From Bacteroidia bacterium (lineage in GTDB: Bacteria > Bacteroidota > Bacteroidia > DATLTG01), in contig JBDTAC010000054.1 in NCBI GenBank assembly GCA_039924845.1, forward strand, positions 1 through 41,307: DNA of 41,307 nucleotides, read 5' to 3'. Below the pieces are notes generated by a model that worked only from the letters and a program-made list of their open reading frames with translations, did not search any database and was not told the DNA's origin. Made by a program: the position numbers and the translations under genes. Of the stretch, positions 1 through 41,307 are shown piece after piece (within the stretch, counting starts at the first letter, position 1; every line of letters begins with the position of its first letter).

Positions 1-2968
1 CCGAATAAGTACCTGGAGCTAAACCAGTAGCCGTTGCTGTTGTTTGTCCTGTCGGTGTCCACAAATAGGTATAGGCTCCTGTTCCGCCTGCTGCATTCAC
101 CGTGATGCTACCATTGCTCATCCCAAAGCAACTTACATTTGTTACTGTTGTGATTGTTGATGACGGACCTCCTGAATTTGGAACAATCGCAGTTGCTGTT
201 TGTGTACAGCCGTTTGCATCAGTTACTGTTACCGTATAGGTTGCATTGATAATGTTTGCATTGTTGGCTGTCGTTATTCCATTCGACCAAGAATAATTAT
301 AAGCGCCAATCCCTCCTGTGGCACTTGCACTTGCATCGCCGTCTGCTTGTCCACAATGCGCGGTGGTTGTTGTAGTGGTTAATACAATTGTCGTTGGTTG
401 ATTAATTGTAAATGTTTTACTAATGCTACATCCATTGGCATCATTCACCGTTACTGCATAAGTTCCTGCTGCCAATGCTGTGGCAGTTCCTGTACTACTT
501 ACGTTTGGTGTCCATATATAAGTGTACGCTCCTGTACCACCTGTTACATTGATAGTTGCAGCCCCATTATTGCCTCCGTTACACAATTCGTTTACATAGT
601 TTGTTGTCGTATCTAATTTAGTAGGCTGAGTGATAACTGTGGTTACTGTTGCTGTACATCCGCTAGCATCTGTTACAGTTACTGTATAGTTTCCTGCTGC
701 TAACCCTGTTGCTGTTGCGGTGGATTGTCCTCCTGTCCATGAGTAGGTATATGGATTTGTTCCGCTGGATGCAGTTACTGTGGCGCTGCCATTATTACCT
801 GCAAAACAGGAAGTATTTGTTGCTGTTCCCATCGTCGCATTTACGCCAGGTGTATTGTTGATAACCACCGTCGTAGGATATTTACATCCATTAGCATCTG
901 TTATCGTTACGCTATAGGTACCAGCCGGCTGCCCTGTTATTGTTGAGGTAGTTTGTCCTCCAGCCCAAGAATACGTATAAGCCGGCGCCCCGCCTGTTAC
1001 TCCCGTTACTGTCGCTGTTCCATTAGTATTACCGCAAGTTGAATTCGTTGAAGTTAGTGCAGCAGAGGTAATGCCTCCTGAATTTGGAACAAGCGCGGTT
1101 GCTGTTTGCGTGCAACCATTGCCATCTGTTACTGTGACTGTGTATGTTCCAGATACTATATTGGCATTGCTGGCTATAGTAACCCCATTCGACCACGAAT
1201 ATGTATAAACTCCTGTTCCTCCTGTAGCACTCACACTTGCACCACCATCCGCTTGCCCACAATGAGCTGTCGTTGTTGTAGTAGTTAAGGTGATTGCTGC
1301 TGGTTGAGTAATATTAACAGTAGTAGTGGTCGTACAACCATTTGCATCCTTTACAGTAACAGTATAACTTGTAGTAGCTAATCCAGTAGCGGTTTGCGTT
1401 GTTTGCCCAGACGGATTCCAAGAATACGTGTAAAGACCAGTACCGCCAGCTGCAGTCACTTTTGCCGTACCATTGCTGCCTCCACTGCATGAAACAGCAG
1501 TATTTGTTGTTGTTGCAGAAAGTACAGTGGGTTGAGTGGGCGTAACAGCAACACTTGCCGTGCACCCATTTGCATCTTTTACTGTAACAGTATAGCTTGC
1601 TGCTGATAAACCAGTAGCTGTTTGTGTAGTTTGCCCAGATGAATTCCAAGAATACGTATAAGGACCTGTTCCTCCAGCAGGAGTTGCCGTTGCTGTACCG
1701 TTATTACCTCCGTTACAAGATATAGGTGTAAATGTAGCAGTAGCCGTAATACCTCCGCTACTTGCTACAATAACAGTACTTGTAGCCGTGTTACACCCAC
1801 TGGCATCTTTTACCGTAACAGTATAGCTGCCTGCACTTAATCCAGTTGCAGTAGCTGTTGTTTGCCCTCCAGGAGACCACGAATAAGTATAGGGAGCGGT
1901 ACCACCCGCAGCAGATACAGTGGCAGTTCCATTTGAATTTCCACAAGATGCAGGAGTGGACGACATTGTTAGCGTCAGAGTAGGAGTAGTACAAACTACA
2001 CAAGTTGTTTGGTAATATAACCCCACTAAAGCCCAAGCATAGCAATCGCCTGGATCTGCGGTAGAAAAAGGAGAGGTAGTTTGCCCCGAAGTAACCGTTG
2101 TTGCAGCGTTATCAAAATTAAAAAAATTATTTCCGTAAGTTGCTGTATTCCCGTTTAGAGTAGAAGTATGAGTTCCTCCATTCACATTATCTTGCATATC
2201 TGATGTAACAACGAAGGCTGAAGCTGTGGCAGAGGCAGCACAAGCTGTGAAGCCTCCAAGCGTATAGGCATTGTCCGGTCCACCTGAATTTACTAGACAT
2301 CCATCAGCAATTACCATTGTTCCTTGATATGGAGCGGCTGTATTTTTATAAATAATTATTAATGCAGCACCGTCAATCTCCGAACTCGCATTTGCAAAGC
2401 CAGTTATATTAATGCCATAATTACCATTTCCGCTAATTGCAGCAGTAACATCCGCACGATAAGTAGCAGTACCAGTTTCTCCCCAGCATTTACTGGGTCC
2501 TGTACCAATGATTGTGGATGCATAAGTAGCGGTAGCAGGAGCAGGATTGGTAAATTTGATCGTAGAAGCTGGTGCAGCCCCTTCTGTGTACGAAGCAATA
2601 TACCACAAATAAGCTTTGTCAATTACCGTACAACCAGCAGGAATTCCACTAATTGCAATGGTGGCAGGATTTCCAGAGCCAGCAGGAGTTGCATACCTTT
2701 GTGTGATTTTCACACTTCCATAAACATAATTTAATCCGCAAGCAGTATTATCGTAAATGTTTCCAAGAGCATTGTTCCCATCTAAGGGAGTTGGAGGATG
2801 TGAAATCATCTTCTGCTGACCATAATTACAATAGGCGCAAGTTCCCAAAAGGGATTTATCATTTGAATTTACTGTTTTAGTGACACTTTTATTTTGAGCA
2901 TCAGTTGCTTTTGGAAAGATAAAAAGGCAAAACAATAGGAAGAAGAAAATGAAGTAGCGCTGTTTCAT
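1..2968 (-). CDS. Giant secreted SprB-repeat protein, 3' end off the window
   Basis: The frame is open from the ATG at 2968 to the left edge, 989 codons with no stop. Residues 1-25 are a signal peptide ending near KATDAQ. Residues about 26-325 form a domain I do not recognise, with Cys pairs near the start (GTCAYCNYG). From about residue 330, nine tandem units of about 72-76 residues follow, the last one cut. Each contains C-x-G-x-x-(N/D)-G-x-A, then Y-T-Y-x-W, then Y-x-V-T-V-x-D-x-N-G-C. This is the SprB repeat known from gliding-motility adhesins and other large type IX-secreted surface proteins of Bacteroidota. A C-terminal sorting domain would be expected but lies outside. Units 4 and 8 (HCGQADG) are nearly identical, so the array has a higher-order period of four units (906 bp). 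A surface adhesin role is inferred. No good -7 box was seen; TAGCTTTTG upstream has one extra base. Confidence 0.85.
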   Translation of the reverse strand, partial: MKQRYFIFFFLLFCLFIFPKATDAQNKSVTKTVNSNDKSLLGTCAYCNYGQQKMISHPPTPLDGNNALGNIYDNTACGLNYVYGSVKITQRYATPAGSGNPATIAISGIPAGCTVIDKAYLWYIASYTEGAAPASTIKFTNPAPATATYASTIIGTGPSKCWGETGTATYRADVTAAISGNGNYGINITGFANASSEIDGAALIIIYKNTAAPYQGTMVIADGCLVNSGGPDNAYTLGGFTACAASATASAFVVTSDMQDNVNGGTHTSTLNGNTATYGNNFFNFDNAATTVTSGQTTSPFSTADPGDCYAWALVGLYYQTTCVVCTTPTLTLTMSSTPASCGNSNGTATVSAAGGTAPYTYSWSPGGQTTATATGLSAGSYTVTVKDASGCNTATSTVIVASSGGITATATFTPISCNGGNNGTATATPAGGTGPYTYSWNSSGQTTQTATGLSAASYTVTVKDANGCTASVAVTPTQPTVLSATTTNTAVSCSGGSNGTAKVTAAGGTGLYTYSWNPSGQTTQTATGLATTSYTVTVKDANGCTTTTTVNITQPAAITLTTTTTTAHCGQADGGASVSATGGTGVYTYSWSNGVTIASNANIVSGTYTVTVTDGNGCTQTATALVPNSGGITSAALTSTNSTCGNTNGTATVTGVTGGAPAYTYSWAGGQTTSTITGQPAGTYSVTITDANGCKYPTTVVINNTPGVNATMGTATNTSCFAGNNGSATVTASSGTNPYTYSWTGGQSTATATGLAAGNYTVTVTDASGCTATVTTVITQPTKLDTTTNYVNELCNGGNNGAATINVTGGTGAYTYIWTPNVSSTGTATALAAGTYAVTVNDANGCSISKTFTINQPTTIVLTTTTTTAHCGQADGDASASATGGIGAYNYSWSNGITTANNANIINATYTVTVTDANGCTQTATAIVPNSGGPSSTITTVTNVSCFGMSNGSITVNAAGGTGAYTYLWTPTGQTTATATGLAPGTYS

Positions 2969-3109
2969 CTGTAATGGGTTAAAAATCAAAAGCTAAATAA
3001 AGTATAAAAAAACCTATAAACAAGTGTTTGTACGTTTTTTTTCAAAAAAGGTTAGGTGTTTTTATGAACAAAAAAGATACGTTTTAAACAAGATGCAAAA
3101 AGGACATCT

Positions 3110-3129
3110 GAAAAATTATTTTTTTGAAG
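3110..3129. repeat. Dispersed AT palindrome copy
   Basis: An exact copy of the consensus GAAAAATTATTTTTTTGAAG. It lies 23 bases past the stop of the TPR-SpoIIE gene and is followed by a T-rich run, in the gap before the SprB-repeat gene. Confidence 0.75.
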
Positions 3130-3151
3130 CATTTTTTTCACTGAAATAAAT

Positions 3152-5167
3152 TTACACTCTCACGCCCATTACCAAAATATCGTCGGTCTGTTCAATCTCT
3201 TTGCGGTAATTGGAAATGAATTTATTTAATTCATTTCCTTTGTCTTCCAAATTTTTATTTTGAATGGAAAGTATTAATTCTTTGAAGCGTTTTCTGGTTA
3301 ATTTTTTTTCGCCTTGTCCACCGAATTGATCCGCAAATCCATCACTGAAAACATAAATGGTATCGCCTTTCTCTAAATTAAATTCGTGATTGGTAAACGG
3401 CTTGTGTGTTTCACTATTTCCCACCGATTGTTTATCTGCTTTTGTTTCTTGCAATTCTCCGTTTTTCAAAATCCACAGCGGACTATTAGCTCCCGACCAT
3501 TGCAATTTTGCACCATTTTCTGTTTGTTCCAAAACACAAAGTGAAATATCCATTCCGTCTTTTATTTCATCTTCACTTTTCGAAAAATTTTCGATAATAA
3601 GCTGTGCCGTTTTATCTAAAATAGCAGCGGGTTTTGTCAAACCAAATTCGCGCACTGCTCTGTTTAAAGCATTGTGACAAACTACACTTACCATCGCTCC
3701 AGGAACTCCGTGTCCGGTGCAATCGCAGGCTGCGAAAAGAATTTTTTTGTCCACATTTTCCATCCAATAAAAATCGCCTGCAACAATATCTTTTGGTTTG
3801 TAAACAATAAAAGAATCGCGCAAATAATTTTTCACAATTCGCTGTGGCGGAAGAATGGCAGTTTGTATTCGCAAAGCATAATTAATGCTACTCGTTATTT
3901 CTTTGTTTTTTTCTTCTACAACTATTTTTTGTTTTTCGATTACACTGTTTTTTTCTTCGAGTAAGGTATTTGCTTTTCGTTTGTTCGTATAGGCTCGCAG
4001 CGAAATCCCAGCTACAATTAACATCAATACAAAACCAATAATACCGCCATACGTATATGTTTTTTGTTGTTTAATTTGTTGCGTGTGTTTTAATTCTTGC
4101 TGCATAATTTGTGCTGTATTTTTGATACTATCAGCTGTTGTTTTAATGTCGAAATCAAATTGCATTTGTGATTGAATTATTTTTTTTGTGTTGGCTTCGT
4201 TTATTAAACTATCGCGATAAGCAATAAATAATTTATGATTTTTATATGCCTCTTTCCAATTGGCTGTTGCACTGTCTAAAATAGTTAAACTATTGTAACT
4301 GTTCTTAATAAACTCATTGTTCCGTATTTCTGTTGAGATTAAAAATGCTTTCTCTATATATTTTTTTGCTTCGGTGTATTTTTTTGATTGAGTATTCAAA
4401 TCGCCAATACAAACACAGCAATTTGTCATCCCGAATTTATCTCCAATAGTTGTGGATATTTCCAGTGCCGTTAAGTAATTCTTCAATGCTTCGGGAAAAT
4501 TATGTTGGAAGAAATAACTATTTCCGATATTCAAATGGCAAGTTGCAACTCCTCTTTTATATCCGATTACTTCGTCTATTTTGAGAGCAGCAAAATAATT
4601 TTTTAATGCGTTAGAAATATTTCCTTCGTAATAATAAATAGATCCAATGCTACTATAGCAAGACCCGATTCCATGTTTATCTTGGATGGTTTTTGATATT
4701 TCCAAGGCATTAAAATAATTTTCTAATGCTTTCGAATAGTTATTTTGAAGAGAATAAATATTTCCGATGCCGATATAACAATTTTCGATTCTATTTTTAT
4801 TCCCGATGGTTTTAGCCCTTCCCAGCGCAGCAAAGTAATTTTTTAATGCTTCTGGATAATTGCCTTCTAACCAATAAATATTCCCTATGTTTTCGTAACT
4901 CTCTGCAAGTCCCCTTTGATAGTTAATTTTTTCAGCAAGAATCTTTTCCTCGTGAACATAATCCAGCGCAGTATCATATTCCGCCGCTAAATAGAATCGT
5001 CTAGCGAGAAGATTTAAAGTATTTACTTTATTCGTATCTGCATTTTCCTTTTTTAAAACTGCTTGAAGTGAATCAACAATTTTATTTTGTGTGAATGTTT
5101 GTTGAGTAAGGAATATAAAAAATAGGAAAACGAAAAAATATTTTTTCAGGATTAAATTTTTGTTCAA
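3152..5167 (-). CDS. TPR-SpoIIE (PP2C) family protein phosphatase
   Basis: A 671-residue Ser/Thr phosphatase of the RsbU/SpoIIE type with an N-terminal sensor half. Residues 1-27 look like a signal peptide or anchor. About 50-330 hold TPR units with a strict 40-residue period (IGNIYxxxxNYxxALxNYFxAL). A membrane span lies at about 372-393 and a short coiled coil at 395-425. The catalytic domain (about 430-671) shows GDFYW, CDCTGHGVPGA, SDGFADQFGG and a final DDI, the metal-binding aspartates of PP2C enzymes. The TPR half should face the periplasm and the phosphatase the cytoplasm. It is the last gene of a four-gene operon and lies 59 bases after a second SpoIIE gene. The family usually dephosphorylates anti-anti-sigma (STAS) proteins. 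No STAS or anti-sigma gene is in this window, so the target is unknown. Confidence 0.9.
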   Translation of the reverse strand: MNKNLILKKYFFVFLFFIFLTQQTFTQNKIVDSLQAVLKKENADTNKVNTLNLLARRFYLAAEYDTALDYVHEEKILAEKINYQRGLAESYENIGNIYWLEGNYPEALKNYFAALGRAKTIGNKNRIENCYIGIGNIYSLQNNYSKALENYFNALEISKTIQDKHGIGSCYSSIGSIYYYEGNISNALKNYFAALKIDEVIGYKRGVATCHLNIGNSYFFQHNFPEALKNYLTALEISTTIGDKFGMTNCCVCIGDLNTQSKKYTEAKKYIEKAFLISTEIRNNEFIKNSYNSLTILDSATANWKEAYKNHKLFIAYRDSLINEANTKKIIQSQMQFDFDIKTTADSIKNTAQIMQQELKHTQQIKQQKTYTYGGIIGFVLMLIVAGISLRAYTNKRKANTLLEEKNSVIEKQKIVVEEKNKEITSSINYALRIQTAILPPQRIVKNYLRDSFIVYKPKDIVAGDFYWMENVDKKILFAACDCTGHGVPGAMVSVVCHNALNRAVREFGLTKPAAILDKTAQLIIENFSKSEDEIKDGMDISLCVLEQTENGAKLQWSGANSPLWILKNGELQETKADKQSVGNSETHKPFTNHEFNLEKGDTIYVFSDGFADQFGGQGEKKLTRKRFKELILSIQNKNLEDKGNELNKFISNYRKEIEQTDDILVMGVRV

Positions 5168-5180
5168 TGTATTTTTCGGT

Positions 5181-5202
5181 TTGAAAAATTATTTTTTTGA
5201 AG
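5181..5202. repeat. Dispersed AT palindrome copy
   Basis: A full copy (TTGAAAAATTATTTTTTTGA plus AG) followed by TGC and a T-run, in the 59-base gap between the two SpoIIE genes. The AAGTGCTTTT flank recurs as AAGCACTT beside other copies. Confidence 0.75.
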
Positions 5203-5226
5203 TGCTTTTTTTTCTTGAAATAAAAT

Positions 5227-7017
5227 TTACACTTTTATGCCAATCACCATGATATCATCCACTTGTTCATGATTTCCGCGCCACTCTTCAATGGTTTTAT
5301 TGAGCAAATGTTTTTGTTCTTGAATGGGATGCTGATGAATATTAAAAATCAATTGTCGGAAATTATTCACCATAAATTTTTTTCCGTTTACGCCACCAAA
5401 TTGATCGGCATAACCGTCTGAAAAAATATAAATACAATCTCCTTTTTCTAATTTTATCGTGTGGTTGGTATAATGTTTTTCCACATCGCTTGCATAATAA
5501 CCAATCGGAAATTTATCGGCTTTTGTTTGTATCAATTCATTGTTTCGAATAATATACAAGGGATTGTAAGCTCCGGCATATTGCAATTCCATTTTTTTAT
5601 AATTGATGGCGCACAAAGCCAAGTCCATTCCGTCTTTTGCGCTATCACCTTCTATACCTTGATGCAAAGTTTCACGAACACCTTCGCTTAACTTATCTAA
5701 GATTTTTCCAGGCTCAACTTCATCCGTACTATTTACTGCGTGTTTTAAAATATTGTACGCTACAATCGACATAAATGCTCCGGGAACTCCGTGTCCAGTG
5801 CAATCTACCGCAGAAAATAAAACCCAATCTCCTTTTTGTTGCATCCAATAAAAATCACCGCTTACAATGTCTTTTGGTTTATAAAGCACAAACGAATTCG
5901 GCAACATTTCAGCCATTATTTTATCTGGAGGCAAAATAGATTCTTGTATGCGTTTTGCATAGCGAATACTGTCCGTTACATGTTTGTAAAGGATTTCTAA
6001 TTTTTGACTTTGTAGTTCAATTTCTTCTTTTTGACGTACTACTTCTTCTGTACGCTCTACTACTTTTGCTTCCAAAACACGTTCGTTTTCTCTCAATTCA
6101 ACACGCATTTTTAAAAGTGCTTGTCCGAGTGTATCTTCTTCGCTCAAAGGTTTGTAATACGATTCGAAATTTCCCGTTCCTACTTCATTCGCAAATTCCG
6201 TCGTGCTTTTTAAACCTTCAATCAACCCATTTAAAGCGGTAGACATTTCTCCGATTTCGTCGTTTCTATCTTTGATACGCTCCTTCGGTAAAACACCAAT
6301 TCCCATGGAAAGCAACATTTTTTTCAGCTGGGTAACTGGGCGAACAATGGTTCGAATGGTAAAAAATGCAATTAAAATTCCGCCCAATAAAAGTGCTATT
6401 CCGAGTCCGCGTACTACAAATTGTAAGAAACTAAATGAATCCAGCATTTGATTGGTAACCATCGTGGCGTTGCTGCGTTGTTCTGTAATTAATTTGGAGA
6501 GATTATCTAAAATTAATTTTGTTTGCTGATCCACTTCTCCATTTTCTACTTGCGGACGAATCAAAAATAAAATAGAAGGATCTTCGTAACTCGAAAAAGA
6601 ATTAAGTTGCTTCATAATATCTTTATCGGTAGAAAACAACTTATCTATCAAACTGAAAATAGATTCAATGTCATTTTTTTCCTCTACATTATTCCATTTT
6701 GCTTCGTATTGTTGAATCTGCATTTTCAAATCGGGATACTCTTCATTGACAAGTGTTCGGAGTCTCTTTTTATCTGGCGTATCGTCAGTACTTTGGATAA
6801 AAACCCAATTTGTAATCAGCATTTTCGAGCGTACTATCAGTAAATTCAATTCTTCTAATTTACTTACCGATGGCGTATAAATATCTGTTACTTCATCTGT
6901 TTTCCTACGACTATCATTGAGTGTAAATTGCGTAAGAATAAAAGCTAAAAGGGTTAAGAAAATAAGCACGCCGAAGCCAGTTCCTATTTTTTTTCCTATC
7001 GAAAATTTTATTTTCAT
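5227..7017 (-). CDS. HAMP-SpoIIE (PP2C) family protein phosphatase
   Basis: A 596-residue membrane phosphatase. A first span (about 12-31) and a second (about 199-222) bracket a periplasmic helical bundle like the four-helix sensors of chemoreceptors. A HAMP-like linker follows (RPVTQLKKML, then NDEIGEMSTALNGL), then a long coiled coil (about 305-345) and the SpoIIE catalytic domain. That domain shows GDFYW, VDCTGHGVPGAF, SDGYADQFGG and a terminal DDI, so the metal ligands are intact. It closely resembles the phosphatase domain of the downstream gene, including the YAxRIQxxILPP lead-in, so the two domains are probably paralogous. It starts 13 bases after the stop of the TPR gene upstream in the operon. 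The likely role is to turn a periplasmic signal into dephosphorylation of a cytoplasmic regulator; neither signal nor target is visible. Confidence 0.9.
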   Translation of the reverse strand: MKIKFSIGKKIGTGFGVLIFLTLLAFILTQFTLNDSRRKTDEVTDIYTPSVSKLEELNLLIVRSKMLITNWVFIQSTDDTPDKKRLRTLVNEEYPDLKMQIQQYEAKWNNVEEKNDIESIFSLIDKLFSTDKDIMKQLNSFSSYEDPSILFLIRPQVENGEVDQQTKLILDNLSKLITEQRSNATMVTNQMLDSFSFLQFVVRGLGIALLLGGILIAFFTIRTIVRPVTQLKKMLLSMGIGVLPKERIKDRNDEIGEMSTALNGLIEGLKSTTEFANEVGTGNFESYYKPLSEEDTLGQALLKMRVELRENERVLEAKVVERTEEVVRQKEEIELQSQKLEILYKHVTDSIRYAKRIQESILPPDKIMAEMLPNSFVLYKPKDIVSGDFYWMQQKGDWVLFSAVDCTGHGVPGAFMSIVAYNILKHAVNSTDEVEPGKILDKLSEGVRETLHQGIEGDSAKDGMDLALCAINYKKMELQYAGAYNPLYIIRNNELIQTKADKFPIGYYASDVEKHYTNHTIKLEKGDCIYIFSDGYADQFGGVNGKKFMVNNFRQLIFNIHQHPIQEQKHLLNKTIEEWRGNHEQVDDIMVIGIKV

Positions 7018-7030
7018 CGCGTCAAAAAAA

Positions 7031-7945
7031 TTAATTTGTTTTGTTTAATTTTTCGAGCTTTTCTTTGAATTCATTGGATTTCCTCACATCGTGCAAACTA
7101 AAATAAATTCCAGAAAGTCCTTCAATGGTTTCTTTTCTGTCAGGTTTTAACTGATAGGCTTTTTCCATAAACGGCAAAGATTGTTTGAAAAGCGCGACCG
7201 ATTTATCTTGCATTTGATCCATCGCTACCATGTCCACATTAAAATCCATACTCGACATCATATCTACTGCTTCGTTGAAATATGAAATTCCCATGTTATA
7301 ATTGGCGCTGTAGTTATTGGAATCAATTGCCAACACCGAAAAATAATTTTTTCGAACGAGATCCAAATAGGAAGTATTTCCTTTTTTATTCGACACATAT
7401 TTTTGCGAATAAACAGATGCCAAAGCCAAATCAAAATTCACATCTTCTTTGCTCGAATTAAAATTAGGATCAATAAAACGACTCGCTGTTTTATATTGGA
7501 GGTAATCCGCTATCGCCGTTTGATAATGAATTGTATCTAAGGAAGTAGCGGCATCGTTAAAAAATTTAGATGCTAAAAAATGAATGTTCGATGAATTATT
7601 ATCTCTGTTTTCTTTGCTCGTGTCTATGCGTAACGATGTTTCAAACGATTGCAGTGCTATCACGCGCGCAGGCGACTGTTTATTTCCAATTTCTTTTTCT
7701 TTATAAATTTCCTTGTATACGAAACCATTTACGTAATTGGCTTGCGCATCTTTCCGATTTGCGGAATCTTTCATGAGTCCGTCAATCACGATTTTTGCGC
7801 TGTCTATTTTTCCGGTTTGTAAATAATTCACTACATCCGAAAGCGTTTTTCCTGCTTGCGCAGAAACGCTCATCGCCAAAGCAACAAACAGAAATACCGC
7901 GAGTGTATTCTTTCTGTTAAAAGGATATGTGAACATTTTTCTCAT
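7031..7945 (-). CDS. Periplasmic TPR-containing protein
   Basis: A 304-residue protein with a signal peptide (residues about 1-30, ending VSAQA). The rest is helical, with TPR-like stretches, for example LAIDSNNYSANYNMGISYFNEAV and a C-terminal unit ending LEKLNKTN. No catalytic motif is visible. Its start overlaps the stop of the YfiR-like gene by four bases (ATGA), so the two are translationally coupled. Gene order suggests that it and the YfiR-like protein are the periplasmic input of the two SpoIIE phosphatases downstream. That link is inferred from context only. Confidence 0.8.
   Translation of the reverse strand: MRKMFTYPFNRKNTLAVFLFVALAMSVSAQAGKTLSDVVNYLQTGKIDSAKIVIDGLMKDSANRKDAQANYVNGFVYKEIYKEKEIGNKQSPARVIALQSFETSLRIDTSKENRDNNSSNIHFLASKFFNDAATSLDTIHYQTAIADYLQYKTASRFIDPNFNSSKEDVNFDLALASVYSQKYVSNKKGNTSYLDLVRKNYFSVLAIDSNNYSANYNMGISYFNEAVDMMSSMDFNVDMVAMDQMQDKSVALFKQSLPFMEKAYQLKPDRKETIEGLSGIYFSLHDVRKSNEFKEKLEKLNKTN
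7337..7358. repeat. Dispersed AT palindrome copy inside the TPR gene
   Basis: CGAAAAATAATTTTTTCGAA plus CG, a TAA-centred copy with CGAA flanks. On the coding strand it reads R-K-N-Y-F-S. Confidence 0.6.
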
Positions 7946-8460
7946 TCTACTAATATGGCTAAAGTGGCTAAATTAGAGCTAACCACCAATTTGCTTTTTT
8001 GTGCGTTATTTCTATTTAGTTCAAATTTTTGTCGATTGTCTTTTACTACGAAATTAATTGCAGCACCCAATTTTGTAGAACCAGGATCATCTGTAATAAT
8101 GAGTGTACTCGAAACTTTCAACTTCAATACTGCTTTTTTTATTTCCACGCTTTTATTGGATGGAATGTATAATATATTGCATTTCCCAATTTTATCTACC
8201 GATATAATATTGTTGATTTGAAATTTCTGACTTCCGGCAGTTTGACTGGCAGCCATTTTTGCCAATTCACTCAAAATGGTTGGAGAGCCACCTAACACAT
8301 CGATGACAAAATCACCTTGTCGGTAATTTTCGGGCCATTCGATGTAGCGACTAAAATTATAAATATAGCAAGCTTTAACATGCGCCACAGCCATTTCTGG
8401 CTGCACACCTTGAGCGGCAGTAAGTGCAATGAAAAAAAGAAATGCGATTAGTTTTTTCAT
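7942..8460 (-). CDS. YfiR-like (DUF4154) periplasmic protein
   Basis: A 172-residue exported protein; the signal peptide covers about residues 1-20. The mature part matches the YfiR/DUF4154 pattern: KACYIYNFSRYIEWP near the start, then F-V-I-D-V-L-G, K-C-N-I-L-Y-I in the middle, S-T-L-I-I-T-D-D-P-G, a GAAINFV stretch, and S-S-N-L-A-T-L-A near the end. In Pseudomonas, YfiR is a periplasmic repressor of the diguanylate cyclase YfiN. Here the partners are two SpoIIE phosphatases instead. It is the first gene of the operon, with a -7 box 46 bases upstream. The family call is by pattern recognition. Confidence 0.8.
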   Translation of the reverse strand: MKKLIAFLFFIALTAAQGVQPEMAVAHVKACYIYNFSRYIEWPENYRQGDFVIDVLGGSPTILSELAKMAASQTAGSQKFQINNIISVDKIGKCNILYIPSNKSVEIKKAVLKLKVSSTLIITDDPGSTKLGAAINFVVKDNRQKFELNRNNAQKSKLVVSSNLATLAILVE

Positions 8461-8506
8461 AAACGATTTATCTGCTCACCAACGAGCCAAATAAAAATTC
8501 TTAGCC

Positions 8507-8514
8507 CAAAAGTA
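8507..8514 (-). promoter_or_regulatory. Bacteroidota -7 box for the YfiR-SpoIIE operon
   Basis: TACTTTTG on the minus strand fits TAnnTTTG, the -7 element of the Bacteroidota primary sigma factor. It lies 46 bases before the ATG at 8460. Confidence 0.6.
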
Positions 8515-8598
8515 AAAAAATAATTCAGAAAGGAGCTTTTTCAGTTATTCAAAATATTTTTTGTTTAGTGTTCAATTTTAGAAGTCAAAAAAACAGGT

Positions 8599-8620
8599 TC
8601 GAAAAATTAATTTTGCGAGG
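8599..8620. repeat. Dispersed AT palindrome copy in a divergent intergenic region
   Basis: TCGAAAAATTAATTTTGCGA plus GG, a TTAA-centred variant. It lies between the two divergent promoters at 8507 and 8635, and its end overlaps the possible -33 TTTG of the kinase gene. Confidence 0.55.
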
Positions 8621-8634
8621 TGTTCTTTTTAGGA

Positions 8635-8642
8635 TACTTTTG
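8635..8642 (+). promoter_or_regulatory. Bacteroidota -7 box for the histidine kinase gene
   Basis: TACTTTTG at 8635-8642, with TTTG at about 8612-8615 nineteen bases upstream, matches the TTTG/TAnnTTTG promoter. The start codon is 60 bases downstream. Confidence 0.6.
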
Positions 8643-8702
8643 ATTCTCTTTTAAAACCGCATCGCCCAAAATAAAAAGAACGATTCTTTAAAAAATTCTC
8701 AC

Positions 8703-10022
8703 TTGAAACTGTATTCAAAATTCGCCTTATTCAATGCTGCTTCCAAAGTATTAATTATTGCCGCCTTTATTTTATTTGTACCCACACTTATCCACGAGGC
8801 AACATTAATTCATACTGATTATAGACTGAAAAACATGAAGGATCAGGTGTTGAAAATTATTCACAAAGTTGGCTTGAAACATTTTATTGAGGAAGAACCT
8901 GACAGTAGTTTTGCCAGTTATAATATTTTGAAAGAAGAATACATTTCCATTGTTCCGACCACTAAATTTTTACCGAATATTAAAATTGAAAATTCGCTGC
9001 GAAGCATTGACAATGAAGTAGTGGATTACCGCGTGCTGGATTATACGTTTGCAGATAATAATCAAGTCTTTTTGTTAGAAATTGGTCGTAGTTTATCTAC
9101 CGTGGAAGATTTTGAATCGACCTTGAAAAAAATTGCATTTTATGTTCTTATTTTGGTATTGTCCGTTACCATTGTTGTGGACATCGGATTTAGTAAATAT
9201 TTACTTCGTCCTTTTAATCGAATTATTCAAGATAAATTAATTACAGCCAAACATCCGGATACATTCAATTATGCATCTATTCCTACAAGTACAACTGATT
9301 TCAGGTATTTGGATGATACCATTACGAATATGATGAAAAAAATAAACGATGCCTTTTTAATTGAAAAAGAATTTATCGCGAATGTTTCTCATGAATTATT
9401 AACGCCTATTTCCATTTTGCAAAGTCGGCTCGAAAATATGTTGGCAGATCATGAATTATCTGAAGAAAGTGCTTTGAAGATTATTGAATCGCAAAAAACA
9501 TTGAATCGTTTAAATAAAATAATAAAAACACTTTTATTGATTTCAAAAATTGAAAATGATCAATATTTAAAAAATCATACTGTAACTGTAAAATCATTGG
9601 TGGCAGATGTTATAATGGAAATTGAAGAACGTCTTACTGAAAAAAAGATTGAGCTAAGCGTTGCCATCGAAAATGACTTTACAATTGAGAATTGCAATAA
9701 GCCCTTACTTTTTATTTTATTGTTTAATATTATCAACAATGCGATCAAATACAATAAAAAGAGGGGATGGATAAAAATTTCGGAAAAAGAAAACAATGAA
9801 TTTTACACGATTGAAGTGCAAGACAATGGCGTTGGAATAGAACCTGAAAATATTCCATTTATTTTCGATCGGTTTAAAAAATTCAATAAAACAGAAACCG
9901 AAAGTTATGGATTAGGACTTCCGATTGTAAAAACGATTGCAAATTTTCATACTATTGCAGTGGAAGTTTCATCTAAAATAGGCGAAGGAAGTATTTTTAA
10001 GATTGTTTTCAAGAAAAAATAA
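8703..10022 (+). CDS. Membrane sensor histidine kinase (HisKA/HATPase_c)
   Basis: A 439-residue two-span sensor kinase. Spans lie at about 13-33 and 144-163 around a sensor region of about 110 residues. The H-box is FIANVSHELLTPISIL with the phosphoacceptor His at 230. The N-box is NIINNAIKYNKK, followed by DNGVGIEPENIPFIFDRF and YGLGLPIVK (G-boxes), so the ATP-binding fold looks complete. The chosen start is TTG at 8703, because it gives an N-terminus directly before the first span; the first ATG is about 45 codons later and would remove that span. No response regulator gene is adjacent, so this is an orphan kinase here. It diverges from the YfiR-SpoIIE operon. Confidence 0.87.
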   Translation: MKLYSKFALFNAASKVLIIAAFILFVPTLIHEATLIHTDYRLKNMKDQVLKIIHKVGLKHFIEEEPDSSFASYNILKEEYISIVPTTKFLPNIKIENSLRSIDNEVVDYRVLDYTFADNNQVFLLEIGRSLSTVEDFESTLKKIAFYVLILVLSVTIVVDIGFSKYLLRPFNRIIQDKLITAKHPDTFNYASIPTSTTDFRYLDDTITNMMKKINDAFLIEKEFIANVSHELLTPISILQSRLENMLADHELSEESALKIIESQKTLNRLNKIIKTLLLISKIENDQYLKNHTVTVKSLVADVIMEIEERLTEKKIELSVAIENDFTIENCNKPLLFILLFNIINNAIKYNKKRGWIKISEKENNEFYTIEVQDNGVGIEPENIPFIFDRFKKFNKTETESYGLGLPIVKTIANFHTIAVEVSSKIGEGSIFKIVFKKK

Positions 10023-10053
10023 CTTCTTCATCAAATCTTCATTTTTCTTTTTA

Positions 10054-10061
10054 TACATTTG
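10054..10061 (+). promoter_or_regulatory. -7 box for the lysine-rich exported protein
   Basis: TACATTTG fits TAnnTTTG, 47 bases before the ATG at 10109. Confidence 0.6.
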
Positions 10062-10108
10062 CACCCGAAATTAATTTATTAATCACAAACCAAAAAACAA
10101 AAAACAAC

Positions 10109-10312
10109 ATGAAAAAAGTAAGTTTATTATTCGCATCATTAATGTTAGTATCTGCAGTAACTTTCGCTCAAGAAGCTAAAACTGAGAAAAAAGCTGATAA
10201 AAAAGCTAAAACTGAGAAAACAACTGAGAAAAAAGCTGATAAAAAAGCTAAAACTGAGAAAAAAGCTAAAACTGAGAAAAAAGCAGCAGCAAAAACAGCT
10301 GACAAAAAATAA
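10109..10312 (+). CDS. Small exported lysine/alanine-rich repeat protein
   Basis: A 67-residue protein. Residues 1-20 are a clear signal peptide (KKVSLLFASLMLVSAVTFAQ). The mature part is almost only Lys, Ala, Glu and Thr, in repeats of KAKTEKK and KADKK, so it should be very basic and probably disordered. It has its own -7 box and a strong terminator, so it is a real transcription unit. Similar low-complexity exported proteins occur in Bacteroidota, but I know no function. The next gene is similar in build but not in repeat sequence. Confidence 0.75.
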   Translation: MKKVSLLFASLMLVSAVTFAQEAKTEKKADKKAKTEKTTEKKADKKAKTEKKAKTEKKAAAKTADKK

Positions 10313-10330
10313 TTCAGTTTTTTTAGATAT

Positions 10331-10360
10331 AAAAAAGCCGCTCATTGGGCGGCTTTTTTA
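10331..10360 (+). terminator. Rho-independent terminator
   Basis: Stem GCCGC / GCGGC with a 7-base loop (TCATTGG), extended by A-run/T-run pairing and ending in seven T. It lies 18 bases past the stop of the lysine-rich gene. Confidence 0.85.
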
Positions 10361-10437
10361 TTGGCTAACCTTCATGTTTTCTTCATTTACTACCATTACT
10401 TTCGCTTTGATTATATTTAATTACACGTAGAATTACT

Positions 10438-10647
10438 ATGAAAAAAATAATTTTCGGAACCTGTTTTTTACTCTCCGTATTCTTCCTTAGTGCAAAAACA
10501 TTACAGACCAATGCAACTAAAACGCCTGTAAAAGCAGCGGTTACTCCTTCTACTAAAAAAGCACCTGCGAAAAAATCAACACAAAAAATAAAGAAAGTTC
10601 CTTCTAATAAGCACAACAAACGTAAAAAGATCCCTAAAAAAGTGTAG
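10438..10647 (+). CDS. Small exported lysine-rich protein
   Basis: A 69-residue protein with a signal peptide (about 1-19, IIFGTCFLLSVFFLSAKT). The mature part is rich in Lys, Thr, Ala and Pro, with KKAPAKKSTQKIKKVP and a very basic end (NKRKKIPKKV). It resembles histone H1-like low-complexity tails but should be exported. It has its own terminator. It shares architecture with the gene at 10109, though not its repeat units. No function is recognised. Confidence 0.65.
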   Translation: MKKIIFGTCFLLSVFFLSAKTLQTNATKTPVKAAVTPSTKKAPAKKSTQKIKKVPSNKHNKRKKIPKKV

Positions 10648-10665
10648 AAAAATATTTTTTCGAAA
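10646..10665. repeat. Dispersed AT palindrome copy at a convergent gene end
   Basis: AGAAAAATATTTTTTCGAAA region, an ATA-centred copy directly after the stop of the lysine-rich gene and before its terminator. Confidence 0.6.
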
Positions 10666-10676
10666 TCTTATTCTAA

Positions 10677-10704
10677 GAACCGCATTTATTGCGGTTTTTT
10701 TATG
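10677..10704 (+). terminator. Rho-independent terminator
   Basis: AACCGCA / TGCGGTT stem (7 bp) with a TTTAT loop, followed by a T-run. It ends the 10438 transcript just before the convergent MFS gene. Confidence 0.85.
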
Positions 10705-10713
10705 CAGAAAAAT

Positions 10714-11949
10714 TTATTCCTCGAGGTAATCCAAATCTTTGTGATAAGTTTCTTTCATGTTTCGGAGCGCAATAAATGCAATTGTAAAAACAATTACGCC
10801 AATAATAATGGAAGATTTAACGGCGCCTTGATCTGAAAAAAAGGTTTTGAAATAACGAAAACCCATTGTCATTGGAACCACTGCACCACGCACAAAATTA
10901 GGAGATGTTGTAGTTACCGTAGCTCTGATATTTGTCCCAAATTGTTCGGCGGCAGATGTAATAAAAGTTGTCCAATAACCCGTAGCAACGCCCAAACCAA
11001 CCGCAACGGTGTAAAAAGCGAACAATGATGTTTTTGCCCAAACGTAATATAAAATCACAAAAAGCAACGTCAAAATCATAAAAAGAGTAATTGCTTTAAT
11101 GCGGCTTTTCCAATACTGACTGATCAATCCGCAGAATGTTCCACCAAAAACAATTCCTGCATAACAATATAAAATTCCTTTTCCGGGATCTGGAATTTGA
11201 GACATATTTAATTCTTTCCCGATTTCGGAACAAAACGTAATTAAAATTCCCACGACGTACCAAACCGGAACTGCCACCAACACAACACTTAAATACTTTA
11301 TCATTTTTTTTCGAGAAGAAAACAAATCGAAAAAATTTCCTTTCGTGATGTGTTTTTCCTTCATGTTTGAAAATAATCCTGATTCATACGCACCAACACG
11401 TAAAATCAACAACAGAAAACCCATTCCGCCTCCTACGAAATAAGAAATATGCCAATTATTAAAATAATTTGCGATAAAATATCCGGCAATAGCACCCATA
11501 ATTCCTACCGAAGAAACAATGGTTGTGCCGTATCCGCGATTTTCTTTCGTCATTGTTTCCGTAACCAATGTAATTCCCGCGCCTAATTCTCCCGCAAGTC
11601 CAAGCCCAGCCAGAAAACGCATTGCTGCATACATCGGAATTGTTGTAACAAAACCATTCGCAATATTGGCAAATGAATACAATATAATGGAACCAAAAAG
11701 TACTGAAAGCCGTCCTTTTTTATCTCCCAAAATTCCCCAAAGAATGCCACCAATAAGCATTCCGCCCATTTGCCAACTAATCAAACTCGCGCCCACATTT
11801 AATAAATCAGCATTCGAAACACCTAAAGCTTTTAAACTCGGAATGCGAATAATACTGAACAACAACAAATCGTAGATATCCACGAAATAGCCCAATGCAG
11901 CCACAATCACAATTAAATTGAATGGATTTTTAAGCGATTTTTCAGTCAT
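10714..11949 (-). CDS. MFS transporter, MHS/sugar-porter-like
   Basis: A 411-residue, 12-span permease of the major facilitator superfamily. Span 1 carries GYFVDIYDLLLF with acidic residues. The loop between spans 2 and 3 holds the family motif A (GILGDKKGRLSVL), and RFLAGLGLAGELGAG with a following Glu fits the sugar-porter/MHS branch, which also carries aromatic acids. The protein spans the inner membrane. It starts 36 bases after the fumarylacetoacetase stop on the same strand, so the two are probably co-transcribed. Uptake of an aromatic acid or related carboxylate for tyrosine breakdown is a reasonable inference, but the substrate cannot be read from the sequence. Confidence 0.85.
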   Translation of the reverse strand: MTEKSLKNPFNLIVIVAALGYFVDIYDLLLFSIIRIPSLKALGVSNADLLNVGASLISWQMGGMLIGGILWGILGDKKGRLSVLFGSIILYSFANIANGFVTTIPMYAAMRFLAGLGLAGELGAGITLVTETMTKENRGYGTTIVSSVGIMGAIAGYFIANYFNNWHISYFVGGGMGFLLLILRVGAYESGLFSNMKEKHITKGNFFDLFSSRKKMIKYLSVVLVAVPVWYVVGILITFCSEIGKELNMSQIPDPGKGILYCYAGIVFGGTFCGLISQYWKSRIKAITLFMILTLLFVILYYVWAKTSLFAFYTVAVGLGVATGYWTTFITSAAEQFGTNIRATVTTTSPNFVRGAVVPMTMGFRYFKTFFSDQGAVKSSIIIGVIVFTIAFIALRNMKETYHKDLDYLEE

Positions 11950-11970
11950 TAAAAAAATATTTTTTCGAAC
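11949..11970. repeat. Dispersed AT palindrome copy between the transporter and fumarylacetoacetase genes
   Basis: TTAAAAAAATATTTTTTCGA plus AC, an ATA-centred copy directly upstream of the transporter start codon. Confidence 0.6.
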
Positions 11971-11985
11971 GAGTATTTTAAGTCC

Positions 11986-13254
11986 TTATAAAGTAGGTAA
12001 CACTTTTGCTTTCACTTCGCCAAAACCAATTCGCACATTTTCTTTTTCGGCAAAACCTCGCATAATAACGGAATCTCCATCATTTATAAATTTACGTTCC
12101 GATCCATCAATCATTTTAATCGGCTTTGTTCCGCGCCAAGTGAGTTCGAGCATGGAGCCGTACGAACTTGGAATGGGTCCGCTGATAGTTCCTGAAGCCA
12201 TCATATCACCCACATTTACATTGCAACCATTTACTGTGTGATGCGCCAATTGTTGCTCCATATTCCAATACATATATTTAAAATTAGAATGCGAAATACT
12301 CGTCGGCTCTTGATTTTCAGGCTGAATCAATACTTCTAATTGAATGTCGATATTTTTATTTCCTTTAAATTGAAGATATGGCAATACTTCCGGATCTTGC
12401 GAAGGACAAGCAACTCGGAAAGGTTCGAGCGCATCTAACGTTACTATCCAAGGCGAAATAGTGGACGCAAAATTTTTCGCTAAAAAGGGCCCGAGCGGAA
12501 CATATTCCCACGTTTGCATATCGCGCGCCGACCAATCATTAAACAAAACCATTCCGAAAATAAAATCGTCTGCATTTTCGGTAGAAATGGATTCACCCAT
12601 TTTTGTATTTTTCCCAATAATAAAAGCCATTTCGAGCTCAAAATCTAATAATTTAGTCGCACCGAAAACAGGGTTTTCTGCATCTGCTGGTTTTGTTTGT
12701 CCTTTCGGACGATGAAAATTTGTTCCCGAAACCGTGATGGAAGAGGCTCTTCCGTGATACGCCACCGGCAAATGTTTCCAATTCGGAAGCAAGGCATTTT
12801 TTGGATCACGAAACATCGAGCCCACATTGGTAGCGTGTTCTATACTCGAATAAAAATCAGTATAATCGCCTATTTTTACAGGCATTAAAAGCTGTACGTT
12901 TTTTTGCTCGTGAAAATTTTTTTTTCGAGCTTCTGGATTATCACGTAATTCAGCGTTTTCCAACGTAAGCAATTCAGAAATGCGATTACGTAATTCGCGT
13001 GTTTTTTGTTTGCCAAGTGCGATAAAATCATTCAAAAAATCAGTTTCAAAAACAGTGTTTGAAAAATTATTTTTCAAGAAGCCCATTTGCTGAAGCATTG
13101 CAATGTCCATCACAAAATTTCCAATGGCAACGCCAACTCTTGGCGAAAGTGATGCTGTTTTAAAAATACCAAATGGTAAATTTTGTATCGGAAAATCGCT
13201 GTTTTTTTTAACTTCTATCCACGATTTTAATAGTGGATTATTTGCTTTTATCAT
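11986..13254 (-). CDS. fahA: Fumarylacetoacetase
   Basis: A 422-residue enzyme that splits fumarylacetoacetate into fumarate and acetoacetate (EC 3.7.1.2), the last step of tyrosine/homogentisate breakdown in the cytoplasm. Key residues known for the mouse enzyme (Asp126, His133, Glu199, Glu201, Asp233) all occur here with a constant shift of +7: Asp133 and His140 in DFYSSIEHATNVG, Glu206 and Glu208 in LDFELEMAF, and Asp240 in NDWSARDMQTWEY. The length is normal for the family. The -7 box TATTTTTG lies 16 bases upstream. A dispersed palindrome sits inside the gene and reads K-N-N-F-S at residues 61-65. Confidence 0.96.
   Translation of the reverse strand: MIKANNPLLKSWIEVKKNSDFPIQNLPFGIFKTASLSPRVGVAIGNFVMDIAMLQQMGFLKNNFSNTVFETDFLNDFIALGKQKTRELRNRISELLTLENAELRDNPEARKKNFHEQKNVQLLMPVKIGDYTDFYSSIEHATNVGSMFRDPKNALLPNWKHLPVAYHGRASSITVSGTNFHRPKGQTKPADAENPVFGATKLLDFELEMAFIIGKNTKMGESISTENADDFIFGMVLFNDWSARDMQTWEYVPLGPFLAKNFASTISPWIVTLDALEPFRVACPSQDPEVLPYLQFKGNKNIDIQLEVLIQPENQEPTSISHSNFKYMYWNMEQQLAHHTVNGCNVNVGDMMASGTISGPIPSSYGSMLELTWRGTKPIKMIDGSERKFINDGDSVIMRGFAEKENVRIGFGEVKAKVLPTL
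13058..13080. repeat. Dispersed AT palindrome copy inside fumarylacetoacetase
   Basis: TTTGAAAAATTATTTTTCAA followed by GAA, read on the coding strand as L-K-N-N-F-S-N in the variable N-terminal domain. Confidence 0.65.
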
Positions 13255-13270
13255 GGTCGTTTCTTTTTCG

Positions 13271-13278
13271 CAAAAATA
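13271..13278 (-). promoter_or_regulatory. -7 box for fumarylacetoacetase
   Basis: TATTTTTG on the minus strand fits TAnnTTTG, 16 bases before the ATG at 13254. Confidence 0.5.
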
Positions 13279-13321
13279 CGATTTGAAATGGATTGCAAAA
13301 GGTTGTTCGGAATTTTATTTT

Positions 13322-13329
13322 TACTTTTG
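13322..13329 (+). promoter_or_regulatory. -7 box for the polysaccharide operon
   Basis: TACTTTTG with a TTG at 13303-13305 upstream. It lies 33 bases before the ATG at 13363, which supports that start over the earlier in-frame ATG at 13288. Confidence 0.55.
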
Positions 13330-13343
13330 TTTTCATTTTTCTT

Positions 13344-13365
13344 TTCAAAAAAATATTTTTTCATG
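13344..13365. repeat. Dispersed AT palindrome copy overlapping the glycosyltransferase start
   Basis: TTCAAAAAAATATTTTTTCA ends in the ATG start codon (13363-13365), so the motif forms the ribosome-binding region of the first operon gene. Confidence 0.65.
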
Positions 13366-14574
13366 CCTCGAGTTTTAAGGATTATCAACCGTTTCAATTT
13401 GGGTGGCCCCACCTACAACGTTGCCTATCTGAGTAAATATTTAGCGCCCGAATTTGAAACCTTATTAGTAGGTGGAGAAAAAGACGAAACCGAAGACAGC
13501 TCCGAATTTATTTTGGATCAATTGGGTTTAAAACCCATTATTATTCCAGAAATGAAACGCGAAATCAACTGGAAAAACGATCGAGCAGCCTATCAAAAAA
13601 TAAAAAAAATAATTGAAGAATTTAAACCAGATATCGTACACACACATGCGTCAAAAGCTGGCGCTTTGGGCAGATTAGCTGCATACAATTGTAATGTTCC
13701 TGTAATTGTACATACTTTTCACGGACATGTTTTTCATTCGTATTTCGGTAAATTGAAAACTTTTTTTTACAAAAGTGTGGAACGATATCTCGCAAAAAAA
13801 AGCACGTGTATCATCGCGATTAGCGAAAAACAACAATACGAATTGGCGACTATTCATAAAATCTGCGAAGTAAACAAAATAAAAATTATTCCGCTGGGAT
13901 TTGATTTGCAACGATTTCAGGAGAATAAAGAAAAAAAACGAGTTGAATTCCGATCGAAATACAATATTGATGAAGATGAAATTGTGATTTCCATTGTGGG
14001 ACGTTTGGTTCCGATTAAAAATCATCGTTTATTTTTAGATGCTTTGAAAATAGTTTCTGAAAAAACAGAAAAAAAAATTCGAGCATTTATTATTGGTGAT
14101 GGTGAAGAGCACGCGAATATTGAGGCGTATGCACGACTTCAAAAAATTAATTTTTCGGACGCTACAAAATCAACTGAAAAAAAGTTGCTCACGTTCACTT
14201 CCTGGATAAAAAATATTGATGTTGCGATGGCAGGCAGCGATATTATTGCGCTTACGTCCTTTAACGAAGGCACTCCCGTAAGTTTAATTGAAGCACAAGC
14301 TGCAGGAAAACCAATAGTTTCCTGTAAAGTAGGCGGGATTGAAAATATTGTGATGGAGCAAAAAACAGCTTTGTTATCCGAAAACAATAATGTAGTTGAA
14401 TTAGTTAAAAACATGCTTATTTTAATTGAAAATGAAGCGCTTCGGAAAAAATTTTCGGAGGAAGGATGGAATTTTGTTAACCAGAAATTTAGCTATCAGC
14501 GCTTAGCCAATGATACTAAATTAGTATACGAAAATTTGCTACAATCGCAAAAACAAGCGAAAAGAGCCATTTGA
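13363..14574 (+). CDS. GT4-family glycosyltransferase
   Basis: A 403-residue glycosyltransferase of the GT-B fold, probably adding a sugar during surface polysaccharide assembly at the inner face of the membrane. The N-terminal lobe starts VLRIINRFNLGGPTYNVAYL with a Gly-rich acceptor loop, followed by HTHASKAGALGRLAA and HTFHGHVFHSYF. The C-terminal lobe shows VGRLVPIKNHRLFLDAL and the E-x7-E nucleotide-sugar motif (FNEGTPVSLIEAQAAGKP). I place the start at 13363: an ATG at 13288 adds a hydrophobic stretch that no family member needs and lies upstream of the -7 box. It opens a run of seven closely spaced genes. Donor and acceptor are unknown. Confidence 0.88.
   Translation: MPRVLRIINRFNLGGPTYNVAYLSKYLAPEFETLLVGGEKDETEDSSEFILDQLGLKPIIIPEMKREINWKNDRAAYQKIKKIIEEFKPDIVHTHASKAGALGRLAAYNCNVPVIVHTFHGHVFHSYFGKLKTFFYKSVERYLAKKSTCIIAISEKQQYELATIHKICEVNKIKIIPLGFDLQRFQENKEKKRVEFRSKYNIDEDEIVISIVGRLVPIKNHRLFLDALKIVSEKTEKKIRAFIIGDGEEHANIEAYARLQKINFSDATKSTEKKLLTFTSWIKNIDVAMAGSDIIALTSFNEGTPVSLIEAQAAGKPIVSCKVGGIENIVMEQKTALLSENNNVVELVKNMLILIENEALRKKFSEEGWNFVNQKFSYQRLANDTKLVYENLLQSQKQAKRAI
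14137..14160. repeat. Dispersed AT palindrome copy inside the glycosyltransferase
   Basis: CTTCAAAAAATTAATTTTTC followed by GGAC, a TTAA-centred copy read in frame as L-Q-K-I-N-F-S-D, between the two conserved C-lobe motifs. Confidence 0.6.
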
Positions 14575-14641
14575 AACTGCTTGTCATCCCGATATATTTT
14601 ATAATTTTGTTTTTTTATAGATAAATATACATTTAAGCCTT

Positions 14642-15406
14642 ATGCGTAAAATTTTATTCTACTTATTTGTAGTGATTTCCATGACGGGATGTTCTATGCT
14701 AAATCCGAGTATCATGTTGAAGACACCAAAGGATTATCAATATGCCAAGTTAACAGATTCTTTGAGTCCGAAGGAATACAAAATTTCTCCCAATGACATT
14801 GTTGATTTCAGAATGTACACCAACGACGGTTTTAAACTCGTTGATTTAGCATCACTAAATACCACGGGAACTTCTGCTACTGCTTATCAAGCAACAACAA
14901 ATTATATAGTGGAATACGATGGATTCGTGAAATTGCCGATTATAGGTCGTGTAAAAATATCAGGACTCACCATAAGAGAAGCGGAATTAATGTTAGAACA
15001 AAAATACACTCCTTTTTATGTCAAACCATTTGTATTGGTAAAAGTAACAAACGAGCGTGTTATTGTTTTTCCAGGAGATCCGGGATTGGCAAAAGTAATT
15101 CCGCTAGAAAACAGTAATACAACACTTTTGGAAGCACTTGCGCTTGCTGGTGGAATTTCTGAAAACGGCAAAGCTTGGAAAGTAAAATTGATTCGCGGAA
15201 ATGCCGATGACTATAAAGTATATTTAATTGACTTGTCTAAAATTGATGGATTAAAGCAAGGAGAAATGATATTACAAGCCAATGATTTAATTTATGTGGA
15301 ACCAAGACGTAACACAACATTGAAATTACTGACTGAACTCACACCTTACTTGACTTTGATATCAACACTGTTTGTTACCTACGCTCTAATAAAGAGCCTT
15401 AAGTAA
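14642..15406 (+). CDS. Polysaccharide export lipoprotein, Wza-like (SLBB)
   Basis: A 254-residue outer-membrane export protein. A lipobox (SMTGC, Cys 17) ends the signal peptide. The polysaccharide-export domain follows (YKISPNDIVDFRMYT, then EYDGFVKLPIIGRVKISGLT, then EAELMLEQKY), then an SLBB-like stretch (VFPGDPG, TTLLEALALAGGI, LQANDLIYVEP). A hydrophobic C-terminal helix (about 228-248) may span the outer membrane, as in Wza. It lies 18 bases before the Wzc-like gene, the usual partner: together they form the export channel from the inner to the outer membrane. The nearby TACATTTA upstream is only an approximate promoter match. Confidence 0.9.
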   Translation: MRKILFYLFVVISMTGCSMLNPSIMLKTPKDYQYAKLTDSLSPKEYKISPNDIVDFRMYTNDGFKLVDLASLNTTGTSATAYQATTNYIVEYDGFVKLPIIGRVKISGLTIREAELMLEQKYTPFYVKPFVLVKVTNERVIVFPGDPGLAKVIPLENSNTTLLEALALAGGISENGKAWKVKLIRGNADDYKVYLIDLSKIDGLKQGEMILQANDLIYVEPRRNTTLKLLTELTPYLTLISTLFVTYALIKSLK

Positions 15407-15424
15407 TGATTCTATAAAGCCAAA

Positions 15425-17863
15425 ATGTATCAAGACGATATTAATTCGACAAAAGAAAATTTTGATCTTTACAGAGAGCGTTTAACCAATTTCGGCAGTG
15501 AATTTGAAATTGGTTTGTTTCTTTTTATCGCACGTAAGTGCGTGCCTTGGATTCTTGCTTTTTTTATTCTTGGAATTGGTTCTTCTTATATCTATGTGCG
15601 CTACTCCCCTTGGGTGTACGAATCAAGTACTATTTTGCAAATAAGAGCAGACAATACAGCTAACAAAGTATTGGATATGCAAAATTTATCTGATAAAACA
15701 AACGATGATTTACCAGAAGCCATCGAATTGATGCGTTCAAAAGTATTTTTAAAGGAAGTGCTCTTTCAATTGCCTTTGCAGACAAGTTATTTTACAGAAG
15801 GTACTTTTAAGAATAATGAATTATATACGAGTTCTCCGTTTGAGGTAAAAGCGGATATCAAATCATCGGAAATAATTGGACGAAAAATAAATATTCATTT
15901 TTACAATTCTGAAAAAGGGACGCTTCAATTCCAATTAAATAAGCAAGTTTACAACTATTCTTTCCAAGTGAATCAATTGCTCCACTTGCCAGATGTTGAT
16001 CTTAAAATTACTCTCAACAATTATAAAAATATCACCCAAGAACAAAACGGGCTGAAACAAGATGCTTTCTATTTTATTCTAAATGATTCCGATAACCTCG
16101 TCAATCAATATTACAATCGTTTAACAGTTAAGATATTGAACGACGATGCGAAATCTGTTTTGATTTCATTTAGAGATAACAATCCTACAAAAGCGGCAGA
16201 TATTGTGAGAACAGTAGCTGCCGAGTTCATGCAATTTGATGTGGAGAAAAAGAGCCAAAGTGCGAAAAGCGTATTGACTTTTATAGATGAACAATTGGAT
16301 AATGTATATGAAAAACTAAAAAATTCGGAAGATTCCATCGAAAGTTTTAAAAAAGAAAACAACATTGATCCCAACCCGGAACTTGCTACTGCAAACGTTG
16401 CGCGTCTTAATAGTTTAGAAGATCGAATTACGACTGTAGAATTGGAAGAAAATTTATTGAAACAAATAGAAGTAAATATTAAGGCTCAAAAAAATATAGA
16501 TGCCTCTGATTTATTAACGATGCTTGCTGGCTCGGATTATGCCATTTCTATTACCGATCAGATGAAAGAATTACACGATTTATTGGTGCAAAAAGAAAAA
16601 ATGCTGTACAATGTTACTCCCGATAACGAAGAAATAAAATCCGTTAATTACGAAATTGAGGCGCAACAAAAAATATTATTGGCTGCCATCTCTTCCATAT
16701 ACAAACAAGAGGAAGACAAAAAGCAAAACCTGATTGGTAAAGCTGCTGAGTTTGAAAATAAAAATTTTCAAGTGCCAGCAAACGATGTCGAATACAGCCG
16801 TTTAGAAAGACTTTATGCCATCAACGAAAAATATTACACCTTGCTGCTGGAGCGAAAAACAGAATATTCCATCTCCAAAGCAGGCTATGTTTCGCAGAAT
16901 GTTATACTCGAGAAACCAGAAATTAGCCGAAAACCTATTTCTCCTGATAAAAATATAGCGATCACCGTAGGCTTGCTGTTGGCGCTATTGAGTAGTTTGT
17001 TACTTATTTTATTACGCTATGTTTTTTACAACGAAATTAATTCTTTGCATGAAATTACCAAGCATACCAGTGCTTCTGTAAGTATTTTGGGAATTGTACC
17101 TAAATATCAAAATGAAATTCCCGTATCACAATTACTCATTGATAAAAGCCCGAAATCCATTGTAGCAGAGGCATTCCGATCCATACGAACCAATTTGCAA
17201 TTTATTTCCAACGACCCTGCTTCAAAAATTATTGCCGTTACCTCTACCATTTCTGGAGAAGGAAAAACATTTGTTGCTATTAATTTAGCAGGGATTATCG
17301 CCTTCTCAGGGAAAAAAGTAATTATTCTGGATTTAGATATGCGCAAACCAAAAATACATTTGGGCTTTAACGCAGAAAATACAAAAGGAATGAGCACCGC
17401 TTTAATTGGTAAAGATAGTTTGGAAGATTGTATCCAAAAAAGCAATCTTCAAAACCTTGATTTTATTACAGCAGGACCCATTCCGCCAAATCCTTCAGAG
17501 TTAATTATCAGCCCTAAAATGGATGTAATTCTTGCGGAATTAAAAACAAAATACGATATGATTATTATCGACAATCCTCCTGTAGGACTTGTTACAGACG
17601 GAATTGCGATGATTCAAAAAGCAGATTATCCGATTTATATTTTGCGTGCAGAGTATTCTAAACGCAGTTTTATTCAAAATGTCGATCGGCTTTTTAATGA
17701 AAATAATATTAAAAAGATTTCGATTATACTAAATGGTGTGGACGTTAAACGAAAATCATACGGCTACAATTATGGCTACGGATATGGTTATGGATATGGT
17801 TCTGGATACGGTTATTACGATGAAGAACACAAAAAGAAGAAATCATTCTTTTCAAAAAAATAA
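15425..17863 (+). CDS. Wzc-like polysaccharide co-polymerase and tyrosine kinase
   Basis: An 812-residue fusion of chain-length regulator and BY-kinase. Spans lie at about 40-60 and 508-530 around a long periplasmic coiled-coil region with a GNVR-like end (DVEYSRLERLYAINEKYYTLL) and the Pro-rich turn EISRKPISPDK. The cytoplasmic kinase has Walker A (SGEGKT, about 610), Walker A' (VIILDLDMRKPK) and Walker B (YDMIIIDNPP). The C-terminus holds ten tyrosines in a Gly-Tyr array (YGYGYGYGYG...YGYYDEE), the autophosphorylation cluster typical of these kinases. It controls polymer length and export with the Wza-like protein. The stop codon lies inside a dispersed palindrome, which also encodes the last residues (SKK). 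Confidence 0.95.
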   Translation: MYQDDINSTKENFDLYRERLTNFGSEFEIGLFLFIARKCVPWILAFFILGIGSSYIYVRYSPWVYESSTILQIRADNTANKVLDMQNLSDKTNDDLPEAIELMRSKVFLKEVLFQLPLQTSYFTEGTFKNNELYTSSPFEVKADIKSSEIIGRKINIHFYNSEKGTLQFQLNKQVYNYSFQVNQLLHLPDVDLKITLNNYKNITQEQNGLKQDAFYFILNDSDNLVNQYYNRLTVKILNDDAKSVLISFRDNNPTKAADIVRTVAAEFMQFDVEKKSQSAKSVLTFIDEQLDNVYEKLKNSEDSIESFKKENNIDPNPELATANVARLNSLEDRITTVELEENLLKQIEVNIKAQKNIDASDLLTMLAGSDYAISITDQMKELHDLLVQKEKMLYNVTPDNEEIKSVNYEIEAQQKILLAAISSIYKQEEDKKQNLIGKAAEFENKNFQVPANDVEYSRLERLYAINEKYYTLLLERKTEYSISKAGYVSQNVILEKPEISRKPISPDKNIAITVGLLLALLSSLLLILLRYVFYNEINSLHEITKHTSASVSILGIVPKYQNEIPVSQLLIDKSPKSIVAEAFRSIRTNLQFISNDPASKIIAVTSTISGEGKTFVAINLAGIIAFSGKKVIILDLDMRKPKIHLGFNAENTKGMSTALIGKDSLEDCIQKSNLQNLDFITAGPIPPNPSELIISPKMDVILAELKTKYDMIIIDNPPVGLVTDGIAMIQKADYPIYILRAEYSKRSFIQNVDRLFNENNIKKISIILNGVDVKRKSYGYNYGYGYGYGYGSGYGYYDEEHKKKKSFFSKK

Positions 17864-17872
17864 TTTTTCGAG
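17849..17872. repeat. Dispersed AT palindrome copy supplying the wzc-like stop codon
   Basis: TTTTCAAAAAAATAATTTTT followed by CGAG. The TAA at its centre is the stop of the kinase gene, and the copy fills the 9-base gap to rmlC. Confidence 0.75.
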
Positions 17873-18415
17873 ATGGAATTTAAGAGCACCCCTATTGCGG
17901 ATTTATGGATTATCCAACCCAAAGTATTTGAAGACGAGAGAGGTTATTTCTTTGAATCGTACAACAAATCTATTTTTTTGAAACACGGTGTGGATACCGA
18001 ATTTTTGCAAGACAATCAATCGCTTTCTCAAAAAAATGTTTTGCGCGGATTGCATTTTCAAAATCCACCTTATGCACAGGGTAAATTGGTACGCGTTATT
18101 AAAGGTGCCGTTTGGGATATTGCGGTAGATATTCGTAAAAACTCGAAAACATACGGACATTCTTTCGGCATCGAATTGAGTGAAAAAAACAAAACAATGT
18201 TTTGGATTCCTACTGGATTTGCACACGGATTTTTGACCTTAGAAGACGATACTATTTTTTCCTATAAATGTACCAACGTTTACAATAAAAATGCCGAAGA
18301 CAGCATTCTTTGGGACGATTCTGATTTGAAAATTGATTGGAAAATTACCGAGCCTCTTTTGTCTGAAAAAGATAAAAACGCACAGCCTCTTAAAAATTTT
18401 GTAAGCCTATTTTAA
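17873..18415 (+). CDS. rmlC: dTDP-4-dehydrorhamnose 3,5-epimerase
   Basis: A 180-residue cupin enzyme (EC 5.1.3.13) that epimerises dTDP-4-keto-6-deoxyglucose at C3 and C5 on the way to dTDP-L-rhamnose. Residues seen: FEDERGYFFESY near the start, the catalytic base His61 in LRGLHFQ, Lys71 and Arg74 in QGKLVRVIKG, and the catalytic Tyr131 in FSYKCTN. The length is normal. Only this one of the four rhamnose genes is in the window, so rmlA, rmlB and rmlD must lie elsewhere if the pathway is complete. Spacing of 9 and 10 bases to its neighbours puts it inside the operon. Confidence 0.95.
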   Translation: MEFKSTPIADLWIIQPKVFEDERGYFFESYNKSIFLKHGVDTEFLQDNQSLSQKNVLRGLHFQNPPYAQGKLVRVIKGAVWDIAVDIRKNSKTYGHSFGIELSEKNKTMFWIPTGFAHGFLTLEDDTIFSYKCTNVYNKNAEDSILWDDSDLKIDWKITEPLLSEKDKNAQPLKNFVSLF

Positions 18416-18425
18416 ACAAACATTA

Positions 18426-19523
18426 ATGTCCTCTCGTCAATACATTGTACTTATCTATGGCATATTTTTTATATGTGCTACGATTTTTTCATTATTGGTA
18501 AACGGCTTGTTTGTGAAATTTTCAAAAACACTTGGTATTCGCCCAGATAACGAACCAGTTATACGTTGGGGAAGTCTTACCAAACCATCCTTCGGAGGAA
18601 TTTCTTTTTACATGATTTTTTTATTTTCCGTAGCTTCTTATTCTATTTTTTTCGAGCAAAGCGAAATCTTGTTAAACAAACAATTACTCGGCATTATGCT
18701 CGCTTGCACTGTTGGATTTTTAGTGGGATTAGCCGACGATGCTTACAATACAAAACCACTATTAAAATTTTTAGCGCAAGTTCTTTGTGGCATTATATTG
18801 ATTGCAACAGGAACTTTTATTCACGCTTTCGAGGAAAATAATCTCAATTATCTATTTACTATTTTTTGGATTGTAGCCGTTATGAATTCCATTAATATGC
18901 TAGATAATATGGATGCTATCACCACCACCGTTTCTATTTTTATTCTTTTTACTGCCGTACTTGTTACCGTTTTTAACGACGATGTCACCAATATGTTCCT
19001 CATCATACTTATTGGTGTAATGGCGGCATTGATAGGCTTTTTATTTTACAATTGGAATCCTTCCAAAATATATATGGGCGATACAGGAAGCCAATTTATG
19101 GGTGTTTTCTTGGGTGCAATCGGAATTATTTATTTTTGGAACTTCAAAACAGGCAGTGAAAAAATTATTTTTTCAAGAGATTTTTTTGCCGTATTGATGG
19201 CATTTATTGTTCCGATTATTGATACAACCGTTGTAGTTATCAATCGCTTATCAAAAGGCAAATCTCCTTTTATCGGCGGCAAAGATCACACCACACACCA
19301 TTTATCTTATCTCGGATTTAGTGATCGACAAGTAGCGTATACATTTGCCGGAATTTCGTTATTATCCGCCTTTTTTACTTTGTTAATCGTAAAAATAATT
19401 GTAGATTGGGGATATATGTATATGGCTATTTTCGGTCTTTATTTCTTAATTTTATTTTCTTTTTTTCTTTCACTAACGATACGAAGAAATAAAAAATTAA
19501 AACACGATGGAGCTACGCGATAG
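18426..19523 (+). CDS. WecA/TagO-type polyprenyl-phosphate phosphoglycosyltransferase
   Basis: A 365-residue integral membrane enzyme with about 10-11 spans. It moves a sugar-1-phosphate from a UDP-sugar onto undecaprenyl phosphate, the first lipid-linked step of polysaccharide synthesis. Family motifs are present: GGISFYMIF after span 1, GLADDAYNTKP with the Asp pair, NSINMLDNMDAITT, KIYMGDTGSQFMG, and the His-rich loop DHTTHHLSYLG. Length and motif order fit the WecA group rather than MraY. Its stop overlaps the start of the lytic transglycosylase gene by 17 bases. The sugar (GlcNAc or another) is not predictable from this. A palindrome copy in the gene reads E-K-I-I-F-S. Confidence 0.93.
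   Translation: MSSRQYIVLIYGIFFICATIFSLLVNGLFVKFSKTLGIRPDNEPVIRWGSLTKPSFGGISFYMIFLFSVASYSIFFEQSEILLNKQLLGIMLACTVGFLVGLADDAYNTKPLLKFLAQVLCGIILIATGTFIHAFEENNLNYLFTIFWIVAVMNSINMLDNMDAITTTVSIFILFTAVLVTVFNDDVTNMFLIILIGVMAALIGFLFYNWNPSKIYMGDTGSQFMGVFLGAIGIIYFWNFKTGSEKIIFSRDFFAVLMAFIVPIIDTTVVVINRLSKGKSPFIGGKDHTTHHLSYLGFSDRQVAYTFAGISLLSAFFTLLIVKIIVDWGYMYMAIFGLYFLILFSFFLSLTIRRNKKLKHDGATR
19158..19177. repeat. Dispersed AT palindrome copy inside the WecA-like gene
   Basis: GAAAAAATTATTTTTTCAAG, read E-K-I-I-F-S-R in a loop between membrane spans. Confidence 0.6.
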
Positions 19524-20721
19524 ATTGAAAAAAATAATTTCCAGAATCCAAAAACCAATGTTCGCTATTGGCGGGTTTTTCTTGCTGTTATTGATTTTTA
19601 AATTATGTAGTTTTTACATTAGTGATGGAGATTATCAAGAAACATTTAATTCGAAATACCAAATATTTGCACTTAATTTACCCAAAGACCTCAATTTTGC
19701 CGGAGAAAAAGTACCTGAAAATGATTTTACAGTTCGCGAAAGTGTGGACAAAGAATTAATGATAAATACCTATTGGCAATCGCAAACATTGTTGATGCAC
19801 AAGCGAGCAAACAGATGGTTTCCGATTATTGAACCCATTTTAAAAAGCTACGGAATTCCGGACGATTTTAAATACCTTTCCCTCACCGAAAGCCGTTTGT
19901 CGAATGAATCTTCTGCTGCTGGCGCAGTAGGTTTTTGGCAATTGTTGCCAAGTACCGCAAAATCCTATGGTTTGGAAGTGGACGAGAATGTGGACGAACG
20001 CTACAACGTACAAAAATCCACGGTAGTTGCTTGTAAATATTTTAAAGATGCTTACAATGCCTTGAAAAACTGGACGCTCGTTGCCGCTTCTTACAACGAA
20101 GGAATTGCTGGTGTGGAAAAACAATTGAGCAAACAACAAGTATGCAGTTATTACGATTTGTTACTAAACAATGAAACGGCGCGCTATGTTTTTCGCGTAC
20201 TTGCCATCAAGGAAATTATTTCTCATCCTAAATTGTATGGTTTTATTTTGCGTAAAAGTGATTTGTATCCGAGCATTCCTACGTATTCACTTCAAGTGGA
20301 TTCGTCCATCGGAAATTTAGTTTTATTTGCGCAACAACAAAATGTGAATTATAAAATTCTGAAATATTTTAATCCTTGGTTGCGCCAAAATTCTTTGGAT
20401 AATCCCGACAAAAAAACATATACTTTCGAATTTCCTAAAAAAGGAATTGCTTTAAATGATCTTCCGGACTATGATGGTTCTCTTCCGCTAACAAAGGAAG
20501 ACAGCTTATTGTATGTCGATAAAAAAAATAATTCTCCCGTGGTCTGTTCGCCAAAAGGAATTATTTATTCCGTAAAACCAAATGAAAGTCTTTTTTCTGT
20601 ATCACAAAAATATAGCGTTACGGAAACTTTGATAAAAGTGTGGAATAATTTGGATGATACTATTTTAAAAACGGGTCAAGAGCTTGTTTTATTTCCTGAC
20701 AAAAACGTTTTGAAAAAATAA
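19507..20721 (+). CDS. Membrane-bound lytic transglycosylase with LysM
   Basis: A 404-residue protein with one N-terminal span (about 18-34). The SLT domain (about 100-260) has the catalytic Glu128 in LSLTESRLS, then AAGAVGFWQLLPSTAKSYGL and ASYNEGI, the family 1 lytic transglycosylase signature (MltD-like). A single LysM domain ends the protein (IIYSVKPNESLFSVSQKY ... VWNNLDDTILKTGQELVLFP), which binds peptidoglycan. It cleaves glycan strands to 1,6-anhydro ends. The start overlaps the WecA-like gene, so it belongs to the operon and may open the wall for assembly of the exporter. Its stop codon lies inside a dispersed palindrome. Confidence 0.93.
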   Translation: MELRDRLKKIISRIQKPMFAIGGFFLLLLIFKLCSFYISDGDYQETFNSKYQIFALNLPKDLNFAGEKVPENDFTVRESVDKELMINTYWQSQTLLMHKRANRWFPIIEPILKSYGIPDDFKYLSLTESRLSNESSAAGAVGFWQLLPSTAKSYGLEVDENVDERYNVQKSTVVACKYFKDAYNALKNWTLVAASYNEGIAGVEKQLSKQQVCSYYDLLLNNETARYVFRVLAIKEIISHPKLYGFILRKSDLYPSIPTYSLQVDSSIGNLVLFAQQQNVNYKILKYFNPWLRQNSLDNPDKKTYTFEFPKKGIALNDLPDYDGSLPLTKEDSLLYVDKKNNSPVVCSPKGIIYSVKPNESLFSVSQKYSVTETLIKVWNNLDDTILKTGQELVLFPDKNVLKK

Positions 20722-20730
20722 TTTTTCAAA
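20709..20730. repeat. Dispersed AT palindrome copy supplying a stop codon
   Basis: TTTGAAAAAATAATTTTTCA, with TAA as the stop of the transglycosylase gene. It is followed by AAGCACTTCAAAAAAAT at 20739-20754, a second half-copy just before the next start. Confidence 0.75.
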
Positions 20731-20754
20731 ACGAAAAAAGCACTTCAAAAAAAT

Positions 20755-21726
20755 ATGCTTTCCATAGAAACCATAAAAATACCCATTCAGAAAGAGATGC
20801 AGGAGTTTGAGCCGCGCTTCGCTTCGTCTATGAAAAGTACAGTTCCGCTACTCAATACCATCACGCATTATATTGTAAAAAGAAAAGGGAAGCAAATTCG
20901 TCCGATGTTTGTTTTTTTATCTGCAAAACTTTGCGGAACTATTAACGACAGTACATATAGAGCTGCTGCATTGATAGAATTATTACACACTGCTACCTTG
21001 GTGCACGATGATGTGGTGGATGATTCTGACAAAAGACGTGGTTTTTTTTCAATCAATGCGCTTTGGAAAAATAAAATTGCAGTATTAGTGGGCGATTATT
21101 TGCTTTCGCGAGGATTGCTTTTATCCGTAGAGAACAATGATTTTCACTTGCTCAAAATTGTGTCGGATGCCGTGCGCGAAATGAGCGAGGGCGAATTGCT
21201 CCAAATAGAGAAAGCGCGAAAATTAGACATCGAAGAAATGGTTTATTTCGAAATTATTCGTAAAAAAACAGCTTCTTTAATTGCATCGTGTTGCGCTTGT
21301 GGAGCAGCTTCGACAACAAATGATACACTTCTCATAGAAAAAATGAAAGCCTTTGGTGAGCTGGTCGGAATTGCTTTTCAACTGAAAGACGACTTGTTTG
21401 ATTATGGTTCGGAAAACATCGGAAAACCAACAGGGATAGATATCAAAGAAAAAAAAATGACCTTACCTTTGATTTATTCGCTGAGCAAAGCTTCGTGGAA
21501 CGAGAAAAGAAAAATAATTTTACTCGTAAAAAATCACAATACAAATCCTCAGAAAGTGGCAGAAGTTATTAAATTTGTCGTGAAAAACGGAGGGATTGAA
21601 TACGCAACACAAAAAATGAATGAATACAAAAATAAAGCATTGGAAATACTTCATCATTTCGAAAAAAGTGAAGCAAGGGAATCATTGGAACAATTAGTGT
21701 ATTATACGATTGAGCGTAAAAAATAA
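20755..21726 (+). CDS. Trans-polyprenyl diphosphate synthase
   Basis: A 323-residue all-helical prenyltransferase that adds isopentenyl diphosphate units in trans to make a long chain, probably the menaquinone side chain. The first aspartate-rich motif is DDVVDD (85-90) in ATLVHDDVVDDSDKRRG. The second is KDDLFDYG with GKPTGIDIKEKKMTLPLI. KGKQIRP near the start binds the diphosphate. Small residues before the first motif (LHTATLVH) fit a long-chain product; the exact length is not predictable. It is last in the polysaccharide operon, 33 bases after the transglycosylase. Undecaprenyl carriers are made by the unrelated cis enzyme, so this is more likely a quinone gene that shares the transcript. 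Confidence 0.92.
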   Translation: MLSIETIKIPIQKEMQEFEPRFASSMKSTVPLLNTITHYIVKRKGKQIRPMFVFLSAKLCGTINDSTYRAAALIELLHTATLVHDDVVDDSDKRRGFFSINALWKNKIAVLVGDYLLSRGLLLSVENNDFHLLKIVSDAVREMSEGELLQIEKARKLDIEEMVYFEIIRKKTASLIASCCACGAASTTNDTLLIEKMKAFGELVGIAFQLKDDLFDYGSENIGKPTGIDIKEKKMTLPLIYSLSKASWNEKRKIILLVKNHNTNPQKVAEVIKFVVKNGGIEYATQKMNEYKNKALEILHHFEKSEARESLEQLVYYTIERKK

Positions 21727-21750
21727 ATCAAAAAAATAATTTTCTTACCT

Positions 21751-22203
21751 ATGAAAAATAATTTTTTAAAAACAATTTCTGTCATCGCATTGAGCGCGAT
21801 TTTTTTTGGAACACTTTTGTTTTTCCCTGCTTGCCATTCAGCAACACAATCAAAAACTGCTACAATAGATTCTACTGAAGTAGCTCCTCCTCGTCCCATA
21901 AAAATAGATACCACTTTAAAAAATGGAATTGTAACTGATCGTTACGACAATGGAGTGATTTTAAAAAAAGGAGATTATTTGAATGGTAAAAAAGAAGGAC
22001 AATGGGATTCGTGGTATAAAAGTGGGAAACCTTGGAGCGAAAATTTTTATACCGATGATTTAGCCGATGGAAAAACGACGGTTTGGTATGAAAATGGAAA
22101 AACGGAATACACTGGATTTTTCACTAAAGGGAAACAATCAGGACATTGGATTTATTACGATGAAACTGGGAAAATAACGCAAGAGAAAAACTATTCCAAT
22201 TAA
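21751..22203 (+). CDS. MORN-variant repeat lipoprotein
   Basis: A 150-residue exported protein. The signal peptide ends in a plausible lipobox (FFPACHS, Cys about 27). After a Thr-rich linker it carries about four MORN-variant units of the YwqK type: KKGDYLNGKKEGQWDSWY, SGKPWSENFYTDDLADG, TVWYENGKTEYTGFFTKGKQ and SGHWIYYDETGKITQEKNY. Such repeats form beta-hairpin strips, and no enzyme role is known to me. It follows the polyprenyl synthase gene by 24 bases. A second lipoprotein of the same build is at 32275. Confidence 0.85.
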   Translation: MKNNFLKTISVIALSAIFFGTLLFFPACHSATQSKTATIDSTEVAPPRPIKIDTTLKNGIVTDRYDNGVILKKGDYLNGKKEGQWDSWYKSGKPWSENFYTDDLADGKTTVWYENGKTEYTGFFTKGKQSGHWIYYDETGKITQEKNYSN

Positions 22204-22297
22204 TCTAAAAAACCGTTTTTAAAGAAAAATCGTATGTCTTTTTGTTTCACGCGAAAAAAATAAATTTTTGGCATAGTAAATGAAGTGTTAAAAAAAA

Positions 22298-22305
22298 TAA
22301 TTTTG
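22298..22305 (+). promoter_or_regulatory. -7 box for the YceI operon
   Basis: TAATTTTG fits TAnnTTTG, 21 bases before the ATG at 22327, after a 123-base gap. Confidence 0.5.
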
Positions 22306-22326
22306 TAACCTGTTAAAAACAACCGT

Positions 22327-22878
22327 ATGAAAAAAATCAGTTTCTTTTTGCTGGCAATTTGTCTTGGATATTCCAACTTGGATGCACAAATTTATGTAGC
22401 CAAAAAATCTGAAATAAGTTTTTTCTCAGTAGGTTCTGTCGCCAATGTACAAGCCAGCAATAAATTAACCATTATGGTGTTGAGTACAGCAACCAATGAT
22501 ATTCAGATGAAAATTTCCATCAAAGATTTTATTTTTCCGAAACCTTTGATGCAAGAGCATTTTAATGAAGATTACATGGAAAGTGATAAATTTCCGAGTG
22601 CTGTTTTCAAGGGAAAAATAAATGAAAAAATTGATTATACCCAAGACGGTACTTATACTACCACCACTACCGGAACGCTTGATATGCACGGCGTTCAGAA
22701 AACAATTACAATTTCCGGATTGCTTACCATAAAAAGTGGAGAAGTTACGTTGGCGACAAAATTTAAAATTCATTTAGCGGATTATAAAATTAAAGTGCCC
22801 AGTTATGTGGGCGTTGAAGCCATCGCTGCGGATATTGATGTGAACTTAAATGCAACACTCGATTCCTTTAAAAAATAA
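22327..22878 (+). CDS. YceI-family periplasmic protein
   Basis: A 183-residue exported protein with a signal peptide (about 1-20, ending LDAQ). The mature part has the YceI lipocalin-like pattern: KKSEISFFSVGS at the start, MKISIKDFIFPKPLMQEHFNEDYMESDKFP in the middle, and the repeated strands GTLDMHGVQKTITISGLLTI and FKIHLADYKIKVPS at the end. YceI proteins bind long polyprenoid or fatty chains. It is first in a three-gene operon with DUF5777 and TM2 genes, a pairing that recurs in Bacteroidota. The ligand is unknown. Confidence 0.9.
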   Translation: MKKISFFLLAICLGYSNLDAQIYVAKKSEISFFSVGSVANVQASNKLTIMVLSTATNDIQMKISIKDFIFPKPLMQEHFNEDYMESDKFPSAVFKGKINEKIDYTQDGTYTTTTTGTLDMHGVQKTITISGLLTIKSGEVTLATKFKIHLADYKIKVPSYVGVEAIAADIDVNLNATLDSFKK

Positions 22879-22890
22879 AAAATACACCTT

Positions 22891-23835
22891 ATGAAAAATA
22901 GTTTTTACGTACTCGCTTTTACGAGCCTTTCTTTTTTTTCGATACACGCGAAAGCTCAAGATGATTTACTTGCTTTAGTTGATACTACTAAGAATCAGCC
23001 GAAAAATGAAAAAGTAGAAAGTCTGTTTAAAACAAGCAGCCTAATTGATTTGCCAACGGTAGCAACAGTTAAAAAAGGCACGATGGATTTCCGAATTGAT
23101 CATCGTTTCGGAAACGCTGGAGCTGCCAGTGGTGGAGGATTTCACACACTTTATGGATTGGACAATGCAGAAGATATTCGTTTCGCTTTTGATTTCGGTT
23201 TAACCGATAAACTGAGTATTGGTATAGGTAGAAGCCGCCAATTTGAAGGCATTGACGGGAATATCAAATACCGTTTATTGGATCAAACTATTAACAATCA
23301 TATTCCTTTTTCACTTGCTTTTTGTTTCCGAGATACCTATTGTCCGCAGCGCAGTACTACTTTTTACGCAGGTGCTTCCAATGATGTTGTACAAAATTGG
23401 CCCGACCGATTTACCTATGTTTCGGAAATGATGTTGGCACGAAAATTTGGTGATAGACTTTCTTTGGAAATCGTACCAACTTACGTACATTTAAATTACG
23501 TATTGGCAAATGTCAATACAAATAATGGTGCCACCAACGAAAACGATGTTTACGCTATCGGTGGCGGTGGGCGTTACATGCTTACCAAACATTTCGGAAT
23601 TATTGCCGATTATTATTACATCATTTCAAAATACAGAGAAAATAATCCGACCTTAAGTTATTACAATCCACTTTCCGTGGGCATCGAAATAGAAACCGGC
23701 GGACACGTTTTTCATTTATATTTCGCTAATGCATCTGGAATTATTGAAAGCGCATTTATTCCCAATACCACTGATTCCTGGCTAAATGGCGGATATAAAT
23801 TCGGATTTAGTATTTCACGCGTGTTTAATTTGTAA
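22891..23835 (+). CDS. DUF5777-family outer-membrane beta-barrel protein
   Basis: A 314-residue protein with a signal peptide (about 1-22, ending AKAQ). The rest alternates short hydrophobic and polar strands and ends in a terminal aromatic/hydrophobic strand (GFSISRVFNL), as outer-membrane barrels do. The stretches KKGTMDFRIDHRFGN, DIRFAFDFGLTDKLSIGIGRSR and IDGNIKYRLL fit what I remember of DUF5777. It lies 12 bases after the yceI gene, and its stop is one base from the TM2 start. It is probably linked in function to the YceI protein; substrate unknown. Confidence 0.8.
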   Translation: MKNSFYVLAFTSLSFFSIHAKAQDDLLALVDTTKNQPKNEKVESLFKTSSLIDLPTVATVKKGTMDFRIDHRFGNAGAASGGGFHTLYGLDNAEDIRFAFDFGLTDKLSIGIGRSRQFEGIDGNIKYRLLDQTINNHIPFSLAFCFRDTYCPQRSTTFYAGASNDVVQNWPDRFTYVSEMMLARKFGDRLSLEIVPTYVHLNYVLANVNTNNGATNENDVYAIGGGGRYMLTKHFGIIADYYYIISKYRENNPTLSYYNPLSVGIEIETGGHVFHLYFANASGIIESAFIPNTTDSWLNGGYKFGFSISRVFNL

Positions 23836-23836
23836 A

Positions 23837-24265
23837 TTGAAAACGAGCGTTCAAAAAATTATTTTTTTGGGAGCCTTTTTCGGACTCTTGTTTTGTTCGG
23901 GGAATTTGTTTGGGAAAATAAAATCACTTCCGAAAAATAATTTTTCAAGCCTCGAAATAAGCACTTCAAAAATTATTTTTTCAGACACTATTCTCCACAA
24001 CGACACTATTCAACATTCAAAAAAACGAAAATGGATTGCGGCAGTGCTCGCATTTCCCATTCCTTTCGGGATGTTGGGTTTGCATCGTTGGTATTTAGGA
24101 ACAACCAGCGGCATGCCATTGTTGTATATCGCTACGTTTGGAGGCGGCTTCGGAACCTTGCCGTTTATAGATTTTATGGTGATTTTAATTGATAACGATT
24201 TGACGCGTTACACCAATAATCCAAAATTATTTATGTGGAGAAACAGGAAAAAGAAATCGCTCTAA
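23837..24265 (+). CDS. TM2-domain membrane protein
   Basis: A 142-residue protein. I choose the TTG at 23837, one base past the stop of the barrel gene, because it gives a good signal sequence (KTSVQKIIFLGAFFGLLF). An ATG at 23786 in the same frame lies inside the barrel gene and gives an N-terminus unlike a signal. The C-terminal half is a TM2 domain with two hydrophobic helices: KKRKWIAAVLAFPIPFGMLG, LHRWYLGTT, and GTLPFIDFMVILID. Three copies of the dispersed palindrome fall in its first 50 codons and encode K-I-I-F, K-N-N-F-S and K-I-I-F-S, so much of the linker may derive from the repeat. Function unknown. Confidence 0.75.
   Translation: MKTSVQKIIFLGAFFGLLFCSGNLFGKIKSLPKNNFSSLEISTSKIIFSDTILHNDTIQHSKKRKWIAAVLAFPIPFGMLGLHRWYLGTTSGMPLLYIATFGGGFGTLPFIDFMVILIDNDLTRYTNNPKLFMWRNRKKKSL
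23850..23870. repeat. Dispersed AT palindrome copy in the TM2 signal peptide
   Basis: GTTCAAAAAATTATTTTTTT core, encoding V-Q-K-I-I-F-L at the start of the TM2 protein. Confidence 0.6.
23929..23950. repeat. Dispersed AT palindrome copy in the TM2 gene (first of a pair)
   Basis: TCCGAAAAATAATTTTTCAA then GC, encoding P-K-N-N-F-S. Its partner at 23964 starts 35 bases later. Confidence 0.65.
23961..23984. repeat. Dispersed AT palindrome copy in the TM2 gene (second of a pair)
   Basis: GCACTTCAAAAATTATTTTT then TCAG, with the recurrent GCACTTC flank, encoding S-K-I-I-F-S. Confidence 0.7.
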
Positions 24266-24287
24266 ATTTTTATTCTGATTTTTCGCT

Positions 24288-24310
24288 TCCAAAAAAATAT
24301 TTTTTAGAAG
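24288..24310. repeat. Dispersed AT palindrome copy at the TM2/nfu convergent end
   Basis: TTCCAAAAAAATATTTTTTA core, first of a pair between convergent genes. It could form a weak hairpin with T-runs on both strands. Confidence 0.65.
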
Positions 24311-24321
24311 GCAAAAAATTC

Positions 24322-24344
24322 ATTCAAAAAAATAATTTTTCAAG
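24322..24344. repeat. Dispersed AT palindrome copy carrying the nfu stop codon
   Basis: TTCAAAAAAATAATTTTTCA core. On the minus strand the TGA of TTGAAAAATT is the nfu stop. Confidence 0.75.
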
Positions 24345-24963
24345 CCGCTTCTGCCACCACTTCTTTGACGCTCGGAACCATTTTTTTCAAAAGAGCTTCT
24401 ATGCCTGCTTTTAGCGTTAATGTGGACGATGGACATCCGCTACACGAACCTTTTAAAACTACTTCTACAACGCCGTCTTTAAAGGATTTAAACGTAATTA
24501 ATCCGCCGTCGCCTTCTACTGCCGGACGAATATATTGATCCAATATTTCGATGATTTTTGCTTCCGTTTCGTTTTGCGGAACAACGTGTTCCGTGTAAAC
24601 AGAAGTAGTCTTTTTGAAAGACGAATCTGCCGGCATTTCTTGTTTCGGAAGTTCGTTGATAATCGCTTTTCCGTCTGCAATGTATGCTCTGATAAATTCG
24701 CGTAATTCCAAGATAATATCGTCCCACGTTACTGCATCTGTTTTTGTTATCGTAATATAATTGGCGTTGAAAAAAATATTTTTCACGAACGGAAATTCAA
24801 ACAATTTCGCGGCAAGCGGCGCGCCTTTCGTTTCCATTTTAGTTTGATATTGAGCCGTTGCGCCTTCTGCTATTAACAAAATATTTGCTACAAATTTCAT
24901 CGCAGAAGGATTTGGCGTGCTTTCGGCGTACAATACAATCGGTTTTTTAAGTATATTTTCCAT
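24340..24963 (-). CDS. nfuA: Nfu-type iron-sulfur cluster carrier
   Basis: A 207-residue cytoplasmic Fe-S scaffold/carrier. The N-terminal Nfu_N domain is complete (ESTPNPSAMKFV at 14-25, LFEFPFVKNIFF about 54-65). The C-terminal NifU domain has IRPAVEGDGGLITFKSF and the cluster-binding CxxC in GSCSGCPSSTLTL. A two-domain layout with Nfu_N is the mitochondrial Nfu1-like type, common in Bacteroidota. It passes 4Fe-4S clusters to target enzymes. It diverges from nadB over 74 bases. Confidence 0.93.
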   Translation of the reverse strand: MENILKKPIVLYAESTPNPSAMKFVANILLIAEGATAQYQTKMETKGAPLAAKLFEFPFVKNIFFNANYITITKTDAVTWDDIILELREFIRAYIADGKAIINELPKQEMPADSSFKKTTSVYTEHVVPQNETEAKIIEILDQYIRPAVEGDGGLITFKSFKDGVVEVVLKGSCSGCPSSTLTLKAGIEALLKKMVPSVKEVVAEAA

Positions 24964-24996
24964 GTTTATTTTTTATCTATTATTAGGAGGAATAAG

Positions 24997-25004
24997 TATT
25001 TTTG
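24997..25004 (+). promoter_or_regulatory. -7 box for nadB
   Basis: TATTTTTG fits TAnnTTTG, 33 bases before the TTG start at 25038. Confidence 0.5.
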
Positions 25005-25020
25005 CAGAAATAAATCAGTA

Positions 25021-25028
25021 CAAAAGTA
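25021..25028 (-). promoter_or_regulatory. -7 box for nfu
   Basis: TACTTTTG on the minus strand, 57 bases before the nfu ATG. It faces the nadB promoter with overlapping transcription units. Confidence 0.5.
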
Positions 25029-25037
25029 AGAATAATT

Positions 25038-26600
25038 TTGAGCAAAAAAGTTGATTTTCTGATAATCGGCTCGGGCGTTGCAGGCTTGAGTTACGCACTG
25101 AAAGTGGCGGAGCACGGCAAAGTATGCATGATTACGAAAGCCAACGAAGACGAGTCGAACACGAAATATGCACAAGGCGGAATTGCTGCCGTGATGTACG
25201 AACCCGATTCGTACGAAAAACACATAAGTGATACACTGATTTGCGGAGACGGTTTGTGCGACGAAAACGTTGTGCGAATGGTGATTACTGAATCTACCGA
25301 ACGCGTAAAAGAACTGATAGAATGGGGTGCTAAATTTGACAAAACAGCTAAAGGAGAATACGATTTAGCAAGAGAAGGTGGACATTCGGAACATCGAATT
25401 TTACATCACAAAGACAATACTGGATTTGAAATAGAACGCGCTTTATTGGCGAAGGCACACACCCATCCAAACATCGAAATTTTTGATCATTATTTTGCTA
25501 TTGATATTTTAACGCAGCACCATCTCGGCATCGAAGTAAATAGTAGAACGCCTGATATTGCTTGTTATGGCGCGTATATTTTAAATTTAAAAACGAATAA
25601 AGTAGAAACCATTCTCGCAAAAACAACGCTGATGGCAACAGGCGGCGCAGGAAATGTGTACGAAACGACTACTAATCCTACCATTGCATCGGGCGACGGA
25701 ATTGCGATGGTGTATCGCGCCAAAGGCAGCGTGAAAAATATGGAGTTTATTCAGTTTCATCCTACTTCGCTTTACAATCCGGGCGAGCATCCTTCTTTCT
25801 TGATTTCTGAGGCTGTACGCGGCTTTGGCGGTATATTAAAGACAATGGACGGAAATTCCTTTATGGAAAAATACGATGTGCGTAAATCCCTTGCTCCGCG
25901 CGATATTGTTGCACGTGCTATTGATAATGAAATGAAAATACGAGGCGATGATTTTGTATATTTAGATTGTACACATCTTGATAAAACTGCACTAACAGAG
26001 CATTTCCCGAACATCTATAAAAAATGTTTATCCATTGGAATTGATATTACGAAAGATTTTATTCCTGTCGTTCCAGCTTCGCATTACCTTTGCGGAGGTG
26101 TAAAAGTAGATGACGAGGGTAGAAGTACCATTAAAAATTTATATGCCGTAGGCGAATGTGCATCCACTGGTTTGCATGGCGCAAACCGGCTCGCATCTAA
26201 TTCTTTGCTGGAAGCCTTGGTATATGCGCATCGTGCAAGTTTAAGCTCGATAAAACAAGTTCAAAAAAATAATTTTTGTGAAGGACTCCCAGCTTGGAAT
26301 ACGGAAGGAACGGAACATCCAGAAGAGATGATTTTAATCACGCAAAGTTTGAAAGAAGTGCAAGCCATAATGAGTAGTTATGTTGGAATTGTTCGTTCGG
26401 ATTTACGCCTTCAACGGGCATTTGATAGATTAGAAATTTTATATAAAGAGAACGAAATGTTGTATCAAAAAACAACGCTTTCGCCTAAATTATGCGAATT
26501 GAGAAACCTCATTACGGTTGGATATTTAATTATTAAATGTGCCATGAAACGTAAAGAAAGCAAAGGTTTGCACTACACAATTGATTATTTGAAAAAATAA
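25038..26600 (+). CDS. nadB: L-aspartate oxidase
   Basis: A 520-residue FAD flavoenzyme (EC 1.4.3.16) that oxidises L-aspartate to iminoaspartate, the first step of de novo NAD synthesis. The Rossmann loop is FLIIGSGVAGLSYALK. Also present are the family motifs NTKYAQGGIAAV, HSEHRILHHKDNTG (substrate side), GAGNVYE, QFHPTSL, EAVRGFGGIL, SHYLCGGV and RLASNSLLEALVY. The start is the TTG at 25038: it sits just before the Rossmann strand, and no ATG is near. A palindrome copy inserts Q-K-N-N-F-C at about 409-414, and another supplies the stop. nadA and nadC are not in the window. Confidence 0.96.
   Translation: MSKKVDFLIIGSGVAGLSYALKVAEHGKVCMITKANEDESNTKYAQGGIAAVMYEPDSYEKHISDTLICGDGLCDENVVRMVITESTERVKELIEWGAKFDKTAKGEYDLAREGGHSEHRILHHKDNTGFEIERALLAKAHTHPNIEIFDHYFAIDILTQHHLGIEVNSRTPDIACYGAYILNLKTNKVETILAKTTLMATGGAGNVYETTTNPTIASGDGIAMVYRAKGSVKNMEFIQFHPTSLYNPGEHPSFLISEAVRGFGGILKTMDGNSFMEKYDVRKSLAPRDIVARAIDNEMKIRGDDFVYLDCTHLDKTALTEHFPNIYKKCLSIGIDITKDFIPVVPASHYLCGGVKVDDEGRSTIKNLYAVGECASTGLHGANRLASNSLLEALVYAHRASLSSIKQVQKNNFCEGLPAWNTEGTEHPEEMILITQSLKEVQAIMSSYVGIVRSDLRLQRAFDRLEILYKENEMLYQKTTLSPKLCELRNLITVGYLIIKCAMKRKESKGLHYTIDYLKK
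26260..26282. repeat. Dispersed AT palindrome copy inside nadB
   Basis: TTCAAAAAAATAATTTTTGT core, read Q-K-N-N-F-C between the FAD domain and the C-terminal helical domain, where insertions are tolerated. Confidence 0.65.
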
Positions 26601-26610
26601 TTTTTCAAGA
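26589..26610. repeat. Dispersed AT palindrome copy supplying the nadB stop codon
   Basis: TTGAAAAAATAATTTTTCAA then G, with TAA the nadB stop, ending the protein in Leu-Lys-Lys. Confidence 0.75.
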
Positions 26611-26651
26611 CTAAAATCGCACTTCCTCTTTTTTACGTATGTTATTTTAAG

Positions 26652-27602
26652 ATGAAACGACAAATCCTTTTTTTATTTATTATTTCCTTTTTTTCGATAC
26701 GCGCTGATGCGAAATCGGATACTACAGAAAGTAGAATCAGTACAAACTCCTCAATAAAAATAAATTACGAAAACGATTATTTTACTGGTACGGATTTTTA
26801 CTATACACAAGGGATAAAAATCGAATTTGTTTTTCCGTGCTGGAGATATGATCCATTGATGGCTCTTTTGCCGAAACTTTCTAACTCAATTGTGGAGTAT
26901 AAAATAAATATGGATCAAGATGGTTTTACACCCACTTCCATAACGGTTAGCAGTATCCAAAGGGGAGATAGACCTTATGCAGGATACGTATATATTGGTC
27001 ATGTGAAAATTTCCACAGAAGAAATTAAAAAGCAAAAGCTGACTTCTGAAATGGATATTGGAGTTATCGGACCAAGTGCCGAATGTGGTGAAGAGCAAGC
27101 GATGATTCATCGATGGATAAACGATCGGCAACCTGATGGTTGGAAATATCAAATTGGAAATCAAGCAATGATGGATTATAGAATACGTTATGAAAAAGGC
27201 TTGCTAAACGACACCTGTATTGATTTTTCAGGGATGGGAGAATTGAATGGAGGCAATGTATATGACAATATAAAATTGGGTGGAAAATTAAGACTCGGAA
27301 AAATGCAATCTTATTTTTCGGGAAACAGAACTCGGAAATTTCAATTGTATACTTTTATTAATGGCTGGATGGAGGGCGTAGCTTATAACGGAACAATGCA
27401 AGGCGCTTTGTTTTCCGACAACAGTATTTACACTTTGCCTTCCAATGCGATCAATCATATTGTACTTGGCTATACGTGTGGAATCTGTTTCTCGTATCAA
27501 TCTATTTCCATCGACTATTCCTTTACACACATTAGCCACGAGATTAAAACAGGGCTCTATCACGGTTGGGGGCATATTGGTATTGCAGCACATTTTAAAT
27601 AA
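26652..27602 (+). CDS. LpxR-like lipid A 3'-O-deacylase (DUF2219)
   Basis: A 316-residue outer-membrane barrel with a signal peptide (about 1-20, ending RADA). The LpxR/DUF2219 pattern is clear: NYENDYFTGTDFYYTQGIKI at about 38-57 (Asn-Asp of the active site), GDRPYAGYVYIG, and then IGVIGPSAECGEEQAMIHRWI with the expected His. In Salmonella, LpxR removes the 3'-acyloxyacyl chains of lipid A, changing surface charge and immune recognition. Here it follows nadB and has no lipid A genes beside it. Activity is inferred from the family. Confidence 0.85.
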   Translation: MKRQILFLFIISFFSIRADAKSDTTESRISTNSSIKINYENDYFTGTDFYYTQGIKIEFVFPCWRYDPLMALLPKLSNSIVEYKINMDQDGFTPTSITVSSIQRGDRPYAGYVYIGHVKISTEEIKKQKLTSEMDIGVIGPSAECGEEQAMIHRWINDRQPDGWKYQIGNQAMMDYRIRYEKGLLNDTCIDFSGMGELNGGNVYDNIKLGGKLRLGKMQSYFSGNRTRKFQLYTFINGWMEGVAYNGTMQGALFSDNSIYTLPSNAINHIVLGYTCGICFSYQSISIDYSFTHISHEIKTGLYHGWGHIGIAAHFK

Positions 27603-27610
27603 AATGTGCT

Positions 27611-27632
27611 TTGAAAAATTATTTTTTTGAAG
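27611..27632. repeat. Dispersed AT palindrome copy at the lpxR-like/gltA convergent end
   Basis: TTGAAAAATTATTTTTTTGA then AG, a full consensus copy 8 bases past the lpxR-like stop. Confidence 0.75.
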
Positions 27633-27657
27633 ACAATTTTCTTGATTTATCTTTTCC

Positions 27658-27695
27658 AAAAAAGAATCCTCAGAAAATTAATTTTCTGAGGATTC
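27658..27695 (-). terminator. Terminator of citrate synthase, perfect 32-bp palindrome
   Basis: 27664-27695 is an exact palindrome, with the half GAATCCTCAGAAAATT and its reverse complement. On the minus strand it is followed by six T (27658-27663), a normal intrinsic terminator for gltA. The AAAATTAATTTT centre resembles the dispersed motif, but the arms are GC-containing and specific. Confidence 0.8.
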
Positions 27696-27713
27696 AAAAA
27701 CAAAAAACAAAAT

Positions 27714-29042
27714 TTATACTGTTACACCAATTTTCTTTTTCAAACCATCTGTTGTAACTGAACTTGGTCTTTCTAATGGATGACCAAGTGCTCTGTCCCA
27801 AATTAAAGAAGCAAGTACGCCTAAAGATCTGGATACACCAAACATTACGGTGTAAAATTCGTATTCCGTCATTCCGTAATGCAATAACAAAGCTCCAGAA
27901 TGCGCGTCTACATTGGGCCAAGGGTTTTTAATTTTTCCTGTAGCTTCCAAAATAGGCGGCGCAACTTGATACACCAATTGTACAATTTCGCAAACGTCAT
28001 CGTTTTTGATGTATTTTTTATAAAAATCTTGTTGCGCTGTAAAACGAGGATCTGTTTTACGCAATACTGCGTGTCCATAGCCCGGCACTACTTTCCCGGC
28101 TTCCAATGTTTGTTTAATGTACGCTGCAATTTGTTCTTTAGAAGGTAAACCTCCGCCTAATTCTTCGCGCAGTTTCAATATCCACATCAATACTTCTTGA
28201 TTGGCTAAACCGTGCAAAGGACCAGCTAATCCATTCATTCCAGCAGAAAAAGAAAGATATGGATCACTTAATGCCGAACCTACCAAATGCGTAGCGTGAG
28301 CAGAAACATTTCCTCCTTCGTGATCCGCATGAATGGTAAGATACAAACGCAATAAGCGTTGCATGTCCATTTTTTCATAACCCAACATGTGCGCGAAATT
28401 TGCTGCCCAATCCAATTTAGGATCTGGTTCGATGTGCACATTATTTTTATATTTTTTGCGATAAATATACGCTGCAACTCTTGGTAAACGCGCAATCAAA
28501 TTCATGGAATCTTCATACGTATAATCCCAATAATCTTTTTTGTTGATGCCTTTGCGATACGCTGCTGCAAAAAGAGATTCGGTTTGCATCGCCATAACAG
28601 CAATACTGAACATTGTCATCGGATGCGTAGCAGCAGGCAATTCGTCCAATAAATCAAACACATGTTTCGGAACAATACTTCTGCGCGCCCAGTTATTTCC
28701 GATGTTCAACACATCTTCTTGCGTAGGAAGTTCACCTAAAAGCATCAGATAAAAAACGCCTTCAGGCAATGGCTCAAAGCCTCCCGGAGCTTTTGGTAGT
28801 TTTTCGCGCAATTCAGGAATAGTAAAACCTCTGAAACGAATTCCTTCTTCTGGATCCAATTTAGATGTTTCGGTAACCATTCCAATCATGCCCTTCATCC
28901 CCTGATATACTTGCGCAACAGTATATTCTCCCAGTTTTTTATCTCCGTGTTCTTTAATTAATGCTTTTACTTCTGCCGCCATTGGCATTGCCTTAGCTGC
29001 AAATTTTTCTTTTAAAGTATCCATATTATCTTTTGTTTCCAA
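27714..29042 (-). CDS. gltA: Citrate synthase, mitochondrial (eukaryotic) type
   Basis: A 442-residue enzyme (EC 2.3.3.1) that condenses oxaloacetate and acetyl-CoA, entering the TCA cycle. It is much closer to the mitochondrial than to the E. coli type: LDPEEGIRFRGF near residue 62, HADHEGGNVSAHATHLVGSA, and GPLHGLANQEVL. The catalytic triad is His277, His324 (GYGHAVLR) and Asp379 (NVDAHSG), matching pig His274, His320 and Asp375. No NADH-regulation domain is present, so it is probably a dimer without NADH control. A -7 box TAATTTTG lies 56 bases upstream, and a perfect palindromic terminator follows. It lies downstream of enolase in the same direction. Confidence 0.95.
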   Translation of the reverse strand: METKDNMDTLKEKFAAKAMPMAAEVKALIKEHGDKKLGEYTVAQVYQGMKGMIGMVTETSKLDPEEGIRFRGFTIPELREKLPKAPGGFEPLPEGVFYLMLLGELPTQEDVLNIGNNWARRSIVPKHVFDLLDELPAATHPMTMFSIAVMAMQTESLFAAAYRKGINKKDYWDYTYEDSMNLIARLPRVAAYIYRKKYKNNVHIEPDPKLDWAANFAHMLGYEKMDMQRLLRLYLTIHADHEGGNVSAHATHLVGSALSDPYLSFSAGMNGLAGPLHGLANQEVLMWILKLREELGGGLPSKEQIAAYIKQTLEAGKVVPGYGHAVLRKTDPRFTAQQDFYKKYIKNDDVCEIVQLVYQVAPPILEATGKIKNPWPNVDAHSGALLLHYGMTEYEFYTVMFGVSRSLGVLASLIWDRALGHPLERPSSVTTDGLKKKIGVTV

Positions 29043-29098
29043 GAATTGTTTTTTTATAAAAATGAATTGTATAAAATTAGCGTGTTAAATATCAATAT

Positions 29099-29106
29099 CA
29101 AAATTA
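29099..29106 (-). promoter_or_regulatory. -7 box for citrate synthase
   Basis: TAATTTTG on the minus strand fits TAnnTTTG, 56 bases before the gltA ATG and just past the enolase stop. Confidence 0.45.
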
Positions 29107-29108
29107 TT

Positions 29109-30419
<1,311 letters not shown>

Positions 30420-30437
30420 TTAAACTGAATTTGGATT

Positions 30438-30445
30438 CAAAAGTA
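30438..30445 (-). promoter_or_regulatory. -7 box for enolase
   Basis: TACTTTTG on the minus strand, 42 bases before the enolase ATG. Confidence 0.6.
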
Positions 30446-30458
30446 GAAATAAAAGTGC

Positions 30459-30480
30459 TTAGAAAATTATTTTTTTGAAG
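30459..30480. repeat. Dispersed AT palindrome copy (first of a pair)
   Basis: TTAGAAAATTATTTTTTTGA then AG, with an AAGTGCTT flank on its left. It pairs with the copy at 30506. Confidence 0.65.
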
Positions 30481-30500
30481 ATAAAATTTAACTATAAAAA

Positions 30501-30526
30501 GTACTTCCAAAAAATTATTTTTTCAG
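30501..30526. repeat. Dispersed AT palindrome copy (second of a pair)
   Basis: GTACTTCCAAAAAATTATTT then TTTCAG, with the GTACTTC flank. It lies 18 bases before the promoter of the tRNA-like gene. Confidence 0.65.
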
Positions 30527-30543
30527 CGAATAAATTTAGTTTG

Positions 30544-30551
30544 TAGATTTG
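30544..30551 (+). promoter_or_regulatory. -7 box for the tRNA-like gene
   Basis: TAGATTTG fits TAnnTTTG, 26 bases before the first base of the tRNA-like sequence. Confidence 0.55.
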
Positions 30552-30577
30552 CGAAAGTTGAATGACAATACGTGTTT

Positions 30578-30649
30578 GCCACTATAGTTCTTTGGTAGTA
30601 TAACACATTCGTAATACGTAAGTCGAAGGTTCAAGTCCCTAGGGTGGCT
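30578..30649 (+). tRNA. Degenerate tRNA-Thr(CGT), possibly a pseudogene
   Basis: The 72-base layout is that of a normal tRNA: acceptor GCCACTA, T8-A9, D loop with GGTAG, anticodon loop TTCGTAA (anticodon CGT at 30610-30612), a five-base variable loop, and T loop TTCAAGT, ending GGGTGGCT. But every stem has faults. The acceptor pairs 6 of 7 (with one G-T). The D stem pairs 3 of 4. The anticodon stem ACACA/TACGT has two A-C mismatches. The T stem GAAGG/CCCTA pairs 3 of 5. The A-C pairs look like G-to-A changes of a once sound ACGCA/TGCGT stem. ACG can be read by tRNA-Thr(TGT), so decay is tolerable. A promoter and a T8 run (30649-30656) remain. Confidence 0.65.
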
Positions 30650-30710
30650 TTTTTTTGGCTAATTTATTGATATCTTTATCTTGAATTCTTAAAAAAATTC
30701 CATAATTAAA

Positions 30711-31943
30711 ATGACGCTTTATACTGCTTTTTCCATATTAATTTGTTTAACCGCGTTTTTTGCATACATCAACAATAGATTTGTGAAACTGCCTGCTACC
30801 ATCGGTCTGATGGTGTTGGCGCTAATCAGTTCCTTCGTACTTATCGGAATTGGAATTGTAAATCCTGCCATTTTAGAAAAAGCAACAACGTATCTGCGCC
30901 ATTTTAATTTTTCGGAATTGTTGATGGGAAGTATGTTAAGTTTCATGCTTTTTGCGGGCGCTATCCACATCAAATTAGAACAGTTAAAGCAAGAAAAAAT
31001 TCCGGTTATCGTATTTTCCACATTCAGTGTTTTGCTTTCTACATTTATTATCGGAATAGTTACTTATTATTTACTTGGATTATTTAATATTCAAACTAAT
31101 CTTATTTATTGCCTTTTGTTCGGATCACTTATTTCTCCGACAGATCCGATTGCTGTTTTGGCAATTTTAAAAGAAGCAAAAATTTCACCTTCACTCGAAA
31201 TGACAATTGCGGGAGAATCATTGTTCAATGATGGTGTTGCGGTTGTTATCTTTCTCACCATTTTACAAGTTGCCGAACAAAGCAATAGCATCCATTTTAC
31301 AGGTATTATTTTGTTATTCGCGCAAGAAGCGATTGGCGGAATTCTTTTCGGAATTATAATTGGCTATTTGGGCTTAATGTTGATGCGGGAAATAGACGAT
31401 TACAAAGTGGAAGTTTTAATAACATTGGCATTAGTAATGGGCGGATATTCATTGGCAAATTTCCTGCATACTTCTGGTCCTTTAGCAATGGTGGCAGCCG
31501 GAATTATTATCGGAAATCAAGGAAAGGAACACGCCAAAAGTAAAAAATCGAGCGAATACATTTACACCTTTTGGGAATTACTGGATGAAATTTTAAACGC
31601 AATTTTATTTGTATTAATGGGCTTAGAATTACTCATCATTCACTTTGTTCCTGTTTACATTGTGATTGGTTTGCTAATGATTGTTTTGGTTTTAGCAACC
31701 AGATATATTTCTGTTTTTTTACCATCACAATTTATTAAATTTAAAGAAAAAATTACGCAACGCACGCTCGTAATACTTACTTGGGGCGGTTTGCGTGGCG
31801 GAATTTCAATTGCACTCGCACTTTCGCTGCAGCCCGAAATGCAAAAAGATCTTTGGGTGATACTTACTTATTGCGTGGTTACCTTCTCTATTCTTGTTCA
31901 AGGTTTAACAATTGGGAAATTGGCTCGGAAGAAATCCATTTGA
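30711..31943 (+). CDS. Na+/H+ antiporter, CPA1 (NhaP) family
   Basis: A 410-residue integral membrane protein with about 12-13 spans. The CPA1 signatures are there: SPTDPIAVLAIL in the first unwound helix, ESLFNDGVAVV with the ion-binding Asn-Asp pair, and WGGLRGGISIALALS near the C-terminus. It has no long cytoplasmic tail and no RCK domain, so it is the short NhaP-like type. It exchanges protons for Na+ (or K+) across the inner membrane for pH and salt balance. It stands alone between a tRNA-like gene and a repeat-rich gap. The stop TGA lies inside a dispersed palindrome. Confidence 0.92.
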   Translation: MTLYTAFSILICLTAFFAYINNRFVKLPATIGLMVLALISSFVLIGIGIVNPAILEKATTYLRHFNFSELLMGSMLSFMLFAGAIHIKLEQLKQEKIPVIVFSTFSVLLSTFIIGIVTYYLLGLFNIQTNLIYCLLFGSLISPTDPIAVLAILKEAKISPSLEMTIAGESLFNDGVAVVIFLTILQVAEQSNSIHFTGIILLFAQEAIGGILFGIIIGYLGLMLMREIDDYKVEVLITLALVMGGYSLANFLHTSGPLAMVAAGIIIGNQGKEHAKSKKSSEYIYTFWELLDEILNAILFVLMGLELLIIHFVPVYIVIGLLMIVLVLATRYISVFLPSQFIKFKEKITQRTLVILTWGGLRGGISIALALSLQPEMQKDLWVILTYCVVTFSILVQGLTIGKLARKKSI

Positions 31944-31961
31944 AAAATTATTTTTTTGAAG
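31940..31961. repeat. Dispersed AT palindrome copy carrying the antiporter stop codon
   Basis: TTTGAAAAATTATTTTTTTG then AA. The TGA at 31941-31943 ends the antiporter gene. Confidence 0.75.
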
Positions 31962-31985
31962 ATCTTTTTTTTGAAAAAATTTATG

Positions 31986-32008
31986 CCTCGAAAAATTATT
32001 TTTTCAAA
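31986..32008. repeat. Dispersed AT palindrome copy
   Basis: CCTCGAAAAATTATTTTTTC then AAA, 46 bases after the copy at 31940. Confidence 0.7.
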
Positions 32009-32069
32009 CCGTTTTTATTTAACTCCGTAGAAGTTTAATCGTAATAGTTAAATTTTGAAATAAAGGTTA

Positions 32070-32082
32070 GCTCCGTTGGAGC
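32070..32082. repeat. GCTCC-GTT-GGAGC hairpin
   Basis: A five-base perfect stem in otherwise AT-rich DNA, preceded by AACTCCGTAGAAG at about 32021. The CTCCGTNGGAGCGA string resembles a short intergenic repeat I remember from other Bacteroidota genomes; only this copy is visible here. Confidence 0.4.
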
Positions 32083-32097
32083 GAAATAACATTCTAT

Positions 32098-32117
32098 TCG
32101 AAAAAATAATTTTTCAA
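32098..32117. repeat. Dispersed AT palindrome copy
   Basis: TCGAAAAAATAATTTTTCAA, a TAA-centred copy in the gene-free region. Confidence 0.7.
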
Positions 32118-32172
32118 TTCTATTTTCTTTAATTTCTTTTTCTTTAAAGGAACAAAGATCCAAGGCTGAGAT

Positions 32173-32192
32173 TTCGAAAAAAATATTTTCTG
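32173..32192. repeat. Dispersed AT palindrome copy (first of a pair)
   Basis: TTCGAAAAAAATATTTTCTG, ATA-centred, followed by AAAAAGGTGTTTG and the next copy. The same linker string recurs at 33151-33164. Confidence 0.6.
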
Positions 32193-32201
32193 AAAAAGGT
32201 G

Positions 32202-32224
32202 TTTGAAAAAATATTTTTTTGAAG
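32202..32224. repeat. Dispersed AT palindrome copy (second of a pair)
   Basis: TTTGAAAAAATATTTTTTTG then AAG, upstream of the second MORN lipoprotein. Confidence 0.7.
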
Positions 32225-32274
32225 GCAAAAAAAATTGCAAATTTGATTTTGAAATAATTGACAAAAAATTGCAA

Positions 32275-33099
32275 ATGAAAAATCGCAACGTATTATTTTT
32301 ATTGATTGTACTTGGGCTTTCTGCATGTACAAAAACAAAAAAGATATATTATCCGAATGGAACGTTGTTTCAAGAAGCAATTTTTAAAGATGCGCTTTTA
32401 AATGGGCACTTTAAGCAATATTATCCAAATGGCTCAATGAAGTGCGAATCAGATTATTCAGATGGTAAACTTGTGGGAATTACAAAATGGTATTATGAAA
32501 CAGGGCAATTACAAACGGAAATGTATTACATTATGGGTAAAGAGGAAGGTCTTCAAAAAGAATATAATATAGAAGGAGATTTAACTATGGAAGCCTACAT
32601 GAAAGATGGTAAACAGAACGGCATAGGAAAGACATTTTTTAAGGATGGCAAATTAAAAACAATACAAAATTATATTAATAATTTAAATGATGGTGGATAT
32701 AAACAATATTATCATAATGTCAGATTAGATATGTATGCCATATATAAAAAAGGGGAGGTCTTATATTGTGAGAAATACGATTCTCTTGGAAAATTTCTTA
32801 AAAAAGTTCGAATTATAACGATAGAACCTGAAAAAGAAATGAAAGCGGGAGAAGAATCAACATTAAAAGTAACCTTATGTGGTCCTGATGCACAAATAGT
32901 GGATGCGGGTGTTACTATAAAGCAAGCGGACAAGGATACTGTTGTTTATGCTAAACTATTTAACCACTATATAGGTAGTAGTATAGAATGTAAATTTACA
33001 CCAAAAGAACAAGGTGTTTATACTGTAAATGTCTCAATTTACTCAAAAGATACTGGGATTTATGATGGTTGGAAGCAAGAAATTACGGTTTCAAATTAA
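32275..33099 (+). CDS. MORN-variant repeat lipoprotein with C-terminal beta domain
   Basis: A 274-residue exported lipoprotein. I start it at the ATG at 32275, because the next residues (KNRNVLFLLIVLGLSACTK) form a lipoprotein signal with lipobox LSAC (Cys 17). An upstream in-frame ATG at 32203 lies inside a dispersed palindrome and adds a charged leader. Residues about 25-170 hold five or six MORN-variant units (YYPNGSMKCESDYSDGKLVG, YYETGQLQTEMYYIMGKEEG and so on). The C-terminal 100 residues look like a beta-sandwich (EESTLKVTLCGPDAQIVDAG ... GVYTVNVSIYSKDTG). No function is recognised. It shares the repeat type with the lipoprotein at 21751. Confidence 0.85.
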   Translation: MKNRNVLFLLIVLGLSACTKTKKIYYPNGTLFQEAIFKDALLNGHFKQYYPNGSMKCESDYSDGKLVGITKWYYETGQLQTEMYYIMGKEEGLQKEYNIEGDLTMEAYMKDGKQNGIGKTFFKDGKLKTIQNYINNLNDGGYKQYYHNVRLDMYAIYKKGEVLYCEKYDSLGKFLKKVRIITIEPEKEMKAGEESTLKVTLCGPDAQIVDAGVTIKQADKDTVVYAKLFNHYIGSSIECKFTPKEQGVYTVNVSIYSKDTGIYDGWKQEITVSN

Positions 33100-33112
33100 A
33101 ACGTAAAAACAG

Positions 33113-33136
33113 GTTTGAAAAAATATTTTTTTGAAG
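33113..33136. repeat. Dispersed AT palindrome copy at a convergent end (first of a pair)
   Basis: GTTTGAAAAAATATTTTTTT then GAAG, 14 bases past the MORN lipoprotein stop. Confidence 0.75.
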
Positions 33137-33160
33137 CTGTTTTTTTATGCCGAAAAAGGT

Positions 33161-33184
33161 GTTTGAAAAATTATTTTTTCGAAC
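33161..33184. repeat. Dispersed AT palindrome copy at a convergent end (second of a pair)
   Basis: GTTTGAAAAATTATTTTTTC then GAAC, 17 bases from the LytTR gene stop on the other strand. The pair fills the whole gap between two converging genes that lack any other terminator. Confidence 0.75.
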
Positions 33185-33200
33185 GATAAAAAAATAAAAA

Positions 33201-33947
33201 TTACAATCCCAATACTTCTTTTAATTTAGCATAACTGCCGCGGCTAATAGGAATGCGTTTTCCATTTTTAAGAATAGCCACGTAACTATTTTTTTCCAGC
33301 GATTCTATTTTTGTTAATTGCTTGAGATTGATAATAAAAGAACGGTGCGCCCGAAAAAAGACAGTATTATCAAGCGTTTCCTCGTAATACGCCATTGTTT
33401 TCTTTTTGAGAAAATAATTTTCTTGCGTAAATATTTTCACATAATCATCGTACGCTTCAATGTAAAAAACGGTTTCTACGGGTATAATACGAATGTCGTT
33501 TCCATTTTTTACCACAATCCGATTGCGCTCTTCTGGCTGTTTGGCAGCGGTTTCTATAAATTGTTGCAACTGTTTATCGGGCGCAGTTTCCGAATTTTTT
33601 TTCGATTTCCATTTTTCTACCGCAGCATCAAAACGCTCTTTATTAAAGGGTTTCAACAAATAATCAATGGCATTTGTTTCGAATGCTTTAATCGCATATT
33701 CATCAAAAGCAGTGGTAAAAATGACAGCCGGCGTGTGTTGCAGCAATTCCAACATTTCAAAACCATTTATTTTTGGCATTTGAATATCTAAAAAAATTAA
33801 ATCTGGCCGATGTTGCGCAATGCTTTTAACGCCTTCAAAACCATCGTTGCATTCCGCCACAATTTCTATGTCTTTATGCGCTTGCAAATACTCCACAACA
33901 ATGCTTCTCGCCAAAGGTTCATCGTCTATAATAATTATTTTTCTCAT
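33201..33947 (-). CDS. LytTR response regulator
   Basis: A 248-residue DNA-binding regulator. The receiver domain (1-120) has the acidic pair in IIIDDEP, the phosphoacceptor Asp54 in IFLDIQMPK, the switch Thr in FTTAFDEYAI and Lys in YLLKPF. The LytTR domain (about 140-245) shows NGNDIRIIPVETVFYIEAYDDYVKIF and FFRAHRSFIINLKQLTKIE. Its ATG overlaps the stop of the LytS-like kinase by four bases. It should bind promoters of cell-envelope genes when phosphorylated by that kinase; targets are unknown. Confidence 0.94.
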   Translation of the reverse strand: MRKIIIIDDEPLARSIVVEYLQAHKDIEIVAECNDGFEGVKSIAQHRPDLIFLDIQMPKINGFEMLELLQHTPAVIFTTAFDEYAIKAFETNAIDYLLKPFNKERFDAAVEKWKSKKNSETAPDKQLQQFIETAAKQPEERNRIVVKNGNDIRIIPVETVFYIEAYDDYVKIFTQENYFLKKKTMAYYEETLDNTVFFRAHRSFIINLKQLTKIESLEKNSYVAILKNGKRIPISRGSYAKLKEVLGL

Positions 33948-34984
33948 CGTATTTCCGGTATTTTTAAGGTGGTGATAAAAATAGATTCTTTTTTTTCTGT
34001 CATCAACAAATCCTTGCGCGCGTACAATAAATACAATCTGCGTTGAATAGAATTTAAGCCGAAACCCGCGCCTTCCACGTTTTTATTGGTTTCTGCATCA
34101 AAGGGATTTTGTACTTCAATCCATAAATTATTTTCTTTTATAGCGGTAGCAATGCTGATGGTAACATCTCCCGTAATATCGTACAAACCAAACTTAATGG
34201 CATTTTCCACAATCGGTTGCAAAAGCAAGGAAGGCAATAAACGTTTTCCGCTCTCTTCATCCGTTGAAAACACAACATTTAAACGATGTCCGAAACGTAC
34301 TTTTTCAATATCCAAATACAATTTAAGATGTTCTAATTCTTCTGTGAGCTGAACTAATTTATCTTCTTTTTTTAACGTGCCTCTTAGAAAATCAGATAGT
34401 TGCTGAATCATTTTGCGCGCTTCTAAAGGTTTTACAACAATTAAAGCGCTGATTGAATTTAAACTGTTGAATAAAAAATGTGGTTGCAATTGCTGACGAA
34501 GTTTTGCCAATTCAGCTTCTTTCAATAGTTTTTCAGTGTCTAATTTTCGTTGCTCGTTTTCTTGTTGATCGGATAAAACGCTCCAAAACCAATTCACGAG
34601 TAATGTTACTGAAACGAGTAAAAGGCAAAATACAAATCGTACAGGAATTGATTTATTTAAGAAATCTAAATACGTCGCATTATCTGTAAAAATGGCATTT
34701 AACAACCAACGCAGCACAATGCAAAATAAAATAGAAAGCACGGTGGCGAAACCCAAACGATGTAATTTACTGTCTTTATTTGGATCGTAATATTGATGAA
34801 TAATGGTAGTTACAAAAATCGCAAAAACCATTAATGCGCTTGATACTGCTGCGTCTATCACAGAAATTTGCCACGATAATTGCAAACGATGCAACACCAA
34901 TGCTTGCACAATTGTTAAAATCGCGCAAGCAGCAAGACTTCCAGCAATAAGCTGAAATACGGAATATGGAAAGCGTTTGCTCAA
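33944..34984 (-). CDS. LytS-like sensor histidine kinase (His_kinase)
   Basis: A 346-residue membrane kinase with four spans (about 9-30, 42-63, 77-97, 114-134), a short coiled coil, and a His_kinase domain with the phosphoacceptor His169 in LRQQLQPHFLFNSLNSISAL. The ATP-binding half follows: LLPSLLLQPIVENAIKFGL (N-box) and EGAGFGLNSIQRRLYLLY (G-box). It has no separate periplasmic sensor domain, so it likely senses through the membrane or by a partner. The LytTR regulator overlaps it by four bases, and the DUF4288 gene ends four bases before its start. Confidence 0.92.
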   Translation of the reverse strand: MSKRFPYSVFQLIAGSLAACAILTIVQALVLHRLQLSWQISVIDAAVSSALMVFAIFVTTIIHQYYDPNKDSKLHRLGFATVLSILFCIVLRWLLNAIFTDNATYLDFLNKSIPVRFVFCLLLVSVTLLVNWFWSVLSDQQENEQRKLDTEKLLKEAELAKLRQQLQPHFLFNSLNSISALIVVKPLEARKMIQQLSDFLRGTLKKEDKLVQLTEELEHLKLYLDIEKVRFGHRLNVVFSTDEESGKRLLPSLLLQPIVENAIKFGLYDITGDVTISIATAIKENNLWIEVQNPFDAETNKNVEGAGFGLNSIQRRLYLLYARKDLLMTEKKESIFITTLKIPEIR

Positions 34985-34988
34985 AATT

Positions 34989-35336
34989 TTAAGTCAATGT
35001 TACGAATTTCGCTTGAGTGAGCATTGATTTATGATGTGTAAATCGAATAAAAGAATCTGTATCTTCCGTTTCATGCGTAAGCGTATAGAGTTGCTCGCCA
35101 TCTTGTAAATCCTGCAAAGGATACAAATCAATGACATCTATAAATTCCCATTTTACCACTTCATTATTTTTATTGACAAACACATCTTCTTCTTGTCTAC
35201 CCAGCATTTTCGCTTTAAAAAAGGCATCTTTTGTATCGTTCGCTTTAATCAAACGGATTTGTTCATCAAATTGCGACGTCTTTTTTTTGTCTTCAATGGA
35301 AATATTAAAAACCAATTTTACCAAATATGTATTCAT
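34989..35336 (-). CDS. DUF4288 domain protein
   Basis: A 115-residue cytoplasmic protein without a signal peptide. The pattern YLVKLVFNISI ... EQIRLIKANDTKDAFFKAKMLGRQEED ... VKWEFIDVIDLYPLQDLQDGEQLYTLT fits DUF4288, small proteins often found near regulators. No catalytic motif is visible. Position inside a LiaF-LytS-LytTR operon (4 bases before the kinase, 23 after the LiaF-like gene) suggests a part in that signalling unit, without direct evidence. Confidence 0.75.
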   Translation of the reverse strand: MNTYLVKLVFNISIEDKKKTSQFDEQIRLIKANDTKDAFFKAKMLGRQEEDVFVNKNNEVVKWEFIDVIDLYPLQDLQDGEQLYTLTHETEDTDSFIRFTHHKSMLTQAKFVTLT

Positions 35337-35359
35337 ATTTTATTTTTTTAGATTGTCAA

Positions 35360-36157
35360 TTAATAACATGAAATTTCTATTCCACCCATAAAAACAGATC
35401 CTTTCAGGATTAATGTTTTTCGGACTTCCATTCCTGTAGCAGTTTTGATTGGACGTTTATCGTGCACGCCGCCCATTACGGAAGTCAATCTCGATTCGAT
35501 TTCCCAATGTGCCGGAATAATTAATTGTACACCGCCCAAAACGGCAGTTACTTCCAGCGAAATCGTTCCCGTAAAATCGGCTTGAGAAAGATCTATTTGC
35601 GCTCCGGATAAAACAACGGTTATTTCCCCTCCTTTAAAATTTTTACTGACAGTTGTTTTTTTAGTACCGCTCATCACCGAAGTTACATTCAGCGCATCTT
35701 CGGAAGAATCATCGTCTTGATAATTACAATAATCCTGATGTTTATCAAAATGATTGTGGTTGCGATATCTTCCTTTCCAATAGTGTTTGTTCCATTTTCT
35801 TCTTGGTTTAAAAATGATAAATAAACCAACTAAAATAAGTGCTGAGGGCCAAATTAAATGATTGATCATTAATTGTGGATACGAATCTGAAATAATAAAT
35901 GCCGAACCAATTAAGATTAATATCAGCCACATGGTATTTCTAAATCCGCTTTTAACGCCCGATAATAAACCTAATCCGATTAATAAAGCTTTCCACGTAA
36001 AAACCCAAGCCGGAATTTCCGCGCCCATTTCTCTCGCAAAAAAGAGGGAGCCTGCTAGCACAAATAATATTCCGCCAAAAACTTTTCCTCTTCTATGACT
36101 TTTTTCCCAATGTTGCCACATTTCTGTGTGTTCGTTTTTATTTTCTGTATTTTCCAT
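35360..36157 (-). CDS. LiaF-like membrane protein (DUF5668 and LiaF C-terminal domain)
   Basis: A 265-residue protein. The N-terminal half has about four spans after a basic start (WEKSHRRGKVFGGILFVLAG, then VFTWKALLIGLGLLSG, TMWLILILIGSAFII, LIWPSALILVGLFII). A basic, His- and Asp-rich linker follows (about 120-150). The C-terminal half is a beta-helix-like LiaF domain with the repeated V-M-S-G / V-L-S-G / V-L-G-G / V-M-G-G turns. In Firmicutes, LiaF inhibits the LiaS kinase of the cell-wall antibiotic response. Here it heads an operon with a LytS/LytTR pair, a comparable sensor-inhibitor layout with unrelated kinase partners. Confidence 0.85.
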   Translation of the reverse strand: MENTENKNEHTEMWQHWEKSHRRGKVFGGILFVLAGSLFFAREMGAEIPAWVFTWKALLIGLGLLSGVKSGFRNTMWLILILIGSAFIISDSYPQLMINHLIWPSALILVGLFIIFKPRRKWNKHYWKGRYRNHNHFDKHQDYCNYQDDDSSEDALNVTSVMSGTKKTTVSKNFKGGEITVVLSGAQIDLSQADFTGTISLEVTAVLGGVQLIIPAHWEIESRLTSVMGGVHDKRPIKTATGMEVRKTLILKGSVFMGGIEISCY

Positions 36158-36194
36158 GATTTTATAGTGTTTTAGATTTATTTTTAATTTTTGT

Positions 36195-36202
36195 CAAAAG
36201 TA
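36195..36202 (-). promoter_or_regulatory. -7 box for the LiaF-LytS-LytTR operon
   Basis: TACTTTTG on the minus strand, 37 bases before the ATG at 36157. A palindrome CGTTGCAACG lies just upstream (about 36207-36216), a possible operator. Confidence 0.55.
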
Positions 36203-36282
36203 GATGTCGTTGCAACGCAACGCAAGCAGTATTAGGTTAACAAACAATTAAAATAGGTGAACGGTAGTAGGGGAAAGGTGAA

Positions 36283-36302
36283 TGGAAATTATTTTTTCAA
36301 AC
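36283..36302. repeat. Weak dispersed AT palindrome copy
   Basis: TGGAAATTATTTTTTCAAAC, a shortened left arm, just past the stop of the beta-barrel gene. Confidence 0.4.
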
Positions 36303-36308
36303 TGCTTT

Positions 36309-37076
36309 TTACAGATAGATTTCCAGATTGGCAATAAAACTAAAAGAATTATCGGTGGTTTTATCTCTTTCAATTTGATTGGAAGCAATATTAATCGTTG
36401 TCGTTGTCGTTTGAGTTGTTAAATAATTGTAAGAATAACTAAGAATTCCTGACAAAGCAACGTGTTTGCAAATTAAAAAAGTGCAGGCTAAACGAGTGTT
36501 CGTTCCCAAATCTAAATAATTTGAATTCGTCCAAGGATTTGAATTAAAATTATTATAGTTATTATTAAAGTTATAAGAATTGTTGTAATAATTAGAATTA
36601 TATACTTCCTTTTCAGACCCATAGCCAGCAACTAACATTTCTTCCATATAAAAAGCCACTTTATTTTGATTCGTATAGCTAAAAGGGTGTTTTTTTTGTC
36701 CAAAATAATAGCGGGTGAAAATTCCCAGATAAGGATTTAAGCTGGGCGGATTGTAATCGAAAGTTTGCGGATACGGAAAAATACGCAATCCAATACACCA
36801 ACTATTTGCAACAAAATAAGCAGCCTGTAAATTAAAATTAAACGCAGTACCAGTATGGCTTGTGGAGCCACTTGTTAGCAACGCATTATTTTCATATTCT
36901 TTATACGTGGCATTTCCATACGGAGTACCGCTTGCCAAGTCAGTTCCTAAAATAAAATTTCCTTTAGAAGTATAAGCCGTATTACTTACTGAAGGTGCTG
37001 TGGTTGAAAACTGTGCGCTCACAAAGTTGAATCCGAAACAAAAGAGCAACAATCCCATTGTAATGTTTTTTTTCAT
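36309..37076 (-). CDS. Outer-membrane beta-barrel protein
   Basis: A 255-residue protein with a signal peptide (about 1-21, ending VSAQ). The mature part has barrel-type strands (FNFNLQAAYFVANSWCIGLRIF, YLGIFTRYYFG, VAFYMEEMLVAGYG, ALSGILSYSYNYLT) and ends FIANLEIYL, a terminal aromatic/hydrophobic strand. A loop of about 25 residues is almost only Asn, Tyr and Phe (YNSNYYNNSYNFNNNYNNFN). No specific family was recognised; porin-like or OmpW-like function is a guess. Confidence 0.75.
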   Translation of the reverse strand: MKKNITMGLLLFCFGFNFVSAQFSTTAPSVSNTAYTSKGNFILGTDLASGTPYGNATYKEYENNALLTSGSTSHTGTAFNFNLQAAYFVANSWCIGLRIFPYPQTFDYNPPSLNPYLGIFTRYYFGQKKHPFSYTNQNKVAFYMEEMLVAGYGSEKEVYNSNYYNNSYNFNNNYNNFNSNPWTNSNYLDLGTNTRLACTFLICKHVALSGILSYSYNYLTTQTTTTTINIASNQIERDKTTDNSFSFIANLEIYL

Positions 37077-37120
37077 CTTTTTTCTTTTATTGATTTTATT
37101 AAAACGCCTCTTTTAGCTCT

Positions 37121-37142
37121 TTAAAAAATTAATTTTTCGAAC
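37121..37142. repeat. Dispersed AT palindrome copy between the barrel and ftcD genes
   Basis: TTAAAAAATTAATTTTTCGA then AC, TTAA-centred. Confidence 0.6.
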
Positions 37143-37164
37143 GTCTTTTTTACAAAAAGAAAAT

Positions 37165-38850
37165 CTATAATTTATTATTTACAATTGTTAAAATTTCGGC
37201 TTCTAATAGATGTGTTTTTTCTTCTATTGCTTTTCCTTTCGCGAGAATTTCGACTGCAAATTTTTTGTCTGACAATCCTTTCGCATTTATTTTTACGTTC
37301 AGATACGCGCCCATTACCGCGCTGCGTGCGCAAAGTGCGCCAACACCAGCATCACTCACCGAATTCGGATTTCCATTTTCAGCCATCGCTTTTATAATTT
37401 CCATAGAAGCAAAACTGAGTTCCATTACTTTAAAAGGAATTTCCGTAGCATATTTTGTAGCTTCCTGAATGGCTTGTGTGCGCGCTGTTTTTTCTTCTTC
37501 GCTGGCTTTCGGTAAACCAAAAGCAGTCATTATTTTGTTGAAGGCATTCGTATCTTCATCCACCAATTTTACCAATTCATTTTTATAAAATTGTCCGCGA
37601 TTCGCCCAATCCGAAAACTCTTTCCAACGTTCGTCCCAACCTGGTTTATGTGACGAAAGATTTGCCACCATCGTTCCCAAGGAAATTCCTAAAGAGCCGA
37701 TGTACGCTGCAATAGAACCACCTCCTGGCGCAGGACTTTCACTTGCTGTTTCATCTGCAAAATCAATCAACGACATATTAATTAATGCTTTTTTCGAATC
37801 GTTTTTCAATACATATTCAATAATACGCTCTTGCGGATGAAAAGGAGAAAGTTCATCCAAACCCATTGACTTTACAGCAATCCGAATCAATTCTTTTTCC
37901 GAAACTCCTGTTGAACGTTGTTGTTTTTCCAAAAAGTATTTTCCTGCATCCAACATCGCTTTCAAAGGAACAAGTCCAACTAATTCAGAACCTGTAACAC
38001 GAATTCCGCGCTCTTGCGCTTTTTTACAAACCTCGTCAAACGCAATGTGAACGGGCGTAATATTGATATTCGTCAAGTTCATCGAAATTTGTGCAATGCC
38101 ATATTCTTCGATAAACCAACCAATCGCTTTTACCGATTTTAAACTTCCCGGAACGTGTACTGGATTTCCTTTTTCATCCGTAACAATTTTTCCCGTAACC
38201 GGATTTCCTTCGCGTTTCACACGACCCGCTTCTCGCACATCAAACGCAATCGAATTAGCTCTGCGCGTTGAAGTAGTATTCAAATTGATATTATAAGCAA
38301 CTAAAAAATCGCGCGCACCAATTACCGTAGAGCCTGATTTTACAGGATGTTCCGCAGGTCCGAAATCCGGTTTCCATTCCGGCAATTTAATTTTCTTAAA
38401 AAATCCTTCGTACTCTCCAGCACGAATTACAGAAAGATTATTTCTTTTTTTATCCACTTGTGCAACTTCATATAAATAAACAGGAATGGATAATTCTTTA
38501 CCCACTTTTTCGCCTAATTTTTTAGCGTACTTAGCCGTTTCTTCCATTGTAATTCCTGCAATCGGAATCAGCGGACACACATCTGTTGCGCCCATTCGCG
38601 GATGTTCGCCTTTATGTTTGCTCATATCAATTAATTCAGACGCTTTTTTAATCGCTTGAAAAGCGGCTTCCACAACGGCATTCGGATTACCGACAAAAGT
38701 TACAACTGTTCTGTTAGTCGCTTTTCCTGGATCTACATTTAATAATTTTACACCTTCAATCTTTTCGATTTCGTCAGTGATTTGTTTAATAATGTTCGTA
38801 TCACGCCCTTCGCTGAAGTTCGGAACACACTCTATTAATTGATGATTCAT
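37165..38850 (-). CDS. ftcD: Glutamate formimidoyltransferase / formiminotetrahydrofolate cyclodeaminase
   Basis: A 561-residue bifunctional enzyme of histidine degradation. The N-terminal transferase (about 1-330) moves the formimino group of formiminoglutamate to tetrahydrofolate; motifs are IECVPNFSEGRD, the substrate-binding KHKGEHPRMGATD with the catalytic His near 83, and ARDFLVAYNINL. The C-terminal cyclodeaminase (about 350-561) starts DFADETASESPAPGGGSIAA and closes the ring with release of ammonia. The fusion is that of mammals and some Bacteroidota. It follows hutI by 108 bases on the same strand. hutH and hutU are not in the window. Confidence 0.95.
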   Translation of the reverse strand: MNHQLIECVPNFSEGRDTNIIKQITDEIEKIEGVKLLNVDPGKATNRTVVTFVGNPNAVVEAAFQAIKKASELIDMSKHKGEHPRMGATDVCPLIPIAGITMEETAKYAKKLGEKVGKELSIPVYLYEVAQVDKKRNNLSVIRAGEYEGFFKKIKLPEWKPDFGPAEHPVKSGSTVIGARDFLVAYNINLNTTSTRRANSIAFDVREAGRVKREGNPVTGKIVTDEKGNPVHVPGSLKSVKAIGWFIEEYGIAQISMNLTNINITPVHIAFDEVCKKAQERGIRVTGSELVGLVPLKAMLDAGKYFLEKQQRSTGVSEKELIRIAVKSMGLDELSPFHPQERIIEYVLKNDSKKALINMSLIDFADETASESPAPGGGSIAAYIGSLGISLGTMVANLSSHKPGWDERWKEFSDWANRGQFYKNELVKLVDEDTNAFNKIMTAFGLPKASEEEKTARTQAIQEATKYATEIPFKVMELSFASMEIIKAMAENGNPNSVSDAGVGALCARSAVMGAYLNVKINAKGLSDKKFAVEILAKGKAIEEKTHLLEAEILTIVNNKL

Positions 38851-38958
38851 AATTCTATTAATTGATAATTGTTTATTTATTTTGAAATATTTTTTTCCTT
38901 CAAAAAAGAAGAAAAATTCAGATTGTTTAACCTTTTAAATTTGCATATTGATACATCT

Positions 38959-40215
38959 TCAAAATTTCAAATCAATTTGCTTTCCATTGAGAATAACCGT
39001 TTCCACCAAATTACTTCCAAATGAATACGGAATAAAAGAATAATTCGGAATTGGTTTTGTGATAAAAATATTAGCTTTTTTACCGATGCCAATACTGCCG
39101 TGCGTAGCACTCAAATCCATCGCGTAAGCAGAATTAATAGTGGCTGCATTAATGGCTTCTTCGGGAGTTAATTTATATTGAATACAAAGCAATGCAATCA
39201 TCAAATTCATATTTCCACTCGGACTACTTCCCGGATTAAAATCACTCGCAACAGCAAGCGGAAGTCCGGCATCAATCATTTTACGCGCAGGCGGAAAAGG
39301 CAATCCCAGAAAAAAAGCAGCTCCTGGTAAAACAGTTGGCATCGTTTCCGAGTTTATTAACGCGTTTATTTCTTCATCGTCCACATATTCCAAATGATCA
39401 ACACTAATAGCGTTACATTCCACGCCAGCTTGCACTCCGCCTGAATTACTTAATTGATTGGCGTGAACTTTTGGTCTTAATCCGTGTTTTATTCCTGCTT
39501 TTAAAATGAGAATTGTTTCCTCTTTCGAGAAATAATTTCGCTCACAAAAAACATCGCAATAATCCGCTAATTTTTCTTCGGCAATCTGCGGAAGCATTTC
39601 ATTAATAAGTAAATCAATATACGATTGACGATTGTTTTCAAATATTTTCGGAATAGCGTGTGCGCCCAAAAACGTTGATTTTATAGTAAGTGGCGAAAGT
39701 GTTTTTAGTTTTTTTATAACACGCAACATTTTTAATTCCGAAGCAAGTGTTAATCCGTAACCACTTTTTATTTCCACTGCTCCTGTACCTTGACGCATGA
39801 TTTCGTTTAAACGAATAAGTGCACTTTCTATTAATTCTTCTTCGCTCGCATCTTGCAAACGTTTGGCAGAATTGAGAATTCCACCACCACGTTTCGCAAT
39901 TTCTTCGTACGACAAACCATTGATGCGATCCACAAATTCTGTTTCACGACTTCCGGCAAACACAATGTGCGTGTGGCTATCGCACCAAGTTGGAAAAATT
40001 ATTTTTCCGGAAGCATCAATCACCGTTAAATCCGACCAATCGGAAATGCCCGGAAAATCTTTCATCGAACCGAAATCTGCAATTTTATCATCTTCGATGG
40101 CAAGCCACGCATCGTTGATAGAAAAAAGCTTTTTCATTTCCTCGCCTGCCACTTTTAAACGCGACTTTTCCCCTACTTGCACCAAGGATTTTATATTTTT
40201 TATTAAGATTTTCAT
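38959..40215 (-). CDS. hutI: Imidazolonepropionase
   Basis: A 418-residue metal-dependent amidohydrolase (EC 3.5.2.7) that opens imidazolonepropionate to formiminoglutamate, the substrate of the next enzyme. Metal ligands: HTHIVFAG after the first beta strand, LGAHAIP, KVHANQLSNSGG, and the Asp in ASDFNPGSSPSGNM. Also seen are EIKSGYGL and SVDHLEYV. The length and TIM-barrel layout are normal. A palindrome copy in the gene reads G-K-I-I-F-P just before the first metal-binding HTH. Confidence 0.96.
   Translation of the reverse strand: MKILIKNIKSLVQVGEKSRLKVAGEEMKKLFSINDAWLAIEDDKIADFGSMKDFPGISDWSDLTVIDASGKIIFPTWCDSHTHIVFAGSRETEFVDRINGLSYEEIAKRGGGILNSAKRLQDASEEELIESALIRLNEIMRQGTGAVEIKSGYGLTLASELKMLRVIKKLKTLSPLTIKSTFLGAHAIPKIFENNRQSYIDLLINEMLPQIAEEKLADYCDVFCERNYFSKEETILILKAGIKHGLRPKVHANQLSNSGGVQAGVECNAISVDHLEYVDDEEINALINSETMPTVLPGAAFFLGLPFPPARKMIDAGLPLAVASDFNPGSSPSGNMNLMIALLCIQYKLTPEEAINAATINSAYAMDLSATHGSIGIGKKANIFITKPIPNYSFIPYSFGSNLVETVILNGKQIDLKF
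39991..40012. repeat. Dispersed AT palindrome copy inside hutI
   Basis: TGGAAAAATTATTTTTCCGG then AA, with GG/CC flanks, read G-K-I-I-F-P. The G-K-I-I-P-P-like stretch is normal for the family, so this may be partly coincidental. Confidence 0.45.
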
Positions 40216-40302
40216 ACGTAAATTAAAAAGCTCCGCAAGTTAATAATTTTGAAAATCATTTTCTGACATTCGTCAAAAACAAAAAAGCGAAAGTTTTTAC
40301 AC

Positions 40303-40325
40303 TTTGAAAAATTATTTTTTTGAAG
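40303..40325. repeat. Dispersed AT palindrome copy between the carboxypeptidase and hutI genes
   Basis: TTTGAAAAATTATTTTTTTG then AAG, a full consensus copy 15 bases past the carboxypeptidase stop. Confidence 0.75.
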
Positions 40326-40339
40326 TCGAGGTTTCGTTA

Positions 40340-41307
40340 TTACAATTCCGCAATACAAAGCATTATGCGCTCCATTTTTTTCTTCATATCTGAGGCAGAA
40401 CATTCGTAATTATTAGCGATAATCGAGAAACAAATCAAATGACCGTCTTTATCTTTTACATAACCGGCATAACTTCTGTCGCGCGAAACATAACCACTTT
40501 TGGCGTGCATATTTCCGTCGGCATACGTGTGTTTGAGCATGTTGTGTAACGATCCTGTTTCTCCGGCAACGGGCAAAGAGGCGTAAAAGGCTGGAAAAAT
40601 AAGAGAATCGTTGGCAATAATTTTTAGAGCAAACGTTTCCTGAAAAGTGGTAATCACATCTGCACGCGCCAAACCGCAACCATCCATCATGTACAATCCT
40701 TTTAAATCCATGCCTTTCGATTTCCAAAAATTTTCCACTGCGTTTATTCCGCTGCGTTCATTTCCGTAATGGTATTTTTCAACACCTAAAGTTTTCAGCA
40801 AATGTTCTGCAAATAAATTAATGCTAAACATATTGGTATAATATACAATGTTATCAAGTGTTGGCGACTGATATGTGTAAATTGTATGACGTTCCGGTTT
40901 TTTATTTTTTTCTTTTTCGGAAGATTTTTCTTTTTGTTCTTGTAGATATAAATCGACGCTGTTTATTGGAATTTCAGCTACCGAAATATTTTTTTTCAGT
41001 AAAGCTTCGTACAAAGAATAAACACAAAAAAAAGCAGGATCAGGAATAGTTCCTTTTACTTGAAAGCCTTTTTTATGGGCAGGAATTGTTCCGCAGATAT
41101 TTGCAAAATTTCTATAAGGCGCGGTGTAAATCATGCTATTATCTCGAGCCTCACCTGTTCTCAGGTTATTCATAATTTTTAAATTCGGGATGTAAGGAAT
41201 GATTGTATCTAATTTTGTGGAATCGTCTTTTTCATTTCCAGAATCAAAAAAAGCAGTGTATAAATTATCACGGTAAGAAAGTCCACAGGCGCCAGAACCA
41301 TAATAAT
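40340..41307 (-). CDS. dacB: PBP4-family D-Ala-D-Ala carboxypeptidase/endopeptidase (S13), 5' end off the window
   Basis: The frame stays open upstream of the ATG at 41173 to the right edge, and the added residues (YYGSGACGLSYRDNLYTAF) are typical of PBP4, so the true start lies outside. Visible catalytic parts: the SxN motif (FSINLFAEHLL) and a KSG triad (MHAKSGYVSRDRSYAGYV) in place of KTG, as is common in this family. The SxxK serine is beyond the edge. DGCGLARADVITT is the usual DGSGLSR region with Cys for Ser. The enzyme trims or cleaves peptidoglycan cross-links in the periplasm. It ends in Glu-Leu before a palindrome copy. Confidence 0.9.
   Translation of the reverse strand, partial: YYGSGACGLSYRDNLYTAFFDSGNEKDDSTKLDTIIPYIPNLKIMNNLRTGEARDNSMIYTAPYRNFANICGTIPAHKKGFQVKGTIPDPAFFCVYSLYEALLKKNISVAEIPINSVDLYLQEQKEKSSEKEKNKKPERHTIYTYQSPTLDNIVYYTNMFSINLFAEHLLKTLGVEKYHYGNERSGINAVENFWKSKGMDLKGLYMMDGCGLARADVITTFQETFALKIIANDSLIFPAFYASLPVAGETGSLHNMLKHTYADGNMHAKSGYVSRDRSYAGYVKDKDGHLICFSIIANNYECSASDMKKKMERIMLCIAEL

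Follow-up and report, generated by a model that had tools for sequence, protein, structure and literature searches.

A conserved YfiR-TPR-phosphatase gene unit of Bacteroidia with SiaC as its likely target in a genome where no GGDEF domain was found

Three consecutive genes of a Bacteroidia bacterium, encoding a YfiR-like (DUF4154) protein, a TPR-fold protein and a membrane phosphatase with HAMP and SpoIIE/PP2C domains, constitute a conserved unit that is widespread in Bacteroidia. Through this unit, signals from the cell envelope appear to reach a protein phosphatase, whose catalytic domain is of the SiaA type by sequence and predicted fold and whose most likely target is SiaC. We give a probability of about 70% to a pathway in which the YfiR-like and TPR proteins would signal through a helical sensor and the HAMP domain to the SiaA-type PP2C domain, leading to dephosphorylation of phosphorylated SiaC and control of an effector that is not a diguanylate cyclase.

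The window, that is, the whole stretch of 41,307 nucleotides that was analysed (contig C54 of the genome), contains the following features in the region of interest:

7942..8460, minus strand: YfiR-like (DUF4154) protein, 172 aa, predicted periplasmic (PF13689, E 2.8e-31)
7942..7945, minus strand: overlap of the YfiR-like stop and the TPR-protein start, 4 bp, from ORF coordinates (gap -4)
7031..7945, minus strand: TPR-fold protein, 304 aa, predicted periplasmic (Pfam, predicted structure, fold matches, hydropathy and a 53-sequence alignment)
5227..7017, minus strand: SiaA-type membrane phosphatase, 596 aa, predicted order TM, helical sensor, TM, HAMP, coiled coil, SpoIIE/PP2C
6439..6912, minus strand: predicted periplasmic helical sensor of the HAMP-SpoIIE phosphatase, residues ~36-193 (hydropathy and model)
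6208..6363, minus strand: HAMP domain of the SiaA-type phosphatase, residues 219-270 (Pfam)
5230..5823, minus strand: SpoIIE/PP2C catalytic domain, SiaA type by sequence and fold comparison and by alignment
3152..5167, minus strand: TPR-TM-SpoIIE phosphatase, 671 aa, TTG start, outside the conserved unit

The ORF coordinates confirm the four genes of the original prediction, all on the minus strand from 8460 to 3152, together with the overlap between the YfiR-like stop and the TPR start. Pfam recognizes HAMP (E 1.1e-5) and SpoIIE (E 7.6e-21) in the third ORF, and TPR and SpoIIE (E 3.7e-18) in the fourth. Scans for sigma-70 promoters (19 found, 22.2 expected) and terminators (4 found, 4.2 expected) remained at chance level.

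The conservation of the unit was manifested when the sensor and HAMP part of the HAMP-SpoIIE phosphatase was employed as bait to collect the loci of relatives. This search yielded 80 loci (61 groups at 80% identity), 64 of them with SpoIIE in the same ORF, and in 56 of these 64 the TPR and then the YfiR gene lie directly upstream of the phosphatase, at spacings of -26 to 28 bp and -59 to 191 bp, respectively; at locus L157, too, the TPR gene stands between yfiR and the phosphatase. The YfiR-TPR-HAMP-SpoIIE order recurs across many families of the class and is kept although phosphatase identity is 39-64% (46 aligned sequences), and the outer neighbours of the unit vary in size and strand. Furthermore, DUF4154 and SpoIIE are found in one ORF at six loci of six genomes, one with a frame break. 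DUF4154 and SpoIIE genes, whose separation in related genomes had been named as an argument against the original prediction, are therefore conserved neighbours. At 12 bait loci the same sensor and HAMP are combined with a GAF/PAS or hybrid histidine kinase output, and in five of these 12 DUF4154 adjoins or is one gene away, suggesting an association of YfiR with the sensor and not with the output. Among the loci examined, the fourth gene follows the unit in this window only, and its nearest paralogue elsewhere in the genome is 54% identical. One conserved operon of four genes was therefore rejected, and of the two phosphatases originally presented as a pair only the HAMP-SpoIIE protein belongs to the unit.

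The YfiR-like protein is the only DUF4154 match in a whole-genome search. In NCBIfam it reaches 100.5 bits with the TOL_0243-type YfiR-like family (cut-off 125) and 24.2 bits with YfiR proper (cut-off 85), a score that makes it a member of the YfiR-like family and not YfiR itself. No match to solved structures was obtained by phmmer up to E 1. Among 17 aligned YfiR-like proteins a single column holds at least four cysteines (13 of 17), and an equivalent of the two conserved cysteine pairs of YfiR is absent from them. The TPR-fold protein has no Pfam family above cut-off, but its predicted structure is all-helical (pLDDT 94.5) and, among the fold matches listed, most are TPR proteins with significant E-values and TM-scores of only 0.20-0.36. 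A hydropathy scan flagged the N-terminus of the TPR protein (residues 13-33) and no segment of the YfiR-like protein, whose N-terminus looks signal-like by eye alone. From these sequence features, both proteins are predicted to be periplasmic.

As for the HAMP-SpoIIE phosphatase, hydropathy places two hydrophobic segments (residues 9-35 and 194-228) on either side of the predicted helical sensor, and in L233 the corresponding region gives a 4HB_MCP_1 match that stays just under the cut-off. The sole match of its PP2C domain among PDB sequences up to E 0.01 is the PP2C domain of Pseudomonas aeruginosa SiaA (6k4e, E 1.5e-41), which is also the best match of the predicted fold (TM 0.91), with RssB, RsbU and SpoIIE ranking behind. 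The acidic motifs of the domain are invariant across 46 aligned orthologues. When SiaA was used as query, 14 of the 15 SpoIIE domains in the genome scored 90-154 bits versus 0-41 bits for 19 classical SpoIIE domains, "classical" being our working name for the type other than SiaA. SiaA is likewise the best-scoring NCBIfam family for the window phosphatase, at 235.2 bits, below its 700-bit cut-off.

A whole-genome search located two siaB-siaC pairs on contigs C83 and C55, both unlinked to the window unit; 14 SiaA-type phosphatases stand against two SiaC proteins. SiaC of this genome matches SiaC structures (E 1.1e-19) with the NTSS motif kept, and its SiaB matches SiaB (E 2.4e-14). The Thr68 motif reads YFNTSS in the C83 protein and YISSSS, with serines, in that of C55. 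The original description of the operon as lacking a visible target is not supported as a property of the system: with a SiaA-type phosphatase and siaB and siaC on other contigs, the likely target lies outside the window. Linkage in a few relatives points the same way, whereas its rarity counts against SiaC: no more than 6 of the 80 loci found with the bait carry siaB or siaC at a distance of up to six genes. The order siaB-siaC-yfiR-tpr-phosphatase is found in L135/L183 and L172, and likewise in L175 with a short siaC ORF; siaB directly follows the unit in L204, L154 reads yfiR-SpoIIE-siaB-siaB-siaC, and in L166 siaC starts 10 bp after a fused YfiR-SpoIIE ORF.

In a genome survey in which the TPR-fold protein (aligned from 53 sequences) served as the marker of the unit, SiaC was present in all 63 genomes whose TPR protein is full-length and in 59 of the 135 others, figures that are uncorrected for descent and depend on a full-length cut-off chosen once the list was known. 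With the 1e-15 threshold of the search itself, which admits weak and partial TPR matches, the proportions are 98/133 versus 24/65. SpoIIE matches per genome have a median of 16.5 in 40 genomes with SiaC, compared with 1 in 20 without it, and reach 47 in one genome; the 20 relatives without SiaC carry 0-3 matches each, and the 12 that were typed, out of 14, are all classical. The recurrent neighbours of canonical siaBC are a large SpoIIE protein and a lipoprotein-like protein, with no evident effector among them; the conserved lipoprotein-like protein, which adjoins siaB, matches no Pfam family up to E 0.001.

With regard to the output, no GGDEF domain was detected in a whole-genome search, nor in any of 60 genomes (this one and 59 relatives), the control genomes being positive in 8 of 14 cases. 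The idea that a GGDEF protein encoded on another contig is the target was therefore rejected, and the result points to a variant form of the known systems, a YfiR-linked switch of the SiaABC type that would work without c-di-GMP. In agreement with the original statement that the window lacks STAS, anti-sigma and GGDEF genes, whole-genome searches placed no STAS, GGDEF, SiaB, SiaC or HATPase_c_2 match on contig C54, HATPase_c_2 being the one anti-sigma type covered. The proposed search of the genome for STAS partners returned two stand-alone proteins, on C82 and C4, and HATPase_c_2 occurs on nine contigs other than C54, including one stand-alone RsbW-like protein.

We propose that the YfiR-like and TPR proteins act in the periplasm on the helical sensor of the phosphatase, probably by contact; YfiR would be an inhibitor here, partnered by the TPR protein in a YfiB-like role. 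The signal would then run through the HAMP domain and the coiled coil to the SiaA-type PP2C domain, which would strip the phosphate from the threonine of SiaC (siaC at C83:30912-31262), a residue that the kinase SiaB, encoded adjoining siaC, would phosphorylate. Unphosphorylated SiaC would bind and switch an effector other than a diguanylate cyclase. Against this pathway speak the location of both siaB-siaC pairs on other contigs and their rare linkage in relatives, the sharing of two SiaC by 14 SiaA-type phosphatases, the serines in the motif of the C55 SiaC, the SiaA score below the NCBIfam cut-off, the limits of the co-occurrence figures, and the presence of STAS, RsbW-like and classical SpoIIE proteins in the genome. 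The earlier interpretation is in part sustained by these results: the DUF4154/SpoIIE neighbourhood and the layout of periplasmic regulator, membrane enzyme and cytoplasmic output fit the predicted unit, whereas the missing target, the phosphatase pair and the identity with YfiBNR are not supported.

Involvement of the unit in a classical partner switch, with a STAS anti-anti-sigma-like substrate held by an RsbW-like kinase and transcription as output, is considered unlikely. The two STAS proteins and the RsbW-like protein could supply its parts, and the SiaC structure is itself STAS-like according to the available text of PMC7647112 and PMC8457831. Nevertheless, these genes are on contigs other than that of the window, whose SpoIIE domain is not classical, and a separate classical SpoIIE (L004, cut by a contig end and sharing 77% identity with a classical SpoIIE across 154 residues) could fill that role. 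In addition, the few SpoIIE proteins of relatives without SiaC are classical wherever typed, and where a partner gene is linked in relatives, in a search that covered siaB and siaC, it is one of these two. STAS/RsbW as the main target was rejected because phosphatase type, genomic distribution and linkage all point to SiaC.

A phosphatase copy of YfiBNR, in which YfiR would repress the phosphatase by direct binding, the TPR protein would stand for YfiB and the substrate would not be SiaC, strikes us as quite unlikely. Gene order and topology agree with it, as does the reuse of sensor and HAMP with other outputs near DUF4154; however, SiaC accompanies the full-length TPR protein in all 63 genomes, the sensor is helical instead of the PAS domain of YfiN, and the operon is devoid of an OmpA-like YfiB. 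Gene order inherited vertically without functional coupling is highly unlikely. Shared descent of the loci from related bacteria would favour it, and the fourth gene demonstrates that other phosphatase genes can settle beside the unit, but the order persists at 39-64% phosphatase identity, the bait loci fall into 61 groups, the spacing is tight, the outer neighbours differ, and six genomes carry fused ORFs (counted as genomes, not as independent fusion events).

In the systems known so far, both YfiR and SiaABC control diguanylate cyclases. Their joining in bacteria where no GGDEF was found suggests, for the YfiR sensor and for the SiaABC switch alike, a use broader than c-di-GMP control. There is perhaps an even chance that Bacteroidia possess a c-di-GMP-free envelope network whose many sensor phosphatases, including a class under the control of a periplasmic YfiR/TPR pair, converge by threonine dephosphorylation on a few SiaC proteins and through them on an effector class new to SiaC systems. 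For the many SpoIIE proteins encoded in such genomes SiaC becomes a candidate partner, and the role of DUF1987/SiaC outside Pseudomonas becomes experimentally defined as a search for the binding partner of SiaC in a GGDEF-free cell.

Among known systems, YfiR represses YfiN in the YfiBNR circuit. Like the unit described here, YfiBNR of P. aeruginosa and E. coli encodes a DUF4154 protein beside a two-TM HAMP enzyme, as the available part of PMC4655355 describes. The window enzyme is, however, a phosphatase and not a diguanylate cyclase, its sensor is helical and not PAS, a TPR protein takes the place of the OmpA-like YfiB lipoprotein (a domain that Pfam detects in none of the four window proteins), and the two cysteine pairs of YfiR have no equivalent; identity with YfiBNR is thus not upheld, and no GGDEF was found in the genome either.

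The general logic of RsbU/SpoIIE-STAS-RsbW partner switches is common with SiaABC-type switching. The window system resembles them in its PP2C phosphatase family and, as far as the sources on SiaC cited above extend, in the STAS-like fold of SiaC, but differs in the low similarity between SiaA-type and classical phosphatase domains and in the partner genes, linkage in relatives having been observed for siaB and siaC. A further close counterpart is SiaABCD of P. aeruginosa, which according to the available text of PMC7647112 comprises a two-TM HAMP-PP2C phosphatase, the SiaB kinase and SiaC with its Thr68 motif; a text search of the accessible part of PMC12834913 matched no mention of homologues or Bacteroidetes. 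In contrast to SiaABCD, SiaD is missing, as follows from the 60 genomes in which no GGDEF was found, YfiR and TPR genes stand upstream of the phosphatase, and the phosphatase and siaBC are unlinked in this genome, with many SiaA-type phosphatases per SiaC. The two systems nonetheless share a phosphatase with two TM segments, HAMP and a PP2C domain of matching predicted fold, as well as SiaB and a SiaC with the Thr68 motif, here in the C83 pair.

Four consecutive genes make up the operon, the first two overlapping by 4 bp, as originally described for the start of the TPR gene and the YfiR-like stop, and the second and third being separated by 13 bp:

8460 down to 3152, minus strand: four consecutive genes (ORF coordinates)
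First gene, minus strand: YfiR-like protein, 172 aa (PF13689, 2.8e-31)
Second gene, minus strand: 304-aa protein, no Pfam family reaching cut-off
Third gene, minus strand: HAMP-SpoIIE protein, 596 aa (Pfam)
Fourth gene, minus strand: TPR-SpoIIE protein, 671 aa (Pfam)

The 304-aa protein is predicted to be all-helical (pLDDT 94.5), and its top fold matches among solved structures are consensus TPR superhelices and TPR domains (E down to 1.2e-6); because TM-scores on the query are only 0.20-0.36, it is best described as TPR-like, with no close match. Hydropathy scanning flagged two hydrophobic segments in the 596-aa protein (residues 9-35 and 194-228), and its model (mean pLDDT 85.2, pTM 0.45) places long helices between them, followed by HAMP and PP2C domains. 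The same scan flagged a single internal segment in the 671-aa protein (370-394), between its TPR and SpoIIE parts, and none in the YfiR-like protein, which counts against a periplasmic reading of the latter. Beside the operon lies a 996-aa repeat-rich ORF (window 1-2990, minus strand), open at the window start and resembling, by eye, a surface protein with repeated domains. On the other side, a divergent histidine kinase is encoded on the plus strand (8703-10022; nearest family PorY, 227.7 bits, cut-off 350).

At the conservation level, regions round all DUF4154 matches were typed with purpose-built profiles in 60 genomes, namely this one and 59 of the same class. DUF4154 is present in 30 of the 60, with 47 matches in total. 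YfiR, TPR protein and HAMP-SpoIIE phosphatase are encoded consecutively on the same strand at 15 of these 47, the window counted, and L157 adds a sixteenth, its yfiR and phosphatase genes flanking a TPR gene, so that DUF4154 and SpoIIE are indeed neighbours in related genomes, as the original prediction required. DUF4154 and SpoIIE share a single ORF in six matches (L150, L155, L160, L163, L166 and, with a frame break, L164), YfiR adjoins SpoIIE without a TPR match in two (L154, L161), and YfiR and TPR have no adjoining SpoIIE in two more (L145 and, at a contig end, L140). A histidine kinase is near or fused instead in 10 (L122, L123, L124, L128, L132, L133, L137, L139, L162, L165). The other 11 have none of these partners beside them, L141 and L142 having an opposite-strand SpoIIE nearby.

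A search of GTDB species genomes that demands neither YfiR nor SpoIIE was made with the sensor and HAMP part (residues 1-345, SpoIIE excluded) of eight phosphatases; it is biased to orthologues of this phosphatase because all eight baits come from YfiR-bearing loci. At least 592 stretches matched. A relative is encoded by at least 117 of them, and of these at least 117 loci the best 80 were kept. They fall into 61 groups at 80% identity, nearly all from Bacteroidetes/Bacteroidia/Flavobacteriales metagenome genomes, and eight lie on contigs of the DUF4154 census. SpoIIE is found in the bait-matching ORF in 64 of the best 80, and in 56 of these 64 a TPR and then a YfiR gene stand directly upstream on the same strand (yfiR-TPR spacing -26 to 28 bp, TPR-phosphatase -59 to 191 bp), which upholds the conserved gene order. 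Upstream of the other eight are a TPR gene and then the contig edge (three), an edge only (one), two TPR genes (two), a TPR and then an opposite-strand gene (one), or a YfiR gene without a called TPR gene (one, again on the contig of L157). In all four loci that are split by frame breaks (L209, L236) or cut by contig ends (L167, L206), TPR and YfiR likewise lie upstream. No SpoIIE match is present in the other 12 of the best 80 (30-46% identity); all ten of these that were domain-scanned carry GAF, six together with PAS and one as a hybrid histidine kinase, and a GAF version occurs in Marivirga sericea DSM 4125 (L233). DUF4154 adjoins the sensor gene or is one gene off in five of these 12 (L219, L230, L233, L240, L243), suggesting that YfiR tends to go with the sensor and HAMP part while the output, SpoIIE versus GAF/PAS or hybrid histidine kinase, can be exchanged. 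In eight of the best 80 loci a kinase match is located upstream of the phosphatase at a distance of 6 or 7 called genes; L243's own hybrid kinase excepted, no kinase match directly adjoins the unit of YfiR, TPR protein and phosphatase.

The phosphatases themselves point to SiaA. It is the top NCBIfam family of both window SpoIIE proteins (235 and 183 bits, below the 700-bit cut-off), and the SiaA PP2C domain 6k4e is the sole match of the 596-aa protein among solved-structure sequences up to E 0.01 (E 1.5e-41). The same structure ranks first in the fold search (TM 0.91 on target, rmsd 2.1-2.2), with RssB, RsbU and SpoIIE behind. With the SiaA domain as query, 14 of the 15 SpoIIE domains of this genome score 90-154 bits and 32 SpoIIE ORFs in relatives' YfiR regions 46-162, versus 0-41 for 19 of the 20 domains fetched that belong to the type here called classical (L248 was not typable). 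The fifteenth, cut by a contig end on C24, is classical, with 77% identity to a classical domain over 154 residues. Contig C60 carries four tandem SpoIIE phosphatase genes on one strand (L112:41-8611; 607, 745, 739 and 747 aa).

The original prediction saw no visible target. None is linked to the window operon, but the genome search found two candidate siaB-siaC pairs elsewhere:

C83:30912-31262: siaC, adjoins siaB
C55:2014-2361: siaC, adjoins siaB

The SiaC of C83 is similar to SiaC structures (1.1e-19), and its YFNTSSSK preserves the threonine motif (YLNTSSIK in P. aeruginosa); the adjoining SiaB matches SiaB at 2.4e-14. The C55 SiaC has YISSSS at the motif position. Two SiaB (DUF6272) domains of a relative (G035:C55:5352-6311) lie within a single 1559-residue open frame, and tandem-SiaB frames of about 350-450 residues occur in further relatives. 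SiaB and SiaC are present in an identical 40 of the 60 genomes; SpoIIE proteins number 1-47 per genome (median 16.5) in those 40, and 0-3 (median 1) in the 20 that lack SiaC. Of the 14 SpoIIE matches in these 20, 13 were fetched (the other being a weak match in G033) and all 12 typable ones are classical. Among 198 genomes of the class, the TPR protein is found in 63 at E <=1.5e-48, a cut-off chosen after a gap was seen in the match list (next best 5e-31), and SiaC in 63/63 of these versus 59/135 of the rest (Fisher 1e-17, uncorrected for descent); at the search's own 1e-15 cut-off, which adds weak, mostly partial TPR matches, the figures are 98/133 versus 24/65. This co-occurrence may partly be due to shared descent.

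Physical linkage is the exception: in 6 of the best 80 of at least 117 bait loci, siaB or siaC is no more than six genes away from the unit. L135, on a contig shared with L183, has the order SpoIIE-siaB-siaC-yfiR-tpr-phosphatase, L172 siaB-siaC-yfiR-tpr-phosphatase (L175 alike, with a short siaC ORF), and L204 siaB directly downstream of the unit. L154 reads yfiR-SpoIIE-siaB-siaB-siaC, L166 has a fused YfiR-SpoIIE ORF followed after 10 bp by siaC, and siaB-siaC lies a few genes off in L126/L176, L206 and L234. In nine of the 20 canonical siaB-siaC loci fetched from relatives, a SpoIIE gene on the same strand is at most two genes away. The only siaBC-linked SpoIIE that was scanned (L269:2000-5248, two genes before siaB) joins a Reg_prop beta-propeller and Y_Y_Y to the phosphatase, as does L113:9076-12339 of this genome; such modules are known from hybrid two-component sensors. 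At 9 of 23 loci with siaBC, the gene immediately before siaB encodes a ~272-aa protein (cluster c3; L108:9967-10809 and relatives) that matches no Pfam family and by eye resembles a lipoprotein; a ~1100-aa SpoIIE protein often precedes it.

In P. aeruginosa, the phosphate on SiaC Thr68 is added by SiaB and removed by SiaA, and phosphorylated SiaC cannot activate the diguanylate cyclase SiaD, according to PMC7647112 and PMC8457831. GGDEF was found neither in this genome nor in any of the 60 of the class, the same searches being positive in 8 of 14 control genomes, which suggests that, given adequate search sensitivity, the classical outputs of both YfiR and SiaC appear to be missing here. The best reading of the sequences is that predicted periplasmic YfiR and the TPR protein would act on the helical sensor of the phosphatase, that HAMP and coiled coil would carry the signal to the PP2C domain, and that this would dephosphorylate SiaC, opposing SiaB and leaving unphosphorylated SiaC to bind a putative non-GGDEF effector. 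By analogy with YfiBNR as described in PMC4655355, YfiR would be the inhibitor and the TPR protein would relieve inhibition. Fourteen SiaA-type phosphatases versus two SiaC imply a many-to-few network. Against SiaC as the target stand the siaBC genes being unlinked to the operon here and rarely linked elsewhere, the STAS and RsbW-like proteins encoded in the same genome, and the SiaA equivalog cut-off not being reached.

Searches of open-access literature found nothing on YfiR together with SpoIIE, on YfiR, Bacteroidetes and phosphatase, or on SpoIIE, Bacteroidetes, phosphatase and partner switching; since subscription papers and preprints were outside the scope of these searches, such absence is not proof of novelty. 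For DUF4154 only YfiB-YfiR structure work was found. Among the matches listed, no title on SiaABCD/SiaABC concerned Bacteroidota, and SpoIIE did not occur in those for SpoIIE/TPR/Flavobacterium/gliding. PMC9239204 mentions SiaABCD a single time, citing P. aeruginosa as an example, PMC7643975, a match for SiaC/SiaB/Bacteroidetes, is a Neisseria genome paper, and the sole open-access paper found on DUF1987 (SiaC) calls the domain widespread, its main text lacking any 'Bacteroid-' word. The putative arrangement, a SiaABC-type partner switch that lacks SiaD and is served by a YfiR/TPR sensor, is regarded as new. Among its closest known counterparts is SiaABCD of P. aeruginosa, whose SiaA, as described in PMC7647112 and PMC8457831, shares with the 596-aa protein the layout of two membrane segments, HAMP and PP2C.
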